This document shows, piece after piece, positions 1 to 64,000 of a stretch of 64,000 nt of DNA. The translations under genes were made by a program, and so were the position numbers. Location: positions 62,001 to 126,000 of the forward strand of contig JAFEBS010000006.1 of the NCBI GenBank assembly GCA_018242525.1, written 5' to 3'. The notes under the pieces are model-generated. The model did no database searches and had not been told where the DNA came from. It worked only from the letters and a program-made list of their open reading frames with translations. Numbering within the stretch: position 1 is the first letter of the stretch; the number at the start of each line of letters is the position of its first letter. Origin of the DNA: Planctomycetota bacterium (GTDB lineage: Bacteria; Planctomycetota; Planctomycetia; Planctomycetales; Planctomycetaceae).

Positions 1-1
1 T

Positions 2-1168
2 CTGGGTAGCGACATTTCCCGCCTGCTGCAGGGGCAGCCGGAAAAGGCCTTTTCGATTGTGAATCGACCGGAGGTCCCCCGGGAAGAAGCGTTCCAGGAC
101 ATCATCAAGGCGGCCAAGCCGGGCGATACCATTCGCGTTGACGGCAACGGCCCGTTCAGGACGAATCACGAAGACCTGAACATGGACATCACGATCCAGG
201 CGGGGTTCGGCTACGAACCGGTCTTCGAATACCAGGTGGGAATGTCGGCAGACGGTCTGCGCTACCGCCCGGACAAGCATCCTGAATCCCACCAGATTCT
301 GAAGGTCTCGGGCGGCACCGTCACGCTGGAAGGACTGCGACTGCATATGGACGGCCCGGCGGGAACCCCGAACGTCGCCTGGAAGGCCGTGCTGGTGACC
401 GGAGGAACGCTTCGGATGTTGAACTGCTCCATCTCGGAATCCAACCGCAAAGGGATGGTCTCGGTGACTCTGAACGGCGAAGGCCGGGTCATACTGCGCA
501 ACTCGATACTTGTCGGCGGCCGTACGGGGGTCGAAGTCGTCGCAGCCGGAAAACAGGAACTGATGATTGAGAACTGCGTCCTTTATTCCAACAGCTGTGT
601 CACCCTGATCAACAATCCGCAGACGAAACAGCCGGCGGATATCGACCTGAGAATCTATCAATCGGTCCTGCAGGGAACGGAGGCGATTGCGACTCCGAAC
701 CTGGTCGGCGATCTGCGAATCGAAAGCATTCTGAACATCTACAAATGTGATTCGCTTGCCCTGTCCCTGTTACCCTCCGCCACCGACAAGAAAGGACGCA
801 GTTGGACGGGCAGTGAGAACTGTTACAACTTGACGAACTGGATTGGCTCGGGAGGAAAGAAGGGAACGACCGTGACGGATATCAAGTCGTTCGCGAAGTT
901 CTGGGGTGATACGGACACGGGAGCGACCAAGCTGATTGCGGCATTTGCCGTCGTCCGCAAGAACGGTTCGTTTTCCCACTCCATGAATCCCCAGGACTGG
1001 GATCTGTCGGAAAAGTCTGAGTTGGCGCTATTCGTCAAACGTCCTGGCATCCGACCGGCGAACGTCGGTGCGGGTGAAGGCTTCAGTCGCTATCGCGAAG
1101 ATTTCTCCTACGGACAATGGAAGAAGGGGATCAATACCGCGGCCGTCCTGGCGGAAACCGCCAAGTAG
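2..1168 (+). CDS. Right-handed beta-helix-type protein, C-terminal part (5' end outside window)
   Basis: The reading frame is already open at the first bases of the window, so the gene begins upstream; the GTG at 59 is merely an internal possible start. The visible ~388 residues contain a 'PGDTIRVDGNGPF' segment typical of the opening turn of parallel beta-helix (pectate-lyase/NosD-like) proteins, followed by Val/Ile/Asn-rich strands such as 'LRMLNCSISESN', 'VILRNSILVGGRTGVEVV' and 'LMIENCVLYSNS', the usual ladder of such helices. No catalytic residues could be identified. In planctomycetes such domains are sometimes fused behind a protein kinase; the missing N-terminus would decide this. It lies 12 bp before the pseudouridine synthase on the same strand, so co-transcription is likely. 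Confidence 0.6.
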   Translation: MGSDISRLLQGQPEKAFSIVNRPEVPREEAFQDIIKAAKPGDTIRVDGNGPFRTNHEDLNMDITIQAGFGYEPVFEYQVGMSADGLRYRPDKHPESHQILKVSGGTVTLEGLRLHMDGPAGTPNVAWKAVLVTGGTLRMLNCSISESNRKGMVSVTLNGEGRVILRNSILVGGRTGVEVVAAGKQELMIENCVLYSNSCVTLINNPQTKQPADIDLRIYQSVLQGTEAIATPNLVGDLRIESILNIYKCDSLALSLLPSATDKKGRSWTGSENCYNLTNWIGSGGKKGTTVTDIKSFAKFWGDTDTGATKLIAAFAVVRKNGSFSHSMNPQDWDLSEKSELALFVKRPGIRPANVGAGEGFSRYREDFSYGQWKKGINTAAVLAETAK

Positions 1169-1180
1169 GTCCCAGGTGCC

Positions 1181-1897
1181 ATGGAACTTGACATTCTTCT
1201 CGAAGACGGTCCGTTGATCGCAGTCAACAAGCCAGCCGGGCTGCTGACTCAGGGAGTCCCACACGGCCACCCAACCCTGGAAGGGGCGGTAAAACAGTAT
1301 CTGAAGCAGACCTACTCGAAACCGGGCAATGTCTACCTGGGCGTACCCCATCGATTGGACCGCCCGGTTTCCGGGGTTGTCGTGTTCGCCAAAAACTCGA
1401 AGGCAGCGGCACGCCTGGCCGAGCAGTTTCGCGAACGAAGCGTCCAGAAATTCTATCTGGCCGTGACCGAACACGTCCCGACTCCGTCGTTCGGTCGTTT
1501 GACCGACTGGCTGCTGAAAGACGCCGCCGCCGCGCACGTCACCGTCGTCTCCCCCGAAACCGAAGGGGCCAAACAGGCTTGCCTGGATTACCGGGTCCTG
1601 GGCCACTTCGCCGGTCGAGCGTTGGTGGAAATCGAATTACAAACCGGCCGCATGCACCAGATCCGAGTCCAACTCGCCAGCAGGGGCTGGCCCATCGTCG
1701 GCGACCTGCAATACGGTGCGACATTGTCACCCGACGAGACCGCGATGTACGACCGCCTCGTCTCGCCAATCGCCCTGCACGCTCGCAGGTTAACCCTGTT
1801 TCACCCAATCCGCTACGATCGGATCGAACTCCGCGCCCCCATCCCTGCCGACTGGTCTCGCTTCGGGGATCTGGTCGCCGGGTTCCACAGCCTCTAA
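1181..1897 (+). CDS. RluA-family pseudouridine synthase
   Basis: Isomerises uridine to pseudouridine in rRNA or tRNA in the cytoplasm. The 238-residue protein carries the family motif 'PHRLDRPVSGVVVFAK' with the catalytic Asp at about residue 60, an N-terminal 'AVNKPAGLLTQ' strand, and the late motif 'GRMHQIRVQLASRGWPIVGDLQYG' region (the H-Q-I-R element conserved in RluA/RluC/RluD). There is no S4 domain in front of the catalytic domain, so it resembles the short RluA/TruC-like members rather than RluC/RluD. Which base it modifies cannot be told from sequence. The TAA stop overlaps the stop of the opposing LRR gene. Confidence 0.9.
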   Translation: MELDILLEDGPLIAVNKPAGLLTQGVPHGHPTLEGAVKQYLKQTYSKPGNVYLGVPHRLDRPVSGVVVFAKNSKAAARLAEQFRERSVQKFYLAVTEHVPTPSFGRLTDWLLKDAAAAHVTVVSPETEGAKQACLDYRVLGHFAGRALVEIELQTGRMHQIRVQLASRGWPIVGDLQYGATLSPDETAMYDRLVSPIALHARRLTLFHPIRYDRIELRAPIPADWSRFGDLVAGFHSL

Positions 1898-3159
1898 AAG
1901 AAACCCTCGCCCGGCCAATCAAATCGGTTGCGTGAAACTTCCCATTTTGGGAATTCGGCGCTCTGTTCCTGCTTCAGACGCGGTTCCTGGGACAGGTTGG
2001 GGAAATACCGCTGCAATTCGGCCTGAGGGGTTCCCTGTAATTCTGTCAGCGCCAGCGAGATCGAAGCCAGTTTGGGTTGAACCCCCAATTGCTGCAGGCC
2101 GTCGGACGGTAACTCGGCCAGGTCGAGAGTGAGGTGTTTCAGGGTGGGCATTTGTGACAACGGGGTCAGGGAATCCCGCAGGTCGGTTCGCGCCAGCGAG
2201 AGGGATTCCAAATGCGGCAGATTCTTCAAGTTGATCAGGTGTTCGCTGTGCACTGCCGCGCCACGCAGGTTCAGCGATTTCAAATGAGGAAACCCGGTCA
2301 GATTGCACAGTGCATGGGGTCGACATTGGCTGACTTCCAGGGTCAGGTGAGTCAACCGGGCCATGCGTCCCAGAGCGTTCAGCGCGTCGCCGTTCAGGGA
2401 AACGGAATCGACATACAACGCTTCCAGGTTGCGGGCCGACTCAAGGTTTGACAGATCGATGTCCGGGAAATCGTTGGATCTGATGACCAGTGTGCGCAGG
2501 TTCGGAATCCGCGCCAGGATTGCCATGTGATGACCGGTCAGACGCTTCTGCAGAGACTCGTCGGGAGTGTGTTCGTAGTAACCGGCATCCAGATGCAATT
2601 CGGTCAGGGCCTCGCACCGCTCGAGCGGCTTCAACGCTTCGGGTACGAGCTTGCCGATCAGTTTTAGTTTTTGCAGTTTGCCGCATGAGGGAAGTCCCTG
2701 CAGTCCAGTTTCCTCAATTTGGCCGTTGTCCAGATATAAGGACTCCACGAGATCGAGATTGCGAATCTGATGCAATCCCTCAGACGACAATTCCCCCTCC
2801 ACGATGCTCAGAGTTTTCAGGGTGTGCATTTGTGCCAGCGAAGCGACATCCGAATCAACCGGCTTGCGCAGGATGAGAGATTCCGGCGGCGAAAGAAGAT
2901 TGAGTTGCTCTGCTTTCACGGCGCGATTCAATTGCTGAGCGACCTGCGGCGGCAACGGAGATTTCCCAAGCGTCAGTTTTCCCTTGGCTTTGATCGACTC
3001 GCGGACCTGCGATTCATGCCACAGCCGGCGGGCAACCATGCCATTGATCGCCAGGAACAACAGCAACAGCAAGGCCGTGCCACGTACAAGAATCGGCCAG
3101 CTTGCCCACCAGGCACGCACCCACTGAAATGGTCGAAATGGTGAGCGATTGGAGACCAT
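1894..3159 (-). CDS. Membrane-anchored leucine-rich-repeat protein
   Basis: A 421-residue protein with one N-terminal hydrophobic segment ('LVRGTALLLLLFLAINGMVA', about residues 25-45) followed by LRR units of about 24 residues ('LESLSLARTDL', 'LKHLTLDLAEL', 'LRTLVIRSNDF'). The topology suggests a signal anchor with the LRR domain outside the cytoplasmic membrane; role unknown, probably protein binding. The ATG at 3159 is preferred over an upstream TTG at 3213 because it places the anchor near the N-terminus and has a weak GGTGA upstream. Its TAG stop (1894-1896) shares bases with the TAA of the converging pseudouridine synthase, leaving no room for a terminator between them. Confidence 0.82.
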   Translation of the reverse strand: MVSNRSPFRPFQWVRAWWASWPILVRGTALLLLLFLAINGMVARRLWHESQVRESIKAKGKLTLGKSPLPPQVAQQLNRAVKAEQLNLLSPPESLILRKPVDSDVASLAQMHTLKTLSIVEGELSSEGLHQIRNLDLVESLYLDNGQIEETGLQGLPSCGKLQKLKLIGKLVPEALKPLERCEALTELHLDAGYYEHTPDESLQKRLTGHHMAILARIPNLRTLVIRSNDFPDIDLSNLESARNLEALYVDSVSLNGDALNALGRMARLTHLTLEVSQCRPHALCNLTGFPHLKSLNLRGAAVHSEHLINLKNLPHLESLSLARTDLRDSLTPLSQMPTLKHLTLDLAELPSDGLQQLGVQPKLASISLALTELQGTPQAELQRYFPNLSQEPRLKQEQSAEFPKWEVSRNRFDWPGEGFF

Positions 3160-3423
3160 TAAATTCACCACACGCTGCGGTACGCGAGAGGACGCAGGAC
3201 TTGATTGAATCAATCTTCGGCTCTCATGGATCCTTTGACAACTCCAAAGAGCCGTTTGGAATCAGTCGGGAATCATATTTCCCGGTACGCGAACGTCTTG
3301 TCGGAGGACGATGCTTCGTGAAGTTTTGCCGGCGTCACTGAAGGTTACTATTCACCACCCACACTCATCGTGTACGTTACGCAAAGGGAACAGCCCGCAT
3401 AACGACTGATCGAAAGGGATGCC

Positions 3424-4041
3424 GTGGCCAGGCGATACATCATGACCGTGTTGGCGGCGAATCGAGTTGGGATTCTGGCCGCGTTGACCAACGCGCTGGA
3501 TGAACTTCGAGGAAACATGCTCGATGTCAGCCAGGCCGTCATTCAGGATTACTTCACCATGATCCTGGCTGCGGAATTTCCCGAAGAACGAGATCCCGAA
3601 GTGATCGTCGATCATATCCGCGCCGTCTGCCGCTCTTACGGTGCGGAAGTGGCCTTGAAAGATCCCGATGACGAGACTGTGTTCGAGATCCCGGAGGAGC
3701 CTACGCCGCGCCAGCGCTATGTCCTGACGGCGTCCGGTCAGGATCGCCCGGGAGTCCTGCGGTTTATCGCACATCGGCTGGCTCAGGATGACATCGTCCT
3801 GATGGACCTGCAGGGGATGCGGCACGAATCGGATCACACCTTTCTGACCTCCATGGAACTGGCCTTTCCTCCCGGTGTCGACGCGCTGAAGTTACGGAAC
3901 GACCTGGACAAGGAATTTCGACCCGACGGGATCACCATTGCCCTGCAGCATCGCCGGGTTCTCGCGGCACTCGCTCATCCCGAACCTGTTGGCTTCAATA
4001 CTGTGTCGCCTTGGCCGTCCCGCGGCACTGACGGCAGTTAG
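3424..4041 (+). CDS. Tandem ACT-domain protein, UPF0237/GcvR-like
   Basis: A 205-residue protein built of two ACT domains: residues about 3-75 ('YIMTVLAANRVGILAALTNALDEL') and about 95-170 ('RYVLTASGQDRPGVLRFIAHRLA'), each starting with the beta-strand then D/N-R-x-G-[IV]-L ligand loop of ACT modules. ACT domains bind amino acids and regulate enzymes or transcription; GcvR has this two-domain form. The GTG start has AAGGGA just upstream; the nearby ATG at 3419 is out of frame and closes at once. It precedes a UPF0210 protein by 69 bp. In streptococci a UPF0237 ACT protein and a UPF0210 protein are also neighbours, which supports a shared function, still unknown. Confidence 0.85.
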   Translation: MARRYIMTVLAANRVGILAALTNALDELRGNMLDVSQAVIQDYFTMILAAEFPEERDPEVIVDHIRAVCRSYGAEVALKDPDDETVFEIPEEPTPRQRYVLTASGQDRPGVLRFIAHRLAQDDIVLMDLQGMRHESDHTFLTSMELAFPPGVDALKLRNDLDKEFRPDGITIALQHRRVLAALAHPEPVGFNTVSPWPSRGTDGS

Positions 4042-4110
4042 CAGCGCTGTTGGAGCGGAACAGTTCCACAAACATCCGGTACCGCGTCCTTTTCGATTGA
4101 CTGGCGACTC

Positions 4111-5469
4111 ATGGCACACAACGACAGTTTCTTTTCGGCACTGCAGCAACTGCGACAGTTGCCGCTGGATGTTCGGACCATCACGCTGGGCATCAACGTG
4201 GCCGACTGTCACAACCACAGTCTGCACGCCTTGTGTGAATCCTTGTATCAGCGAATCATCGGCCGGGCCGAACGACTGACCAATGTCTGTGGTGAAGTTT
4301 CGTCGCTGCTGGGCGTGCCGATCATGCAGCGGCGAATAGTGGTCACCCCGATCGATCGGGTGGCTCAGGGGTTCGATTCGGGTGACATGGTCAACGTCGC
4401 CCGGACGATGGAAGGAGCGGCGGCCCAGGTCCGCGTCGATCGAATCGGGGGATATGCGGCGGATGTTCAACATGGAATGAGTTCCAGTGCGCGGGAACTG
4501 ATCGCCAGCCTGCCGACCGCGCTGTCACAGACAGTGCGGGTGCGTGCCGCGGTCCATGTTGGCACGACCGAAAGCGGTGTTAACATGGATGCCATTTCAC
4601 TGCTGGGTCGGATTCTGAAGGAAACGGCCCAGGCGGATGCCGAGAAGAACGGGGATGCCGCCGCCAAACTGGTGATCCTGGCTAACAATGCAACGGGACA
4701 CCCGCACCTGACCGGTGCCTGCCTGGGTGACGGCTGGGGTGACCTGGTGGTTCACGTCGGGATCGGAGCGGCGTCGATCATCCGGCATGCGCTCGTCGAG
4801 CGACTGGCGATCGAGCCAAATTCTCCCTTGCATGAATTGGCCGCCGAGATTCAAACGGCCGTGTTCCAGTCAACACGCACGGCCGAACTGGTGGGACGCG
4901 AAATCGCCACGCGACTGGGTGCCGATTTTGGCAGTGTCGATGTTTCACTGGCCCCGACCCGTCGTCCCGATGACAGCGTGGCCGCGCTGTTGTCGTTGCT
5001 GGGAATCGAACAGGTCGGAGCACCCGGTACGGCAACCGCCCTGACGCTGATCCTGAACGCGTTGCGAGCAGGTTCCGCGTTTGCCTCCTGTTCCGCCGGC
5101 GGCTATTCACGCATCATGCTGTCGGTGTTGGAAGACGCTTCGCTGGCGGCTGCGACGAAATCGAAGGAGTTGACATTTGATCAGTTGTGCATGGCGGCCA
5201 ACGCCGGATCAGGGGGCCTGGACCTGGTCTCCGTTCCCGGCGACACCGACGTGGCGACGCTGGCGGCCATCATCTCTGACCAGGTCTCGTTTGCGGTCCT
5301 GAACCGCCGGCCGGCGGCGATCCGGATCATCCCAGTCCCCGGCAAGCGGGCGGGTGAGGGAGTGACGTACAGCGGCATGATGAATGATGCCGTTATCCTG
5401 CCGATCCGCGGCACGGGATTGTCGAAGGAGTTCATCGAGCGGGGGGGACGACTGCCACCGGTCCGGTAA
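4111..5469 (+). CDS. PFL-family protein (UPF0210/DUF711)
   Basis: A 452-residue protein of the UPF0210 (DUF711) family, whose fold resembles pyruvate-formate-lyase/glycyl-radical enzymes but which lacks a known reaction. Recognised by 'ITLGINVADCHN', 'PFL-like' central segments 'VRVRAAVHVGTTESGVNMDAISLLGRI' region, 'DVSLAPTRRPDDSVA' and the C-terminal 'GTGLSKEFIERGGRLPPVR' typical of the family end. Length matches the usual ~450 residues. It follows the ACT protein on the same strand, suggesting that the ACT protein senses an amino acid related to its substrate (inference). A convergent SGNH hydrolase gene ends 70 bp downstream. Confidence 0.88.
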   Translation: MAHNDSFFSALQQLRQLPLDVRTITLGINVADCHNHSLHALCESLYQRIIGRAERLTNVCGEVSSLLGVPIMQRRIVVTPIDRVAQGFDSGDMVNVARTMEGAAAQVRVDRIGGYAADVQHGMSSSARELIASLPTALSQTVRVRAAVHVGTTESGVNMDAISLLGRILKETAQADAEKNGDAAAKLVILANNATGHPHLTGACLGDGWGDLVVHVGIGAASIIRHALVERLAIEPNSPLHELAAEIQTAVFQSTRTAELVGREIATRLGADFGSVDVSLAPTRRPDDSVAALLSLLGIEQVGAPGTATALTLILNALRAGSAFASCSAGGYSRIMLSVLEDASLAAATKSKELTFDQLCMAANAGSGGLDLVSVPGDTDVATLAAIISDQVSFAVLNRRPAAIRIIPVPGKRAGEGVTYSGMMNDAVILPIRGTGLSKEFIERGGRLPPVR

Positions 5470-5539
5470 TGGTTCTTTCTGAAGCGAGGGGACCCTCCGT
5501 TCTTCGATCTGAATTGCAATCTGTGTATCGCAACGATTT

Positions 5540-6499
5540 TCAAAGCTCACCCGGCAGCACCTTGGCCATTTCGATCAAGAACAGCCGGCGAAGCGCATCG
5601 TATCCCCGGTCGTTGGGGTCTTCGAGATTGTCCCAATACCAGTAGTACGGATCGTTCGCTCGATAGGCATGGTGCCAGAACTGCGTGCAGTGAATTCCAT
5701 GGCCCAGGAATTCGCCACGCATGTCGATCAAGGTCACGTCCGCGTGCCGCGCGGCGAACGCAGCAATGACCTGGTTGTATGCCTGCAGGACTTTGACTCC
5801 ATCCGGCCAGGCGGGAAGGCCGGCGTTGGTGATGTCGCCATCACCGTCCGTTGGGTCATAGATGTTGGCAATGAACATGTGGCAACCACCCGGAAACGTT
5901 GTCCGGACTTTGGCCGCGATGACCTCCAACCTGGCATCATACGCCTTGACCCAGTCCTCAATCTGATCGACGGTGGCACCATACATGGCCCCTTCACGCG
6001 GGGGAGTTCTGCCGTAGTTGTGAATGACGTCATTGCCGCCGGTGGTCATGACGACGATTCCATACGCTTCTGCCGCGTACGGTTTCAGTTTGGGGAGCTG
6101 ATAATCCACACATTCAATCGAGGTCGTTCCCGAGATGGCCAGGTTCCGCAATTCCAGGCCCGGCAGGACAGTCGACAGGCAAACTCCCTGCATGTCGGCG
6201 AATTCATCGGTGGGGTTCTTCGCCAGTCGATTGAAATAGTTGTAGCCGCCGGTGCTGGCACCCAATCCCTGAGTCACACTGTCGCCGAGCCCCAGCAGAA
6301 TCACCGGGCGTTCGGACCAGGTCGTTTGAAATGGCGCGCGGGGAACATTCGGACCGGCCGGACCGGAGCCAACGGGCCGAGCGTAGCGGTAATGAATCCA
6401 GATCGCGGCCCCGGCCACTAAGACGACACCAACGGCGATCAACGTCCACAGTCGGTGACGCCGGGGAACGGGCTCGGGAATGGGAGCAGCTTCGCTCAT
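5540..6499 (-). CDS. Membrane-anchored SGNH/GDSL hydrolase
   Basis: About 319 residues. After a short charged N-terminus comes a membrane anchor ('LIAVGVVLVAGAAIWIHY'), then the SGNH domain: block I 'ILLGLGDSVTQGLGAS' with the nucleophile Ser, block II Gly near 'LAISGTTS', block III 'TTGGNDVIHN' with the oxyanion Asn, and a C-terminal catalytic region 'DDRGYDALRR'-like where block V usually carries D-x-x-H; here the sequence reads 'DPNDRGYDALRRLF' and the expected His is not in the normal spot (a His-rich 'GIHCTQFWHHAYR' lies just before). Probably an extracytoplasmic esterase or lipase-like hydrolase. Start at ATG 6499 is chosen over ATG 6547; neither has an SD. Confidence 0.78.
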   Translation of the reverse strand: MSEAAPIPEPVPRRHRLWTLIAVGVVLVAGAAIWIHYRYARPVGSGPAGPNVPRAPFQTTWSERPVILLGLGDSVTQGLGASTGGYNYFNRLAKNPTDEFADMQGVCLSTVLPGLELRNLAISGTTSIECVDYQLPKLKPYAAEAYGIVVMTTGGNDVIHNYGRTPPREGAMYGATVDQIEDWVKAYDARLEVIAAKVRTTFPGGCHMFIANIYDPTDGDGDITNAGLPAWPDGVKVLQAYNQVIAAFAARHADVTLIDMRGEFLGHGIHCTQFWHHAYRANDPYYWYWDNLEDPNDRGYDALRRLFLIEMAKVLPGEL

Positions 6500-6659
6500 G
6501 GCAGTACCGAAGTGATCGGGATGAGTTGCGGTGAATGGGGATTTCATTGTAGTGCGGTCAGTGCTTCAACAGAATTCAACCAGAAATGAAACCGTCGAAT
6601 CTGTACAATGCCGAGCACGAGTTGAGCCTCAACACGCTTCAGGTTGATTTGAGGATTTC

Positions 6660-7988
6660 ATGCGACAACTTCCACTTCCATTGATTCTCTTCGTTCTGGC
6701 ATTGCTGGAGTTGAATGTCCGTCACTGTATTGCGGGCGGTGATCAGGATTGGCCGCAGTGGCGAGGACCTCTGGGGACTGGGTTTGCTCCGAATTCAAAT
6801 CCACCGGTGCAATGGAGCGAAACAAAGAATATTCGCTGGAAATCGGCATTACCGGGGAAGGGACATTCGACACCGGTGATCTGGGGTCAGCGCATCTTCC
6901 TGACGACAGCAATCCCCGAAGGCGAACCCCTGCCACCACGAAAGAGCACCGCGCCGGGGACGCATGATGGGGTCCCGGTCACACATCGCCACAGGTTCGT
7001 TGTGCTGGCCGTGGATCGCGGGACTGGCAAGATCCTGTGGCAGAAAACGGTGCATCAGAAACTGCCGCATGAGGGGGGACACTATACCGGCAGCCTGGCC
7101 TCAAATTCCGTGGTCACAGACGGTCAGCATGTCTATGCCTTCTTCGGCTCACATGGATTGTATTGCCTGGACATGAACGGCGATGTGAAGTGGCAGCGGC
7201 AACTGGGGGAAATGCTGACCAAGCACGGACACGGCGAAAGTGCCTCACCGGTCTTGAATGGTGACAACGTCTTTATCAATTGGGACCACGACGGACCCTG
7301 TTTCGTCGCTGCTTTCAACAAGCATACGGGAACGCCCGCCTGGAAGGTGAATCGAGACGAAGAGACATCCTGGTCATCGCCGATTCTGGTGGAGCACGAA
7401 GGACAGGCTCTGTTGATTGTGGCGGGGACAAACCGCATTCGAGCCTACCAGCCGACGACGGGCAAAGTGATCTGGGAGTGTGGCGGCCTGTCGTCGAACA
7501 TCGTCGCCACTCCAGTGTCGGCCGACGGTATGTTGTATGCCGGCAGCAGCTATGAGAAACGGGCGTTCCTGGCGATCCGACTGGATGGAGCACGCGGAGA
7601 CATCACGAATTCGCGTCACGTCGCCTGGACTCGCAGCCGCGGGACGCCCTATGTTCCTTCGCCATTGTTGTACGGCGAGGCCCTTTATTTTCTCACACAC
7701 TACCAGGCAGTCCTGACACGGGTGGACGCCCTGACCGGCGAAGACCGACCCGGTCCAATCCGGCTGGGTGGTCTCGGCAATATCTATGCGTCGCCCGTGG
7801 CTGGTGGAGGCCGCGTTTATGTCACCGATCTGGATGGCAACACGGCCGTCGTCAGCCATGATGACGCCCCCAGGATCCTGGCGGTGAATCATCTGGACGA
7901 AATCTTTTCGGCCTCGGCAGCCATCGTCGGACGGGAATTGTTTCTACGCGGCAACAGCCATTTGTATTGCATTGCCGAAGAAAAGTAG
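6660..7988 (+). CDS. Secreted PQQ-like beta-propeller protein
   Basis: 442 residues beginning with a signal peptide ('LPLILFVLALLELNVRHCIAG', cleavage about residue 27). The mature part starts 'DWPQWRGPLGTGFAP', the standard opening of the planctomycete PQQ-propeller family, and contains blades with repeated W-x-x-x-L and G-x-[VI]-x-W strands ('TGKILWQKTV', 'NGDVKWQRQLG', 'TGTPAWKVNRDE', 'TGKVIWECGG'). These proteins are annotated BamB-like, but this is a free-standing exported propeller whose cofactor and partner are unknown. The ATG has a good SD (TGAGGA, 4 nt away). It is divergent from the SGNH hydrolase gene. Confidence 0.85.
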   Translation: MRQLPLPLILFVLALLELNVRHCIAGGDQDWPQWRGPLGTGFAPNSNPPVQWSETKNIRWKSALPGKGHSTPVIWGQRIFLTTAIPEGEPLPPRKSTAPGTHDGVPVTHRHRFVVLAVDRGTGKILWQKTVHQKLPHEGGHYTGSLASNSVVTDGQHVYAFFGSHGLYCLDMNGDVKWQRQLGEMLTKHGHGESASPVLNGDNVFINWDHDGPCFVAAFNKHTGTPAWKVNRDEETSWSSPILVEHEGQALLIVAGTNRIRAYQPTTGKVIWECGGLSSNIVATPVSADGMLYAGSSYEKRAFLAIRLDGARGDITNSRHVAWTRSRGTPYVPSPLLYGEALYFLTHYQAVLTRVDALTGEDRPGPIRLGGLGNIYASPVAGGGRVYVTDLDGNTAVVSHDDAPRILAVNHLDEIFSASAAIVGRELFLRGNSHLYCIAEEK

Positions 7989-8072
7989 GGGCGGCCCGCC
8001 AACGCATTCAGCGAATGGAAATCCGACTTCGGAACCAGACGCTGGCCTTAAGGTCGTGGCCATCGCCAGCCG

Positions 8073-8096
8073 ATAGTTGTTTAAACGACAATTGTC
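8073..8096. promoter_or_regulatory. Candidate MarR operator (two abutting palindromes)
   Basis: ATAGTTGTTTAAACGACAAT (8073-8092) is an imperfect palindrome centred on GTTTAAAC, with 8 of 10 base pairs symmetric; it overlaps a second, perfect palindrome GACAATTGTC (8087-8096). The pair sits directly before the -35 hexamer of the candidate marR promoter. MarR repressors normally bind 16-20 bp palindromes of this kind next to their own promoter, so autoregulation is inferred. Confidence 0.5.
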
Positions 8097-8125
8097 TTGA
8101 CGTCCTGTTCCGGCAACGATATTGT
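8097..8125 (+). promoter_or_regulatory. Candidate sigma-70-type promoter of marR
   Basis: TTGACG (8097-8102), a 17-nt spacer and TATTGT (8120-8125). Transcription would start near 8132, almost on the ATG at 8134, so the mRNA would be leaderless or nearly so. This also argues against the in-frame TTG at 8122 as start codon. Confidence 0.5.
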
Positions 8126-8133
8126 TGAGCCTC

Positions 8134-8637
8134 ATGACGACTTCCCAACCACGTGATGTTCGTGCTCCGCGATTTGATTCGCTGTTTCAAGAGGCCTATC
8201 TGAATCTGTGGAGAACGTATGACCGGCTGAAGGCGATTGAAGATGAGCTGTTTTCGCAGTTCGACCTGTCGGCTCAGCAGTACAACGCATTGCGCCTGCT
8301 GGAAGCCTCGCATCCGGCCACGGTCCCGACGCTGACCTTGGGAACTCGCCTGATCTCCCGGGCTCCGGACATGACGCGGATGCTGGACCGTCTGGAAGAG
8401 CGAAGTCTTGTTCACCGCGAGCGTCGGCCCGAGAACCGACGCGTCGTCGAAGTCGGGATCACGCCTGCCGGGTTGAAGCTGCTGGACAAACTGGCAGACG
8501 CTGTCCAGGACTGCCATAAGCGGCAGTTGGGGCACCTGTCCAGCAGGGACCTGAAACAACTGGTGGAGCTGCTGCAAACGGTCCGGCAGCCTCACGAAGA
8601 GCCGCAGAGCCTGTGGCGCAAACCGTCCTCGGATTGA
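8134..8637 (+). CDS. MarR-family transcriptional regulator
   Basis: 167 residues with the MarR winged-helix layout: helix 'LNLWRTYDRLKAIEDELFSQFDLSAQQYNALRLL' region, recognition part 'LGTRLISRAPDMTRMLDRLEERSLVHRE' and wing 'RRPENRRVVEVGITPAGLKLL' (the D/N-R-R-x-V signature). Acts as a dimeric DNA-binding repressor or activator, usually released by small phenolic ligands or oxidants. It is followed 81 bp downstream by a halogenase-like flavoenzyme on the same strand, the likely target. Palindromes and a promoter lie just upstream. Confidence 0.9.
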   Translation: MTTSQPRDVRAPRFDSLFQEAYLNLWRTYDRLKAIEDELFSQFDLSAQQYNALRLLEASHPATVPTLTLGTRLISRAPDMTRMLDRLEERSLVHRERRPENRRVVEVGITPAGLKLLDKLADAVQDCHKRQLGHLSSRDLKQLVELLQTVRQPHEEPQSLWRKPSSD

Positions 8638-8718
8638 TCATTCAAAATCGGGGATTTCCACCCCGCCGGAACTGAACAGCAACCAGAACCATTCATGACA
8701 GGACCAGGAGACAGCCCC

Positions 8719-9969
8719 ATGATCGAATCCACCCCACCCAACGTCATCGTCATCGGTGGCGGTCCCGCGGGAACAACCACGGCAACGCTGATCGCCCAGA
8801 AGGGCTATCGAGTCCGATTGTTCGAGCGTGAAAAGTTCCCCCGGTTCCATATTGGCGAATCGTTGATTCCGCAGACGTACTGGGTCCTGCAGCGACTGAA
8901 CATGCTGCCGAAGATGAAGTCCAGCCACTACATCAAGAAGTACAGTGTGCAGTTTGTCGGCTCCAGCGGCCGGTTGTCGGAGCCATTCTACTTTCTCGAT
9001 CACAAACCTCACGAATCGTCCCAGACGTGGCAGGTCCGCCGCAGCGAGTTCGACCAGATGATGTTGGAAAACGCCGCCGAGCATGGCGTGGACGTGCAGA
9101 CCGGCGTGCGTGTCATTGAAGTCCTGTTTGAAGGAGAGCGGGCTGTCGGAGTCCGGGTTCAGGACGACGACGGACGCAACGAACGAATTGAGCGCGCCGA
9201 TGTGATTGTGGACGCCAGCGGTCAAAGCACGATGATCATGGGGAAGCTGGGTTTGCGTGAATGGGATCCGTTGTTGAAGAAAGCCGCCTGCTGGACTTAC
9301 TGGGAGGGAGCTCATCGCGACATCGGCCAGGACGAAGGAGCCACTGTCGTCCTGTCCGTCCAGGGGAAGGCGGGCTGGTTCTGGTACATCCCGCTCCACG
9401 ACAACATTGTCAGCGTGGGGATCGTGGCATCGCACGAATACCTGTTCAAAAACCGCGACACCAGGGACTTCGAAAAGATTTATCACGAGGAAGTTGAAAA
9501 GTGTCCGGCGGTGAAACAGCGGATCAGTTCGGCCAAACGGGCCGATATCTATCGCGCGGCCAAGGAATACTCGTACCGCTCTCAACAAGTCGCCGGTGAC
9601 GGTTGGGTCCTGGTCGGCGATGCACTCGGGTTCCTGGACCCCCTCTATTCGTCGGGTGTTCTGCTGGCCTTGAAGTCGGGGGAACTGGCGGCCGATGCCA
9701 TCTGCGCAGGGCTGGCCAGGGGAGATACCTCGCGCTCGCAGCTTGCGACCTGGGAAGCGGACTATTTCCGCGGCATGGAACGCATGCGACAACTGGTTCT
9801 GGCGTACTACTCGGGCCTTAGCTTTGGCCGGTTCGTTTCGCAGCATCCACACCGCAAGGGGGATATCACGGACCTGCTGATCGGCGACCTGTTTCGTCCG
9901 GAACTGGATGAAACACTGGGTTTGATTCAGGAGGCCGTTAAGGCTCATACGGCGACGGAAGCGATGTGA
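8719..9969 (+). CDS. Flavin-dependent halogenase-like FAD oxidoreductase
   Basis: 416 residues. N-terminal FAD-binding 'VIVIGGGPAGTTTA' (GxGxxG, residues 9-22), then 'FPRFHIGESLIP', a 'YIKKYSVQF' segment whose Lys (73/74) aligns with the catalytic Lys of flavin halogenases, and 'WFWYIP' (220-225), the W-x-W-x-I-P signature that separates halogenases from related monooxygenases. The second FAD motif is 'GWVLVGDALGFLDPLYSSGV'. Substrate cannot be told; many planctomycete homologues are simply called NAD(P)/FAD-dependent oxidoreductase or tryptophan halogenase, and geranylgeranyl-reductase-like activity is the main alternative. ATG 8719 is chosen over 8695 because AGGAG sits 8 nt before it. No flavin reductase gene is adjacent. 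Confidence 0.75.
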   Translation: MIESTPPNVIVIGGGPAGTTTATLIAQKGYRVRLFEREKFPRFHIGESLIPQTYWVLQRLNMLPKMKSSHYIKKYSVQFVGSSGRLSEPFYFLDHKPHESSQTWQVRRSEFDQMMLENAAEHGVDVQTGVRVIEVLFEGERAVGVRVQDDDGRNERIERADVIVDASGQSTMIMGKLGLREWDPLLKKAACWTYWEGAHRDIGQDEGATVVLSVQGKAGWFWYIPLHDNIVSVGIVASHEYLFKNRDTRDFEKIYHEEVEKCPAVKQRISSAKRADIYRAAKEYSYRSQQVAGDGWVLVGDALGFLDPLYSSGVLLALKSGELAADAICAGLARGDTSRSQLATWEADYFRGMERMRQLVLAYYSGLSFGRFVSQHPHRKGDITDLLIGDLFRPELDETLGLIQEAVKAHTATEAM

Positions 9970-9997
9970 CTCGAATCGACGAGGTCTCACGAACTTT

Positions 9998-11278
9998 CTA
10001 CGCGACAGCAGACGCTTTCTCAGCGAAGCGTTCGATGGCATGTTCGCGTTCTGCGCGTGACTGCGCGTGAACCTTGCGCAGCAGTGTTTCCTGAGCCGTG
10101 GTCAGGGTTTGATTGCGGCGTTCCATCGCTGCGCGGGCGGTGGCCAGTCCCTTTTCCAGCGGTAATCCATCGATCAAGTCACCGTGCCAGATGCGCGAGA
10201 ACGAGGGGATATGCTTGGGGAGAAGTTCTCCATCGGGCAGGATCAGGCACATCACTCCCACCGACGAACCGGTGTTGAACAAGCTACCGATCGCCGTCTT
10301 GGTGTGGTCGCCAATGAAGCATCCGACCTTGATCGACTCCGAATCGATGCCATGACCGGCGAGCGGGACGCGGACGGTTGAGTAATCATTCTTTAGGTCA
10401 CTGTTGGTCGACATGGCCCCCAGGTTGACCCACGGGCAGACATAGCTGTGCCCCAGGAAGCCGTCGTGATACTTGTTGACATAGCCGTGCAGGATGGCAC
10501 CTTCGATTTCGCCACCCACCCGGCAGACGGGACCGATGGTGGTTCCTTCGCGGACGTTGGCCCGAAACAACTGGGACTTCGCCCCCACGTGGCACGGGCC
10601 TTCCAGCCGCGTGAAGGCCTGGATGACGGCCCCCGCATCAATCGAGACGGGGCCCTTGCGGGCGTCGATCACCACGAACGGGTCCAGGCTGGCAGTCGGA
10701 TCAATGAAGACGTTGTGAGCCGGCCCCAGGATGGCAACGTGCGGTCCCTGTTCGTCGGCCTGTGACAGCCCGAATTCGCGGGCGGCAAAGTCCAGTTGCA
10801 ATTGATCCGCATTCTGATGGACGAGATCCCACGGATAGCGGGCCAGCACACCTGGGGCCACAACTCGTCGGCGATTGCGTGCGATCTCGGGCAGGACATC
10901 ATCCCAGTTTTCACCCGTCAGCAGAGGGACTTCGAGCGGGTCCAGCGTCAAATAAACGACCGTCCCATCCACGACTCCGACGGCATCGGATTCGATTTGT
11001 TCGAGTGATTTGGGATCGGCCAGCCAGCGTCCGTTCAACAGCAACGTCGCATCGGCACGCAGCCAGTCGACATCGTTGACAACGCGACCGGGATGTTCTT
11101 CACGATAGACGTCGGCCAATTCCGGGCGTACAAACGCAGTCCAATCGTGGACGGGAAGGAATTCCTGGGCGCGCTCGCGAGCCCCGAACTGGCCGCAGAG
11201 CAATTCAAAGACAGGGCGGAGCAGGGCGATCGGCGCAAAATCTTTAGCCGCCAAATCTTCAAACATGGCAATTCGCAT
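9998..11278 (-). CDS. GlmU-like sugar nucleotidyltransferase/acyltransferase
   Basis: 426 residues. The N-terminal half resembles a degenerate nucleotidyltransferase ('MRIAMFEDLAAKDFAPIALL', 'DATLLLNGRW') and the C-terminal half is a left-handed beta-helix with hexapeptide turns ('VVIDARKGPVSIDAGAVI', 'GTTIGPVCRVGGEIEGAILHGY', 'GCFIGDHTKTAIGSLFNTGSSVG'). This matches the alternative GlmU family of Bacteroidetes and Planctomycetes, proposed to act in UDP-GlcNAc synthesis. Start ATG 11278 is favoured over a longer frame because GGGAGG lies 9 nt upstream and the conserved N-terminus begins there. The classical pyrophosphorylase loop (GxGTRM) is absent. Confidence 0.8.
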   Translation of the reverse strand: MRIAMFEDLAAKDFAPIALLRPVFELLCGQFGARERAQEFLPVHDWTAFVRPELADVYREEHPGRVVNDVDWLRADATLLLNGRWLADPKSLEQIESDAVGVVDGTVVYLTLDPLEVPLLTGENWDDVLPEIARNRRRVVAPGVLARYPWDLVHQNADQLQLDFAAREFGLSQADEQGPHVAILGPAHNVFIDPTASLDPFVVIDARKGPVSIDAGAVIQAFTRLEGPCHVGAKSQLFRANVREGTTIGPVCRVGGEIEGAILHGYVNKYHDGFLGHSYVCPWVNLGAMSTNSDLKNDYSTVRVPLAGHGIDSESIKVGCFIGDHTKTAIGSLFNTGSSVGVMCLILPDGELLPKHIPSFSRIWHGDLIDGLPLEKGLATARAAMERRNQTLTTAQETLLRKVHAQSRAEREHAIERFAEKASAVA

Positions 11279-11426
11279 CGCGGGGTCCCTCCCGAGCACA
11301 GCTTCCGGCATCCTCACGAGCGGAATTTATCCCGCTCCATCAATTCGGTGAAGACCAAACCGCAGGACCCGGCGGCCGAAGCGTTTCGTTGAATTCGAAC
11401 GAAGTCTTTGTGTTGCAATGCGATTC

Positions 11427-12374
11427 TCAGCCGGCTTCGTCAAACAGTGCATCCACGAAGCTATCCGGGTTGAACAGTTCCAGATCGTCGACCTGTTCTC
11501 CCACGCCGACATACTTGACGGGAATTCCCATGCGTTGACGAATGGCGACCGTAACCCCGCCCTTGGCGGTTCCGTCCAGTTTGGCCAGGACGATCCCGGT
11601 GCAATGGGCCGCTTTGGAGAAATGCTCGGCTTGATTGAGGCCGTTCTGGCCGGTCGTGGCATCGATGACGAGCAGACATTCGTGGGGAGCACCGGGGATC
11701 TTCTTGTCGATCACACGGCGGATCTTTTCCAGTTCTTTCATCAGGTTCGCCTGATTATGAAGGCGGCCGGCGGTATCGATCACCAGGACATCGACCCCCG
11801 CCTTCAGCGCCTCTTCGCAACCGGCAAACGCGACGCTGGCAGGATCCGTGCCGCTGGGCCGTGTTACGATCGGACAGCCCAATCGCTGACTCCACATTGT
11901 CAGTTGTTCCACGGCGGCGGCTCGGAAGGTGTCACCGGCAGCGAGCATGACGGACAGTCCCTGCGACCGCAACAACTTGGTGATTTTGGCAATCGAAGTG
12001 GTCTTTCCGGTTCCGTTCACGCCCGTCACCAGGATCACCGTCGGTTTGGTTTCGGCGAATCTCAATGGGGACAGCGGCTTTTCCGAATCCCAGGTCGTAC
12101 CGTCGGTGCCGCGCAGGATATTTCGCAGCGTGTCTTTGATCGTGGCCCAGATTTCATGGAGCACGACGGTCCGGCCAAAGTGCTTCGACCGCAATTCGCC
12201 AATGATCGCCTCGGCGGCGGCAACGCCGATATCGGTCCGGATCAAGCGGGCTTCAAACTGTTCCAGCTTGTTGTCGTCAAGTATGTCACCTGACTTAAAC
12301 AAGTCACGGATATCGGTTTGCAGCAACTGCTTGGTTCGCTGCAGTCCCAGCTTCAGCTTGTCGAAGAATCCCAT
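11427..12374 (-). CDS. ftsY: Signal recognition particle receptor FtsY
   Basis: SRP-type GTPase that docks ribosome-nascent-chain complexes at the membrane. 315 residues: helical N domain (1-90, '[16 protein letters not shown]'), then the G domain with P-loop '[14 protein letters not shown]', insertion-box motif '[12 protein letters not shown]', '[13 protein letters not shown]' and '[10 protein letters not shown]'-type G4 written here as '[12 protein letters not shown]'. The acidic A domain of E. coli FtsY is missing, as in many bacteria. Start ATG 12374 gives the conserved 'GFF' N-terminus; the upstream extension to 12476 is unlike the family. Confidence 0.95.
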
Positions 12375-12483
12375 GATCGGTCGTTTCGCCTGTATTTCAC
12401 GGTGTCGGTGCCATTTGTTGCAGATCATAGAAGTCGCCGCAGCCAGGAGCAATTCCCGCCTATGCCAATCCCGCAATCCCGGC

Positions 12484-12489
12484 TAGAAT
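12484..12489 (+). promoter_or_regulatory. Candidate -10 element upstream of the lipoprotein gene
   Basis: TAGAAT (5 of 6 matches to the -10 consensus) 49 bp before the lipoprotein ATG. No convincing -35 hexamer is seen, so this is tentative. Confidence 0.25.
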
Positions 12490-12537
12490 CGAACCGGCGG
12501 AAACTGCCGATCCGAATCGGCATGCAGGAGTTCAAGG

Positions 12538-12873
12538 ATGACCAACGCGATGGAACGCGGGTGGCTGGTACTGATCTTGGTTGCGGCGGCGAGTAGTTCG
12601 GGTTGCCAGGAAGCCCGCTCTTTCTCATGTCGTCCCCGGGATCCGCGCGTTGAGGCAGAGATCTATGACAAGGTACACGATCCGTTCCCGGACGAATCTC
12701 TGGGACCTGATACTCACAGCCGCCCAGGCTCGTTCCAGTTGCCTCGGACCCAGGATTACAAGACGTTCGAATACAAGAATCTGCGTTCTTCCGGGATTGT
12801 CCGTCCGGGGATGGCTGCTCAACCTGGACTGCTGGACGATACTTCGCGCCGGTACAACGTGGTTCCGTACTGA
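12538..12873 (+). CDS. Small exported lipoprotein, function unknown
   Basis: 111 residues with a lipoprotein signal peptide: charged start, hydrophobic core 'WLVLILVAAASSSGC' and lipobox S-S-G-C with the lipidated Cys at about residue 23. The mature part is short, polar and Pro/Arg rich, without a recognisable domain. CAGGAG lies 8 nt before the ATG. It precedes a squalene-cyclase-like repeat protein by 28 bp on the same strand; the frame of the latter is open through this gene by chance, which hides this gene in simple ORF calls. Confidence 0.65.
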   Translation: MTNAMERGWLVLILVAAASSSGCQEARSFSCRPRDPRVEAEIYDKVHDPFPDESLGPDTHSRPGSFQLPRTQDYKTFEYKNLRSSGIVRPGMAAQPGLLDDTSRRYNVVPY

Positions 12874-12901
12874 AGCGAATTGCCTGGTCACAACCTGCCT
12901 G

Positions 12902-13924
12902 ATGACCGTGTTGTGTCTGGTGTCACAGACCGCGATCGCCCAGCCCGCCCAGCCGCGGAATGCAGAGTCGACCGCGGCGAACATGATTTCGGCCGAGCAC
13001 CAAAAGAACATCGATCGGGGATTGGCCTATCTGGCCCTGCGACAGGGGGCCGACGGGTCGTTCGGATCGGGCACCGCATACCGGCGAAATGTGGCAGTGA
13101 CCTCGCTGGCCGCGATGGCGTTTCTGTCCGCCGGCAGTACTCCTGGACGCGGCGTCTACGGTGAGAAGGTCGACAAGTCGATCGACTTCGTCCTGTCCTG
13201 TGCCAAGCCCTCCGGATACATCATTCGCGAAGACAGCGCCGGGCATGGTCCGATGTACGGGCATGGATTCGCGACACTCTTTCTGGCAGAAGTGTATGGG
13301 ATGAGTCCCCGCAAGGATGTTCGCGAAACCTTGAAGGGGGCCGTTCAACTGATTGTCAATTCGCAAAATCGCGAAGGAGGCTGGCGCTATGATCCAGACG
13401 GAAAGGATGCCGATGTGTCTGTCACCGTCTGCCAGATGATGGCGTTGCGCGCCGCCCGCAACTGCGGGATTGCCGTCCCGAAAACCACGGTCGATCAGTG
13501 TGTCGAATATGTCAAGAAGTGCCAGAACGTGGACGGTGGATTTCGGTACCAACTGATGATCCGTCCTCAAAGTGACTTTCCCCGTTCGGCGGCTGGTGTT
13601 GTGACCTTGTATTCCGCCGGAATGACGGAAGGCTCCGAGATTGAACGTGGCCTGTCCTACCTGCAGCGGTTCCCTCCCCGTGGTGACCGACTTCACTACG
13701 ACGCTCATTATTTTTACGGTCACTACTATGCCGTTCAGGCAATGTGGCACGCAGGAGACGATCGATGGCAAAAGTGGTTTCCCGCGATTCGAGATGAATT
13801 GCTGGCCCGTCAGCATTTCGATGGTAGCTGGTCTGACAACCAGATTAACAACGAATACGCCTCCGCCATGGCCTGCCTGATCCTGCAAATGCCCAACAAT
13901 TACCTGCCGATCTTTCAGCGGTGA
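12902..13924 (+). CDS. Exported prenyltransferase/squalene-cyclase-repeat protein
   Basis: 340 residues with a short hydrophobic N-terminus ending 'TAIAQPAQ' (signal peptide) and an alpha/alpha-barrel of terpenoid-cyclase type. QW-like repeats are visible: 'GLAYLALRQGADGSFGSG', 'AVQLIVNSQNREGGWRYDP', 'CVEYVKKCQNVDGGFRYQ' and 'DELLARQHFDGSWSDN'. The catalytic D-x-D-D-T-A motif of squalene-hopene cyclase is not present, so it is unlikely to cyclise terpenes; such proteins are common and uncharacterised in planctomycetes. Start ATG 12902 is the first plausible one after the lipoprotein stop; upstream in-frame codons lie within that gene. No SD is visible. Confidence 0.75.
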   Translation: MTVLCLVSQTAIAQPAQPRNAESTAANMISAEHQKNIDRGLAYLALRQGADGSFGSGTAYRRNVAVTSLAAMAFLSAGSTPGRGVYGEKVDKSIDFVLSCAKPSGYIIREDSAGHGPMYGHGFATLFLAEVYGMSPRKDVRETLKGAVQLIVNSQNREGGWRYDPDGKDADVSVTVCQMMALRAARNCGIAVPKTTVDQCVEYVKKCQNVDGGFRYQLMIRPQSDFPRSAAGVVTLYSAGMTEGSEIERGLSYLQRFPPRGDRLHYDAHYFYGHYYAVQAMWHAGDDRWQKWFPAIRDELLARQHFDGSWSDNQINNEYASAMACLILQMPNNYLPIFQR

Positions 13925-13959
13925 ATCGAGTATTCATTGGCCATCAGAGGGTGACGGAC

Positions 13960-15168
13960 GTGCGGATCTCGATCGGACGGATGTTGTGCTGGTTTGGCTG
14001 CCTGTCATCCGCCTGCGCGTTCGCCGCAGACGTCGTGACCGTGGTCGATGTGACTGGCCGTACGACGACAGATGCGATCCTGCGTGAGTGGTCTGCCGAC
14101 CAGGTCATTGTCCAGGGTGAATCTGTCGTCAGAACGCCCGTGGAGGACCTTCTAAGCGTATCGTTCGGTCACCGGCCAGTCCCCATGGTTGGTGGCGACC
14201 CGCTGGTGATCCTGGCCAACGGAGATCGCCTGGTACTACGTTCGGTGAGCATTCTGGATGATGTTTTGACCGCGATCTGGCACAAGATCCCCTCGCGTCC
14301 GGCTCTGAAGCTTCCCCTGGAAACTGTGGCCGCCATCGTGTTCGATCTTCCCGCCATCGGCGATGATCGGCAACGTCTGTATGCCGAGTTGCAGAACCTT
14401 CCCGCCGGTGAAGACATGGTTCTACTGGCGAACGGCGACCGGGTGCAGGGGGAATTTGAGCGGTTGGATGGAGCTTTCGTACAAATCAAGACCGCGGCGG
14501 GTCCGTTGAAGCTCGATCGATCCCGTGTCCGCGCGATCCGCATGAACCCCGAGTTGACATCGCCACCGAAAGTCCCCGGTCGGCGACTGACACTTTCGTT
14601 GCGTGACGGATCGCGGGTGACGTTGCGCAGTATCGAATTGAGCGACCATGAATTGAAATGCCAGACGCTTGCGAAGCTGATCTTCCAGATTCCCACCGAC
14701 GAGTGCCTGGCCTGCAGGGTCTATGGGAGTCATGTGATTCCACTGGCTGATCGAGAACCGGCCCAGGTGACGTTTGTGCCCTACTTGTCACACCAGTGGC
14801 CGCTGGTCAGGAATGCCAATGTCCTTGGCGGCCCCCTGTCCATCCGCGGGACGGAATACAGCACGGGTCTGGGCGTTCATAGTCGTTCCGTGGTGACATA
14901 TGATCTGCAACCGACAGATCGTGAATTCCGTGTGACCGTGGGAATTGATGACGCGGCTGGTGGAGCGGGCAGCGTCCGGTTCGGAATTGAACTGGACGGC
15001 CAGCGAAAGTGGGAAAGCCTGGAATTGAACGGACGTTCTCCTCCTGTTGAAGTCCCCCCCATCAAGCTGCAAGGAGCCGCGAAGTTGATGCTGATTGTCG
15101 ATTATGGTGCTGGTGCGGACATCGCAGATTATGCGAACTGGTGCGATGCCGTGATTGTTCGCGAATGA
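13960..15168 (+). CDS. Exported NPCBM/NEW2-like domain protein
   Basis: About 402 residues. Signal peptide 'MRISIGRMLCWFGCLSSACAFA'. The middle has two or three small beta modules with repeated 'LANGDR' and 'LRDGSRVTL' turns (about residues 60-75, 135-150, 205-215). The C-terminal ~150 residues form an NPCBM-type carbohydrate-binding jelly-roll: 'IRGTEYSTGLGVHSRSVVTYDL', 'FRVTVGIDDAAGGAGSVRFGIELDG', 'LMLIVDYGAGADIADYANWCDAVIV'. GTG 13960 has GAGGG upstream and gives a normal signal peptide; a GTG at 13921 overlapping the preceding stop as GTGA is the alternative. Probably co-expressed with the squalene-cyclase-like gene. Confidence 0.78.
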   Translation: MRISIGRMLCWFGCLSSACAFAADVVTVVDVTGRTTTDAILREWSADQVIVQGESVVRTPVEDLLSVSFGHRPVPMVGGDPLVILANGDRLVLRSVSILDDVLTAIWHKIPSRPALKLPLETVAAIVFDLPAIGDDRQRLYAELQNLPAGEDMVLLANGDRVQGEFERLDGAFVQIKTAAGPLKLDRSRVRAIRMNPELTSPPKVPGRRLTLSLRDGSRVTLRSIELSDHELKCQTLAKLIFQIPTDECLACRVYGSHVIPLADREPAQVTFVPYLSHQWPLVRNANVLGGPLSIRGTEYSTGLGVHSRSVVTYDLQPTDREFRVTVGIDDAAGGAGSVRFGIELDGQRKWESLELNGRSPPVEVPPIKLQGAAKLMLIVDYGAGADIADYANWCDAVIVRE

Positions 15169-15196
15169 TTGGTGATACCTGTCGAAGGAATTCGAC

Positions 15197-16213
15197 GTGT
15201 GCGACGTCCTCGAATTGAAAATGATTATGAAACCTATGATCACGCCGATCGCCGTCGTTTTAACGGTGATCGTGCTCACGTGTGGTGGCAGCCGCGCTGA
15301 CGAACCGTTGACGTCGACCACAAACCTGCACCTGGCCGAGGTGGAAACCGGTCAGGCGCTGGCGGCGGCGAGCGACACCTTCCTCAAGTCGCTCAGCCGG
15401 TTTGATCGCCAGGTTCGGTTGCAGACCGATGGTGAGGCTACCGAACAGGCGCTGATCGAATTCATCCAGGGGGAAGTCCTTGCCTGGGACGATGGCGAGC
15501 GGCAAAGTCTGGTGGATTCGATCCAACGGTTACGACCAAAGCTGGTGCCGTTTCGATTGCCACTTCCAGAAACGGTCGTGCTGGTTTTGATGTCTGGAAA
15601 GGAAGAGGCAAACGCCGCTTATACCCGGGGAATGGCCATCTTTCTGCCCAGGGACCGGGTTCAGAAACTGAAGGCCGATGCCCTGGATCGGCTGGTGCTC
15701 CACGAATTGTTTCACGTTCTCTCCCGCAACGCGCCGGAACTGCGTCGGGACCTGTACCGGATCGTCGGATTTGAACTGTGCGAGCCGATTTCACTGCCGC
15801 CCGCTCTGGCCGATCTCAAGCTGACCAACCCGGACGCGCCGCTCATTGATTGTCGGATCAAGGTGACGGACGACAACACCGAATTCCACGCCGCTCCGAT
15901 CTTGTACTCCTCGTCGGCGACCTATGACGTTGGCAAGAAGCCTCCGCTGTTCAAATACCTCACGTTCCGGCTGATGAAGATCGAGGAATCCGAGGGGCGC
16001 TGGAGACCTCTGTTGGACAAGTGCGAACCGATTCTGATTGACCCTGCGAAGTGCGATTCGTATGCCGCGCAAATTGGCAAGAACACGAAATACATCATCC
16101 ATCCCGATGAGATCCTGGCAGACAATTTCGTTCATCTGATCATGCAGACCGAAAAGTTGCCGTCGCCTCAGATCGTCGATCAGATGGGTGAACGGTTGCG
16201 CGCCGTACAGTGA
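15197..16213 (+). CDS. Exported putative zinc metallopeptidase (HELFH)
   Basis: 338 residues; signal peptide around residues 12-34 ('MITPIAVVLTVIVLTCGGSRA'). A zinc-peptidase motif H-E-L-F-H (169-173) sits in a predicted helix 'ALDRLVLHELFHVLSRNAPELR', and 'HPDEILADNFVHLI' (302-315) contains a Glu that could be the third zinc ligand, as in gluzincins. I do not recognise a named family. GTG 15197 is used because AAGGA lies 8 nt upstream; ATGs at 15221, 15227 and 15236 would give shorter signal peptides. It trails the NPCBM-like gene by 28 bp on the same strand. Confidence 0.7.
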   Translation: MCDVLELKMIMKPMITPIAVVLTVIVLTCGGSRADEPLTSTTNLHLAEVETGQALAAASDTFLKSLSRFDRQVRLQTDGEATEQALIEFIQGEVLAWDDGERQSLVDSIQRLRPKLVPFRLPLPETVVLVLMSGKEEANAAYTRGMAIFLPRDRVQKLKADALDRLVLHELFHVLSRNAPELRRDLYRIVGFELCEPISLPPALADLKLTNPDAPLIDCRIKVTDDNTEFHAAPILYSSSATYDVGKKPPLFKYLTFRLMKIEESEGRWRPLLDKCEPILIDPAKCDSYAAQIGKNTKYIIHPDEILADNFVHLIMQTEKLPSPQIVDQMGERLRAVQ

Positions 16214-16281
16214 CCACCGGGGACGGCACCCGGCTCACCTGGAACTGTTCTTGGATTTCCGGGGAAGTGGGCAGCGAACGG

Positions 16282-17157
16282 TTATTTGACGCGGCCCTTC
16301 ACGCACCGGAATCCAACCGCATCATCGGCATCGGTATTGGCAATCTTCCGGCGAGCGGTGCTGGTCAGTCTGTCGAACTTGTCCTTCCATGACCCGCTGC
16401 GCAGAACGTGACCGTCGTTTGGTTCGACACTCATTGCCGCGCCGTCTTCCGGAGCATGGTCGTAATCGTCGGACCAGTGATCGGCCGTGAATTCCCACAG
16501 GTAACCGTGCATGTCGTACAGTCCCCAGGGGTTGGGCTTCAGGGCTCCAACCGGTGGGTCGTTACCGGCCGCGTTGCCGGTGTGCCAGCCGTACATGTCA
16601 AGCAGCCTGGCCTTGTTCCCCTGGTCGCCGTCCATCTGTGCGTCATCGCCAAAACTGTAACGGGTTGTCGTACCTGCTCGACAACAGTATTCCCATTCGG
16701 CCTCGGTCGGCAACCGGATTTCTTCATCATCGGCGATCAGCTTTTGTTTCCGCAGAGCGACTGTGACCTTCTGGCAGAATTCGGTTGCGTCCTTCCAGGT
16801 CATCATTTCGACCGAATTTCGGGGACCCTTCCAGCGACTGGGGTTCTTGCCCATCACCGCCTCATACAGATTCTGCGGGACTTCGTACCTGGCGATGGCA
16901 AACTTGTATCCGAACGTCACTTTGTGAACCGGTCGTTCATTGGCCGGCCCGGAGTCCGATCCCATCTGAAACGACTTCGGAAACTTCCCTTCGCCCGGGG
17001 AGATCGCCACAAATTCCTCGGCAAACGTTTTCAACAGCGCAGCCGACTTGGAATCGGGCTCATTGTCGTCTGCAGCCCAGAGTGCTGATTCGCAATTCCC
17101 GATGAGGAGTGTGAGGGTGAACAACAACTGCGGACATCGAGCCAGTCTGCAACACAT
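16282..17157 (-). CDS. Exported SUMF1/FGE-like domain protein without active-site cysteines
   Basis: 291 residues: signal peptide ('LLFTLTLLIGNCESALWAA'), then a formylglycine-generating-enzyme fold: 'FQMGSDSGPANERPVHKVTF', 'YEVPQNLYEAVMGKNPSRWKG', 'RLPTEAEWEYCCRAGTTTRYSFGD', 'NPWGLYDMHGYLWEFTADHW', and C-terminal 'VLRSGSWKDKFDRLTSTARR', 'VGFRCVKG'. In true FGE the stretch after GGSW carries a catalytic Cys pair; here it reads K-D-K-F-D and has none, so sulfatase activation is unlikely and a binding role is inferred. ATG 17157 has CAGGAGA 6 nt upstream. It lies 71 bp behind coaX on the same strand. Confidence 0.82.
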   Translation of the reverse strand: MCCRLARCPQLLFTLTLLIGNCESALWAADDNEPDSKSAALLKTFAEEFVAISPGEGKFPKSFQMGSDSGPANERPVHKVTFGYKFAIARYEVPQNLYEAVMGKNPSRWKGPRNSVEMMTWKDATEFCQKVTVALRKQKLIADDEEIRLPTEAEWEYCCRAGTTTRYSFGDDAQMDGDQGNKARLLDMYGWHTGNAAGNDPPVGALKPNPWGLYDMHGYLWEFTADHWSDDYDHAPEDGAAMSVEPNDGHVLRSGSWKDKFDRLTSTARRKIANTDADDAVGFRCVKGRVK

Positions 17158-17228
17158 GACAGTCTCCTGAAAACGGATCCGGGGAAGCTGACGAGATACC
17201 GCACCGATCAGGAAATCACAATCTCGCA

Positions 17229-18098
17229 CTAGGTTTCATCCATGGAAAGGCGGCAGGTTTTCCATGCGGTCAGGACCAGTCCATGCATTCCCAGCGATGC
17301 CATTCGGCGGGCCGTGGGGAATTGCGGTGCCAGGACCGGCCCGCCACCGCCGGTCAGGACCAGCCACGGGGTCTCCGGATTGTCCGTGGAGGCCTCGAAA
17401 TCGGGGACAGACTGTCCACGCTGCAGGCAGACCTGGCGGATCAGTTCCCGAATCGCACCCACCTGACCCCAGAACAAACCGTTGCGAATCGCATCCCGGG
17501 TGTTCCGGCCCGGGGCGATCGGAGCCGTGCGGGCCAGTTCCTGAACGGGCAACAGCGGCAGCAGGGCCGTATATTGGTGCAATGCTTTGGCGGACAACTC
17601 CATCCCCGGCAGGATCGCGCCACCACAGAACTCGCCTTCTGCTGAGACATAATCCACGGTCGTGGCGGTTCCCGAGTCGATGACAATCGCCGCCCGTGAC
17701 AGTGGCCGGATGGCATTCACCGCCACGGCGTTCAACAAACGATCTAATCCGACTTTTTCCGGAAAGTCGACGTTGGCCACCACGGGAATCGCGGCACACG
17801 TCCGGACCGCGATGGGTTGAAACGGACCGAGATCCCAGTTCTCCAATAACCGCTGAACGACCGGTGGGTTCGATCCGGAAATGACGACCCCCGAGATCCC
17901 CACGGCGATCCAGCGCAGCAATTCGCCGCGTGGCAACGGATCTTCTACCGGAACGGCCATGAACTCGGCACACTCTGGCCAGGCGGGGACATTTCCCCCG
18001 TCCTGACTGGGATGAAACAGGCCGAACTTGATGCGACTGTTGCCGACATCAACGGCCAGCAACGACGCAGGCTGGGAATGTAAAGTCATGAAGTGCAT
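17229..18098 (-). CDS. coaX: Type III pantothenate kinase CoaX
   Basis: Phosphorylates pantothenate, the first committed step to CoA. 289 residues of the ASKHA fold: phosphate-binding 'AVDVGNSRIKFGLF' (15-28), 'VVISGSNPPV', 'EKVGLDRLLNAVAVN' (the G-x-D-R motif of CoaX), 'IVIDSGTATTVDYV', and 'LVLTGGGGPVL' near the end. Typical CoaX is ~255 residues; the extra is distributed in loops. The first ATG (18098) or the Met at residue 4 could be the start. panC, which makes pantothenate, is in the same window about 13 kb away. Confidence 0.93.
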   Translation of the reverse strand: MHFMTLHSQPASLLAVDVGNSRIKFGLFHPSQDGGNVPAWPECAEFMAVPVEDPLPRGELLRWIAVGISGVVISGSNPPVVQRLLENWDLGPFQPIAVRTCAAIPVVANVDFPEKVGLDRLLNAVAVNAIRPLSRAAIVIDSGTATTVDYVSAEGEFCGGAILPGMELSAKALHQYTALLPLLPVQELARTAPIAPGRNTRDAIRNGLFWGQVGAIRELIRQVCLQRGQSVPDFEASTDNPETPWLVLTGGGGPVLAPQFPTARRMASLGMHGLVLTAWKTCRLSMDET

Positions 18099-18251
18099 CT
18101 AAGCAGGATGAGCGGTCGTCTCTGCCTGAGGGCAGGTTCGGGCCCTGAGCAGCGGACGTCTCAGATCCCGGCTCAGATTACCTACTCATTCAGACTTTCA
18201 ACAGTGGTCAAGGGAATCCCCTGACTGGATACCATTTTTACAGGGACTTCG

Positions 18252-18281
18252 TTGACTTTTTCGTCCTTAAACCAGTACCAT
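18252..18281 (+). promoter_or_regulatory. Candidate promoter of the LysR-type regulator gene
   Basis: TTGACT (18252-18257), an 18-nt spacer and TACCAT (18276-18281). It lies 65 bp before the ATG of the regulator gene and touches the palindrome listed next. Confidence 0.4.
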
Positions 18282-18282
18282 C

Positions 18283-18300
18283 TCGCATCGATTTTTGCGA
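18283..18300. promoter_or_regulatory. Candidate LysR-type operator
   Basis: Inverted repeat TCGCA-N8-TGCGA centred about 18291, just downstream of the candidate -10. LysR-type regulators bind interrupted palindromes close to their own promoters and often repress themselves from such a position. The site is inferred only from symmetry and location. Confidence 0.35.
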
Positions 18301-18345
18301 TACTGTCCCTGGGTCTCTATCTCCCAATCAGATATCTTCGATCCG

Positions 18346-19317
18346 ATGAATCTCCGCGATCTTGAGTTGTTCTGTGAAATTGCCAGCCTGGGAAGTTTTT
18401 CCAAGGCCGCGAAAGCGCACGGTATTTCCCAACCTGCCGCGAGTGAAATCGTGAAGGCGCTCGAAGAACAACTGGGCTGCGAACTGCTCAATCGAGCGGT
18501 CCGACCGCTGGAGCTAACCCCTGAAGGAAAAATCTATTACGACGGATGTCGCGAGTTGCTCGATGACTACCGCCGCCTCGAAGATCGGATTCTGCAACGA
18601 CGGGACAAAGTCGTCGGGCCCGTCCGAGTCGCCTCGATTTACTCGGTCGGGCTGTTGCAAATGGACTGCTACGTAAAGGAATTCGAGCGACTTTATCCCG
18701 ATGCCGCACTGGATTTGCAATACCTTCATCCGGAAGAAGTTCTGGCACGGGTCGCGAACGAGGAAGTGGACCTGGGCCTGATGTCGTTTGCGCCGCGGCG
18801 TGCTGATCTGATTTGCGAAACTTGGCAAGATCAGCCAATTGTCGTTGTCGTTGCTCCCCAACATCGTCTGGCCGGGCGGAAATCGCTGCGGGTGAGCGAG
18901 CTGGATGGTGAGTCTTTGGTTGGGTTTACGTCCGAATTGCGAATGCGGCAGGAAATTGATCGCTGGCTGAAACAGGCGAAAGTGTCGGTCAATGTGGTGC
19001 ATGCGTTCGACAACATCGAAAACATCAAACGCGCCGTGGAAGTCGGATCTGGAATTGGTCTGCTGCCGATCGCCACTGTCCGTCGCGAATTGGAAATCGG
19101 TACTTTGATTGCTCTGGAACTGGAAGATGTCGTGTGGGTCCGCCGCCTCGACATCGTGTATAAACGGACAAAACCGTTCACCACAGCGATCAGTCGCTTC
19201 CTGGAACTGTTGCATCAAGACCCGGAGACGTTCTCCAAATCCGGCACTTTGCACGATGCCGCCGGCTCACTCGCCCAGGCCACGGATGCCACAGCCCTGC
19301 CATCTGTGCCCAAGTGA
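18346..19317 (+). CDS. LysR-family transcriptional regulator
   Basis: 323 residues. N-terminal winged HTH 'MNLRDLELFCEIASLGSFSK', 'AAKAHGISQPAASEIVKALEEQLG', 'LLNRAVRPLELTPEG' (1-62), then the periplasmic-binding-like effector domain (about 90-295; 'VRVASIYSVGLLQMDCYVKEF', 'VDLGLMSFAP', 'FDNIENIKRAVEVGSGIGLLPI'). The last part resembles CysB/CbbR-type regulators. Start ATG 18346 places the HTH at the N-terminus. It is 193 bp upstream of gltB in the same direction; GltC of Bacillus is a LysR regulator next to gltAB, so control of glutamate synthase is possible but unproven. Confidence 0.9.
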   Translation: MNLRDLELFCEIASLGSFSKAAKAHGISQPAASEIVKALEEQLGCELLNRAVRPLELTPEGKIYYDGCRELLDDYRRLEDRILQRRDKVVGPVRVASIYSVGLLQMDCYVKEFERLYPDAALDLQYLHPEEVLARVANEEVDLGLMSFAPRRADLICETWQDQPIVVVVAPQHRLAGRKSLRVSELDGESLVGFTSELRMRQEIDRWLKQAKVSVNVVHAFDNIENIKRAVEVGSGIGLLPIATVRRELEIGTLIALELEDVVWVRRLDIVYKRTKPFTTAISRFLELLHQDPETFSKSGTLHDAAGSLAQATDATALPSVPK

Positions 19318-19510
19318 GAGCGACTTCGCGCAATACATCCCCTCCCATTCCCGGTCGTTCCCGACTGGGATAGACCAGACAAATCGGTCGCGCACGACTC
19401 GACCGGTCACAGCGATCCCAGCGAATGGGACTCGCCATTAACACCAAGATCAGACGTTGCTGGACACCAGCGCAGCGAGCAATCGCGGCCGCTTAAAGAG
19501 ACGATGGAAA

Positions 19511-22500
19511 ATGACTGAACCACTCTTCACACGACACCCAGAACTGTTTCATTCCGATGGAACCCCCAGGGCCCAGGGCCTGTACGATCCGGCCAACGAG
19601 CACGATTCGTGCGGCGTCGGGTTCGTCGCACACATCAAGGGGCAGAAGTCACGGCAAATCGTTGACGACGCCCTGCGGATGCTCAAGCACATGGCCCACC
19701 GCGGAGCCTGTGGCTGTGAAACGAATACGGGGGACGGTGCCGGCATTCTGACGGCGATTCCTCATGAGTTCCTTGGGAAAGCTGTCCAACGGGATCTGAA
19801 CACCAGTCTCCCTGGCCCGGGCCAGTATGGCGTCGGTCTCGTGTTCCTGCCGACCGATCCCGAACAGCGTAAAATCGCCAAAGAGACGGTCAACAAGCTG
19901 ATAGCCGAACAGGGACAGACCTTGATCGGCTGGCGACTGGTTCCGCATGACGCCGATGGAGCCGACATCGGTCCGTCCGCACGCGCCGCCATGCCTGCGT
20001 TCGAGCAACTGTTTGTCGCTGCAAAGGCCGGTCTGGATCAGGACGAATTCGAACGCCAGTTGTTCCTGATTCGCAAGCGGGCCAGCCATGCCATCCGCGA
20101 AGGCAAGCTGGCACAGGCGTTGCAGTTTTACATTTGTTCACTGTCGTCCAAGGTGCTGATTTACAAGGGGATGCTGACTTCCGAGCAGGTGATGCCCTTC
20201 TTCACCGATTTGCAGGACGCGGACTATACCTCGCACCTGGCGATGGTGCACAGCCGGTTTTCGACCAACACCTTTCCCAGTTGGGATCGAGCCCATCCGC
20301 AGCGGTATATCGCTCACAATGGCGAAATCAACACTGTGCGCGGGAATGGAAACTGGATGTATGCCCGCCAGGGGGTCATGAAGAGCGACCTGTTCGGCGA
20401 AGACCTGAAGAAGCTGTTTCCGCTGATCGAACCGTTCTGTTCGGATTCGGGAAACTTCGACAACGCTCTGGAAACTCTGGTGATGACGGGCCGCAGCCTG
20501 CCGGAAGCCGTCATGATGATGGTCCCCGAAGCGTGGCAGAACCACGATTCGATGCCGGAAGACAAGCGTGCCTTCTACGAGTATCACTCCGCATTGCAGG
20601 AACCGTGGGATGGCCCCGCTTCGGTCTCGTTTACCGACGGCACCGTCATCGGAGCGACCCTGGATCGCAACGGCTTGCGTCCCAGCCGTTACTACGTGAC
20701 TCACGATGACCGCGTCATCATGGCCAGCGAAGTCGGTGTGCTCGACATCGACCCTGCCAACGTCAAGCTCAAAGGTCGCCTGCAGCCCGGCAAGATGTTC
20801 CTGGTCGACTTCAAGCAGGGACGCCTGATCCCCGACGAAGAACTCAAGAAGGACTATGCCAATCGGCGTCCGTACAGGCAGTGGCTGCACGATCAACGCC
20901 TGCTGCTGAGCGAACTGCCTCCGGTCGAAGCGCCCGAACGCATGGTCGACGGCGAGTTGCTGCAGCACATGCAGTCGTTCGGTTACACCACCGAAACATT
21001 GCAGTTCATGCTGGTCCCGATGATCGTGACCAAGAAGGACCCGATTGGATCCATGGGGGATGACACCGCGCTGGCCTGCATGAGCGATCAGCCACGCCTG
21101 GTCTACGACTACTTCAAGCAATTGTTCGCCCAGGTGACCAATCCCGCGATCGACAGCACGCGGGAAGAAGTCATCATGTCGCTGGAATGTTACATCGGCC
21201 CTGAGGGGAACCTGCTCGAATCGAGCGAAGCGCAGTGCCACCGTCTGGTGGTGCCGCACCCGATCCTGACCAACGAGGAACTGGCCGCGATCAAGCATTT
21301 GAATTATCGCGGCTGGAGGACCAGGACGATCGACATCACCTATCCGAAGTCGCAGGGTCCGGCGGGTTTGAAGTGGGCCCTGGACCGGATCTGCGGTGAA
21401 GCCAGCCAGGCAATCGAAGACGGGTACAGCCTGATCATCCTCTCGGATCGACTTGCCAGTGCCAACCGCCTGCCGGTCAGCGCCCTGCTGGCGACCGGCG
21501 CGGTGCATCATCATCTGGTTCGGAATGAGGAACGCACTCGCATCGGGATTGTGGTCGAAACGGGCGAGGCCCGCGAAGTTCACCACTTCTGCCTGCTGAC
21601 CGGTTACGGCTGCGATGCTGTCAATCCGTACATGGCCTTCGAAGCCCTGTGGCAGTTGCAGGACGATGGTGAGCTGGCAGGCGACTGGACTCATGATCAG
21701 ATCACGGCCGCCTATCGCAAGGCCACCAAGCAGGGGATCCTGAAGGTGATGGCCAAGATGGGGATCTCGACACTGCAAAGTTACAAGGGCGCACAGATCT
21801 TCGAAGCGGTCGGCTTGAGCGACGAAGTCATCAAGAAATGCTTCCGCGGATCGGCCAGTCGCATCAGTGGCGTCGGCTTCGACATCCTGGGCGAAGAAGC
21901 GCTGCGTCGGCATGAGTTGGGATACCCCACCCGGGAATCGAACAAGCTCCCAGTCCTGCCCAACTTCGGCCTGTTTTCGTGGCGGTCCACCGGTGAAAAG
22001 CATGCCTGGAATCCCCACAACATCGCCAACATTCAGCGAGCGGCACGCCAGGGGGACAAGCAGGCGTACCGCGAATTCTCCAAGCTGATCAACGAACAGA
22101 CCACGCGGGAATGCCATCTGCGCGGGATGCTGAAATTCAAGGCGAACTTGACGCCGGTTCCGCTGGACGAAGTCGATTCGGCTGCGGACATCGTACGCCG
22201 ATTCTGCACCGGGGCGATGAGTTACGGCTCCATCTCGGCCGAAGCCCATGAATCGCTTGCGATTGCCATGAACCGCATCGGCGGTAAAAGCAACACCGGC
22301 GAAGGGGGGGAAGACTACAAGCGGTTCCAACCACTGCCGAACGGCGACTCGAAGCGTTCCGCGATCAAGCAGGTGGCGTCCGGACGGTTCGGTGTGACCA
22401 GTTGGTACCTGACCAACGCCGACGAGCTGCAGATCAAGGTCTCACAGGGAGCCAAGCCGGGTGAAGGCGGCGAATTGCCGGGCCACAAGGTCGACAAGAT

Positions 22501-24085
22501 CATTGCCGCCACCCGGCATTCCACGCCGGGCGTGGGCTTGATCAGTCCCCCTCCGCACCACGACATCTATTCGATTGAAGACCTGGCCCAGTTGATCTTC
22601 GACCTGAAGAACTCGAATCCGTCCGCACGTGTCAGCGTGAAGCTCGTGTCCGAGGTCGGGGTTGGTACAGTCGCGGCGGGTGTCGCCAAGGGGCATGCCG
22701 ACAAGATCCTGATCTCGGGAGATTCCGGCGGGACCGGTGCTTCACCATTGACCAGCATCAAGCATGCCGGGATGCCGTGGGAGCTGGGGATCGCCGAAAC
22801 GCATCAGACGCTGGTGCTGAACGACCTGCGCAGCCGGGTTCGCCTGGAGACGGACGGTCAGCTCAAGACTGGTCGCGACGTGGTGATCGCCTGTCTGCTG
22901 GGTGCCGAAGAGTTTGGGTTCGCCACCGCGCCGCTGATCGTGCTCGGTTGCATCATGATGCGCAAGTGTCACCTGAACACCTGCCCGGTCGGGATCGCCA
23001 CGCAGGATCCGCAACTGCGGAAGATGTTCAACGGCCAGCCCGAGCATGTCATCAACTACCTGTTCATGGTGGCTGAAGAAGCACGTGAGATTATGGCTTC
23101 TCTCGGGTTCCGCACGATCAACGAAATGGTCGGCCGCAGCGACGTTCTCGAATACGACACCAGTGTCACTCACTGGAAGCTGAAGCACCTGGACCTGTCC
23201 AAGATCCTGAAGCCCGCGACCAAGCCGCATCCGAACGTCCATACCTACTGCACCATCCCCCAGCAGCACGGGATCGAATATCAGCTCGACAACGAACTGA
23301 TTCGCGAGGCCCGTGAAGCGATCGACAGTGCCAAGCCTGTCCGGCTGAACATCGAGGTGCAAAACATCGACCGGGCGCTCGGCACGATCCTCAGCCATGA
23401 AGTCTCCAAGAAATGGGGCGAGAAGGGATTGCCGGACGACACGATTCACATCCGGTGCATCGGTTCGGCCGGTCAAAGCCTCGGAGCCTGGCTGGCTCAC
23501 GGTGTGACAATCGAAGTCGAAGGGGATGCCAACGACTATGTCGGCAAGGGCTTGTCCGGTGGACGGATCATCGTCTTCCCGCCGGCCAAATCGACGTTTG
23601 TTCCTGAAGAGAACATCCTGATCGGCAATGTTGCACTGTATGGGGCGACGGAAGGCGAGGCGTTCTTCCGTGGTCGTGCGGCCGAACGGTTCTGCGTCCG
23701 GAATTCAGGGGCGTCATGCGTCGTGGAGGGGGTTGGGGACCACGGTCTGGAATACATGACCGGCGGCGTGGCAGTCATCCTGGGCCCCACGGGTCGCAAC
23801 TTTGCCGCCGGAATGTCCGGTGGAGTGGCGTTCGTCCATGACCCACGCGATCAACTTCTCGGCAACTGCAACCTGGAAATGGTTGAGTTGGAAAAGGTGG
23901 TCGAGAGCGAAGACATTTCCGAACTGAAGAGCCTGATTGCCAAGCACCACAAATACACCGGTTCCACTGTCGCCGCTTCGATCCTGCAGAACTGGGACGA
24001 TGAACTGCCCCGGTTCGTCAAGGTCATGCCGATCGACTACAAGCGGGCACTGGCAGAACAGAAGAAGGAACTGGCGAAGGCATAA
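19511..24085 (+). CDS. gltB: Glutamate synthase large subunit (GOGAT alpha)
   Basis: Transfers the amide of glutamine to 2-oxoglutarate using NADPH electrons received from GltD. 1524 residues, full family length. The class II amidotransferase begins at Cys34 in 'EHDSCGVGF', implying a 33-residue propeptide. Then a central domain, the FMN-binding synthase domain ('GAMSYGSISAEAHESLAIAMN', 'SGDSGGTGASP'), the 3Fe-4S cluster motif 'CIMMRKCHLNTCPVG' (Cys-x5-Cys-x4-Cys), and the C-terminal beta-helix (GXGXG) domain from about residue 1270. ATG 19511 is used; the upstream extension to 19457 is not conserved-looking. gltD follows 62 bp later. Confidence 0.97.
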   Translation: MTEPLFTRHPELFHSDGTPRAQGLYDPANEHDSCGVGFVAHIKGQKSRQIVDDALRMLKHMAHRGACGCETNTGDGAGILTAIPHEFLGKAVQRDLNTSLPGPGQYGVGLVFLPTDPEQRKIAKETVNKLIAEQGQTLIGWRLVPHDADGADIGPSARAAMPAFEQLFVAAKAGLDQDEFERQLFLIRKRASHAIREGKLAQALQFYICSLSSKVLIYKGMLTSEQVMPFFTDLQDADYTSHLAMVHSRFSTNTFPSWDRAHPQRYIAHNGEINTVRGNGNWMYARQGVMKSDLFGEDLKKLFPLIEPFCSDSGNFDNALETLVMTGRSLPEAVMMMVPEAWQNHDSMPEDKRAFYEYHSALQEPWDGPASVSFTDGTVIGATLDRNGLRPSRYYVTHDDRVIMASEVGVLDIDPANVKLKGRLQPGKMFLVDFKQGRLIPDEELKKDYANRRPYRQWLHDQRLLLSELPPVEAPERMVDGELLQHMQSFGYTTETLQFMLVPMIVTKKDPIGSMGDDTALACMSDQPRLVYDYFKQLFAQVTNPAIDSTREEVIMSLECYIGPEGNLLESSEAQCHRLVVPHPILTNEELAAIKHLNYRGWRTRTIDITYPKSQGPAGLKWALDRICGEASQAIEDGYSLIILSDRLASANRLPVSALLATGAVHHHLVRNEERTRIGIVVETGEAREVHHFCLLTGYGCDAVNPYMAFEALWQLQDDGELAGDWTHDQITAAYRKATKQGILKVMAKMGISTLQSYKGAQIFEAVGLSDEVIKKCFRGSASRISGVGFDILGEEALRRHELGYPTRESNKLPVLPNFGLFSWRSTGEKHAWNPHNIANIQRAARQGDKQAYREFSKLINEQTTRECHLRGMLKFKANLTPVPLDEVDSAADIVRRFCTGAMSYGSISAEAHESLAIAMNRIGGKSNTGEGGEDYKRFQPLPNGDSKRSAIKQVASGRFGVTSWYLTNADELQIKVSQGAKPGEGGELPGHKVDKIIAATRHSTPGVGLISPPPHHDIYSIEDLAQLIFDLKNSNPSARVSVKLVSEVGVGTVAAGVAKGHADKILISGDSGGTGASPLTSIKHAGMPWELGIAETHQTLVLNDLRSRVRLETDGQLKTGRDVVIACLLGAEEFGFATAPLIVLGCIMMRKCHLNTCPVGIATQDPQLRKMFNGQPEHVINYLFMVAEEAREIMASLGFRTINEMVGRSDVLEYDTSVTHWKLKHLDLSKILKPATKPHPNVHTYCTIPQQHGIEYQLDNELIREAREAIDSAKPVRLNIEVQNIDRALGTILSHEVSKKWGEKGLPDDTIHIRCIGSAGQSLGAWLAHGVTIEVEGDANDYVGKGLSGGRIIVFPPAKSTFVPEENILIGNVALYGATEGEAFFRGRAAERFCVRNSGASCVVEGVGDHGLEYMTGGVAVILGPTGRNFAAGMSGGVAFVHDPRDQLLGNCNLEMVELEKVVESEDISELKSLIAKHHKYTGSTVAASILQNWDDELPRFVKVMPIDYKRALAEQKKELAKA

Positions 24086-24147
24086 CTGAGGTTCCAGTCC
24101 GTACGAATCCGTGACCAACAGATCATCTTCCTTTGAGTTTGAGAGCA

Positions 24148-25614
24148 ATGGGCAAGCCAACCGGTTTTAAAGAGTTTCAGCGTCAGGTTCCCCATGACCG
24201 GGATGCGAAGCTGCGCATCCTGGACTGGAACGAGTTTCACGAACACATGTCCGAAGGCGAACTGAAAACACAGGGCGCCCGCTGCATGGATTGTGGAGTA
24301 CCGTTCTGTCATACCGGTTCTTTGATGGCCGGCATGGCCGCCGGGTGTCCGGTCAACAACCTGATTCCCGAATGGAACGACCTGGTCTATCGGGGCAACT
24401 GGCGTGAAGCGCTGGACCGCCTGCACAAGACGAACAACTTCCCGGAGTTCACGGGCCGGGTCTGTCCGGCACCCTGCGAAGGTTCCTGCGTCCTGGGAAT
24501 CACCAATCCCCCGGTCACGATCAAGAACATCGAGTGTTCGATCATCGATCATGGGTTCGACAAGGGCTGGGTCCAGCCCAATCCCCCCAAGACCCGTACC
24601 GGCAAACGCGTGGCGATCGTCGGAAGTGGACCGGCCGGGCTGGCCGCCGCAGCGCAACTGAACAGCGTCGGCCACACCGTCACCGTCTTCGAGCGGGCGG
24701 ACCGGGTCGGGGGATTGCTGATGTACGGCATCCCCAACATGAAACTCGAAAAGCATCTGGTCCAGCGCCGAGTCGATCTGCTGGCGGCCGAAGGTGTGAA
24801 CTTCAAGACAAACACGGAAATCGGTCGTGACATCAGCAGCATCGATCTGCGTGAGCAGTTCGATGCGATCGTGCTGGCGACCGGAGCAACCAAACCGCGC
24901 GACCTGCCAATCCCCGGACGATCTCTGTCCGGGATTCACATGGCCATGGAGTTCCTGCACGGGAATACCAAGAGCCTGCTCGATTCGCAGTTGTCCGACG
25001 GCAAGTATATCAACGCCGCGGACAAGCACGTTGTTGTCATCGGCGGTGGTGACACCGGAAACGACTGCATCGGCACGTCGATGCGTCACGGTTGCAAGAG
25101 CCTGGTCAACCTGGAAATCGTCCCGGAACCACCCGAACAGCGTGCGGCCAACAATCCCTGGCCTCAGTGGCCCAAGATCTTCCGCGTTGATTACGGCCAT
25201 GCGGAAGTCGCCGCCGTCTTCGGTGAAGATCCCCGGTTATTCAGCACGACGACCGTTGAATTCCTGGGGAACGACAAGGGCGAAGTCCGGGCGTTGCGGA
25301 TTGCCAAGGCCGAACCGGCTCCGCCGTTCAAGGTCATTCCAGGCACGGAGCGCGAGATTCCCGCGGACCTCGTCTTCCTGGCCCTCGGCTTCCTGGGTCC
25401 CGAGTCACCCGTCGCCGCTCAGCTCGGCGTGAAGCTCGACGGACGTTCCAATTACGAGGCGACTCATGGCCAGTTCGCCACGAACGTACCGGGAGTCTTC
25501 GCGGCAGGCGACTGCCGTCGCGGTCAAAGCCTGATCGTCTGGGCAATCAATGAAGGGCGGGGTGCCGCCCGGGAATGCGATCGTTACCTGATGGGGAAAA
25601 GCGACTTGCCATAA
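24148..25614 (+). CDS. gltD: Glutamate synthase small subunit (GOGAT beta)
   Basis: NADPH-dependent FAD subunit passing electrons to GltB through iron-sulfur clusters. 488 residues. N-terminal cysteines '[12 protein letters not shown]', '[13 protein letters not shown]', '[12 protein letters not shown]' bind two 4Fe-4S clusters; '[17 protein letters not shown]' binds FAD, '[21 protein letters not shown]' binds NADPH, and '[19 protein letters not shown]' is the closing FAD motif. ATG 24148 is preferred to the TTG at 24133. A Ser/Thr kinase gene starts only 12 bp after the stop. Confidence 0.96.
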
Positions 25615-25626
25615 GCGGAGAGATTC

Positions 25627-27243
25627 ATGACGGGCCTTCGTGACATCTGTTCGATCCTACGCGATATGGGATGTACGAAGTCCCAGGTATTTCTTACGGA
25701 TGGCGGCAAGGCGCTGAGCCTTCGACCTGATCCTGGCAGCGGAACGTTCGTGGCAACTGCAGTGCTGGGTCTCGGTGGATGTGGATGTGTCCTGAAATGT
25801 TTGGACGCGCAGTCGGAACTTCAAGTTGCGTTCAAAGTTCCGTTTAAAGTCCCAAACGCTGTAGAGCAACTCCGATTCATTCGAGAGTTCACGACGATCA
25901 CGAACGTTCGCCATCCGTCAATCGTCCAGACCATCCAAAGCGGTATTTTCAAGAATACAAGCGTTCCATGGTTTACGATGGAATTCGTCGACGGTAAGTC
26001 GTTGGCGAGTCAACGGCCAGTTCAAGCAAACTCCAAAGCGGGAGTTTTACGCATTCTTGAGGCTGCTCAAAAATGGTTTCTCGCACTTGTGTCACTCCAT
26101 GAGACGGATTGTTTCCACCGAGATTTGAAGCCGGGGAATATCCTTTGGACAAAGGACTTTGATTGGAAGATCGTTGATTTCGGATTAAGTATTCTGCGGG
26201 ATGCACCTCACGTCACGAACACCAAAGAGGACTGGCCACCTCCTGGAACGCGCGCCTATATGCCGAGCGAGCAATGGGAATTTGGCGCAAACGACAAGTC
26301 CGATCAGTTTTCGATGGCTGCGACCGTATACGAGTGGCTTGCAGGTCGGCGTCCATATCCAGATCCAGAAGGCATACTTCCGCGACCCGAATTGTTGCCC
26401 GGAGCGGACTTTCGCCCCGTTCCAGTACACGTTCATAATCCACATGTTCCGGAATCAGTTTCTCAACTTCTGGCTCAAATGCTTCAACAAGACCAAGATA
26501 GACGATTTCGATGCATGCGGGACGCGTCTTGCAGATTGGCTGAATTGATTAACCGGGAGTTCCGTTCGAATCAGCCGTCCGGTGAGCGACGCGACAAAGA
26601 GTTGATTGCATTTGGGCTCACGCGCGGACTTGAACGGCAAATTATTCGCTTCCGACGCGAACTTGGTACTGTCTTGACAGACGTTTTTGTCGACGGAGGT
26701 AATCCCGCGGTCGACGAACATTCCATTCGGAACTCACTCGTTACTTGCAAGCGAATCAGGGAATCGCTCGCCGCAGTGGTGGTGGCTGCGGAGGACGATG
26801 AAATGCTTGGGGGATTGGTGCCTGTTAACCGTGCAAGATCGGCGTGTGCGAACGCAATCCGTTCGATCGACGAACTGACAAGTTCGCTCAAGCATTTCTC
26901 GCGGATCGAATTTGCGTGCAAGATTGCCCAGAACATGATCGGAGGCGGATCATCGGAAGTCTCTGTGATTAACCTGCTTTCGACCGTCGAGCCACCTCTA
27001 CGTCGAGTCACCCAGTCGGCCAATCAGTTACACCTCTCCCTGGAACAGGTACTGGACATCGCAACAGGCAAACAATCACTCTTGGATATCATCTCGATGT
27101 CTTCAGAAAATCGGCAGATACTTCTGGACCCCATTATTGGGCTACGAGACTCGCTGGCAATCGTGCAGTTGGAACTCGCAGAACTCGATGAACATGTCAT
27201 TATGCTGGACGGGATCAAGCGATATCGATTGTCAATGAGCTGA
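25627..27243 (+). CDS. Ser/Thr protein kinase with unrecognised helical C-terminal domain
   Basis: 538 residues. Kinase domain about 42-320: glycine loop 'GLGGCGCVLK' (48-57), ATP-binding Lys70 in 'VAFKVP', catalytic loop 'HRDLKPGNIL' (164-173), 'DFGLS' (184-188), activation segment end 'YMPSEQWEFG', and 'DQFSMAATVYEWLAGRRPY' for subdomain IX. All catalytic residues are present. Residues about 330-538 are predicted mostly helical, match no family I know, and contain no transmembrane segment, so the kinase is probably soluble, unlike typical PASTA or FHA-linked kinases. SD GGAGAG precedes ATG 25627, 12 bp after gltD. Sampled sequence lines here have 45-52 % GC against 63 % in gltB, suggesting transfer. 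Confidence 0.88.
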   Translation: MTGLRDICSILRDMGCTKSQVFLTDGGKALSLRPDPGSGTFVATAVLGLGGCGCVLKCLDAQSELQVAFKVPFKVPNAVEQLRFIREFTTITNVRHPSIVQTIQSGIFKNTSVPWFTMEFVDGKSLASQRPVQANSKAGVLRILEAAQKWFLALVSLHETDCFHRDLKPGNILWTKDFDWKIVDFGLSILRDAPHVTNTKEDWPPPGTRAYMPSEQWEFGANDKSDQFSMAATVYEWLAGRRPYPDPEGILPRPELLPGADFRPVPVHVHNPHVPESVSQLLAQMLQQDQDRRFRCMRDASCRLAELINREFRSNQPSGERRDKELIAFGLTRGLERQIIRFRRELGTVLTDVFVDGGNPAVDEHSIRNSLVTCKRIRESLAAVVVAAEDDEMLGGLVPVNRARSACANAIRSIDELTSSLKHFSRIEFACKIAQNMIGGGSSEVSVINLLSTVEPPLRRVTQSANQLHLSLEQVLDIATGKQSLLDIISMSSENRQILLDPIIGLRDSLAIVQLELAELDEHVIMLDGIKRYRLSMS

Positions 27244-27296
27244 CAAGTTCAGCTACAGGAATCTGCCGCGACATGCTGAAAAAACGCGCATCTGGC

Positions 27297-27324
27297 TGGA
27301 CATCGCTTGGCGATTCGATACAAT
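27297..27324 (+). promoter_or_regulatory. Candidate promoter of the 175-residue protein gene
   Basis: TGGACA (27297-27302), a 16-nt spacer and TACAAT (27319-27324), 28 bp before the ATG at 27353. It would allow the two small genes, and possibly rpiB, to be transcribed separately from the kinase gene. Confidence 0.4.
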
Positions 27325-27352
27325 CCCGGCCATCAACTATGCGAGGCCAACG

Positions 27353-27880
27353 ATGACATCATATCTCGGTCGTTCTGACTGCGGACGTACACTTGAAGAC
27401 ATTACAACTCTCCTGATCGCGATTTCCGACGTCTCAGATGGATTGGCAAGCTTCTGTACGGAAGCACGTGCGGAATACGAACATGAAGTTGCCAGTATTC
27501 GAATTTTCCGGCAAATCCTGCACTTGGTTGTGTACCGAGCGGATTTGCTTTTGGCACGAGTTGAGCATCGCATGGATTTGGGCGTCTTCCGACAGTTCTA
27601 TGAGCTCGTTTCGGACACCAGGAAAGAAGTCTCCGAAAAGCTGCGATTGGTCGCGCCGGAATTGCCATCGTCGCGACAACCTGACAGAATTCGGGAGGCG
27701 TTCGCGGAATCTGTTGAGATCGTTCAGCGAAAACTGCCGGAGTTTGAATCGCTTAAAGAGTACGTCCGGCAATTGTTGGATGACAAAAACGGGCTGCTTC
27801 AAGAATTTACGGAGCGCGCTCAGACAATAGAAGGTAAACTCACTCAAACAGTCACGTTTGCAAATCAAGAAGGCTTTTGA
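27353..27880 (+). CDS. Hypothetical helical protein in the kinase cassette
   Basis: 175 residues, no signal peptide or membrane segment. Nearly all of it looks helical and partly coiled-coil ('FYELVSDTRKEVSEKLRLV', 'RIREAFAESVEIVQRKLPEF', 'VRQLLDDKNGLLQEFTERAQ'). I do not recognise a family. Codon use and low GC (about 47 % in a sampled line) match the kinase gene before it rather than rpiB. The stop TGA lies 2 bp from the ATG of the next gene, implying translational coupling. A role as substrate, scaffold or adaptor of the kinase is only a guess from linkage. Confidence 0.7.
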   Translation: MTSYLGRSDCGRTLEDITTLLIAISDVSDGLASFCTEARAEYEHEVASIRIFRQILHLVVYRADLLLARVEHRMDLGVFRQFYELVSDTRKEVSEKLRLVAPELPSSRQPDRIREAFAESVEIVQRKLPEFESLKEYVRQLLDDKNGLLQEFTERAQTIEGKLTQTVTFANQEGF

Positions 27881-27882
27881 TC

Positions 27883-28221
27883 ATGATTTCGCTTGCTGAG
27901 CCGGTGGTCGAACGGCTTCTGGAAGAGTTTGAATCAGGTGTTCTACACTTACGCGAAAGGGTAAAGAGCGGCGGAATCGAAACGGAAGATTCAGGCATTC
28001 AAGAATTGATTTTGGATTTTTGCTTCTGTTCCCGATTGATTAGAACCGACCTTCGGACAGTTCCAAAAGACCGCGCTGGAGAACTGGCAAAGCGTGCGGT
28101 GCAGTTACTTGATGAGGCGGCATCGCTTCTTGTATTGCCGCCCAATCACAAGCTTGTGCCGTTTGTTCAAAACATCCGTGATCGCGCACAGCTGTTGCGG
28201 ACGGAGTTTGCAATCAAGTGA
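27883..28221 (+). CDS. Small hypothetical helical protein in the kinase cassette
   Basis: 112 residues from ATG 27883 (a TTG at 27877 overlaps the preceding stop and is an alternative). Acidic, soluble, mostly helical ('VERLLEEFESGVLHLRERVK', 'AVQLLDEAASLLVL', 'FVQNIRDRAQLLRTEFAIK'), no recognised domain. It shares the AT-richer composition of the two genes before it. Its stop overlaps the GTG of rpiB as GTGA, so the foreign-looking cassette is fused seamlessly to a housekeeping gene. Confidence 0.62.
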   Translation: MISLAEPVVERLLEEFESGVLHLRERVKSGGIETEDSGIQELILDFCFCSRLIRTDLRTVPKDRAGELAKRAVQLLDEAASLLVLPPNHKLVPFVQNIRDRAQLLRTEFAIK

Positions 28222-28697
28222 CTGTTGGTTTGCGAATCGCTCTCGGTTGTGATCACGGTGGCTTCCCGTTGAAGCAACGAATCGCGTCCGTCATCCAGTC
28301 GGCAGGACAGATTGTTGTGGACTGTGGCACGGATTCCAGTTGTTCCGTCGACTACCCCGATTTCGCCCTGAAAGTCGGCCAGACCATTCTGGCTGGCGAA
28401 GCCGATCGTGGCATCCTGCTGTGCGGCAGCGGCGTCGGCATCAGCGTCGCCGCCAACAAGATCCCCGGCATCCGTGCTGGCGTCTGCCACGACATCTATT
28501 CCGCTCACCAGGGTGTCGAGCACGACGATATGAACGTTCTTTGCCTGGGTGCCCGGATCATTGGCGAAGAAGTCGCCGTGGAACTGGTTCGCGCCTTCAT
28601 CAACGCCCAGTTCACTCACGAAGAACGCCACGTCCGCCGCTTGAACAAGGTTCTCGAGATCGAGCGCGATGCGCTGGCAGGGAAGTTCGCGAAATAA
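28218..28697 (+). CDS. rpiB: Ribose-5-phosphate isomerase B
   Basis: Interconverts ribose 5-phosphate and ribulose 5-phosphate in the pentose-phosphate pathway (RpiB/LacAB fold). 159 residues: 'IALGCDHGGFPLKQRI' (N-terminal D-H phosphate site), 'VVDCGTDSSCSVDYPDFA', 'LLCGSGVGISVAANKIPGIRAGVCHD' with the active-site Cys and anion-hole loop, and 'NDMNVLCLGARIIG'-type segment written 'DDMNVLCLGARIIGEEVA'. GTG 28218 overlaps the previous stop (GTGA); TTG 28230 would start directly at the conserved strand. GC rises sharply back to about 67 % in a sampled line. Confidence 0.93.
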   Translation: MTVGLRIALGCDHGGFPLKQRIASVIQSAGQIVVDCGTDSSCSVDYPDFALKVGQTILAGEADRGILLCGSGVGISVAANKIPGIRAGVCHDIYSAHQGVEHDDMNVLCLGARIIGEEVAVELVRAFINAQFTHEERHVRRLNKVLEIERDALAGKFAK

Positions 28698-28741
28698 TGG
28701 GTGTTGAAATGCCTGCAAGCTGGCGTAACTTCGAAAACGCA

Positions 28742-28838
28742 GGGGTCATGTGGTTCAAAGTTCATTTTTCGCGGGTGACGTCGCTCAGTAAGGCGAGTCG
28801 ACGGTTCGCGAAAAGTGAACTTTGAACCACATGACCCC
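28742..28838. repeat. Long near-perfect palindrome (97 bp), MITE/REP-like
   Basis: Arms 28742-28773 and 28807-28838 are 32 nt each and complementary except for one T-G position (28765/28815); the outer ends read GGGGTCATG and CATGACCCC. The 33-nt centre holds a second smaller stem (CGTCG 28779-28783 with CGACG 28799-28803). It starts 45 bp after the rpiB stop and ends 80 bp before the stop of the cyclophilin gene, i.e. between converging genes. It could act as a bidirectional terminator or be a non-autonomous mobile element; there is no U-tract. No second copy was noticed in the window. Confidence 0.85.
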
Positions 28839-28918
28839 GCAGCACACATGCTGGCCAGATCAGGGGCCGGGATTCTTCAACGTCCCAGGCCCCACTCATT
28901 TCACCTGGCTGTCTGCGC

Positions 28919-29515
28919 CTATTTCTTGGCGTCGTCTTTCAATTCGCCGCAGTCTTCGATGACAACCTTCTTGGAAGTACTGCCCGACTGAGACCCGACC
29001 GCTTCGATTTTCTTAACGACGTCCATCCCTTCGACCACAGAGCCGAACACCACATGCTTGCCGTCAAGCCAGGCGGTTTTGGCCGTACACAGGAAGAACT
29101 GCGAGCCGTTTGTGTTCCTGCCGGCGTTCGCCATGCTCAGGATCCCCTCGCCGGTATGTTTCAGCGTGAAGTTTTCATCCTCGAACTTGGCACCGTAGAT
29201 CGACTTTCCGCCCGTGCCGTTGTGGTTGGTGAAATCCCCCCCCTGGCACATGAAACCGGGAATGACCCGGTGGAAACTCGACCCCTTGAAGCCAAAGCCC
29301 TTTTCACCGGTGCAAAGCGCCCGGAAGTTTTCCGCCGTCTTGGGAACGACGTCTGAACGAAGTTCCATCACGATGCGGCCCGCTTTGGTGCCACCGATGC
29401 TAATGTCGAAATAAACTTTGGGCAATTTCTTTTTCTCCTTGTCATCCGCCAGCAGGGATGACGCCAAAAATGGGGTGGCCACAGACGCGGCAAGCAGTTG
29501 TCGGCGCGTAAACAC
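28919..29515 (-). CDS. Exported cyclophilin-type peptidyl-prolyl isomerase
   Basis: Speeds cis/trans isomerisation of Xaa-Pro bonds, here outside the cytoplasm. 198 residues: N-terminal export signal '[22 protein letters not shown]' with twin arginines (Tat-like, though the full SRRxFLK consensus is absent), then the cyclophilin domain with '[15 protein letters not shown]', '[17 protein letters not shown]', '[17 protein letters not shown]' and '[18 protein letters not shown]', including the catalytic Arg of F-H-R. GTG 29515 is the start because AGGAGGAG lies about 8 nt upstream; longer in-frame starts have none. Confidence 0.92.
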
Positions 29516-29904
29516 GATGAAGTCTCCTCCTGGTAATTCACGGTCCGTCAGCCTCCATCGCTGACAGGCTCTTAATACTGCGTAACAGGCTATCGTGGTG
29601 CATTCGCAGATGCCATCCCACCCGGACCTCGGCATTCTGAGGCGGACCCGCAGCACACCCCCTAAATCGCCCAGTTTGAACGAATCTATTCGTAACTCCG
29701 ATCCTCACGCCATTCACCGTTTGTCAAATTCACAATCCGTGATGGCTCAGGCGAGTTATTGGCCTGTTGGCCTGCCAGTTGCAGGATTGGGTTTGCCAGA
29801 ATCGGCAATGTCAGCTACTGTTAGCGCGGCTTGACCGCCAACGGACTCGGCGGTGACCCGGGACGACTTTTTCGTCGCGATGAAGTTCTGTAGAGGGATT
29901 TGCG
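29516..29904. other. Intergenic stretch, divergent promoter region
   Basis: 389 bp between the divergent cyclophilin and DUF1571 genes. Short frames exist but none has an SD plus plausible protein. TTGCCA, 17 nt and TACTGT near 29794-29822 is a weak promoter-like arrangement toward the DUF1571 gene, and GACGACTTTTTCGTC near 29865 is a small inverted repeat. Nothing else is seen. Confidence 0.4.
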
Positions 29905-30822
29905 ATGGTCGAATTCAATGTGTCATGCCGCCGGGCACGCTGGCCGGCCAACGGGAACTCCATTGTCGCGTGGCTATTTCTGGTGTTCTGTGTTGCCAAT
30001 GTGGTGGATGCTCAAGAGGCCAAGCCAACAGCTCTGCCGACCAAGTCCAAAGGTGTTCCTCAAACGGCCCGTTCTGAAGCAACCCCGGCAGTCACAGTCG
30101 CCAGTCAGGATCTGCCGACACCACCCATTGTTCCTGAACATCCCCTGTACCTCCCCCTTCAGGAGGCCTATAAGGCGCGTGCTGCCATCAAGGATGTCAA
30201 AGATTACGACGCCGAGTTTCTAAAGCGGGAACTGATCAATCGCAAATTGCTCAAAACAACCATGGCATTGAAGGTGCGACGCGAGCCATTCAGCGTCTAT
30301 TTAAAATTTCTGGATGCCAATAAGGGACGTGAAGTCATCTACGTCGAAGGTAAGAACAAGAACAACCTGTTTGTGCATGAAGCCGGGTTTCGATCGATTG
30401 TCGGGACGTTGTCATTGCCCCCCACCGGGACAGATGCCATGACGGACAATCGATATCCGGTGACGGCCATCGGCTTGCACAACCTGCTGGACAAGGTCAT
30501 CGCTCAGTGGGAAACGGAAGGCAAATACGGCGAGATCAAGACTCAGAAGTATCCCGAGGCAAAACTGCCAACCGGGGAAGAGTGCATCGCGTACGAATCC
30601 CTGCATCCCGTACCGAAGAACCAGTTCAAGTTTCATATCACCCGTCTGTGGATTCACAAGGAAACCGGGATTGCGATTCGTGTGGAGCAGTTGGGGTTCC
30701 CGGCCAGGGCGGGAGACAACCCGCCGATCATCGAAGAATATACCTACAGCAAGCTGAAAACGAACGTTGCGCTGACCGATCGTGATTTCGATATCAAGAA
30801 TCCGGCTTATCAATTTCCGTAA
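29905..30822 (+). CDS. Exported DUF1571-family protein
   Basis: 305 residues. Signal sequence with hydrophobic core 'SIVAWLFLVFCVANVVDAQ' (about residues 19-37), a Thr/Pro/Ala-rich linker to about 75, then the DUF1571 domain: 'AYKARAAIKDVKDYDAEFLKRELI', 'MALKVRREPFSVYLKFLDANKGREVIYVEG' region, 'IGLHNLLDKVIAQWETEGKYG', 'ITRLWIHKETGIAIRVEQLGFP', 'EEYTYSKLKTNVALTDRDFD'. The fold resembles LolA/LolB-type lipoprotein carriers (beta strands with outer-membrane-protein-binding character), but the function is unknown. ATG 29905 has GAGGGA upstream. panC follows 72 bp later. Confidence 0.83.
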   Translation: MVEFNVSCRRARWPANGNSIVAWLFLVFCVANVVDAQEAKPTALPTKSKGVPQTARSEATPAVTVASQDLPTPPIVPEHPLYLPLQEAYKARAAIKDVKDYDAEFLKRELINRKLLKTTMALKVRREPFSVYLKFLDANKGREVIYVEGKNKNNLFVHEAGFRSIVGTLSLPPTGTDAMTDNRYPVTAIGLHNLLDKVIAQWETEGKYGEIKTQKYPEAKLPTGEECIAYESLHPVPKNQFKFHITRLWIHKETGIAIRVEQLGFPARAGDNPPIIEEYTYSKLKTNVALTDRDFDIKNPAYQFP

Positions 30823-30894
30823 CGGCGGGATCATCACGTCTGGCGGCGATTTCCTCTGCGTAACTTCGTCGCCGGTCCCAATCCCGGTCGGGCG

Positions 30895-31803
30895 ATGTCG
30901 CTCGGAACTTTATTCCCTTCCCTCAGCCTGGCGTTGTACGTGTCTCTTTGCGTGGCCGAGTCCGTTGACGAAGTTCGTGCTGCGGTCCGCCGGGCCAGAC
31001 AGGCAGGAAAGATCGTCGGGTTTGTCCCCACGATGGGAGCCTTGCACGTCGGTCACGTCAGCCTGATGCAGCGGGCACGCGCCGAATGTGATCTGGTGGT
31101 GACCAGCATTTTCGTCAATCCCACGCAATTTGGCCCGAGCGAAGATTTCACTCGCTACCCGAGGCCGCGGGAAACCGACCTGCAGATCTGCGGCGAATCA
31201 GGGGTGGACGTGGTCTTCTATCCGACGGTGGAAACCATGTACCCCGCGGGGCACCGCACGTACGTCGAAGTCGGCGGCCTGTCGGAAATCCTGGAGGGAG
31301 CGATTCGGCCGGGCCACTTCCGGGGTGTTGCGACTGTGGTGACGAAACTGTTCAACATTGTCCAGGCGGATCGGGCATACTTCGGTCAGAAGGACTATCA
31401 GCAGCAGACCCTGATCCGTGTCATGACCCGCGAACTGGATCTCCCGACTGAAGTCATCACGTGCGAGACCATTCGCGATCCCGACGGACTGGCCCTGAGC
31501 AGTCGTAACGCATACCTGAGTCCCGCGGAACGTCAGTCGGGATTGTCGCTGTCGCGCGCCTTGCGGACCGCAGATGCACTCGTGGCAGGCGGCGAACGAG
31601 ATGTCAAACGCCTGGAAGCGGCCATGCGGCGGGAATTGGAATCCACCCCCGGGGTGAAAATCGATTATGCTGTGATTGTCCATCACGAGTCGCTGGCAGA
31701 ACTGACTGCCGCCGAACCGACGATGGTGGCGCTGGTTGCCGCCACCGTTGGGTCGACCCGACTGATCGACAACTGGATCCTTCGACTTCCCCGCAAATCC
31801 TGA
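30895..31803 (+). CDS. panC: Pantoate--beta-alanine ligase
   Basis: Condenses pantoate and beta-alanine with ATP to pantothenate. 302 residues in this frame; the family norm is ~280, and the N-terminal hydrophobic-looking stretch 'MSLGTLFPSLSLALYVSL' is atypical, so the real start may be GTG 30940 or GTG 30952. Signatures: 'VPTMGALHVGHVSLM' (HIGH-type ATP site), 'SIFVNPTQFGPSEDFTRYPR', 'FGQKDYQQQTLI', 'IRDPDGLALSSRNAYLS' (KMSKS-like). It is followed 13 bp later by lgt. Confidence 0.93.
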   Translation: MSLGTLFPSLSLALYVSLCVAESVDEVRAAVRRARQAGKIVGFVPTMGALHVGHVSLMQRARAECDLVVTSIFVNPTQFGPSEDFTRYPRPRETDLQICGESGVDVVFYPTVETMYPAGHRTYVEVGGLSEILEGAIRPGHFRGVATVVTKLFNIVQADRAYFGQKDYQQQTLIRVMTRELDLPTEVITCETIRDPDGLALSSRNAYLSPAERQSGLSLSRALRTADALVAGGERDVKRLEAAMRRELESTPGVKIDYAVIVHHESLAELTAAEPTMVALVAATVGSTRLIDNWILRLPRKS

Positions 31804-31816
31804 GCAGGATGCGATC

Positions 31817-32926
31817 ATGCGCCAGATACTGTTTCACATACCATTGGATTGGCCCTGGTTTGGGTTTGGGATCCTGTTTGGGTTGTGGTCGCTGCTGGGG
31901 GTCTGGTTAATCGTCGCCCGCCTGCGGCGGAAAGAGCCCACGCCACCCATGGAGGATGTGTGGAGCCTGGTCCGGTGGGTGTTTGTCGCCGCGCTGATTG
32001 CAGAAGCGCCCCGCCTGGGGATCTATCTGCGTGAGCACGGTTCGCCCCCGTTCCGCGACGGACTGCCGATTTTTGGGTATGGATTCATGCTGTTCGTGGC
32101 TGTGGCCACCGGAGGCTGGTGGGCAGCCCGTCGGGCCGAGCGGGAACATCTGTCCAGCGACAAGATCTGGGACCTGGCGTTCTGCCTGTTTCTGTCGGGG
32201 ATTGCCGGTGCGCGAGTCTTTTACCTGGTTCAGTACCGTGACCGGGCGTTTCAGGACGTGAACTCAATTCCCGGATTTGTGATGACGGTCCTGAACCTGT
32301 CCAATGGTGGCATCGTTCTGTACGGGGGACTGATCGCAGCCGCCGTGGCCTATTTCGTATTTTGCAGCGTGAATCGGATCCGCCCGCTGGCCCTGCTGGA
32401 CATCATTACCCCTTCGGTTTTTCTGGGAATCGGCTTTGGCAGGATCGGCTGTTTTTTGAATGGCTGTTGTTACGGCGACGAAACCACCCTGCCGTGGGGG
32501 GTTCAGTTTCCACGCGACAGCGCCACATTTGGTGCGTTGCTCGAAAAGAACCTGGTGAATATCGCCGACAAGTGCACACCGCCGTTGCATCCCAGTCAGC
32601 TTTACAGCGCGATCGATGGCTTTGTGCTGGCGATGTTGACAGCCTGGTATTTCCGCCGGCGGCAGCGGAATGGTGAAGTCTTCGCGATCGGTTTGTTTAT
32701 CTACCCGATCACGCGGTTTCTGATTGAATTCATTCGAGGTGATGAACCGGGATTGTTTGGAACACGGTTTACGATTTCTCAATGGATCAGCGGCGTGATG
32801 TTTTTGATTGCGATCGGATATCTGGTGTACTTGAATCGACGGCCGCCAGTGTTGGAACCGATCTGCACGGAGCCCGATCCGAAGCCGGTGCTGCCATCGC
32901 AGGCACGAACTCAGCCGGCCCGATGA
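31817..32926 (+). CDS. lgt: Prolipoprotein diacylglyceryl transferase
   Basis: Inner-membrane enzyme adding diacylglycerol to the lipobox Cys of prelipoproteins, such as the two lipoproteins in this window. 369 residues with about seven hydrophobic segments. The Lgt signature is present in modified form, 'GIGFGRIGCFLNGCCYGDETTLPWG', with the essential Arg of G-R-x-G but Cys/Gly-Cys-Cys in place of the usual N-F-x-N-x-E. 'HPSQLYSAIDGFVLAMLTAW' and 'RFLIEFIRGDEP' are also conserved. The N-terminal segment and a C-terminal Pro-rich tail make it longer than E. coli Lgt (291). SD CAGGATG precedes ATG 31817. Confidence 0.92.
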   Translation: MRQILFHIPLDWPWFGFGILFGLWSLLGVWLIVARLRRKEPTPPMEDVWSLVRWVFVAALIAEAPRLGIYLREHGSPPFRDGLPIFGYGFMLFVAVATGGWWAARRAEREHLSSDKIWDLAFCLFLSGIAGARVFYLVQYRDRAFQDVNSIPGFVMTVLNLSNGGIVLYGGLIAAAVAYFVFCSVNRIRPLALLDIITPSVFLGIGFGRIGCFLNGCCYGDETTLPWGVQFPRDSATFGALLEKNLVNIADKCTPPLHPSQLYSAIDGFVLAMLTAWYFRRRQRNGEVFAIGLFIYPITRFLIEFIRGDEPGLFGTRFTISQWISGVMFLIAIGYLVYLNRRPPVLEPICTEPDPKPVLPSQARTQPAR

Positions 32927-33080
32927 GCCGGTCCGATGAACCGTCCCGCCGACGGAATTGGCGCAGTCCCACCATCCTGGACCACAATCAACGTCCGATG
33001 GCATTGCTGGATGATCGGCAGATCGTGCGGGAACTGTGACGCGGATTTCGTTGCTTGTAACGATTCACCAGCGATTGCCG

Positions 33081-35171
33081 TCAGTCCACTTTCACAACAG
33101 TCGCGGTTGCGTCCCAGGGTTCAACCTGATTCAGGTTCTTGTCCGCAAGCGCCCGGTAACAATCGGGCAAATCGAAGCTTTTCAGCACCCCCGGAATCAT
33201 GGACGACAACGGCCACTTGTAATGTTCGGTTTCGGCGACGCTGGTCCAGGACGTCAACGCATGTTGCAAGGTGACCTGGTGGACGTCGTCTGACACGACC
33301 GCCGCCAATGTCGCCGGGATTGTTCCCCAGCCATTGGCCACCAGGTGGACTTCCGTTCGACCGGCGGACTTCAGCCATGCGATGACTCGCAGGACGTCGA
33401 ATGCGCGCTGGACCGGATAGGACTCGCCCAGCATGATCGAATGGGCCGCATAAAAGTAATCGCTGCCGTAGGGCGTCAAAAACTGATTCGCCCCGCATGT
33501 GTCCGGTCGTGAGTCTCCGATGCCACGAACATCGACGGTGTAAAACTCGGCATCTGATTCTGTGTTGATCAGTTCCTTCAGGAACGGGTTCTCACGCAAT
33601 TCGATGTCGCTCGATTGATGTGACACATACAGAATGCACCGACCGGGGCCTGGCGGCAGACTGGAGTACCGCGGCTTCTCGGCCAGCCGATAGACAATCG
33701 CACGAATCCCCGGTTCGGTTTGCACGGCGTATGTCGTTGAATGGGGACGTGGATACTTTCGACCACTGATTGGACGCAGGATTTCATAATCCGGAGCCGT
33801 CGTGGGTCGAGCAGGAATCAGCTCTTCCACCAGTCGCCGAACCTTCGCGGCATCCGGCAGACCGCGCTGTGCTGCGAGTTCCCTGGAAGTCGCCTGAGTC
33901 AACGAGAACAGTGTTCGTGAACCGAGATCTTCCACCTGCCCCCTGGGAGTACACCACAGCGTCTCATCCTTTTCGATGACCAGATCCGGTTCCGCGTTCC
34001 CATCAGCAACGTGCGTCTGTTCGTTGAAGAAGCCATACATGGCTTCGCGATTGGGCCGAGTATACCCGTGTTCATTGGGGCCGATGAACAACCGGATGTT
34101 TTGCTCGGCTCCCAGCAATCCCCACAGCTTTTTCAGACGCTGCCAGGTTTCCGTCGATCCGCGGGCGTCGAAGAAATCCTGTTCTGTCGCCAGAATGATG
34201 ACCGGCCTGGGAGCCATCGCGGCCAGGAAGTCACCGTGATCCAGTCCCAGCTTCAACGCCAGCGGCGGACATTGTTCTGTATCCGCGGGAAGTTCGTTCT
34301 CGAAGTTGCGGCGAAACGTGGTGACGGCGCAACTGGGTGCGGACATGGTCCAGCGCGGCTCCACGCCGCTCAACCACATCGTCATGGTTCCCCCGCCGGA
34401 ATTGCCGGTGATTCCCACATGTTTCGGATCCACTTCTTCACGCGTCAGAAGATAGTCCAGGGCCCGCATTCCATCCCAGGCGCGCCACGATCCGAAGAAT
34501 TCACCGATCAGGAACTGCTGGTTTCCCCCCAGCAGGTGCTCACCGACTCCGACGCCAACGGTCGATTTGTCGTGATCCTCATTCAGATACTGGATGCGTT
34601 CTCCCTGACCAATCGGATCGAAGATCAACACCACATACCCCTGACGGGCAAGTCCCTGGGCGAAGCTCTGATAGGCGTCCGCCGCCTTGCCATTGGTCGA
34701 ATGGCCACAGGAGCCAACGACACCCGGAAGCGGCCACTTGCGTCCCGTCGGAACGTACAGATTTGCCGTCACCAGGAATCCCGGTCGACTTTCAAAAATG
34801 ACGTTCTCGATCTTGTATGCATCCCGTTGGACAATCCGGGTAATTCGGGGTTTCAGCGGCGTGCGATCCGGGAACGGTCCAAAGCTCTGCCGGATCATTT
34901 CGCGAACATTCTGAACATGCGCTTCGGCGTCTTCCTTCGTCGTCAATCTGGCCTGCCGCAGTTCTGCCATCTTCTGGGAGGCGGCGACTCGGGTACCCAG
35001 GTATTCCTGCATCATCCTGGGAAACCGGTTCAGCGGAGCCAGGGCCGACGAAACGGCGGGCGGTTGCGCAAACAGGCTCGCATTCCAGGTCACCCCGGCA
35101 GCCCACGTCAACATCAGCCATTCACGGCGATTGAGTCCATCCGGCAGACAAGCTGTCATCGAGTGCTCCAT
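33081..35171 (-). CDS. Exported tandem alpha/beta hydrolase (acetylxylan-esterase-like)
   Basis: 696 residues starting 'MEHSMTACLPDGLNRREWL' followed by a hydrophobic signal ('LMLTWAAGVTWNASLFA'). First half is an alpha/beta hydrolase of the acetylxylan esterase/dienelactone type: 'VVGSCGHSTNGKAADAYQSF', 'GYVVLIFDPIGQGER', nucleophile elbow 'GITGNSGGGTMTMWL' (Ser in G-N-S-G-G), 'PRPVIILATEQDFFDARGS' (acid) and 'NEHGYTRPNREAMYGFF' (His). The second half resembles another hydrolase domain ('AEFYTVDVRGIGDSRPDT', 'RAFDVLRVIAWLKSAGRTEVHLV') but its elbow reads A-N-G-W-G, with Gly where the nucleophile should be. ATG 35171 is used; the frame opens further to 35573 without a plausible protein. Confidence 0.82.
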   Translation of the reverse strand: MEHSMTACLPDGLNRREWLMLTWAAGVTWNASLFAQPPAVSSALAPLNRFPRMMQEYLGTRVAASQKMAELRQARLTTKEDAEAHVQNVREMIRQSFGPFPDRTPLKPRITRIVQRDAYKIENVIFESRPGFLVTANLYVPTGRKWPLPGVVGSCGHSTNGKAADAYQSFAQGLARQGYVVLIFDPIGQGERIQYLNEDHDKSTVGVGVGEHLLGGNQQFLIGEFFGSWRAWDGMRALDYLLTREEVDPKHVGITGNSGGGTMTMWLSGVEPRWTMSAPSCAVTTFRRNFENELPADTEQCPPLALKLGLDHGDFLAAMAPRPVIILATEQDFFDARGSTETWQRLKKLWGLLGAEQNIRLFIGPNEHGYTRPNREAMYGFFNEQTHVADGNAEPDLVIEKDETLWCTPRGQVEDLGSRTLFSLTQATSRELAAQRGLPDAAKVRRLVEELIPARPTTAPDYEILRPISGRKYPRPHSTTYAVQTEPGIRAIVYRLAEKPRYSSLPPGPGRCILYVSHQSSDIELRENPFLKELINTESDAEFYTVDVRGIGDSRPDTCGANQFLTPYGSDYFYAAHSIMLGESYPVQRAFDVLRVIAWLKSAGRTEVHLVANGWGTIPATLAAVVSDDVHQVTLQHALTSWTSVAETEHYKWPLSSMIPGVLKSFDLPDCYRALADKNLNQVEPWDATATVVKVD

Positions 35172-35413
35172 GTTCTTTCCGGGCCATGACGAAGAGTGGC
35201 AATTAGACAGAAAAACTGCGGGCAGGAAAATGAAGAGTCGTTCCGTTGGCGTGGGGTCGATGTCGGACTGCCGTCCCGGGTACAATCTTCGGTCGTCCAA
35301 CGGATGATCCATTCTCAACGTAGGCTGGAGTGCTGGCGCGACATTGCCTGCGGCACGGTGCGTCGGTTGACCGTGTCGAACCGCGCTTCGTACCATGAAA
35401 CCACGCATTTCGC

Positions 35414-38400
35414 GTGAACTTGTCCCCACTTGCGAGCCTGACAGTGACCACCCCCTCAGAACCGGCCGATGATGGATCACTCCCCCCGAACGACACATCG
35501 CCTTCGTCCAATCCGCCGTCACAACCGTCAGAGGCGTCATTGTCCGCAACCCCTCCCGGGGAAGCAACTTCACCGGAGACTCCTGCCACTGCGGATGAGG
35601 GGTTGCCGGAATGGGAGCCGTTGACTCCGGAACTGGTGGAAGACGAAGCGATCCGTGGTGACTTTGTGATCCGCTGGGCCATCGTGGGGATGGCGTTGCT
35701 GCTTGGAATTGCCCCGATCACGGATTCGCGCACCCTGATCCACATCCGGTCCGGCGAATACATGGCAACTCACGGGTTCCTGCCGCCGTCCAGAGATGTC
35801 TTCTCGTACACCGCCACAGATCGGACCTGGGTCAATCCGTCCTGGCTGTTTGATCTGATGATCGCCGGTGTGCATGCCGTCACGGGTGGCATCGGGCTGA
35901 CAATCCTGCAAGGCCTGCTGGCCGGGCTGGCGTTCGGTCTGTTGGCGCATACCTATCGGGCTGGAATCCGAACCTGGTGGGGATCCATCTGCGCGGCACT
36001 GGCACTGGTGGCGTGCTACCCCCAATTCACGGTACAGCCCGAACTGATGACGCTGGTCGGCCTGGCGGTCCTGATGTGGGTCATTCAGCAGGCGGAAGAA
36101 TCCAGCAGTCCACGTTGGCTGTGGTCATCTGTGGGGGTCGTCTGGCTCTGGTCCCAGTTCGACATTCGGGCTTTCCTGGGCTGGATTCTGCTCGCTTGCC
36201 TGGCGATTGGAGAAAGTCTGCGACACGGTGAGGGTGCCGTACAACGTCGATTGCTCTGGTGGAAAGTGAGTCTCGGCAGTCTGCTGGTCACGGGGATTCA
36301 TCCCAGCCTGTGGCACTCGTGGATGTCGCCATTTCGGCTGTTTGCCATTGATTACCCGGCACTGCAACGTTCGTTTCCGCGGCCGGGCTACGTGGAGATG
36401 GCATTCTATCCCATCACGAATCCGTCATTCTGGTCGATGATCAACCACGATTCCGTCGCCGCGCTGGTGTTGCTGGCGGCCACCGTGATCTCGCTGATCC
36501 TGAACCGCGAACGACTGCATCCCGGTCACGTCGTCGCCGTGGTCGTGTTCAGCCTTTTCGGCATCCTGGCGACCCATGAACTGGCGGCGGCCAGTCTGGT
36601 GAATTGCGTGGTTTGTACAATCAACGCGCAAAGCTGGTACCGCCACCGATTCGGTCAGGTTTACTCCGTCGACTGGCGTGAATTGCTGTTTTCGCGAGGC
36701 GGCCGTGCCTTGACGGTCTTTTGTTTTTTTGCCGTTGCCTGGACAGCCATCAGCGGTCGCATCGATGGTCCCGGCGGTCGTCGTACGGGCGTCGGGTTTC
36801 ATGAAAGCCTGCTGGTTCCGATGGAGGCCTACCAGCAGATCGCCAGCGAAAGCCTGGACGATCGCCCCTTCCATTTTGCGATTCGGCAGGGAGACTTTCT
36901 AATCTGGGCCGGGCAGAAATCGTTCATCGACATGCGCGCCGGCCTGTTCAGCGGGTCCGGTGATGACGACTTGATTGCACTGCACAACAAGACCCGTGTC
37001 GCACTGCAAAGAAATCGCCCGAATCAGGATGGAAGTGGTGAACCGGAGGTTTGGAAGAAAACGTTTGACCAGTACAAATTGACCCATGCCATGCCGCGAC
37101 TGAGTGGCCCGGTTCCGGTTCCAGATTATGTCACATTCGGGGACCTGATGTCGTCCAGTGACTGGGTACTGACTCAATTAACCGCTTCGGCCGCCGTCTT
37201 CTATCGCGACGAAAAGCAGCCTGAGTTGGAAGAGTACGTGGCCCGGCATCGCATCGATTTTTCCAAACTGGCATTCCGGACCCCGCAGATGGTTGCTGAC
37301 ATGTCGCGCGTCTGCGCCAAGGGGGCCACGTTGTCAGAACGCCTGTTGTCCGAACGACAACCGCAATATCCAGCAGGGGTTCAATTGGCGGGCCATTACG
37401 TCCAACTGGCCGCGGCCGGTGGGCCGGTTCCATCCCAAACGCGGGCGGCTTGCGCGTTGCTGGCCATTCGGAATGCGACGGCTGGATTGCGGGAAGACCC
37501 GAATTCGGCCGAAGGATATCGAAACCTGGGCCGGGCCTACCTGATCCTGGATCGGGTGGAGACGGAACTGATGAGCGAAGCCGATTTGCGCTGGTTCAGT
37601 GCGGCCAGGTATTATCAGACGGTTGCGGCCTTGCAGCAGGCGGCACTGGTCAGGCCGGATGACCAGCGAATTCAGTACGATTTGCTGGGACTGTTTGAAC
37701 GAACGAATCGGGGCGAACTGGCCCTGGAATCCATTCGACACGTCAAACGCATTCACCCGGTCACGGTGAATTCCACGGAGGAAGAACGCGAACAGCGAAA
37801 GCAACTGGTGGCGATGGAGTTCTCGATGGAGGACATGCTGGCCAGGATCGAAACCGAGGTCGAGCAGCAATTGCAAAACGGTGCGGACCGCTTCCAGGTT
37901 GCCGCCTGGGCCTACGCGCGCGGGGCTGTGCGGCTGGCCATCAAAGTCCTGGAGGACGACCCCATCTACGCGGAGCAGAATCCGATTGCCAAAAGTTCGC
38001 TGGGATCCTGGCTGATCGAGGTCGGGCGTGTCCAGGAGGGAATCGACACACTCGAACAGTCTGCCGCTCAGTCACCTGGTTGGCGCAATTCGCTGGCGAC
38101 CGCGTCATTGATCAACGCGGGTTACTATCGAGCGATTGAACTCTGGCAGGATCAAGTCAACGAAACCACCGACAGTGGCAGCCAGGCAGCGCTGTTGTCG
38201 TTGCCGTTCCTGACACTCAACTCGATGTGGATGAGTCCGGACCAGTACCCGTTCACACACATGCTGGCCGCCAGCGAAATCATCTCGACGGTCCGTGGCG
38301 AAAGTACAGTCCTGACGTTTCAGATTGGCCTGGCTCAGTTGGAACAGGGGGACATCGAAGCCGCGAAAAAGACGATTCAGTACATTTACGACCATGCACC

Positions 38401-38572
38401 AGAGGCACAACTTCGTCCCTTGTTGAAGTTCTACCTGGAACTCCTGACGGACAAGAAGCTCGAAGATCAAAAGCCAGAACCGCCGGCCGTGGAAGAATTC
38501 GCGCCGCTCGATGAAGAGCTTCATGCGAGTGACAAGGCAGCCCCCATCGACGGAACGGAAAACAAGGATTGA
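35414..38572 (+). CDS. Large polytopic membrane protein with C-terminal TPR-like region
   Basis: 1052 residues. Residues 1-75 are Ser/Pro/Thr-rich and disordered; about 85-430 hold 9-11 hydrophobic segments ('WAIVGMALLLGIAPITDSRTL', 'GLAVLMWVIQQA', 'ALTVFCFFAVAWTA'), and 'DVFSYTATDRTWVNPSWLFDLMI' resembles the luminal loop of GT-C/PMT-like glycosyltransferases and their planctomycete relatives. The C-terminal ~450 residues are helical with TPR-like units ('AEGYRNLGRAYLILDRVETE', 'YRAIELWQDQV'). Function unknown. Start GTG 35414 is uncertain; GTG 35444 is also possible. Only 6 bp separate its stop from pdxJ, so they are likely co-transcribed. Confidence 0.75.
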   Translation: MNLSPLASLTVTTPSEPADDGSLPPNDTSPSSNPPSQPSEASLSATPPGEATSPETPATADEGLPEWEPLTPELVEDEAIRGDFVIRWAIVGMALLLGIAPITDSRTLIHIRSGEYMATHGFLPPSRDVFSYTATDRTWVNPSWLFDLMIAGVHAVTGGIGLTILQGLLAGLAFGLLAHTYRAGIRTWWGSICAALALVACYPQFTVQPELMTLVGLAVLMWVIQQAEESSSPRWLWSSVGVVWLWSQFDIRAFLGWILLACLAIGESLRHGEGAVQRRLLWWKVSLGSLLVTGIHPSLWHSWMSPFRLFAIDYPALQRSFPRPGYVEMAFYPITNPSFWSMINHDSVAALVLLAATVISLILNRERLHPGHVVAVVVFSLFGILATHELAAASLVNCVVCTINAQSWYRHRFGQVYSVDWRELLFSRGGRALTVFCFFAVAWTAISGRIDGPGGRRTGVGFHESLLVPMEAYQQIASESLDDRPFHFAIRQGDFLIWAGQKSFIDMRAGLFSGSGDDDLIALHNKTRVALQRNRPNQDGSGEPEVWKKTFDQYKLTHAMPRLSGPVPVPDYVTFGDLMSSSDWVLTQLTASAAVFYRDEKQPELEEYVARHRIDFSKLAFRTPQMVADMSRVCAKGATLSERLLSERQPQYPAGVQLAGHYVQLAAAGGPVPSQTRAACALLAIRNATAGLREDPNSAEGYRNLGRAYLILDRVETELMSEADLRWFSAARYYQTVAALQQAALVRPDDQRIQYDLLGLFERTNRGELALESIRHVKRIHPVTVNSTEEEREQRKQLVAMEFSMEDMLARIETEVEQQLQNGADRFQVAAWAYARGAVRLAIKVLEDDPIYAEQNPIAKSSLGSWLIEVGRVQEGIDTLEQSAAQSPGWRNSLATASLINAGYYRAIELWQDQVNETTDSGSQAALLSLPFLTLNSMWMSPDQYPFTHMLAASEIISTVRGESTVLTFQIGLAQLEQGDIEAAKKTIQYIYDHAPEAQLRPLLKFYLELLTDKKLEDQKPEPPAVEEFAPLDEELHASDKAAPIDGTENKD

Positions 38573-38578
38573 TTTCGC

Positions 38579-39310
38579 ATGGCTACTCTCGGTGTCAACA
38601 TTGATCATGTCGCCACGATACGGCAGGCGCGGCGGACTGTTGAACCTGACCCTGTCTGGGCAGCCGCGCTGGCGGAACTTGGCGGGGCCGATGTCATCAC
38701 GGTCCACTTGCGCGAGGATCGGCGGCATATTCAGGATCGCGATGTCCGGCTCCTGCGGGAAACCGTCCAGGTCAAGTTGAACCTGGAAATGGCGGCCGAG
38801 CCTTCGATCACTGAATTCGCACTCGCGATACACCCGCCTCAAGTCACGCTGGTTCCAGAGCGACGGGAGGAGGTCACAACCGAAGGCGGCCTGGACGTTG
38901 TTGGAAATCTGGATCGTGTCAAGGTCTGTGTCGATCAACTGCAGGCTGCTGGAATCGAAGTCAGCCTGTTTATTGACCCGGATCCTCGCCAGATCGAAGC
39001 ATCGCGAATGCTGAAGGTTGCGGCGGTGGAACTACACACCGGGGCCTACGCCGATGCTCCGCTCGGATCTGCGCAAGCCGAAGAATTGAGAAAACTTCAG
39101 CAGGCCGGCCAGTTTGCTCGCGATTCGGGCCTGATTTTGCACTTTGGACACGGGCTGACTTATCGCAACGTTATTCCCGTGGCAGCAATCCCCGGTGCGG
39201 GCGAGCTGAATATCGGGCATACGATCGTTGCGCGCGCGGTGATGGTTGGCTTTCAGGCCGCAGTGAGTGAGATGAAATCGCTCATTAACCGTGCATCTCC
39301 TGCACAATGA
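38579..39310 (+). CDS. pdxJ: Pyridoxine 5'-phosphate synthase
   Basis: Condenses 3-amino-2-oxopropyl phosphate and 1-deoxyxylulose 5-phosphate to pyridoxine 5'-phosphate (DXP-dependent vitamin B6 route). 243 residues of TIM-barrel: '[16 protein letters not shown]' (active-site His), '[20 protein letters not shown]', '[17 protein letters not shown]', '[20 protein letters not shown]', '[15 protein letters not shown]', '[10 protein letters not shown]' and '[11 protein letters not shown]'. AAGGA precedes the ATG. SerA, whose product lies toward serine but which is not the PdxB enzyme, is also in the window. Confidence 0.96.
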
Positions 39311-39425
39311 TTGTGCACGCAGGGAGGTTGTCGGCAAAGTTTCGTATTTCCGAAGTGATGAACTCTTGTCGTTTTCCTGTTACAGTTTTTGGCTTCCCCT
39401 TGCGTTCTCCTGCGACAGGTCCGTC

Positions 39426-39441
39426 CGGCATAACGGTTGCT
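39426..39441 (+). promoter_or_regulatory. Candidate sigma-54-type promoter of glnN
   Basis: CGGCATAACGGTTGCT has the invariant GG and GC dinucleotides separated by exactly 10 nt (GG 39427-39428, GC 39439-39440) and matches most of TGGCAC-N5-TTGCT. Transcription would start near 39452, about 54 bp before the ATG of glnN. Nitrogen-regulated sigma-54 control of glutamine synthetase is well known in other bacteria. A perfect TTGACA overlaps at 39441 but has no good -10 partner. Confidence 0.4.
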
Positions 39442-39505
39442 TGACAGTCCTCCCGGCAGTGGTCTCTTTTCGCGCTCAACCCGTTTTTTTGAAGGTGACA
39501 ACCCC

Positions 39506-41707
39506 ATGAGTGGCAGTGCGTCTCGTCTCAGTGCAATCCAGGCGGTTACGAATTACGAACCCATTTCCGCGCCTCTGAATTTCTCAGAAACCACAGCTGG
39601 CGAGCTGTTCGGGACGAATGTTTTCAGTGCCAAGGTCATGAAAGACCGATTGCCGAAGAGTGTTTTCAAGTCGTTGATGAAGACAGTTGAAGCGGGGGAG
39701 CCCCTGGACGCCTCAATTGCCGACACCGTTGCCGCCGCCATGAAGGACTGGGCGATCGAGAAGGGGGCCACGCACTACGCTCACGTTTTCTATCCGCTGA
39801 CAGGTTTGACCGCCGAAAAGCACGACAGCTTCCTGGCTCCCGATGGCACCGGTGGTGCAGTTGCCGAATTCAGCGGCACCGCACTGATCCAGGGTGAGCC
39901 CGACGCCTCCAGTTTTCCATCAGGTGGAATTCGCGCCACATTTGAAGCTCGCGGCTATACGGCTTGGGACGTCACCAGTCCTGCCTATATCCTGGAAAAC
40001 CCCAACGGGACGACGCTGTGCATTCCAACGGCATTCTTTTCATGGACCGGTGAAGCCCTCGACAAGAAGACTCCATTGCTGCGTTCCATGAAATCCCTGA
40101 ACACTCAGGCTCAACGCATCCTGAAGCTGTTCGGCCATAAGAACGCCCCGATGGTGACGGCGACCTGTGGACCCGAGCAGGAATACTTTCTGATCGATCG
40201 CAACTTCTTCTTCGCCCGTCCGGACCTGATCAACGCCGGACGGACTCTGTTCGGTGCTCCCCCCCCGAAGGGCCAGGAGTTCTGCGACCAGTATTTCGGT
40301 GCAATTCCCGACCGTGTTCTCGCCTGCATGCTCGACACCGAACGCGAGCTGTTCAAGCTGGGTGTGCCGGTCAAAACTCGACACAATGAAGTCGCTCCCA
40401 GCCAGTACGAAATCGCGCCCATTTATGAAAATGCCAACGTCGCGGCCGACCACCAGCAATTGCTGATGATGTCGCTGAAACGCGTTGCCGCCAAGTACGG
40501 CCTGGAATGCCTGCTGCACGAAAAGCCCTTTGCCGGCGTCAACGGTTCGGGCAAGCACTGCAACTGGTCGCTGGGGAACTGTGCCCAGGGCAACTTGCTG
40601 GAGCCTGGCAAAACTCCGCACGAAAACATGCAGTTTCTCGTTTTCTGTGCGGGCGTCATCCGTGCGGTCCACAAGCATGGGGCGCTGCTGCGAGCGGTGG
40701 TGGCCCATGCCGGCAACGATCACCGCCTGGGTGCCAACGAAGCTCCCCCGGCGATCATTTCGATCTTCCTGGGCGATCAGCTGGCCGACGTCTTCGAGCA
40801 GATCAAGAAGAGTGGCTCTGCCGCCACCAGCAAGCAACCCGGTCTGATGCACGTTGGTGTCGACACGTTGCCTCCGTTGCCAAAGGACGCAGGCGACCGC
40901 AACCGGACCAGCCCGTTCGCCTTTACCGGCAACAAGTTTGAATTCCGTGCTGTCGGTTCCAGCCAATCCCTGTCCGGCCCGCTGGTTGCGCTGAACACGA
41001 TCATGACGGAATCGCTGGACTATATTGCGACAGAACTGGAAAAGGCCACCGGCGGCGATCCCGCCAAGTTGAACGGTGCCGTCCAGAGCTTGTTGAAGTC
41101 GATCATCAACGAACACGGTGCCGTCATCTTCAATGGTGATGGTTACTCGGAAGAATGGCACCAAGAAGCGGAGAAACGCGGCCTGCCGAACAACAAGCAG
41201 ACGATTGACGCTCTGCCCGCCATCACCGACCCCGCAGTGGTGGCGATGTTCGACAAGTACAAGGTATTGTCGCCGCGTGAAGTCGAAAGCCGCCGCGAGA
41301 TCTACTTCGAACAGTATGTGCTGACGCTGAATGTTGAAGCCAAGCTGACACAGGAGATCGCCAAGACGGTGATTTACCCGGCGGCCACCCGTTACCAGGG
41401 CGAATTGGCCGCAATCGCCGCCAATTGCAAGGCAGCCGGCGTCGATTTTGACGCTTCCCTGCTGACCAAGCTCTGTTCGCTGACCAAGTCCCTGAACGAA
41501 GCGATCGGCAAACTCGAACACCTGAATAATGAAGGTGGTCATGGTGGCCATGGTGTGTCGAACCCACAGCAGGCGGCCGAACGGTGTGCCAGGGAGATCA
41601 AGCCAGCCATGCTGGCTGTCCGAAGTATCGTCGACGAACTGGAAGGGATCGTCGCTGACGATCACTGGCCGCTGCCGACCTACCAGGAAATGTTGTTCAT
41701 CAAGTAA
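39506..41707 (+). CDS. glnN: Glutamine synthetase type III
   Basis: ATP-dependent synthesis of glutamine from glutamate and ammonia. 733 residues, the size of the GSIII (GlnN) group rather than GSI (~470). GSIII marks: N-terminal '[20 protein letters not shown]', '[23 protein letters not shown]', '[14 protein letters not shown]' (metal-binding Glu), '[17 protein letters not shown]', '[11 protein letters not shown]', '[15 protein letters not shown]' (nucleotide/Arg region) and '[13 protein letters not shown]'. ATG 39506 has GAAGGTGA upstream. With GltBD it forms the GS-GOGAT cycle. A hairpin terminator follows. Confidence 0.95.
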
Positions 41708-41730
41708 TGATGAGTCCATCTGTGGATTGC

Positions 41731-41759
41731 GAGCCGGGGGACATTTGTCCCCCAGGCTC
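41731..41759 (+). terminator. Hairpin terminator after glnN
   Basis: GAGCCGGGGGAC (41731-41742), loop ATTT, GTCCCCC (41747-41753), a bulged A and GGCTC (41755-41759): a 12-bp stem starting 24 bp after the glnN stop. No U-tract follows, so efficiency as an intrinsic terminator is uncertain. Confidence 0.6.
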
Positions 41760-42217
41760 CTGATTGCCTGATTGAAGACCGGGGACGACAATCAACGCCC
41801 AAACCCTTGCTTCCCGCAATGGATTGGGCGATTTCTCTTTGTGGAGGCGCATCCGCACACTTCGCGGCCTTGTCGCATTGACTTCGATCTGATCGCAGTG
41901 GCAACACGAACATCGTTGGCAGATTCGGCGCGTCGTCGTCAATCAGTGCCTCGCTCCGCGCGATCTGGCGAATTCCATCAATACGTGCCTATTCCTGGTT
42001 GTCCAAAAACAATCCATCTGGCCGACGACTTTCGGCGTGAATTCCACCGTCCATTCCGGTATGTTGTGCCACATCAGGAAGAGTCGTTTGAGCCAATCAG
42101 GAGAAACGGCTCGATGCGAATTCCGAACATCGGGGTGGCTTGAGGAACGCTCCACGATCGATTGAGTGCGGAATTCAAGGGTTGTCGTGAACGCGGCCCA
42201 TGTCCGCGGGAGTTCGA
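41760..42217. other. Intergenic stretch before the two-component block
   Basis: About 458 bp. A frame for 123 residues (41772-42143) exists but has no SD, is His/Arg/Pro rich like a chance frame and resembles nothing known. No repeat, tRNA or strong promoter was recognised; the regulatory region of the signalling genes is presumably here. Confidence 0.4.
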
Positions 42218-43738
42218 ATGGATTCGTCCGATCACAATCAGCTTCAGCAAGCATTGCAGCGGAGCGTGCAAGAATCCGCGCAGGCTGAGGAGCGGATGCG
42301 GTCGATCGTGGATCACGTGATCGACGGAATCATCACCATCAATGAACGCGGAGAGGTCGGATCCTACAACCCGGCAGCAGAAAGAATCTTCGGGTACCCG
42401 GCATTGGAGGTCATCGGGAAAAATGTCCGGATGTTGATGCCCGACCCGTTCCACAGCGAGCATGACAGCTACCTTGCGAACTACCTGCGAACTGGTGTGG
42501 GGAAAGTCATTGGCATCGGACGGGAAGTTGTCGGGCGCCGCAAGGATGGCTCGACTTTCCCAATGGATTTGGCCGTCAGCGAATTCCGTCTGGGTGAACA
42601 CCGATACTTCACAGGGATTGTGCGGGACATCTCCGAGCGAAAGCGGGCCGAGTCGGAACTGCGTCTGCTGAGCGACGTCGTGGAACAGTCAACGCAGCCA
42701 TTCGCGATCACGGACCTCGAAGGTCGCATATTGCGGGCCAACGGGGCGTTCGAACGTTTGACTGGCTATAGCGAACAGGAGTTGCAGCACTCGACCTATC
42801 AGCAACTCACTCCGGAATCGTGGCGCGAAATGGAAGGAAACTACGTCGCGCATGCGCTGGCGACGGGTGAAGCCGCTCGGTTCGAAAAGGAATACCGGAA
42901 CAAAAGTGGTTGCCTCATTCCCATTGAAGTCGTCATGGATGTGCGCCAATCAGCGTCTGGAGAGCCAGGCTTTTTCTGCAAATTTGTCACCGACATCTCA
43001 GAACGAAAACGTGCGGAGTCGGAACTTCAGAGAACAGCTCAGGATCTGGCCCGCTCCAACCTTGATCTGGAGCAATTCGCCTACGTCGCATCGCACGATC
43101 TGCAAGAACCGTTACGGGCCGTGGCGGGCTGCGTTCAGATTCTCAAAAGGCGCTACCAGGGTCAGTTGGATGCTCGCGCGGACGAGCTGATCATGCACAC
43201 GGTCGACGGTGTCAGCCGGATGCAGAGGCTCATTGAAGACCTGCTTTCCTATTCCAGAGTCGGAACGCAGGGCAAAGCGTTTGAGCCCCGTGACTGCAAT
43301 GCCATCCTGAATCAGGCACTCGCCAATCTGGAGATCGCCGTCAAAGAGGCGAATGCGGTCGTTACTCATGCGCCACTTCCGGTGGTCAAGGCCGACGGGG
43401 CTCAATTGACGCAGGTGTTCCAGAATCTGATCGGTAATGCCATCAAATTCCGTGGCCAACAGCCACCCAGAATCCACGTCGCCGTTGGCCACCGCGAAAA
43501 TGAATGGGTCTTTTCGGTGGAAGACAACGGCATCGGCATGGAGTCCGAGTTTTTCGAGCGGATCTTTGTCATCTTCCAGCGCCTGCATACACGGGCGGAA
43601 TACGTTGGTACAGGCATTGGCCTGGCGATCTGCAAAAAGATTGTCGAGCGCCATGGCGGTCGTATCTTTGTTGAATCCGAACCGGGGCGTGGTTCGACCT
43701 TCTTCTTCACCGTACCAGACAAGGATGCGAACCAGTGA
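42218..43738 (+). CDS. Soluble PAS-PAS sensor histidine kinase
   Basis: 506 residues, no transmembrane segment. Coiled-coil start, PAS1 about 20-145 ('[21 protein letters not shown]', '[16 protein letters not shown]'), PAS2 about 150-270 ('[20 protein letters not shown]', '[17 protein letters not shown]'), HisKA with phospho-His in '[18 protein letters not shown]' (H-D-L-x-E-P-L, the phytochrome-like kinase subgroup), and HATPase with N-box '[11 protein letters not shown]', G1 'VEDNGIGME', F-box and '[18 protein letters not shown]'. ATG 42218 is preferred over 42200 because GGGAG lies before it. It is translationally coupled to the next gene, an Rcp1-like regulator, the usual partner of this kinase type. 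Confidence 0.92.
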
Positions 43739-44181
43739 ATTCCACAGGACTCAAGCCGATCGAAATCCTGCTGGTGGAGGACAGCCCCACCGATGTGCTG
43801 CTGGCAAAGGAAGCGCTCGAATACTCGAAGATTATTAACTGCCTGCATGTGGTGCCGGACGGAGTGGAGGCAATGGCTTACCTCCGCAGGGAGGGTAACC
43901 ATGGCGATGCACTGCGCCCCGACCTGATCCTGCTCGATCTGAACCTGCCCAGGAAAGATGGACGCGAGGTTTTGGCTGAAATCAAGCAGGATGAAGCGTT
44001 GAAATGTATTCCAGTGGTGGTGCTGTCAACTTCGAAGAGCGAAGTTGACATTCTGCAAGCCTATGGCTTGTATGCCAACTGTTACATTGTGAAGCCGGTG
44101 GACTTCGAGAAGTTTGCGGAAGTCGTCCGAAGCATTGAGAACTTCTGGTTTGCAGTGGTGACACTCCCGGGAGAACGCTGA
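43735..44181 (+). CDS. Single-domain response regulator, Rcp1-like
   Basis: 148 residues, receiver domain only. '[20 protein letters not shown]' holds the acidic pocket, '[18 protein letters not shown]' the phospho-acceptor Asp, '[13 protein letters not shown]' the Ser/Thr and '[11 protein letters not shown]' the Lys. The '[14 protein letters not shown]' form and length match the Rcp1 subgroup, which receives phosphate from phytochrome-like kinases. GTG 43735 overlaps the stop of the kinase gene (GTGA) and has AAGGATG upstream. No output domain, so it signals to a partner protein, perhaps the hybrid kinase downstream. Confidence 0.93.
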
Positions 44182-44182
44182 G

Positions 44183-46975
44183 ATGACTGCCACATTTACA
44201 TCCGTTCTCCACGTGGAAGACAGCCCGACCGATGCCCTGCTGATCCGCGAGGAAATGGTGCAATACAGTCAGTTCCGCCTGGTACAGGTGGATCGGCTCG
44301 ATACTGCACTGCGTGAGGCGGCAACGGGAAAACATGCCGTTGTCTTGCTGGACTTGGGGCTGCCCGACAGCCAGGGATTGGAGACCTTGCGGCGATTCCA
44401 TCGCGCGGACCTGAATATTCCCGTGGTGGTGATGACTGGCAGTAACGATACCGCGCTGGCTCTGCAGGCAGTTCAAGCTGGGGCCGAGGATTTCCTGGTC
44501 AAGGGGCGTTCGCACGAACAACTGTTGGACAGAACTCTCCGGTATGCCATCGAGCGCAACCAGACAAGAGAGGCACTCCGCGAACGTGCCGTTCTCGCCA
44601 CTTTGACGGCCGACATTGGGTTGGCGTTCACGCGCAACACCAGTCTGCGCGAGATGCTGCAGCGCTGCGTCGAGTCGATGGTCGACAATCTGGGCGCTGC
44701 CTTTGCGCGGATCTGGACCCTCAATCAAGCAGAGAATGTTCTTGAACTGAGAGCTAGTGCGGGAATTTACACTCATATCGACGGGCCTCACGCCAGAGTC
44801 CCAGTCGGAAAATACAAGATCGGCCTGATTGCTGAAGCAAGAAAACCGCACCTGACAAACGATGTCGCCCACGATCCCCTCATCGGCGACCCGGACTGGG
44901 CAAAGAGGGAAGGGATGGTCGCCTTCGCAGGTTATCCACTGCTGCTGGACAATCAGGTTGTTGGTGTGATCGCGATGTTCGCCCGTCGACGCCTGAGCGA
45001 GACAACGCTGGAGGCATTGGCATCTGTTGCAAATCAAATTACGTTGGGCATCGAGCGCAAGGACAACGACGAAGCACTGGCGGAAAAGGAAAAGCAATTC
45101 CGGGAGTTGACCGAGCACATCGATCAAGTTCTGTGGGTCATCGACGTCAAGGAATCCAAGGTCCGATACGTCAGCGCCGGTTATGAAAAGATGTGGGGGC
45201 GAACATGTCAAAGCCTGCTCGACAACCCCACCTCTTACATGGCAGGCATACATCCGCTGGACATGGACATGATCAACCGTGCCAACGCCACCATGTTCCA
45301 AACCGGCCACATTGAAGAGGAGTGCCGTATCGTCCGACCTGATGGGACGGTGCGCTGGGTTTGGGTCAGGGGTTATCCGGTCGTTGTGGACGGTCAGATC
45401 CTGCGGATCGTTGGTGTCATCGAGGACATCACCGAGAAACGTGAGCTGGCAGTAGAGCGGGATGTTTTTTTCTCGCGACTGCAACTTTACATCGAACGCC
45501 TGCCCCTGGCATATGTCTTGTTCGACGCGAACTCGCACATCCTGGATTGGAACCCGACCGCAGAACGCATCTTTGGCTATACCAGGGAAGAAATGCTGGG
45601 CGAAGGCCCCCCCTATGAAAAACTCGTCCCACCATCGTTTCGGGATCACGAGTTGCAGATTCTCGACCGCATCCGATCTGGCGACATGCAGGCTCATTCG
45701 ATCAATGAAAACCTCACCAAGGATGGGCGGACGATCACGTGCCAGTGGTTTAACACCCCGCTCATGGAGACGGATGGTCAATTCGTCGGATTTCTTCGCC
45801 TTGCCCAGGACGTGACCGAGCGGAAGGTTTTGGAAGAACAGTTTCGCCAGGCGCAGAAGATGGAGGCCGTCGGGCAACTGGCCGGTGGTGTCGCCCACGA
45901 TTTCAACAATCTGCTGACCATCATCTCCGGATACAGCGAGCTCCTGCTCGACATGCTGGGATCCGGAAACGCGATGCGTGAGTCCGTCAAGGCGATCAGC
46001 GAAGCCAGTGAACGAGCGGCCTCGCTCACCCGTCAATTGCTCGCCTTCAGCCGTAAGACCGTCCTTGAGCCCAAAGTGCTGGACCTGAACGAAGTGGTTC
46101 GGGAAACAGAGAAGCTTCTGCGCCGACTCATCGGCGAAGACATTCTGCTGACCGTCATTCTCGACTCGAAAATCAGCAAGGTGAAAGTCGATCCCGGGCA
46201 ACTGGGGCAAATCCTGATGAACCTGGCAGTCAATGCTCGTGACGCCATGACCAGGAACGGGAAGTTGACCATCGAAACCCGCAATGTCGAACTGGATCGG
46301 GAATACACTCGCCTGACGTCGGATATTCAGCCGGGACACTATGTCATGTTGTCGATCAGTGACAACGGAAGTGGCATGTCCGCTGACGTGAAAGCTCGCA
46401 TCTTCGAGCCGTTCTTCACAACAAAAGGGCCCGGCGAGGGTACCGGCCTGGGACTGTCGGTCGTCCTGGGCATCGTCAAGCAAAGCAACGGACATTTGGC
46501 TGTCTACAGCGAACCTGGCGTTGGTACGACATTCAAGATTTATTTGCCTTCCGTTGAAGAAAAGGAGCCCGCGACAAAGTCCACCGAGGCTGCCGCGAGA
46601 CGTGGTGCCGAAAGGATCCTGCTGGTGGAGGATGAGGACGGCGTGCGCGGCCTGGCAGTCCTCGCCTTGCAGACCTACGGCTACAAGGTTCTGGCCGCCA
46701 GTAACGGCAAGGAAATGATGCGACTTGTTGAGCAACACAAGGGTGAGTTTGATCTGATGGTGACGGATGTCGTCATGCCCGGTTTGGGCGGTCCAGATTT
46801 GGCCAAAGCCCTGCGACCAATTCTTCCTTTCATGAAAGTGCTTTACTGCAGTGGATATACGGATGATGCGGTCGTGCGTCACGGTCTCTTGCAGGAGAAT
46901 GTCGCCTTTCTACAGAAGCCATACACGCCGCTCGCTCTCGTCAAGAAGGTGCGGCAGGTCCTGGATGGAAATTAG
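44183..46975 (+). CDS. Hybrid histidine kinase REC-GAF-PAS-PAS-HisKA-HATPase-REC
   Basis: 930 residues, soluble. N-terminal receiver 1-125 ('VLHVEDSPTDALLIREEMV', 'VVLLDLGLPDSQGLETL'), GAF about 140-295 ('LREMLQRCVESMVDNLGAAFARIW' region), PAS about 300-415 and 430-545, HisKA with 'VGQLAGGVAHDFNNLLTIISG' phospho-His, HATPase ('NLAVNARDAM', 'DNGSGM', 'GEGTGLGLSVVLGIVKQ') and C-terminal receiver ('ERILLVEDEDGVRG', 'LMVTDVVMPGLGG', 'LQKPYTP'). Starts 1 bp after the Rcp1-like gene with GGGAGAA upstream. Its last 35 bp overlap the end of the opposite-strand kinase. Confidence 0.93.
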   Translation: MTATFTSVLHVEDSPTDALLIREEMVQYSQFRLVQVDRLDTALREAATGKHAVVLLDLGLPDSQGLETLRRFHRADLNIPVVVMTGSNDTALALQAVQAGAEDFLVKGRSHEQLLDRTLRYAIERNQTREALRERAVLATLTADIGLAFTRNTSLREMLQRCVESMVDNLGAAFARIWTLNQAENVLELRASAGIYTHIDGPHARVPVGKYKIGLIAEARKPHLTNDVAHDPLIGDPDWAKREGMVAFAGYPLLLDNQVVGVIAMFARRRLSETTLEALASVANQITLGIERKDNDEALAEKEKQFRELTEHIDQVLWVIDVKESKVRYVSAGYEKMWGRTCQSLLDNPTSYMAGIHPLDMDMINRANATMFQTGHIEEECRIVRPDGTVRWVWVRGYPVVVDGQILRIVGVIEDITEKRELAVERDVFFSRLQLYIERLPLAYVLFDANSHILDWNPTAERIFGYTREEMLGEGPPYEKLVPPSFRDHELQILDRIRSGDMQAHSINENLTKDGRTITCQWFNTPLMETDGQFVGFLRLAQDVTERKVLEEQFRQAQKMEAVGQLAGGVAHDFNNLLTIISGYSELLLDMLGSGNAMRESVKAISEASERAASLTRQLLAFSRKTVLEPKVLDLNEVVRETEKLLRRLIGEDILLTVILDSKISKVKVDPGQLGQILMNLAVNARDAMTRNGKLTIETRNVELDREYTRLTSDIQPGHYVMLSISDNGSGMSADVKARIFEPFFTTKGPGEGTGLGLSVVLGIVKQSNGHLAVYSEPGVGTTFKIYLPSVEEKEPATKSTEAAARRGAERILLVEDEDGVRGLAVLALQTYGYKVLAASNGKEMMRLVEQHKGEFDLMVTDVVMPGLGGPDLAKALRPILPFMKVLYCSGYTDDAVVRHGLLQENVAFLQKPYTPLALVKKVRQVLDGN

Positions 46976-49900
46976 TCTGACGCGGTTGAGACGGCAGCAT
47001 TTCAAAAATCCGCGACAGCATTTCACCGGCGTTAAATGGCTTGTGGATGAATCCGTTCACGCGGATTCCATCACAGCGATTCGAGACTTCCTGCTCGTTG
47101 TAGCCGCTCATGATCAGCACCGGGATCTCCGCGGACTGTCGTCGAAGCTCCCCCAAGACTTCCAGGCCATCCATGTCGGGCATGGTCAGATCCAACAGGA
47201 CTGCGTTGATCTCGTGATGATGTTCTTTGAAGACGGCGACTCCTTCGCGACCGTCCACGGCGGCAAATACCTGAAAGCCAGCGCCTTCCAGAATCTGACG
47301 AATCAGCACGCGAATCTGCAGTTCATCATCGACCACCAGAATCGTCCCGCGCCCGTGCTTTACAACGACCTCGCGTTCCGGCGATTTCTCGCGGGGGATT
47401 GTCGTTGACCTGGGAAAAAGCACTCGAAAGACGGTCCCGTCATTCGGTGTGCTGCAGACTTGAATGGATCCCCGATGCCCCCGAACGATGCCGAGGACCG
47501 CGGCCAGCCCCAACCCCCGCCCCGTGAATTTCGTTGAATAGAAAGGGTCGAAGATCCTGGCCAGGGTCTCTTCGTTCATCCCACAGCCGTTGTCTTCGAC
47601 TTCAAAAATCGCGTATTCTCCACCCGCAAGTTTTTCGGGTACAAAGGGCGAACTGAGATCTGCCGGGTCGACGTGCTGAACTGCCGTACGAATGCGAATC
47701 CATCCCACGTTGCCTTCCAGCGCCTCGGACGCGTTGATGATCATGTTCATTACCACCTGCCGAATCTGCGTCGCGTCCCCGTCGATGGTGACTGGCTGCA
47801 GACTCAATTCGACGATGGCCTTTTTCGACACGGCGGACTTGAGCAGGACAATCATTCCCTGAACCAGCGAATCCAACCGGAGCGGTTCAATGTTGAATTT
47901 CCCCTTGCCAGAGTAGGCCAGCATTTGTTGAGTCAGATCGGCCGCGCTCAGCGCCGCCTGCTCGATTTCGCGCAGCATCGGACTTTGTGGCGAGTCGTCA
48001 GGCAATTGCATCAGCAACAGGCTGGCATTTCCCAGGACGACCGTCAGCAGGTTGTTGAAATCGTGTGCCAGTCCGCCAGCCAGTACTCCCAGGCTTTCCA
48101 GTTTTTGCGAATGCTGGATTTGTGCCTGCAACGCCCGATGTTCGGCCTCGTGCTGCTTCCGTGCCGAGATATCGCGTGCAATCGTGGATGCCCCGATCAG
48201 AGTCTGGTCGGGGTCCCAGACCGGCGAGATTGTCAGTGAGACATCAATCGATACGCCATTCGTTCCACAGGCCGCCGTCTCGAAGTTCGCGATATGCTGT
48301 CCCTCCCCCACCAGACCCAGAATCCGCGGCATTTCGTCTGCGCGGTGCAACGGAATCAGCCTGGAGACTGACTGACCGATCATCTCGTCCGCAGGAAAGC
48401 CAAACATCTGGACGGCGCCGCGATTCCAACTGGTGATCGTGCCGTCCATCGTCGTCGCAAAGATTGCGTCGCCCGTCGATTCCACAATGGCGGCCAACTG
48501 GCGAATTCGATGTTCTCGTTCCTTTCGCTCGGTAATGTTTCGGACGAAGGCAAAGTTGAATTCCTTGTCGCCAATCCGGACGTAGTTGGCATTGACCTCA
48601 ATGGGGAAAATCCATCCGTCCTTGGCGCGGTGGCGGGATTCGAGTGTCAGGGTCCCGCACCGTTTCAATTCTTCAAAATGAGCTTCCCAGACTTCTGAAG
48701 GAAAGTCTGGATCCAGATCGAACACCGTCATGGCCAGCAACTCGTCATGGGAATAGCCACGTTCGGACGTGGCCGCATCGTTGGCATACAGGATCTGACC
48801 GTTCCGGCCGACCCAAAAAACAGAGTCGCCGGCGTGGTCGACACTGAACCGCATCATTTGCAGTTCTTCAGCACCCTGCTTTTGTTCGGTGATATCCAGC
48901 GCCGCGCCAAAGACGGTCAACTGTTCGTCAGAGCTCGTGGGATGGACAACATGGATGACACTCCGGATCCAACGGACTTCACCCGCGCGAGTACGAATCC
49001 GGATTTCCAGCGCTTCTGACAAGTCCGCGTCGGGAACGTGAAGTGCGGAAACCTGACCGAGCAGTCGCAAAAAGTCGTCTGGCAAAATCAGTGCAAACCA
49101 TCCCGCACCGCTCAGTTCTTCGGGGCAGAAACCGGTCACCTCCTCAAACTTGCCGTTGACCCAGTGAAACGTGACCTGGTGGTCGGTCGAGATCGTCGCC
49201 TGGTAGGAAAAACTGCTGGCGAGCTCGGAAATCAGGCGAAAACGTGCCTCACTTTCCCGCAAGGCCTCTTCTGCCTGTCTGCGCTCGGTAATGTCGAATG
49301 CGACGCCGCCGACGAGCGATGCGCCGCCGTCGGGATCTGGCAGGGGAAACTTGCCGACAATGCAAAAGTGCCTGGTGCCATCTTCATGGACCAGAGACTC
49401 AATGGTTTGAATCCCCGTCCCCAGTGCCAGCGCCTGCTGATCCGCTTGTTGAAACTGATGGGCGGTGGCCGGCGGAAACACCTCCAGATCTGTCTTGCCG
49501 TACAGAGCCCCTCGTGAAGTCCGAAATGCATTGACCGCAACATCGTTCGCATAGACGTATCGTCCCTGGTGATCCTTGATCCAAGCCAGGCCAGGTAAGG
49601 ATTGCATGAACATTGAGAATCGTTGCTCGCTCGCCAACAGCAATTCATCAGCCCGCGTGCGTTCTGTAATGTCGCGAAAAATGCCCTGAATCACCTTGCG
49701 TCCAGCAATCTTTGTGATCGAAGTCGTGACCGATGCGATGATCCGTTGACCGTCCTGCCGAAGCATCACGACCTCAACCGATGACTGTGGCCGCGTGGCC
49801 ACATCGTCCCGAAACAAGGATCGATACCCGTCGACATCCTCAGGCGAATGGAGAATCGCCTGAGATTGACCAACAATCTCCGTCCGACGTCGCCCCAGCA

Positions 49901-50702
49901 GTTTCTCGGCGGCCAGATTGCAGTGAGTAATCGCGCCGGTCGCGGCGTCCACCCAGAGTATGGCGTCGCTGGCCCCTTCAAAGACCAGGCGAAACCGCTC
50001 ACCGCTCTGCTGAGTCTCCTGGATTCGGCGAGCAATGACGACGCCGATTGTGCATGCCCACAACGCATGGCCCAAACCACCGAAGAAGGGGACGTCGATG
50101 TAACCAATTGCCTTGAGGATATAGGACAAATGCAGCGTGAGAAACGTAACATTGGCACACATGATCAGTGTTGCCGCCACCTTGTCCCGTCGCCAGAGTT
50201 GGGTGCCACAATACAGACCAAAACATTCAATCGAGATCGCCAAAAGATTGATCGGGGCGAACCACCATCCCGGAGGGCCCGCCCTGGGGTTGGAAATGAC
50301 CTCGCCCCACGGCAACTGATAGGGAACCACGGAGACGACTACGGAGTTCAACGGAAACAGAAAGACATGCACGATAAACAATGTCAGAAACGTGACAGTG
50401 ACCGGCCAGACGTAATTCCTGGCCTGCACGCCAGAAATCAACGACAGGCTCCAGACCCATGTCACCATCATCAGGATGCCAAGTGCCAGGCGGGCATGCA
50501 GGGCATTCTGTGCTTCGGGGATTGTTGACGCCGTGGCCAAACCCAACATCACTCCGGTAAAGAGTGCCCGCACCCCGCAGTCCAACCCGAACATGCCCAG
50601 CAAGGTTTCGCGACGCGATGTCGACCACAGAAGCAGATGATAGATTGAGGCAAAGCCAAAGAACCCGATCATCGCGGCATTAATCAACAGAAATGGCCCC
50701 AA
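46941..50702 (-). CDS. Membrane hybrid histidine kinase with 7TM-like sensor and five PAS domains
   Basis: 1253 residues. Residues 1-225 contain about seven hydrophobic helices ('INAAMIGFFGFASIYHLLLW', 'TVTFLTLFIVHVFLFPL', 'LGHALWACTIGVVIARR'); PAS domains lie about at 232-345, 355-470, 480-605, 610-725 and 735-850, each ending in a D-I-T-E-R/Q-type motif. Then HisKA 'LGVLAGGLAHDFNNLLTVVLG', HATPase ('NMIINASEALEG', 'DNGCGMNEETL', 'GRGLGLAAVLGIVRGH') and a C-terminal receiver ('TILVVDDELQIRV', 'VLLDLTMPDMDG'). Start TTG 50702 has AAGGGATGA upstream and an in-frame stop just before; Met 11 (50672) is an alternative. The 3' end overlaps the convergent kinase gene by 35 bp. Confidence 0.9.
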   Translation of the reverse strand: MGPFLLINAAMIGFFGFASIYHLLLWSTSRRETLLGMFGLDCGVRALFTGVMLGLATASTIPEAQNALHARLALGILMMVTWVWSLSLISGVQARNYVWPVTVTFLTLFIVHVFLFPLNSVVVSVVPYQLPWGEVISNPRAGPPGWWFAPINLLAISIECFGLYCGTQLWRRDKVAATLIMCANVTFLTLHLSYILKAIGYIDVPFFGGLGHALWACTIGVVIARRIQETQQSGERFRLVFEGASDAILWVDAATGAITHCNLAAEKLLGRRRTEIVGQSQAILHSPEDVDGYRSLFRDDVATRPQSSVEVVMLRQDGQRIIASVTTSITKIAGRKVIQGIFRDITERTRADELLLASEQRFSMFMQSLPGLAWIKDHQGRYVYANDVAVNAFRTSRGALYGKTDLEVFPPATAHQFQQADQQALALGTGIQTIESLVHEDGTRHFCIVGKFPLPDPDGGASLVGGVAFDITERRQAEEALRESEARFRLISELASSFSYQATISTDHQVTFHWVNGKFEEVTGFCPEELSGAGWFALILPDDFLRLLGQVSALHVPDADLSEALEIRIRTRAGEVRWIRSVIHVVHPTSSDEQLTVFGAALDITEQKQGAEELQMMRFSVDHAGDSVFWVGRNGQILYANDAATSERGYSHDELLAMTVFDLDPDFPSEVWEAHFEELKRCGTLTLESRHRAKDGWIFPIEVNANYVRIGDKEFNFAFVRNITERKEREHRIRQLAAIVESTGDAIFATTMDGTITSWNRGAVQMFGFPADEMIGQSVSRLIPLHRADEMPRILGLVGEGQHIANFETAACGTNGVSIDVSLTISPVWDPDQTLIGASTIARDISARKQHEAEHRALQAQIQHSQKLESLGVLAGGLAHDFNNLLTVVLGNASLLLMQLPDDSPQSPMLREIEQAALSAADLTQQMLAYSGKGKFNIEPLRLDSLVQGMIVLLKSAVSKKAIVELSLQPVTIDGDATQIRQVVMNMIINASEALEGNVGWIRIRTAVQHVDPADLSSPFVPEKLAGGEYAIFEVEDNGCGMNEETLARIFDPFYSTKFTGRGLGLAAVLGIVRGHRGSIQVCSTPNDGTVFRVLFPRSTTIPREKSPEREVVVKHGRGTILVVDDELQIRVLIRQILEGAGFQVFAAVDGREGVAVFKEHHHEINAVLLDLTMPDMDGLEVLGELRRQSAEIPVLIMSGYNEQEVSNRCDGIRVNGFIHKPFNAGEMLSRIFEMLPSQPRQTNFHPGPAAPS

Positions 50703-50769
50703 GGGTCATCCCTTCAGCAGGTAGCAATCGAATTCGTGACGATGGGGTTGTAATCGATTCTCACAGCTT

Positions 50770-51213
50770 TCACCCCCGCGATTTGCATTTCAGATAATAC
50801 CCCTGTACTTCGGGAACACAGGTACGGCCATTGGGGGCCAGAGTTGTGCAGCGAGCCTCGTCAGATTGTGCCCGCAGGACCGCAGCCCGGGTTCGAGCCA
50901 CTCCTCCCTCCTCGACATCCTGCTCAACGTCCTCGCGTGTCAGACCGAAACAGGAGCACAGTGGTGCTTCAACATCCTTGATGGGAATTGGGTTCGCTAT
51001 CGATCCCCGCTCGACAATTCCTCCAAAATCGTCGTAATAGACGACCTCGCACTGGCCGTCCGGGCAGAAGTATGCGGACTCGGCCAGCCCTCGACGAGCC
51101 TCTGACGAAACCCAGGCGGCCAGCGTTTGCGGCCCGACGGGATGACCGGCGGAATCGCACCGCGGGCAACGGCTGTCAACCTGATCGGGCTCGCGTACAA
51201 AGGCCTTGTTCAT
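50770..51213 (-). CDS. CopZ-N-like iron-sulfur metallochaperone candidate
   Basis: 147 residues with nine Cys: C16/C19 (CPRC), C50/C55, C86/C88 (CSC), C122, C132, C143. The middle-to-end part 'PLCSCFGLTREDVEQDVEEG' is BFD-like, and the arrangement resembles the N-terminal zinc plus [2Fe-2S] domain of Archaeoglobus CopZ, here without the HMA copper-binding domain. In CopZ that domain can reduce Cu(II) before delivery; whether this protein handles copper is not shown and no copper ATPase is nearby. It starts 7 bp after the rRNA methyltransferase gene stops, on the same strand, so they form an operon. Confidence 0.75.
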   Translation of the reverse strand: MNKAFVREPDQVDSRCPRCDSAGHPVGPQTLAAWVSSEARRGLAESAYFCPDGQCEVVYYDDFGGIVERGSIANPIPIKDVEAPLCSCFGLTREDVEQDVEEGGVARTRAAVLRAQSDEARCTTLAPNGRTCVPEVQGYYLKCKSRG

Positions 51214-51220
51214 GGCCGGG

Positions 51221-52498
51221 CTACTCCAACCGCAACCACATGGTTTTCAGATACTCGCTTTCGGGGCAATTCGTGGCGATCGGATGATCCGCCGCGGCCC
51301 CGCCCTTCATCAACACCTGGGCGCGCCGCCCCACTTCCGGTGCGGCACAGACAATCTTTGAAAACTCGGCCTGGTCGAGCAGTCCCGAACAACTGCACGT
51401 CAACAACAGACCATCCGGTGCCACCAGTTGCATGGCCAGACGATTGAAATCGAAATACTTGCGTCGACCGTCCTCCAGTTCCTCGCGTGAACGAATCAGC
51501 TTGGGAGGGTCCAGGACGACAATGTCGTATTTGCGCCCGTTGCGAAGCATGTCGCGCATGTAGGCGAATGCGTCTGCCTGCACAACGTTCAACTTCACCT
51601 TGTTCAGCTTCGCGTTTTCCCGGGCCAGGGCGGCTGCCGACTCGTCCAGTTCCACCCCGGTGACTTCAATCGCCTGGCCCAGCTTCATCGCCTGCAGGGA
51701 AAAGCCACCCGTATAGCAGCACAAGTCCAACACCGATTTCCCGGCGCAGTACTCGGCCAGCTTCCGACGGTTGTCACGCTGATCACAATAAAACCCCGTC
51801 TTGTGACCACCGGCAAAGTCGACTCGAAACTGGGTCCCGAATTCCTGGATCGTCGACCTGGCGGGAAGTCCCTCAGATCCAGTGGGGACCGCCGTGAATC
51901 CTTCGTGGTCCTGCGACTGCGGTGCCGCCCGCATCACACCGTGCCTGGTCCCACACAGCGGTTCCAGCATTGTCAAAATCGCCTCCGCACGCTGGTACAT
52001 TCCCAACGAGAAGCACTCGGCCACCAGGACGTCGCCAAACCGGTCCACGACCAGACCCGGCAATCCGTCCGCTTCCGCGTGAATGACTCGATAGGCATCG
52101 GAAACGGAATCGAGTTTCAGGATCTCTCGCCGCAAATCGACGGCCGCTCCCAGTCGCTCCGACCACCACACTTCATCCGGCCGGTTAAGACCGCTGCGAA
52201 GCAACCGGACCGCAATTTCGGCGCGCGGATTGAAAAGGCCGTGCCCCTGCGTGGCACCGGACGTGGACACAATCTCAACCAGATCACCTGGTTGGGCAGC
52301 GGGATCGAAATCACCCAGCTGGCGTCGGAACAGAAATGGATGCCAGACCGCCCCCTTGGCAACGATTCGTGGCAAAGCCCGGTCGTCTGCGGGACAGACA
52401 GGACGTTGAGCCAGCAGTTCCAGTGGACTGACGGCGGGCAGACGTCGTTGATTCTCGCGGCGACGGGACGACGGAATGTTTTGGCGTTTCGGGTGCAT
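51221..52498 (-). CDS. RlmI-type class I rRNA (cytosine) methyltransferase
   Basis: 425 residues of the PUA plus Rossmann-methyltransferase family (RlmI/RlmK-L C-terminal type): PUA-like segment about 40-110 ('RIVAKGAVWHPFLFRRQLGD'), central domain ('VIHAEADGLPGLVVDRFGDVLV'), SAM motif I 'KSVLDLCCYTGGFSLQAM', acidic loop 'VTGVELDESAAALARENA', motif IV 'YDIVVLDPPKLIRSREE' and 'LLLTCSCSGLLDQAEF' . The likely reaction is m5C in 23S rRNA but the site is unknown. The N-terminal ~40 residues are longer than usual, so the true start may be later. CAGGGG precedes ATG 52498. Confidence 0.88.
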   Translation of the reverse strand: MHPKRQNIPSSRRRENQRRLPAVSPLELLAQRPVCPADDRALPRIVAKGAVWHPFLFRRQLGDFDPAAQPGDLVEIVSTSGATQGHGLFNPRAEIAVRLLRSGLNRPDEVWWSERLGAAVDLRREILKLDSVSDAYRVIHAEADGLPGLVVDRFGDVLVAECFSLGMYQRAEAILTMLEPLCGTRHGVMRAAPQSQDHEGFTAVPTGSEGLPARSTIQEFGTQFRVDFAGGHKTGFYCDQRDNRRKLAEYCAGKSVLDLCCYTGGFSLQAMKLGQAIEVTGVELDESAAALARENAKLNKVKLNVVQADAFAYMRDMLRNGRKYDIVVLDPPKLIRSREELEDGRRKYFDFNRLAMQLVAPDGLLLTCSCSGLLDQAEFSKIVCAAPEVGRRAQVLMKGGAAADHPIATNCPESEYLKTMWLRLE

Positions 52499-52522
52499 CC
52501 CCTGATGGTAGTTGATGCAACC

Positions 52523-54397
52523 TTAAAATTCGACCTTCAATCCTTCCTTACGGTAGATTGGCAGGTGCCTGTAATAAACCTCCAGGGTCATGATGCACAG
52601 GCAGCTCATGTACAAGCGTCCGCCCACCGCACCGTGTGGATCAGCCAGATCCCAACTGCCGAGCATGTGACCATCTTTGGCCGTCTTTTGAGTGCGGATC
52701 AACTGGTCGCGCATGATGGCATTCCAGTTTGTCCACTCATCGCCACCCCAGTGGTGCATGACCTGCGTGGCATAGTAATTGTAGTACATGTTGTTCGGGG
52801 CGGGTTTGACGCTGGCGAGATACTTGACGCCCTCCTGCAAGCCCTTGTTCTTACGATCCCAACCGAGGTACATCCGGCACAGCAACGCCGCGGCGGTCAT
52901 GGTTGGAGTGGGGGCCTTCTGATTCAGATCGTAGACATACTTGGATCCCCCTTCGACCTGGGCGGCATTCAGATATTGCTCTGCCCCTCTGAAGGTTCCA
53001 CCCGGAAATGGGAGCTTGGCGTTTTTGGCGCTCTTGAGGGCCATGATCTGCCAACCCACGACCGACGTATCACCAGGATCGGCACTGGCGGGATAGGGCT
53101 GGTACCGCCAGCCGCCCGATTTGGGGTTCTGCCCTTTTACAATGAAGTTGACGGCTCCGGTGGCGGCCAGCTTGACTCGATTGTCCTTGGTCAACGCCGC
53201 CAATTCCGACAGGGCGATCGTACACAACCCCTGAACATACATCTTCTCGTTGGAAACCACCTGTGGGCAAAGATCAAATGTGTCGCCGTTGGCCCGGCCA
53301 TTCTTCAGCAGGAATTCGACCCCGTTCTTGACTTCCTTCTGGTAGTCGCCGCTCTGGTGAGTATGTCCGCCCCCCAGAAACGCCAGCAGTGCCATGCCGG
53401 TGGCACCCGTTCGACAGCCTCCCTTGATCGTGCCCGCCTGAGAACACTGGCCCTTGCAGTCCGAATGGGCGTCGTGCTCATAGCTCCAGCCACCATCCGG
53501 GAACTGGTGCTTGGCCAGCCATTTCATCCCGTAGGCGACAGCCGCCTCACTGGCGGAATTGCCCCCCATCGACTTGACCAGGGCGGACTTGGCTGCTGAT
53601 GACATGCGACCGCTGGCCGCATTGTCGAACTTGATATCCGCCAACCCGGGAATGTTACCTTCAACCTGGACCTGGGCGGGTGCCAGATCGTTGATATTCA
53701 GGTCTGCCGGACCCTTGTCAAACAACATTTCAGAGGCCGTGGGCGAAACGACGTCGTCAGGAGTCGTCTCGGTGATTTCGTTCGGTTGATCCAGCGACTG
53801 CTCCACGATTGGCTCGTCCGTGATCTCCTTGCTTTCGGTCACTTCCGTGAAGATCTGTTCCATCAACTGCGGATTGTTGAACACAATCATTCCACAGGCC
53901 ACCAGCGCAATGGCATGCACAACGCCGCTGATCGTGATCACCGTGGACAAGGTCTTCCAGTCAATCTTTTGCTGCCCCATACGCGGTGCCAATACGACAG
54001 CAGGCGCCCTTGGTGCCTTCGCTGCTGGCTTGGCAGTTGCTGTCGCAGCAGGGGCTGGCTGGGCTGGTGCCGGCGACGGGGCTGGTGCGGCAACAGCAGT
54101 CGCTGGAGTTGCAGACGGAGCGACCGGCGCAGGCGCGACCGCGGTTGGCGGCTGCGCTGGTGTAGCAACGGGGGCAGCAGTGGCTGCAACCGAAACGATC
54201 GGTTGGGGCACGGCGGCGGCGACAGGCACCGCTTGTGCGACGACCGGAGACGCGGCAGAAACGGGAACCGCGGCACCCACAGAAACGGCAGGGACCGGGG
54301 CTGCCACAGCAACCGGCACAGTCGCCCCGTTCGGAGGGGCAACTGCCCCATTCGGCGGAGTGCCGGGTGTCGGAGCAACAGGGTTTTGAGTACTCAT
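52523..54397 (-). CDS. Squalene-cyclase-repeat protein with Pro/Ala-rich N-terminus and membrane anchor
   Basis: 624 residues. Residues 1-150 are almost only Ala, Pro, Val and Thr; a transmembrane segment follows ('VITISGVVHAIALVACGMIVF', about 165-187), then an acidic stretch (190-235) and a C-terminal alpha/alpha-barrel of prenyltransferase/squalene-oxidase type (about 285-610): 'GMKWLAKHQFPDGGWSYEHD', 'GQNPKSGGWRYQPYPAS', 'ALLCRMYLGWDRKNKG', 'YYNYYATQVMHHWGG'. No cyclase D-x-D-D motif. Cytoplasmic Pro-rich tail plus external barrel is inferred from the anchor. ATG 54397 is preferred over 54448. The strong third-codon bias makes many false frames on the opposite strand. Confidence 0.82.
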   Translation of the reverse strand: MSTQNPVAPTPGTPPNGAVAPPNGATVPVAVAAPVPAVSVGAAVPVSAASPVVAQAVPVAAAVPQPIVSVAATAAPVATPAQPPTAVAPAPVAPSATPATAVAAPAPSPAPAQPAPAATATAKPAAKAPRAPAVVLAPRMGQQKIDWKTLSTVITISGVVHAIALVACGMIVFNNPQLMEQIFTEVTESKEITDEPIVEQSLDQPNEITETTPDDVVSPTASEMLFDKGPADLNINDLAPAQVQVEGNIPGLADIKFDNAASGRMSSAAKSALVKSMGGNSASEAAVAYGMKWLAKHQFPDGGWSYEHDAHSDCKGQCSQAGTIKGGCRTGATGMALLAFLGGGHTHQSGDYQKEVKNGVEFLLKNGRANGDTFDLCPQVVSNEKMYVQGLCTIALSELAALTKDNRVKLAATGAVNFIVKGQNPKSGGWRYQPYPASADPGDTSVVGWQIMALKSAKNAKLPFPGGTFRGAEQYLNAAQVEGGSKYVYDLNQKAPTPTMTAAALLCRMYLGWDRKNKGLQEGVKYLASVKPAPNNMYYNYYATQVMHHWGGDEWTNWNAIMRDQLIRTQKTAKDGHMLGSWDLADPHGAVGGRLYMSCLCIMTLEVYYRHLPIYRKEGLKVEF

Positions 54398-55139
54398 TGG
54401 CAGTCTCACTAATCCACGAAATGTCGACGAATCACCCGCAAAGTGCAAAGAAAGTTCGGGGAAAAACCAGAGAATAAATCACGAAATCAAAAACATCGGC
54501 GGGGTTAAGAAATGCTGCTTCAGATAGTGATGCTACGCCTCGAAGGAGTGACGGTCAAGCTTTCACTGATGTGAACTGGTGCTCGATGGCAAACCAGCAG
54601 ACCCATTGGCGTAACTTCCTCGCAAGTGCGTGAAACGGACAGGATAAATCAGGTTCACCGAGTTGAATTGTGTTCACGGATCGACTGCCGACTTTCGCGC
54701 CGGACATGCCGTCGCCTGGTCTGTCAAATTGCATTTCAACTTTGAAGACCAACGTACACCGAACTGTCTACGGCTCTTATTCATTTTCAGATAATGTGTT
54801 ACGTCGAAGCAAAGACTCAGACAGAATGCGATGAATCATCGGGCCTGTCTGGTTTCGATTCGCGGGCCGCGAATTTGACTGAAACCGCAATCTCGCTACA
54901 GCCGATACAACTGATGCGACCGGAATCGGCCAGTCGCGTGCGTGGATTCCGTCGAGCGAAATACATGCTGTACAAGGGATCCACGACTCCGCGGCTGACG
55001 AAGTAGTGCATCGGACAACTGGTTGCAGAAGATCGGCTGTCGCCAGTTGTGAATACGGGAATCCGCGTTCTCGCCGTCGGGACATGAGTGGTGAATTTGG
55101 GCGGTGACCAGCTTCTGGTACCGTCCCTGGGGGGACGTT
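54398..55139. other. Long intergenic region between divergent genes
   Basis: 742 bp between the Pro-rich squalene-cyclase-like gene and the TPR lipoprotein gene. Small frames (e.g. 54794-55006 and an antisense frame 54777-55550) lack SD, domain and plausible composition. The region is less GC-rich than its surroundings. No tRNA fold, repeat or mobile element was recognised; it may simply be regulatory or a gene remnant. Confidence 0.4.
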
Positions 55140-56627
55140 ATGCGATTCACTCGCAGTGCCATGTTCACATTGTTGATTGCCTGTCCGCCGCTGTTCAACG
55201 TTGGTTGTGCGAGTCTGTCGCCAAAACTGAACGTCCTGCCTGCGGTTGCCCGTCACCGCGCGGCAACGCAATATCAGGCGGCACGCGATGCGGAACACCG
55301 TGGCCAACTGGAAAAAGCGCGCGAATTGTACGCAGCACTTCAGCGTCAATCTCCCAATACTGCTGAGTATGCACACCGCATGGGCGTCGTCTGTACTCAA
55401 CTTCAAGACCATATTACGGCCGGCAAATACTATGAACACGCGCGAGGCCTGGAGCCACGCAACCCCGCACTGCTGGCTGACATGGGGTACTCGGCCTATC
55501 TTCAGAAGGATTATCCGAGCGCGGAAGCACTGCTGAGTGAATCTGTGCAACTCCAGTCCACTGACCCACGAGCCATCAATAACCTGGCCATGGCAATCGG
55601 CTTCCAGGGTCGGTACGACGAGAGCCTGGCCTGCTTCCGACGAGTCAATCCTGAAACTCAGTCGTTACTCAATGTCGCATTCATTCAGTCCCAGCGAAAT
55701 GAGCCAAAATCGGCCATGTCGACATACCAGCAGGTGTTGGCGCATGAACCAGGGAACAAGCTGGCGTCGACTGCGCTGCAACAACTGGTCACCGCCCATC
55801 CGGAACTTCGGAATCACCCCCTTGACGGCAATGTCGCTGCTGTGGCGAAACCCACTGCGTCGTCCGTAACCGGATGGAACGGCGCTGCCACATCACAGGG
55901 AGCCGAGGTACCGCCACCAGCGTTGATCGTTTCGGGCGATGAGGCCCCCGCAACCGCCGGAGACTTTGTCGCTCCGATCATTACGCCCGATAATGGCGAC
56001 TGGGGGTCTGGACCTTCGTCCCCGCAGGGGACGAAGGTGGCCGCACCAATCAACGAGCCTGAATTAACCCGACCTGCGATTCCCCCGGCGGAACTCGCCG
56101 TCGAATCGTCGACAGAGCCACCCGCCGCACGGACGACGGATGCTGTGAGATCCGACGACGTTGCCAACGCGTTTGACAATGACAATGCTGCGGACGCTCC
56201 CAATCAGGACATGGATGAACTGACCGGCCTGGAATGGGCCCAGCCCGAACTCGCTGCAAGGAACGCTGCCGCGAACAAATCGACGGATTCGATCCGCAGT
56301 GACGATTGCCTGCGGGGATTCTGCCTCGTGGCCCTGCGTGATGAACGCCGTTTGGCACCCGTCAGCGACGAATTCACCACAGAGCATCAAGCCGTGGTCT
56401 ACCGCTTCAGCTCCGCTGCGGCTCGAGACCGCTTCCGGGAAAACCCCGAATGGTATGTCCCTGCTGCCGGCGGACTGGACATCATCGAAGTCAAACGCGG
56501 CCACGAACTGGCACAAGGATCACTCGATTTTGCCGTCTGGTTCCGCCATCGACTGCACATGTTCAGCAATGCTGAAAACCTGGCGGCATTCCGGGCAGCC
56601 CCCCGCGACTTTGTTGCCAGCCGCTGA
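55140..56627 (+). CDS. TPR lipoprotein with C-terminal YHS-like domain
   Basis: 495 residues. Lipoprotein signal 'MRFTRSAMFTLLIACPPLF' then lipobox N-V-G-C (Cys about residue 23). TPR units about 45-215 ('AARDAEHRGQLEKARELYAAL', 'YAHRMGVVCTQLQDHITAGKYYEHA', 'ALLADMGYSAYLQKDYPSAEALL'), a long disordered Ala/Pro/Thr linker to about 385, and a C-terminal module 'GFCLVALRDERRLAPVS' followed by 'AVVYRFSSAAARDRFRENP' and 'WYVPAAGG', which has the pattern of YHS metal-binding-type domains. Probably an outer-membrane-attached assembly or binding protein. ATG 55140 has GGGGGACG upstream. Confidence 0.78.
   Translation: MRFTRSAMFTLLIACPPLFNVGCASLSPKLNVLPAVARHRAATQYQAARDAEHRGQLEKARELYAALQRQSPNTAEYAHRMGVVCTQLQDHITAGKYYEHARGLEPRNPALLADMGYSAYLQKDYPSAEALLSESVQLQSTDPRAINNLAMAIGFQGRYDESLACFRRVNPETQSLLNVAFIQSQRNEPKSAMSTYQQVLAHEPGNKLASTALQQLVTAHPELRNHPLDGNVAAVAKPTASSVTGWNGAATSQGAEVPPPALIVSGDEAPATAGDFVAPIITPDNGDWGSGPSSPQGTKVAAPINEPELTRPAIPPAELAVESSTEPPAARTTDAVRSDDVANAFDNDNAADAPNQDMDELTGLEWAQPELAARNAAANKSTDSIRSDDCLRGFCLVALRDERRLAPVSDEFTTEHQAVVYRFSSAAARDRFRENPEWYVPAAGGLDIIEVKRGHELAQGSLDFAVWFRHRLHMFSNAENLAAFRAAPRDFVASR
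56012..56038. repeat. Perfect 12-bp palindrome inside the TPR gene linker
   Basis: ACCTTCGTCCCC (56012-56023), loop GCA, GGGGACGAAGGT (56027-56038). It lies in frame in the disordered linker of the TPR lipoprotein and encodes part of S-S-P-Q-G-T-K-V. Confidence 0.8.
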
Positions 56628-56663
56628 ACTCCTGGCAACAGCCATCAATCTGCGACAGAGCCC

Positions 56664-56699
56664 CACCGCTCCGACTGTCTTTGTACAGTCGGAGCGGTG
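56664..56699. terminator. Bidirectional hairpin terminator between the TPR gene and serA
   Basis: Perfect 15-bp stem CACCGCTCCGACTGT (56664-56678) / ACAGTCGGAGCGGTG (56685-56699) with loop CTTTGT, placed midway between the converging stop codons at 56627 and 56725. The symmetrical position suits termination from both sides; there is no long U-tract. Confidence 0.75.
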
Positions 56700-56724
56700 A
56701 GCTTTGCATCCACGGCGGCGATGG

Positions 56725-58362
56725 TTATCGGCAGACCAGCCAGGGGAGTGCTTCACCGGCCTTGGGAAGCTTGATCAACTCCACCCCCGTCACGGCAGGA
56801 TTCCTGGCGACTTCGGTCAGCGTCGCTGCATCGGGTTCATTGTCCAGGTTCAGCACCGCGATCGCGTCACCACCCTGCTCATTGCGTTCACGCCCCAAAG
56901 CCATGTGAGCAATGTTCACGTTGTGCTGTCCACAGACAGTGCCAATGTAGCCGATGACACCAGGACGATCGATATGACGGTACAGCAGCAGCAGACCGTC
57001 CAGGTACGCATCCAGATGGAACTGATCCAGGCGGACCAGCCGCAGGAATTGCTTGCCAAAGACCGTACCGGCCGCGGTCAGTTCTCCGCTGTCGGTTTCG
57101 ACGGTCGCGGACACCAGCGTCGAGAAATCGCCGGTTTCATTGGACAGCTCTTCCTTGATCTCAATCCCGCGCTCTTTCGCCAGCAGGTCGGCATTGACGA
57201 TATTCACGTCGTCTGCCATCGCGTTGGCGAGCAGTCCGGATGCAAAGGCACTCGCGATGAGCTGCGTCTTCATCAGGGCGGCCTCGCCTCGGAAGTTCAG
57301 AGTGGCCTTGCGAACACCAGCCCCCTTGTTCAATTGAGCCAGCAGCAATCCCAGTCGACGCCCCAGATCCAGGTACGGATGGATGACGGCCATTTCGGCG
57401 GCAGAGATCGGGACCATGTTCATGGCATGGCGAACTTCGTTCCGCAACAGGAAGCCGGTGATGATATCGACGGCTTCGATCGAGACCAGTTCCTGCGCTT
57501 CCTCGGTCGATGCTCCCAGATGCGGTGTCGACAGAACCTGCGGCATTTGAGCCAGCGTCCAGTCCTTGGGAGGCTCATCGACAAAGACATCCAGCGCCGC
57601 ACCAGCCACGTGCCCCGACTGCAGGGCGGCCAGCAGCGCCGCTTCGTCAATAATTCCTCCGCGCGCACCGTTGATCAGCCGCACACCCTTCTTCATCCGG
57701 GCAATGCGTTCCGCATTGATCATCCCCTGGGTTTCGGGTGTCATTGGAGTGTGAACTGTCAGAAAATCACACTTGCCGACCAGGTCGTCGATGTTTCGAT
57801 AAAGCTCGATTCCCTCGTTGCGTGCCCGTTCTTCGGACAGGAACGGATCGTATCCCAGTACTTTCATTTCAAACGCCAGGCAGCGTCGGGCCACGGTCAG
57901 GCCGATTCGGCCCAGGCCGATCACGGCAATCGACTTTCCGGCCAGTTGAGTCCCGGTAAAGCTCTTCTTGTCCCACTTACCCGCCTTCATGGACGCAGCG
58001 GCGGGAGCGATGTTGCGCGCCATCGCCAACAGCAGTGCCATGGCCTGCTCGGCCGTTGACGTGGTGTTCCCGGCCGGGGTGTTCATCACCACGATCCCTT
58101 CGCGCGTGGCGGCGGGAAGGTCGATGTTGTCCACCCCCACGCCGGCTCGCACGATCACCTTCAGTCGGGGCTGATCTTTCAGGATCTCGGGAGTCAATCG
58201 CGTGGCGCTGCGGATGATGATCCCATCCGCCTCTTTCAGGTATTCTCGCACCTGTTCCGGAGTGTGCTTGCCGCTACGGACATCGACTTCGATGCCGGGA
58301 ATTCCCTGCAGCATGGTCAAAGCGGACTTGGACAAATCGTCGGTAATGAGAACTCGGTACAT
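56725..58362 (-). CDS. serA: D-3-phosphoglycerate dehydrogenase
   Basis: NAD-dependent first step of serine synthesis from 3-phosphoglycerate. 545 residues, the long form: substrate domain 'VLITDDLSKSALTML', 'IIIRSATRLTPEIL', 'VIVRAGVGVDNIDLPAA' ; nucleotide-binding 'IAVIGLGRIGLTVARRCLAF'; catalytic 'NGARGGIIDEAAL' (Arg) and 'VLSTPHLGASTEEAQ' (His); an allosteric-substrate-binding domain (about 320-455) and a C-terminal ACT domain ('LLYRHIDRPGVIGYIGTVCGQHNVNIAHMAL' region) for serine feedback. ATG 58362 is the conserved start; no SD is seen. Confidence 0.95.
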   Translation of the reverse strand: MYRVLITDDLSKSALTMLQGIPGIEVDVRSGKHTPEQVREYLKEADGIIIRSATRLTPEILKDQPRLKVIVRAGVGVDNIDLPAATREGIVVMNTPAGNTTSTAEQAMALLLAMARNIAPAAASMKAGKWDKKSFTGTQLAGKSIAVIGLGRIGLTVARRCLAFEMKVLGYDPFLSEERARNEGIELYRNIDDLVGKCDFLTVHTPMTPETQGMINAERIARMKKGVRLINGARGGIIDEAALLAALQSGHVAGAALDVFVDEPPKDWTLAQMPQVLSTPHLGASTEEAQELVSIEAVDIITGFLLRNEVRHAMNMVPISAAEMAVIHPYLDLGRRLGLLLAQLNKGAGVRKATLNFRGEAALMKTQLIASAFASGLLANAMADDVNIVNADLLAKERGIEIKEELSNETGDFSTLVSATVETDSGELTAAGTVFGKQFLRLVRLDQFHLDAYLDGLLLLYRHIDRPGVIGYIGTVCGQHNVNIAHMALGRERNEQGGDAIAVLNLDNEPDAATLTEVARNPAVTGVELIKLPKAGEALPWLVCR

Positions 58363-58644
58363 GGTAAATTGACTGATTGACACCTGTAAGTGATGAAACT
58401 GGCGACGCCGGACCATCGTTCACGCGACGGCGTACGTTCCGGACCAAGAGCATACGCGTCGACGGCAGGCTGGCCAAGTCTCCCCCCGGGATTCGCCTGC
58501 CGAACCATCGAAAGAGACTGTTGCGATCCGGCGGAAATCCCTGATTTGAGCCGGATTTCGGGTCAATTCGCCAGGGGGCTGACCTCGGGACACCGCACAC
58601 TTCGAGCGGTTCGCATTTCACAGACTCCGCACCGTGCCGGATTC

Positions 58645-58653
58645 TGCTAGAAT
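58645..58653 (+). promoter_or_regulatory. Candidate extended -10 promoter of ispH
   Basis: TGCTAGAAT matches the extended -10 form TGnTATAAT with one change; no clear -35 is present, as is common for this class. It lies 41 bp before the ispH ATG. Confidence 0.4.
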
Positions 58654-58693
58654 ACTGCGATCCAAATTTTCAGGAAGCGGAGTGCTGAAGCGA

Positions 58694-59623
58694 ATGAAGA
58701 TCATCCTGGCCAACCCACGGGGCTTTTGTGCCGGCGTGAACATGGCGATTGAATGCCTGGACAAGGCGATTTCGATGTTCGGTTCGAACATCTACGTCTA
58801 CCATGAGATTGTGCATAACAAGTATGTCGTGGAACGGTTTACGAACCAGGGCGTGACGTTCGTCAACGAAATCAATGAAGTCCCCTGCGGGTCCATCCTG
58901 CTGTATTCCGCGCACGGAGTTTCCCCGGAAATCCGCGAGCAGTCGCGCCAGCGAGATTTGCGGACGATCGATGCGACCTGCCCGCTGGTGACCAAAGTGC
59001 ACCTGGAAGCCGTGCGATACGCTCGTGATGGATACCACATCATTCTAATCGGCCATGAAGGCCATGACGAAGTCATCGGGACCATGGGCGAAGCTCCGGC
59101 CAGTATCACGCTGGTCGAAACCCCTGAAGACGTCGATCAATTATCGTTGTCCAACGAGGACAGGATCGCGTACCTGACCCAGACGACTCTCAGCGTCGAC
59201 GAGGCTGGGCGTGTGATTTCAGCACTGAAAGCTCGTTATCCGCGCATCGAAAGCCCTCCCAAGGAGGATATCTGCTATGCGACGACAAATCGACAGGATG
59301 CCGTCAAGCAATTGGCCCGGATGTCCGACGTGGTCCTGGTTCTGGGAAGCCAGAACAGTTCCAACAGTCGACGACTGAAAGAAATCGGCGCTGCAATTGG
59401 CAAGCAGGCATACTTGATCGACGGTGCGAATGAACTGCGACATGAGTGGTTCGTGAATGCCGAAACCGTCCTGGTCACTGCAGGCGCGAGTGCTCCCGAG
59501 GTGGTCGTACAGGACTGCATTGACTGGCTGACCCGGGAATACGGTGCCGTCCTGGAAGAAGTCACGACTCGCGAAGAACACGTCTCGTTTCCGTTGCCGA
59601 AAGAACTGCGGGTTCTGCAATAG
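58694..59623 (+). CDS. ispH: 4-hydroxy-3-methylbut-2-enyl diphosphate reductase
   Basis: Last step of the MEP isoprenoid route, giving IPP and DMAPP; a 4Fe-4S enzyme. 309 residues with the three cluster Cys at C12 ('RGFCAGV'), C96 ('DATCPLVTKVH') and C194 ('DICYATTNRQ'), substrate His41, His74 and His124 and catalytic Glu126 ('GHEGHDEVIGTMGE'), and 'LVLGSQNSSNSRRLKEI'. Start ATG 58694 begins the conserved strand; GTG 58682 is possible. Long frames start at 58634 but this lies before the candidate transcription start. Confidence 0.97.
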   Translation: MKIILANPRGFCAGVNMAIECLDKAISMFGSNIYVYHEIVHNKYVVERFTNQGVTFVNEINEVPCGSILLYSAHGVSPEIREQSRQRDLRTIDATCPLVTKVHLEAVRYARDGYHIILIGHEGHDEVIGTMGEAPASITLVETPEDVDQLSLSNEDRIAYLTQTTLSVDEAGRVISALKARYPRIESPPKEDICYATTNRQDAVKQLARMSDVVLVLGSQNSSNSRRLKEIGAAIGKQAYLIDGANELRHEWFVNAETVLVTAGASAPEVVVQDCIDWLTREYGAVLEEVTTREEHVSFPLPKELRVLQ

Positions 59624-59826
59624 CACGGCCAGAATTCGATCGCCTGCTGTCGAGTCTGGAAACGCCCTGGGCGGACGATTCACACGCAGCAATTCCGCCA
59701 GGTCGTGTGATCGGGGCGGTGTGATCCGGGTACCTGGCACGCCGAGTGCATTTTGTCGGGATCTGGCTCCTGTGATGGGCCTGTCATCAATCAGATTTAC
59801 AATCTCAGGCTCAAACGATTGGAAAG

Positions 59827-60738
59827 TCATCGGGCAAGCATTCGCAACGTCAACGCCAGTGAGTTCAGTCGAGTCGTGGTCGTGTCGGCACGGGACATGA
59901 AAACCACCGGGCAGGCCGTACCGCACAAGACACCACCGAAGCGGCAATCTGCAGTGTACATGATTGCTTTCACCGTCAGGTTCGCGGACAACAGGTCCGG
60001 AAACAACATGGCGTCGGCGGCACCGACGACGTCCCCTTCGATCCGTTTTTTCTCTCCGGCGTCCGTGGCATACGCCAGGTCAAACGACAATGGACCCTGG
60101 ACCCGGCAACCAGGGAATTCACCGGCAGTACTGCGTCGGGTTAACTCCGCAGCGTCCAGAGTATCAGGCATCGACTCCGAAGCTTTTTCGGTGGCTGCCA
60201 TGGCGGCCACGCGGGGCAGATCGGTCGATACCGAGTCACGCAAGACCGTGGCGACTTCGACCAGACTCTGCAGGATGTCTCCTTTCTGCTCCAATGTCGG
60301 CTGGATCGTGATCCCCGTGTCCGACAACAGGAATCGACGACGATCGCGTGGAATTTCCATGAGCACGACCTGACAGATGACCCGATTGGTCCGCAAGCCC
60401 GTGTCACGAGACAGGACCGCCTTCATCAGGGACGGAGTCGCAATCTGCCCCTTCATCAAGGTCCGGGCTCGACCCGCCTTGATTTCGGCCACGGCTGCAG
60501 CCGCGGAATCGGCGGCGTCGATAATGCGAAACCCCGTCAAATCGATCTCCAGATCCTCCGCCAGTTGCCGGATTTCGTCACCCGACCCCGTCAGCACAGG
60601 ATCGACCCAGCCACGTCGTTGAGCCAGAGACATCGCCTGCAAGACCGTCGCATCGGCACCACCAGCAGCCACCACCGAGATGGGAGCCGGCAGGTCATCC
60701 GCGTATTGATACAATTCATCAAAACCAATCAGTGCCAT
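59827..60738 (-). CDS. Phosphate acetyl/butyryltransferase-family enzyme
   Basis: 303 residues of the phosphotransacetylase/phosphotransbutyrylase fold: '[20 protein letters not shown]', '[19 protein letters not shown]', '[21 protein letters not shown]', '[12 protein letters not shown]' and '[20 protein letters not shown]'. The size fits Ptb (butyryl) or the catalytic part of Pta. It sits 72 bp behind an enoyl-CoA hydratase gene on the same strand, a pairing known from fused enoyl-CoA hydratase/phosphotransacylase proteins, so an acyl-CoA to acyl-phosphate conversion is plausible. No acetate/butyrate kinase gene is adjacent. Confidence 0.85.
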
Positions 60739-60810
60739 GGGTATCCACCTGCTGCCAAAGATCTGCTGATGCTGAACCTGCGGACTGCGAACGACGGACC
60801 TGAACCGGAC

Positions 60811-61575
60811 TCACTCACTTTTCCATTGCGGAGGCCGCTTTTTCAAGAAGGCGGAAATCCCTTCCTGGGCGTCGTACTGAACGGCGTTTTCGGTCATCAG
60901 GCATGTCGCTCGTTCGTAGGCAGTCGGCTCGTCGAGCGCCAGTTGATCATAAAAGGCCCGTTTGCCAAGCGCCAGCGTCGCCGCACTGCTCCCGACAATC
61001 GCCTCGGTGATTTCTCGAATCGAAGCATCCAGTTGATCGGCCGGGACAACTCGATTGATTAACCCCACAGCCAGCGCTCGCTCAGCCGTGATGGGAATCC
61101 CCGTCAACAACATTTCCATCGCCACCTTGGGAGCAATCGCTCGCACGAGCGGAACCATTGGCGTCGTGCAGAACAGGCCGATCTTGACTCCGGGCGTCGC
61201 GAACCTGGCTTCGGGCACCGCAACCGCCAGATCACACGTGGCAACCAACTGGCAACCCGCGGCAGTCGCCAACCCCTGCACCCGGGCGATGACCGGCTGA
61301 GGCAACTGGCGAATCTGCTGCATCACTCGCGAGCAACGGGAAAAGAGCGCCTGGTAATCTGCGTCCTGTCGACCGACCATTTCTGCCAGGTCATGTCCGG
61401 AACAAAACACGTTCCCCGCCGCCCCCAACACAACCACGCGCGCCGACTTGTCACCGGCAATCCCCTCCAGAGCCGCGCCAAGTTCTGACAGCATTGCTTC
61501 GGACAATGCGTTCCGCCGTTCGGGCCGATTCAATGTCAGACGAACAACGCCGGAATCTGATTCCACAAGCAACAT
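60811..61575 (-). CDS. Enoyl-CoA hydratase/isomerase-family protein
   Basis: 254 residues of the crotonase fold: '[20 protein letters not shown]', oxyanion-hole loops '[22 protein letters not shown]' region and '[40 protein letters not shown]'. The helix carrying the usual catalytic Glu pair reads '[17 protein letters not shown]', and 'SGHDL' is typical of ECHDC3-like members; exact substrate unknown. SD AAGGTGA lies 7 nt before ATG 61575. Shares strand and short gaps with the phosphotransacylase downstream and the LRR gene upstream. Confidence 0.88.
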
Positions 61576-61623
61576 GATGAATCACCTTGTACATCGTCAA
61601 TGAAACACAGGAGTTGTTGGTCG

Positions 61624-62535
61624 TCACTCCTTGAGAAATCCCGTCAGCTTCGTCTGTTCTTCCTCGGTCAACGGCTTCCAGTCAATCGTCACGGCTGGCA
61701 GTGCCAGCTTGATGGTTTCGATCTCTGCGGACGGGCAGTCGATTCGTCGGAGTTCCAGCTTCTTCAGTCGTGGAAGTTCTCGCAGGCGGGCCAGCGCTGT
61801 CGCGGACAACCGGGCTTCGTCGAGTGTCAACGATTCCAGCGTCTTCAGTCGCGATAGCACATCGAATGTGGAATCGTCCAGGCTGGCGGCATTCGAACCG
61901 CCATCGTAGCGGCGCAGACGCTGACCCAGCCAGAGCGATCTGAGTTCGGGAAGCTTCGTCAGGGATTCATTGCCCGCCTTGGTCTGATACGTATGCCACG
62001 TGCGAAAGTCGCGCAACTGAGTGATCTGGGCGATGGCGGCCATTCCCTGGTCGTCAAACGGTGTTCCAGCGATTGTCAATCGCTCCAGCTTCGGAAGCGA
62101 CTTCAATGCGGCAAAACCATGGCCATCGAATCCCTTCATGCCAAAGGAAGGATGAAAGAACGCGAGTGACTTCAAGTTTTTCAACTCGGTGAACAGTGCC
62201 AATCCCGCATCCGTGACTTGTATCCCGTCCGTGGATAATTCTTCCAGGTTCTGCAGCCCCGTCAATCGCGGAAGCGTCTCGTCGGTCAGCCCCCTGCACT
62301 GACCGTACAGTGTCAGGACCTTCAGGTCTTTCAACTGCCCGATCATCTGAAATTCGACATTGCCCAGCCTGGAGCAGTCTTTGAAGAAGACTTTCGTGAC
62401 TATGCCGTCCGACTGGGTCACCTGAGCACCCAGTTCGGTCAACTGTGTAACGATGGCTGCGTCATCCGCCTGACAGCAATGCGGCACCCACGAAATCAAT
62501 GTGAGGGCTACCAGAATCACATTCAGCGTCTTCAT
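61624..62535 (-). CDS. Exported leucine-rich-repeat protein
   Basis: 303 residues: signal peptide 'MKTLNVILVALTLISWVPHC' and LRR units ('LKVLTLYGQCRGLTDETLPRL' region, 'LQNLEELSTDGIQVTDAGLALF', 'LESLTLDEARLSATALARL', 'LKKLELRRIDCPSAEIE'), of the cysteine-containing/RNI-like type common in planctomycetes. Start ATG 62535 has AAGGAA upstream and gives a normal signal peptide; the frame opens to 62577. It is unlike the LRR protein at 1894-3159 in having a cleavable signal instead of an anchor. Confidence 0.82.
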   Translation of the reverse strand: MKTLNVILVALTLISWVPHCCQADDAAIVTQLTELGAQVTQSDGIVTKVFFKDCSRLGNVEFQMIGQLKDLKVLTLYGQCRGLTDETLPRLTGLQNLEELSTDGIQVTDAGLALFTELKNLKSLAFFHPSFGMKGFDGHGFAALKSLPKLERLTIAGTPFDDQGMAAIAQITQLRDFRTWHTYQTKAGNESLTKLPELRSLWLGQRLRRYDGGSNAASLDDSTFDVLSRLKTLESLTLDEARLSATALARLRELPRLKKLELRRIDCPSAEIETIKLALPAVTIDWKPLTEEEQTKLTGFLKE

Positions 62536-62810
62536 TTCGATTCCTTGCGCAACGGCCAGAGTCTCAGGGGACCACAATTCTGAAACTTCGACCGGGCCGT
62601 CCTTTTGTTCACCAGATCCTATCAGAATCTACTGCGAAGACACGGCAACGTCGAATGCTCCAAGACCCAACGACTAGGTAATTGCCAGCGATGAACGTGG
62701 ATTCTCTCCGTGTCGTCCGCGTTTTCCGCGTCCCAATCTCTTTTTGCAGAAAGTCCTGCCATCTCCGTCAGGAGATTCCAAGGCTTCTTTGCAGGTTGGT
62801 GCAACGCTCT

Positions 62811-64000
62811 TTAGCGTCGTAACAATGCGAATGGCACGGGGTCAATCCGGGGTGTTCGTTGTGACAGCAGGTCTGCCACCAGTTGACCGGTTCCTGTCGC
62901 CATCGACAGGCCCAGCATGTTGTGACCGGAGGCAATCATCACGTTGTCAAACGCCGGAGTGCGATCGATGATGGGCAGACTGTCCGGTGTCATCGGTCGC
63001 CAACCCGCCCATTGTTCGATGACTGGCTCGGCGGTCGGTTCCTGCAGATAATGTGCAGCACCCGTGCGCAGCATGTCGAGACGCCGCGGATTGATCGAGG
63101 CGTCGTAGCCTGCGAATTCCATGATGGACCCCAGGCGGTAACCAGACTCCATCGGTGTCACGGCAACCCGGTGTTCCTCAAAAATCAACGGAATCGCAGG
63201 ACATTTCGCCGGTCGGGGCATCGTCATCGAATAGCCCTTGCCTGGCTGGATCAGAATCTTGCAACCGAGTTGTTGATTGAGCAGCGGGGTCCAGGCTCCG
63301 GTCGTCACCAGGAACTGATCCGCTTCGATCTCGCCCGAACTGGTGATGGCCCGGTTGGCGTGCTGGTTCAGTGATGCGAACCCACGGAATTCCGACTGCT
63401 CATGCATGACGACACCGCGTGACTGCAACAGCGATCGCCACGACGACATCAACTTGTCGGGCCGTAAATGCGCATCTCCCTCGTAGTGCCAGCCTCCGGC
63501 CAACCCTGGTTTCAAGGCGGGCTCCAACTGCGAGACGGCATCTCCGTCGTACCGGATGGCCCGCATCCCAAAATGTTCCCCAAGCAAGTCGTCGGTATGC
63601 GCATAATGGTCCATGGCCTTCCGCGTCAGAAAGGGGAACAACAGCCCCCGGGTCTGCCATTCCACATCCAGGGATTCGGTCGCAAACAGTTCGTCATACA
63701 GTTGACGCGAGGCATTCAACAGCGACTGGATGGCGCGGCCCGCCGTCAGCATGTCCTGCTGGTTGCAGTGGCCGGCAAACTTCAGCATCCAGCTCCAAAG
63801 AGTAGGGTCGAATCGAGGCTTGATGGAAAAGGGTGAGTTCGGGCTGATCATGGCCTTCAACGTCTTGCCCATCACGCCGGGACCGGCCAATGGCAGGACA
63901 TGGCTGGGGCAGACGAGACCGCAATTGGCGTGTGATGCCCCGCTGCCGATGGTTTTTTGCTCAACAATCGCCACATCCCAACCGGACTGGTTGAGGTAAT
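62811..64000 (-). CDS. DadA-type D-amino-acid dehydrogenase/FAD oxidoreductase, N-terminus outside window
   Basis: The frame continues through the window end ('YLNQSGWDVAIVEQKTIGSG'), so the N-terminal FAD motif GxGxxG lies beyond 64000; about 396 residues are visible. DAO-family features: 'GASHANCGLVCPSHVLPLAGPG', 'GGWHYEGDAHLRPDKLMSSW', 'FLVTTGAWTPLLNQQLG', 'PGKGYSMTMPRPAKCPAIPLI', 'RLGSIMEFAGYDASINPRRLDML', and end motif 'IIDRTPAFDNVMIASGHNMLGLSMA' with 'GWRPMTPDSLP', all typical of DadA, which oxidises D-amino acids at the membrane. The GTG at 63974 is not the real start. Confidence 0.85.
   Translation of the reverse strand, partial: YLNQSGWDVAIVEQKTIGSGASHANCGLVCPSHVLPLAGPGVMGKTLKAMISPNSPFSIKPRFDPTLWSWMLKFAGHCNQQDMLTAGRAIQSLLNASRQLYDELFATESLDVEWQTRGLLFPFLTRKAMDHYAHTDDLLGEHFGMRAIRYDGDAVSQLEPALKPGLAGGWHYEGDAHLRPDKLMSSWRSLLQSRGVVMHEQSEFRGFASLNQHANRAITSSGEIEADQFLVTTGAWTPLLNQQLGCKILIQPGKGYSMTMPRPAKCPAIPLIFEEHRVAVTPMESGYRLGSIMEFAGYDASINPRRLDMLRTGAAHYLQEPTAEPVIEQWAGWRPMTPDSLPIIDRTPAFDNVMIASGHNMLGLSMATGTGQLVADLLSQRTPRIDPVPFALLRR

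Follow-up and report, generated by a model that had tools for sequence, protein, structure and literature searches.

The window, a 64,000-nucleotide stretch of planctomycete DNA analysed here as a whole, contains a gene for a MarR-family regulator and, 57 bases downstream on the same strand, a gene for a flavoenzyme (Table 1). The initial annotation had described a MarR gene before the enzyme, a palindromic operator abutting a promoter and no adjacent biosynthetic genes, and all three were recovered. The regulator matches the MarR winged-helix domain profile PF01047 at 43 bits (cut-off 24.6), has 3u2r as its top-scoring solved relative (209 bits) and is encoded by the sole copy in the window's genome (E <= 1e-8). 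Its score against the model of HpaR, an aromatic-responsive MarR protein (TIGR02337), was 50.2 bits, below the cut-off of 121.2. An alternative MarR start is the TTG at 8122. For the enzyme, the likelier start is an in-frame ATG at 8719 with AGGAG ahead of it, which gives 416 aa. The genes flanking the pair look unrelated to it, and the upstream PQQ-propeller gene was ruled out as a conserved partner since it is not syntenic.

Table 1. Features of the regulator-flavoenzyme locus, in window positions.
Feature	Position	Strand	Basis or remark
PQQ-propeller protein gene, upstream of MarR	6660-7988		Looks unrelated
Predicted MarR operator AACGACAATTGTCTTGACG (19-mer)	8084-8102		Sequence and conservation upstream of orthologues
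Promoter-like site TTGACG-17-TATTGT	8097-8125	+	9/12 consensus matches
MarR-family repressor, 167 aa	8134-8637	+	PF01047 match
Variant-B flavin-dependent halogenase-like enzyme, 424 aa	8695-9969	+	Profile, fold, motifs
Glu55 codon, GES motif	8857-8859	+	Reading frame; invariant in 121/121 rows
Lys82 codon, presumed catalytic lysine	8938-8940	+	Reading frame; aligns with Lys of six halogenases
WFWYIP (W228-P233), WxWxIP motif	9376-9393	+	Reading frame and alignment
FLDPLYSSG (F313-G321), FxxPxxSxG motif	9631-9657	+	Reading frame and alignment
Sugar-nucleotidyl-transferase-like gene	9998-11317	-	Looks unrelated
SRP54-type GTPase gene, probably ftsY	11427-12476	-	Looks unrelated

A perfect 10-base palindrome, GACAATTGTC (8087-8096), lies inside the predicted operator and abuts the -35 box TTGACG (8097-8102), into which the overlapping half-sites of the operator extend. 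The -10 box TATTGT (8120-8125) follows after a spacer of 17 nt and the start codon lies 9 bases past it, so the MarR transcript is likely leaderless or nearly so. By itself the promoter is weak evidence, since two such sites were found in 7980-10050 compared to 0.7 in shuffles. Conservation provides stronger support for the operator. Of 41 distinct regions upstream of MarR, 28 contained paired GACAA/TTGTC half-sites (28 of the 39 with real upstream DNA, the other two being L026 and L118), whereas 200 shuffles averaged 0.44 and never exceeded 3. The search expression was composed after the sequences had been inspected. Operator variants upstream of MarR orthologues were TTGTCTGGAC and TTGTCTTGAC. 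The 8.45 Mb genome has a single copy of the 19-mer, which is unique at up to 2 mismatches; five other places match it at 3 mismatches, where the reversed control gave three. A regulon with this operator elsewhere in the genome was therefore rejected (six places in all against three), leaving MarR's own site. Together, these results suggest that the MarR-enzyme pair and its predicted autoregulation look real.

Classification of the flavoenzyme

The enzyme matches the Trp_halogenase family, PF04820, at 119 bits (cut-off 21), and its best NCBIfam model is that of CmlS, at 220 bits and far under the cut-off of 900. A profile of the enzyme family built from 26 sequences (A2) scored variant-B halogenase chains at 195-291 bits, 3nix at 221 bits and the reductase 3oz2 at 68 bits. 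The AlphaFold model of the enzyme (pLDDT 86.5) was compared with solved structures using VIA-align. Nine variant-B-like entries, including FasV, Bmp2, Mpy16, PltA, ChlB4, CndH and RadH, gave Z 43-48 and rmsd 2.2-2.9, and CmlS gave 37.5. Structural modelling had been proposed in the initial annotation as a check, and it placed the variant-B halogenases (Z 37-48) above 3oz2 (about 34).

Homologues were collected from 120 loci, some of them sharing a genome; 80 were found by exact peptide patterns and the other 40 without them. Glu55, Lys82, WxWxIP and F313xxP316xY318S319xG321 did not vary across the 121 homologue rows (116 of them distinct), a conservation that for the 80 pattern-found loci is partly due to selection, since some search patterns overlap the signatures. 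The conserved lysine and W-x-W-x-I-P noted in the initial annotation are thus confirmed as Lys82 and W228-F-W-Y-I-P233. The dinucleotide motif GxGxxG is also present, as G21-G22-G23-P24-A25-G26. The FixC outgroup from E. coli has a lysine in the Lys82 column and lacks both WxWxIP and FxxPxxSxG. As FixC shares this lysine and the uncharacterised 3nix shares the fold, lysine and fold alone are no proof of halogenation.

Trp halogenases (variant A) have a Lys-Glu pair, the distal Glu of which lies in a PLES motif. This Glu is absent from the enzyme family, all 121 rows of which have Tyr318 at what we take to be the place of the second catalytic residue. Loss of the Lys-Glu pair had been named in the initial annotation as grounds for rejecting a halogenase. 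The Glu of Trp halogenases is indeed replaced, but the argument fails because six variant-B references also lack it and carry Phe or Leu at this place. Glu55 of GES is common to all six.

FasV and CndH are named halogenases with known products, and PltA, Mpy16, Bmp2 and ChlB4 are halogenases of carrier-bound substrates. FasV (PDB 8zop) and CndH (3e1t) resemble the window enzyme in fold (Z 48.3 and 43.3), in the lysine, in both motifs and in lacking the distal Glu. They are 32-36% identical to it over the structural alignment and differ in that the window enzyme is linked to a cluster with radical SAM and ChL, described below. PltA, Mpy16, Bmp2 and ChlB4 are also similar in motifs and fold (Z about 47); beside the enzyme relatives examined, no carrier protein gene was found and CoA-ligase-like genes were present instead. 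With the chloramphenicol halogenase CmlS (3i3l) the Lys segments are near-identical (YVKKPSATF against YIKKYSVQF), and the window enzyme lacks the long C-terminal part of CmlS (424 against ~570 positions). In the tree, the six halogenase references form one group (98) that lies amid divergent cluster-type rows, and the root is unusable because the FixC outgroup branch has ~10 changes per column. Collectively, profile scores, motifs and predicted fold support a variant-B halogenase-like enzyme that groups with FasV, CndH, PltA, CmlS and Bmp2 and not with geranylgeranyl reductases, in line with the halogenase-like reading of the initial annotation.

Genomic settings and a conserved gene cluster

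The closest named relatives are from Schlesneria (88% identity). Enzyme relatives occur in three settings: the MarR pair, a mainly acidobacterial cluster and a longer planctomycete cluster. Close-type (MarR) and cluster-type enzymes are only about 45-52% identical, so their function could differ. In 24 of 74 pattern-found loci with at least 650 upstream bases, and in one of the six with fewer, MarR is the same-strand gene immediately 5' of the enzyme. Among the 40 further loci, it precedes 18 of 25 close-type enzymes and none of the 15 cluster-type ones. The first neighbour tables relied on a crude ORF caller and omit 15 loci at which it failed (13 among the 80 pattern-found); later counts were made by tblastn. 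Bin names such as Kuenenia, Alphaproteobacteria and Acidimicrobiia are possibly binning errors and were not relied on.

Several variations on the pair were observed. In Limnoglobus roseus (L066), MarR is ~1.5 kb from the enzyme in the opposite orientation, and at L076 the match to MarR and that to the enzyme share ~20 bases, which suggests that their translation is coupled. A CPA2 cation/proton antiporter gene, absent from the window, lies 3' of the pair in many planctomycetes (loci including L037, L038, L043, L048, L054, L059, L065, L067, L068 and L070). An aminodeoxychorismate synthase-like gene, pabB, is directly 3' of the enzyme in part of one genus, in seven genomes (L026, L098, L108, L109, L110, L112 and L114), which may be of little meaning.

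In the second setting, found mainly in Acidobacteriota, the enzyme is accompanied by a HemN-like radical SAM protein, a chorismate-lyase-like protein (ChL), a 4HBT thioesterase and a PaaK-like ligase. The planctomycete cluster additionally contains an EhpF-like ligase, an aldehyde dehydrogenase (ALDH), an Fe-alcohol dehydrogenase (FeADH), a PQQ propeller and transporters. It was surveyed in 14 wide stretches (L154-L167), picked because the enzyme adjoins radical SAM there. About 14 genes make up the cluster, with the number of stretches in brackets: DUF3311 (9), SSS (10), EhpF (11), ALDH (12), FeADH (14), PQQ (10), radical SAM (14), ChL (9), enzyme (14), glycosyltransferase (8), thioesterase (10), PaaK (9), ABC ATPase (10) and FtsX (9). 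The names SSS and ABC ATPase were assigned by visual inspection. No description of the cluster was found in the open-licence literature, and the pathway is apparently undescribed.

Across 294 Planctomycetota genomes, the enzyme was detected in 63, radical SAM in 59 and ChL in 43. All 59 radical SAM genomes and all 43 ChL genomes also have the enzyme, and at the thresholds used 4 of the 63 enzyme genomes lack radical SAM and 20 lack ChL. Radical SAM is less than 3 kb from the enzyme in 34 of the 59 genomes. In a narrower set comprising the window's genome and 58 relatives, the enzyme was found in 49, radical SAM in 48 and ChL in 49, and all three genes were absent from eight, seven of which are from one family. 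These thresholds were set by us, and genome relatedness inflates any P value.

The ChL model (pLDDT 92.9) retrieved 2nwi (DUF98, TM 0.66-0.68) and the E. coli chorismate lyase 1g81 (TM 0.58) at Foldseek ranks 1-4, with UTRA regulator domains close behind, and the ChL profile finds 2nwi at E 2.4e-5. A chorismate-lyase role for ChL is plausible, as judged from sequence and model. The ChL homologues L064 and L081 gave no Pfam match, and L064 gave no NCBIfam match; ubiquitin matches of the ChL profile were dismissed as repeat artefacts. EhpF is described in one report (PMC3175449) as being among the enzymes that convert phenazine dicarboxylate to D-alanyl-griseoluteate, the core of which carries a hydroxymethyl group. 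By analogy with this role in the griseoluteate route, the combination of EhpF, ALDH and FeADH suggests that the cluster may reduce an aromatic acid.

The window's genome has one enzyme copy (E <= 1e-40), the MarR-linked one, and none of the partner genes tested lies within the 64 kb window. Contig 23 (12600-16980) carries FeADH and a PQQ propeller followed by adjacent radical SAM and ChL genes, 67% and 65% identical to their counterparts in genome G023; unlike in sister genera, no enzyme gene was found after ChL. On contig 1 (226456-229000), EhpF adjoins ALDH. The parts of the proposed pathway are present but scattered in this genome, and the enzyme is under its own predicted repressor. The earlier suggestion that the substrate comes from elsewhere is thereby given concrete candidates.

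Proposed role of the gene pair

We propose, with a probability of roughly 0.55, that the pair is a self-regulated operon whose enzyme is a probable halogenase of a chorismate-derived phenol, made by a conserved pathway encoded elsewhere in the genome. MarR would occupy the palindrome overlying the -35 box until a small ligand, probably an aromatic one, releases it. The second gene would then supply an FADH2-dependent variant-B halogenase-like enzyme, a class indicated by sequence and predicted fold. Following the family mechanism, FADH2 and O2 would form a flavin hydroperoxide that turns halide into HOX, and Lys82 would pass HOX to the substrate. The likeliest substrate is a phenol derived from chorismate, for example 4-hydroxybenzoate or a thioester thereof. 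It may be supplied by ChL, the HemN-like radical SAM protein, the EhpF-like ligase with ALDH, and FeADH, encoded on contigs 1 and 23. In sister genera and Acidobacteriota the enzyme family is located within the cluster, and in the window's lineage it stands separately under its own predicted switch. Of the tailoring or detoxifying role suggested in the initial annotation, tailoring in an aromatic pathway is likely, but detoxification is disfavoured because the co-occurrence and the gene clusters point to biosynthesis.

The same pathway could instead involve other chemistry, the enzyme hydroxylating or oxidatively decarboxylating an aromatic intermediate with no halogen entering. We consider this unlikely, although several results favour it. 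The spread of the cluster resembles that of core metabolism, which is unusual for a halogenation pathway and counts against one. The QhpG and LodB models also match the enzyme, and its fold neighbours past the halogenases are aromatic hydroxylases including p-hydroxybenzoate hydroxylase (Z about 34). Moreover, 3nix, a Cytophaga hutchinsonii protein of unknown role annotated as a flavoprotein/dehydrogenase, is as close as the halogenases by both profile and fold (Z 46.7, 27% identity). Against this stand the invariant signatures of the family. According to a review (PMC8407142), WxWxIP blocks monooxygenation, FxxPxxSxG is perhaps common to every active halogenase, and the lysine is essential in halogenases.

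Still less probable is that the MarR-linked enzyme serves detoxification or defence as a separate paralogue, co-occurring with the cluster genes through shared ancestry only. MarR control, the CPA2 antiporter that adjoins the enzyme in 15 loci, whether MarR is present or not, and a window without any pathway gene are consistent with such a role. However, no radical SAM genome lacks the enzyme, Acidobacteriota have their close-type enzymes within the cluster, and the cluster block of the window's own genome is without its enzyme. Furthermore, both types occur together in 0 of the 49 relatives with the enzyme at the threshold used; in the wider set, genome G138 has both. A geranylgeranyl-reductase-type enzyme, to which the TIGR02032 score of 139.1 bits would point, is ruled out for practical purposes by that score lying below the cut-off of 158.8, by a fold Z of 34 compared to 43-48 for halogenases, and by the absence of WxWxIP and FxxPxxSxG from the related FixC.

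By itself, the enzyme would be just another halogenase-like gene. Its almost perfect coupling to radical SAM and the wide spread of the cluster, which reaches many planctomycete families as well as Acidobacteriota, point to a retained aromatic metabolite, and the operon offers a handle on it, since the MarR ligand could name the pathway substrate. If the enzyme is a halogenase in this pathway, a fuller scheme may be sketched, which is rather unlikely to hold in all its parts: the ~14 genes, shared by Planctomycetota and Acidobacteriota, would lead from chorismate to a halogenated 4-hydroxybenzoate and on to the aldehyde and alcohol (EhpF/ALDH/FeADH), with radical SAM modification and export, and with the halogenase uncoupled under a MarR sensor in the window's lineage. 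Halogenation would then be a switchable step in this lineage, and planctomycete halogenated phenols without known genes would have a candidate source in the cluster. Fungal chlorinated anisyl metabolites would be a counterpart to the products of this bacterial pathway. As described in a survey (PMC12078418), few planctomycete compounds are known; they include the 4-hydroxybenzoate-type halogenated aromatics 3,5-dibromo-p-anisic acid and alichondrichlorin, and the genes for the latter are unknown. The window's enzyme family and these compounds have the phylum in common, and any link of the cluster to them is hypothetical.

Two further matches were observed outside the main set. The window's genome has a second, weak Trp_halogenase-family match (25.6 bits) at C99:128157-128783, and genome G115 has, at C120:7112-8263, a remote homologue of the enzyme (35%) that contains an internal TAG.
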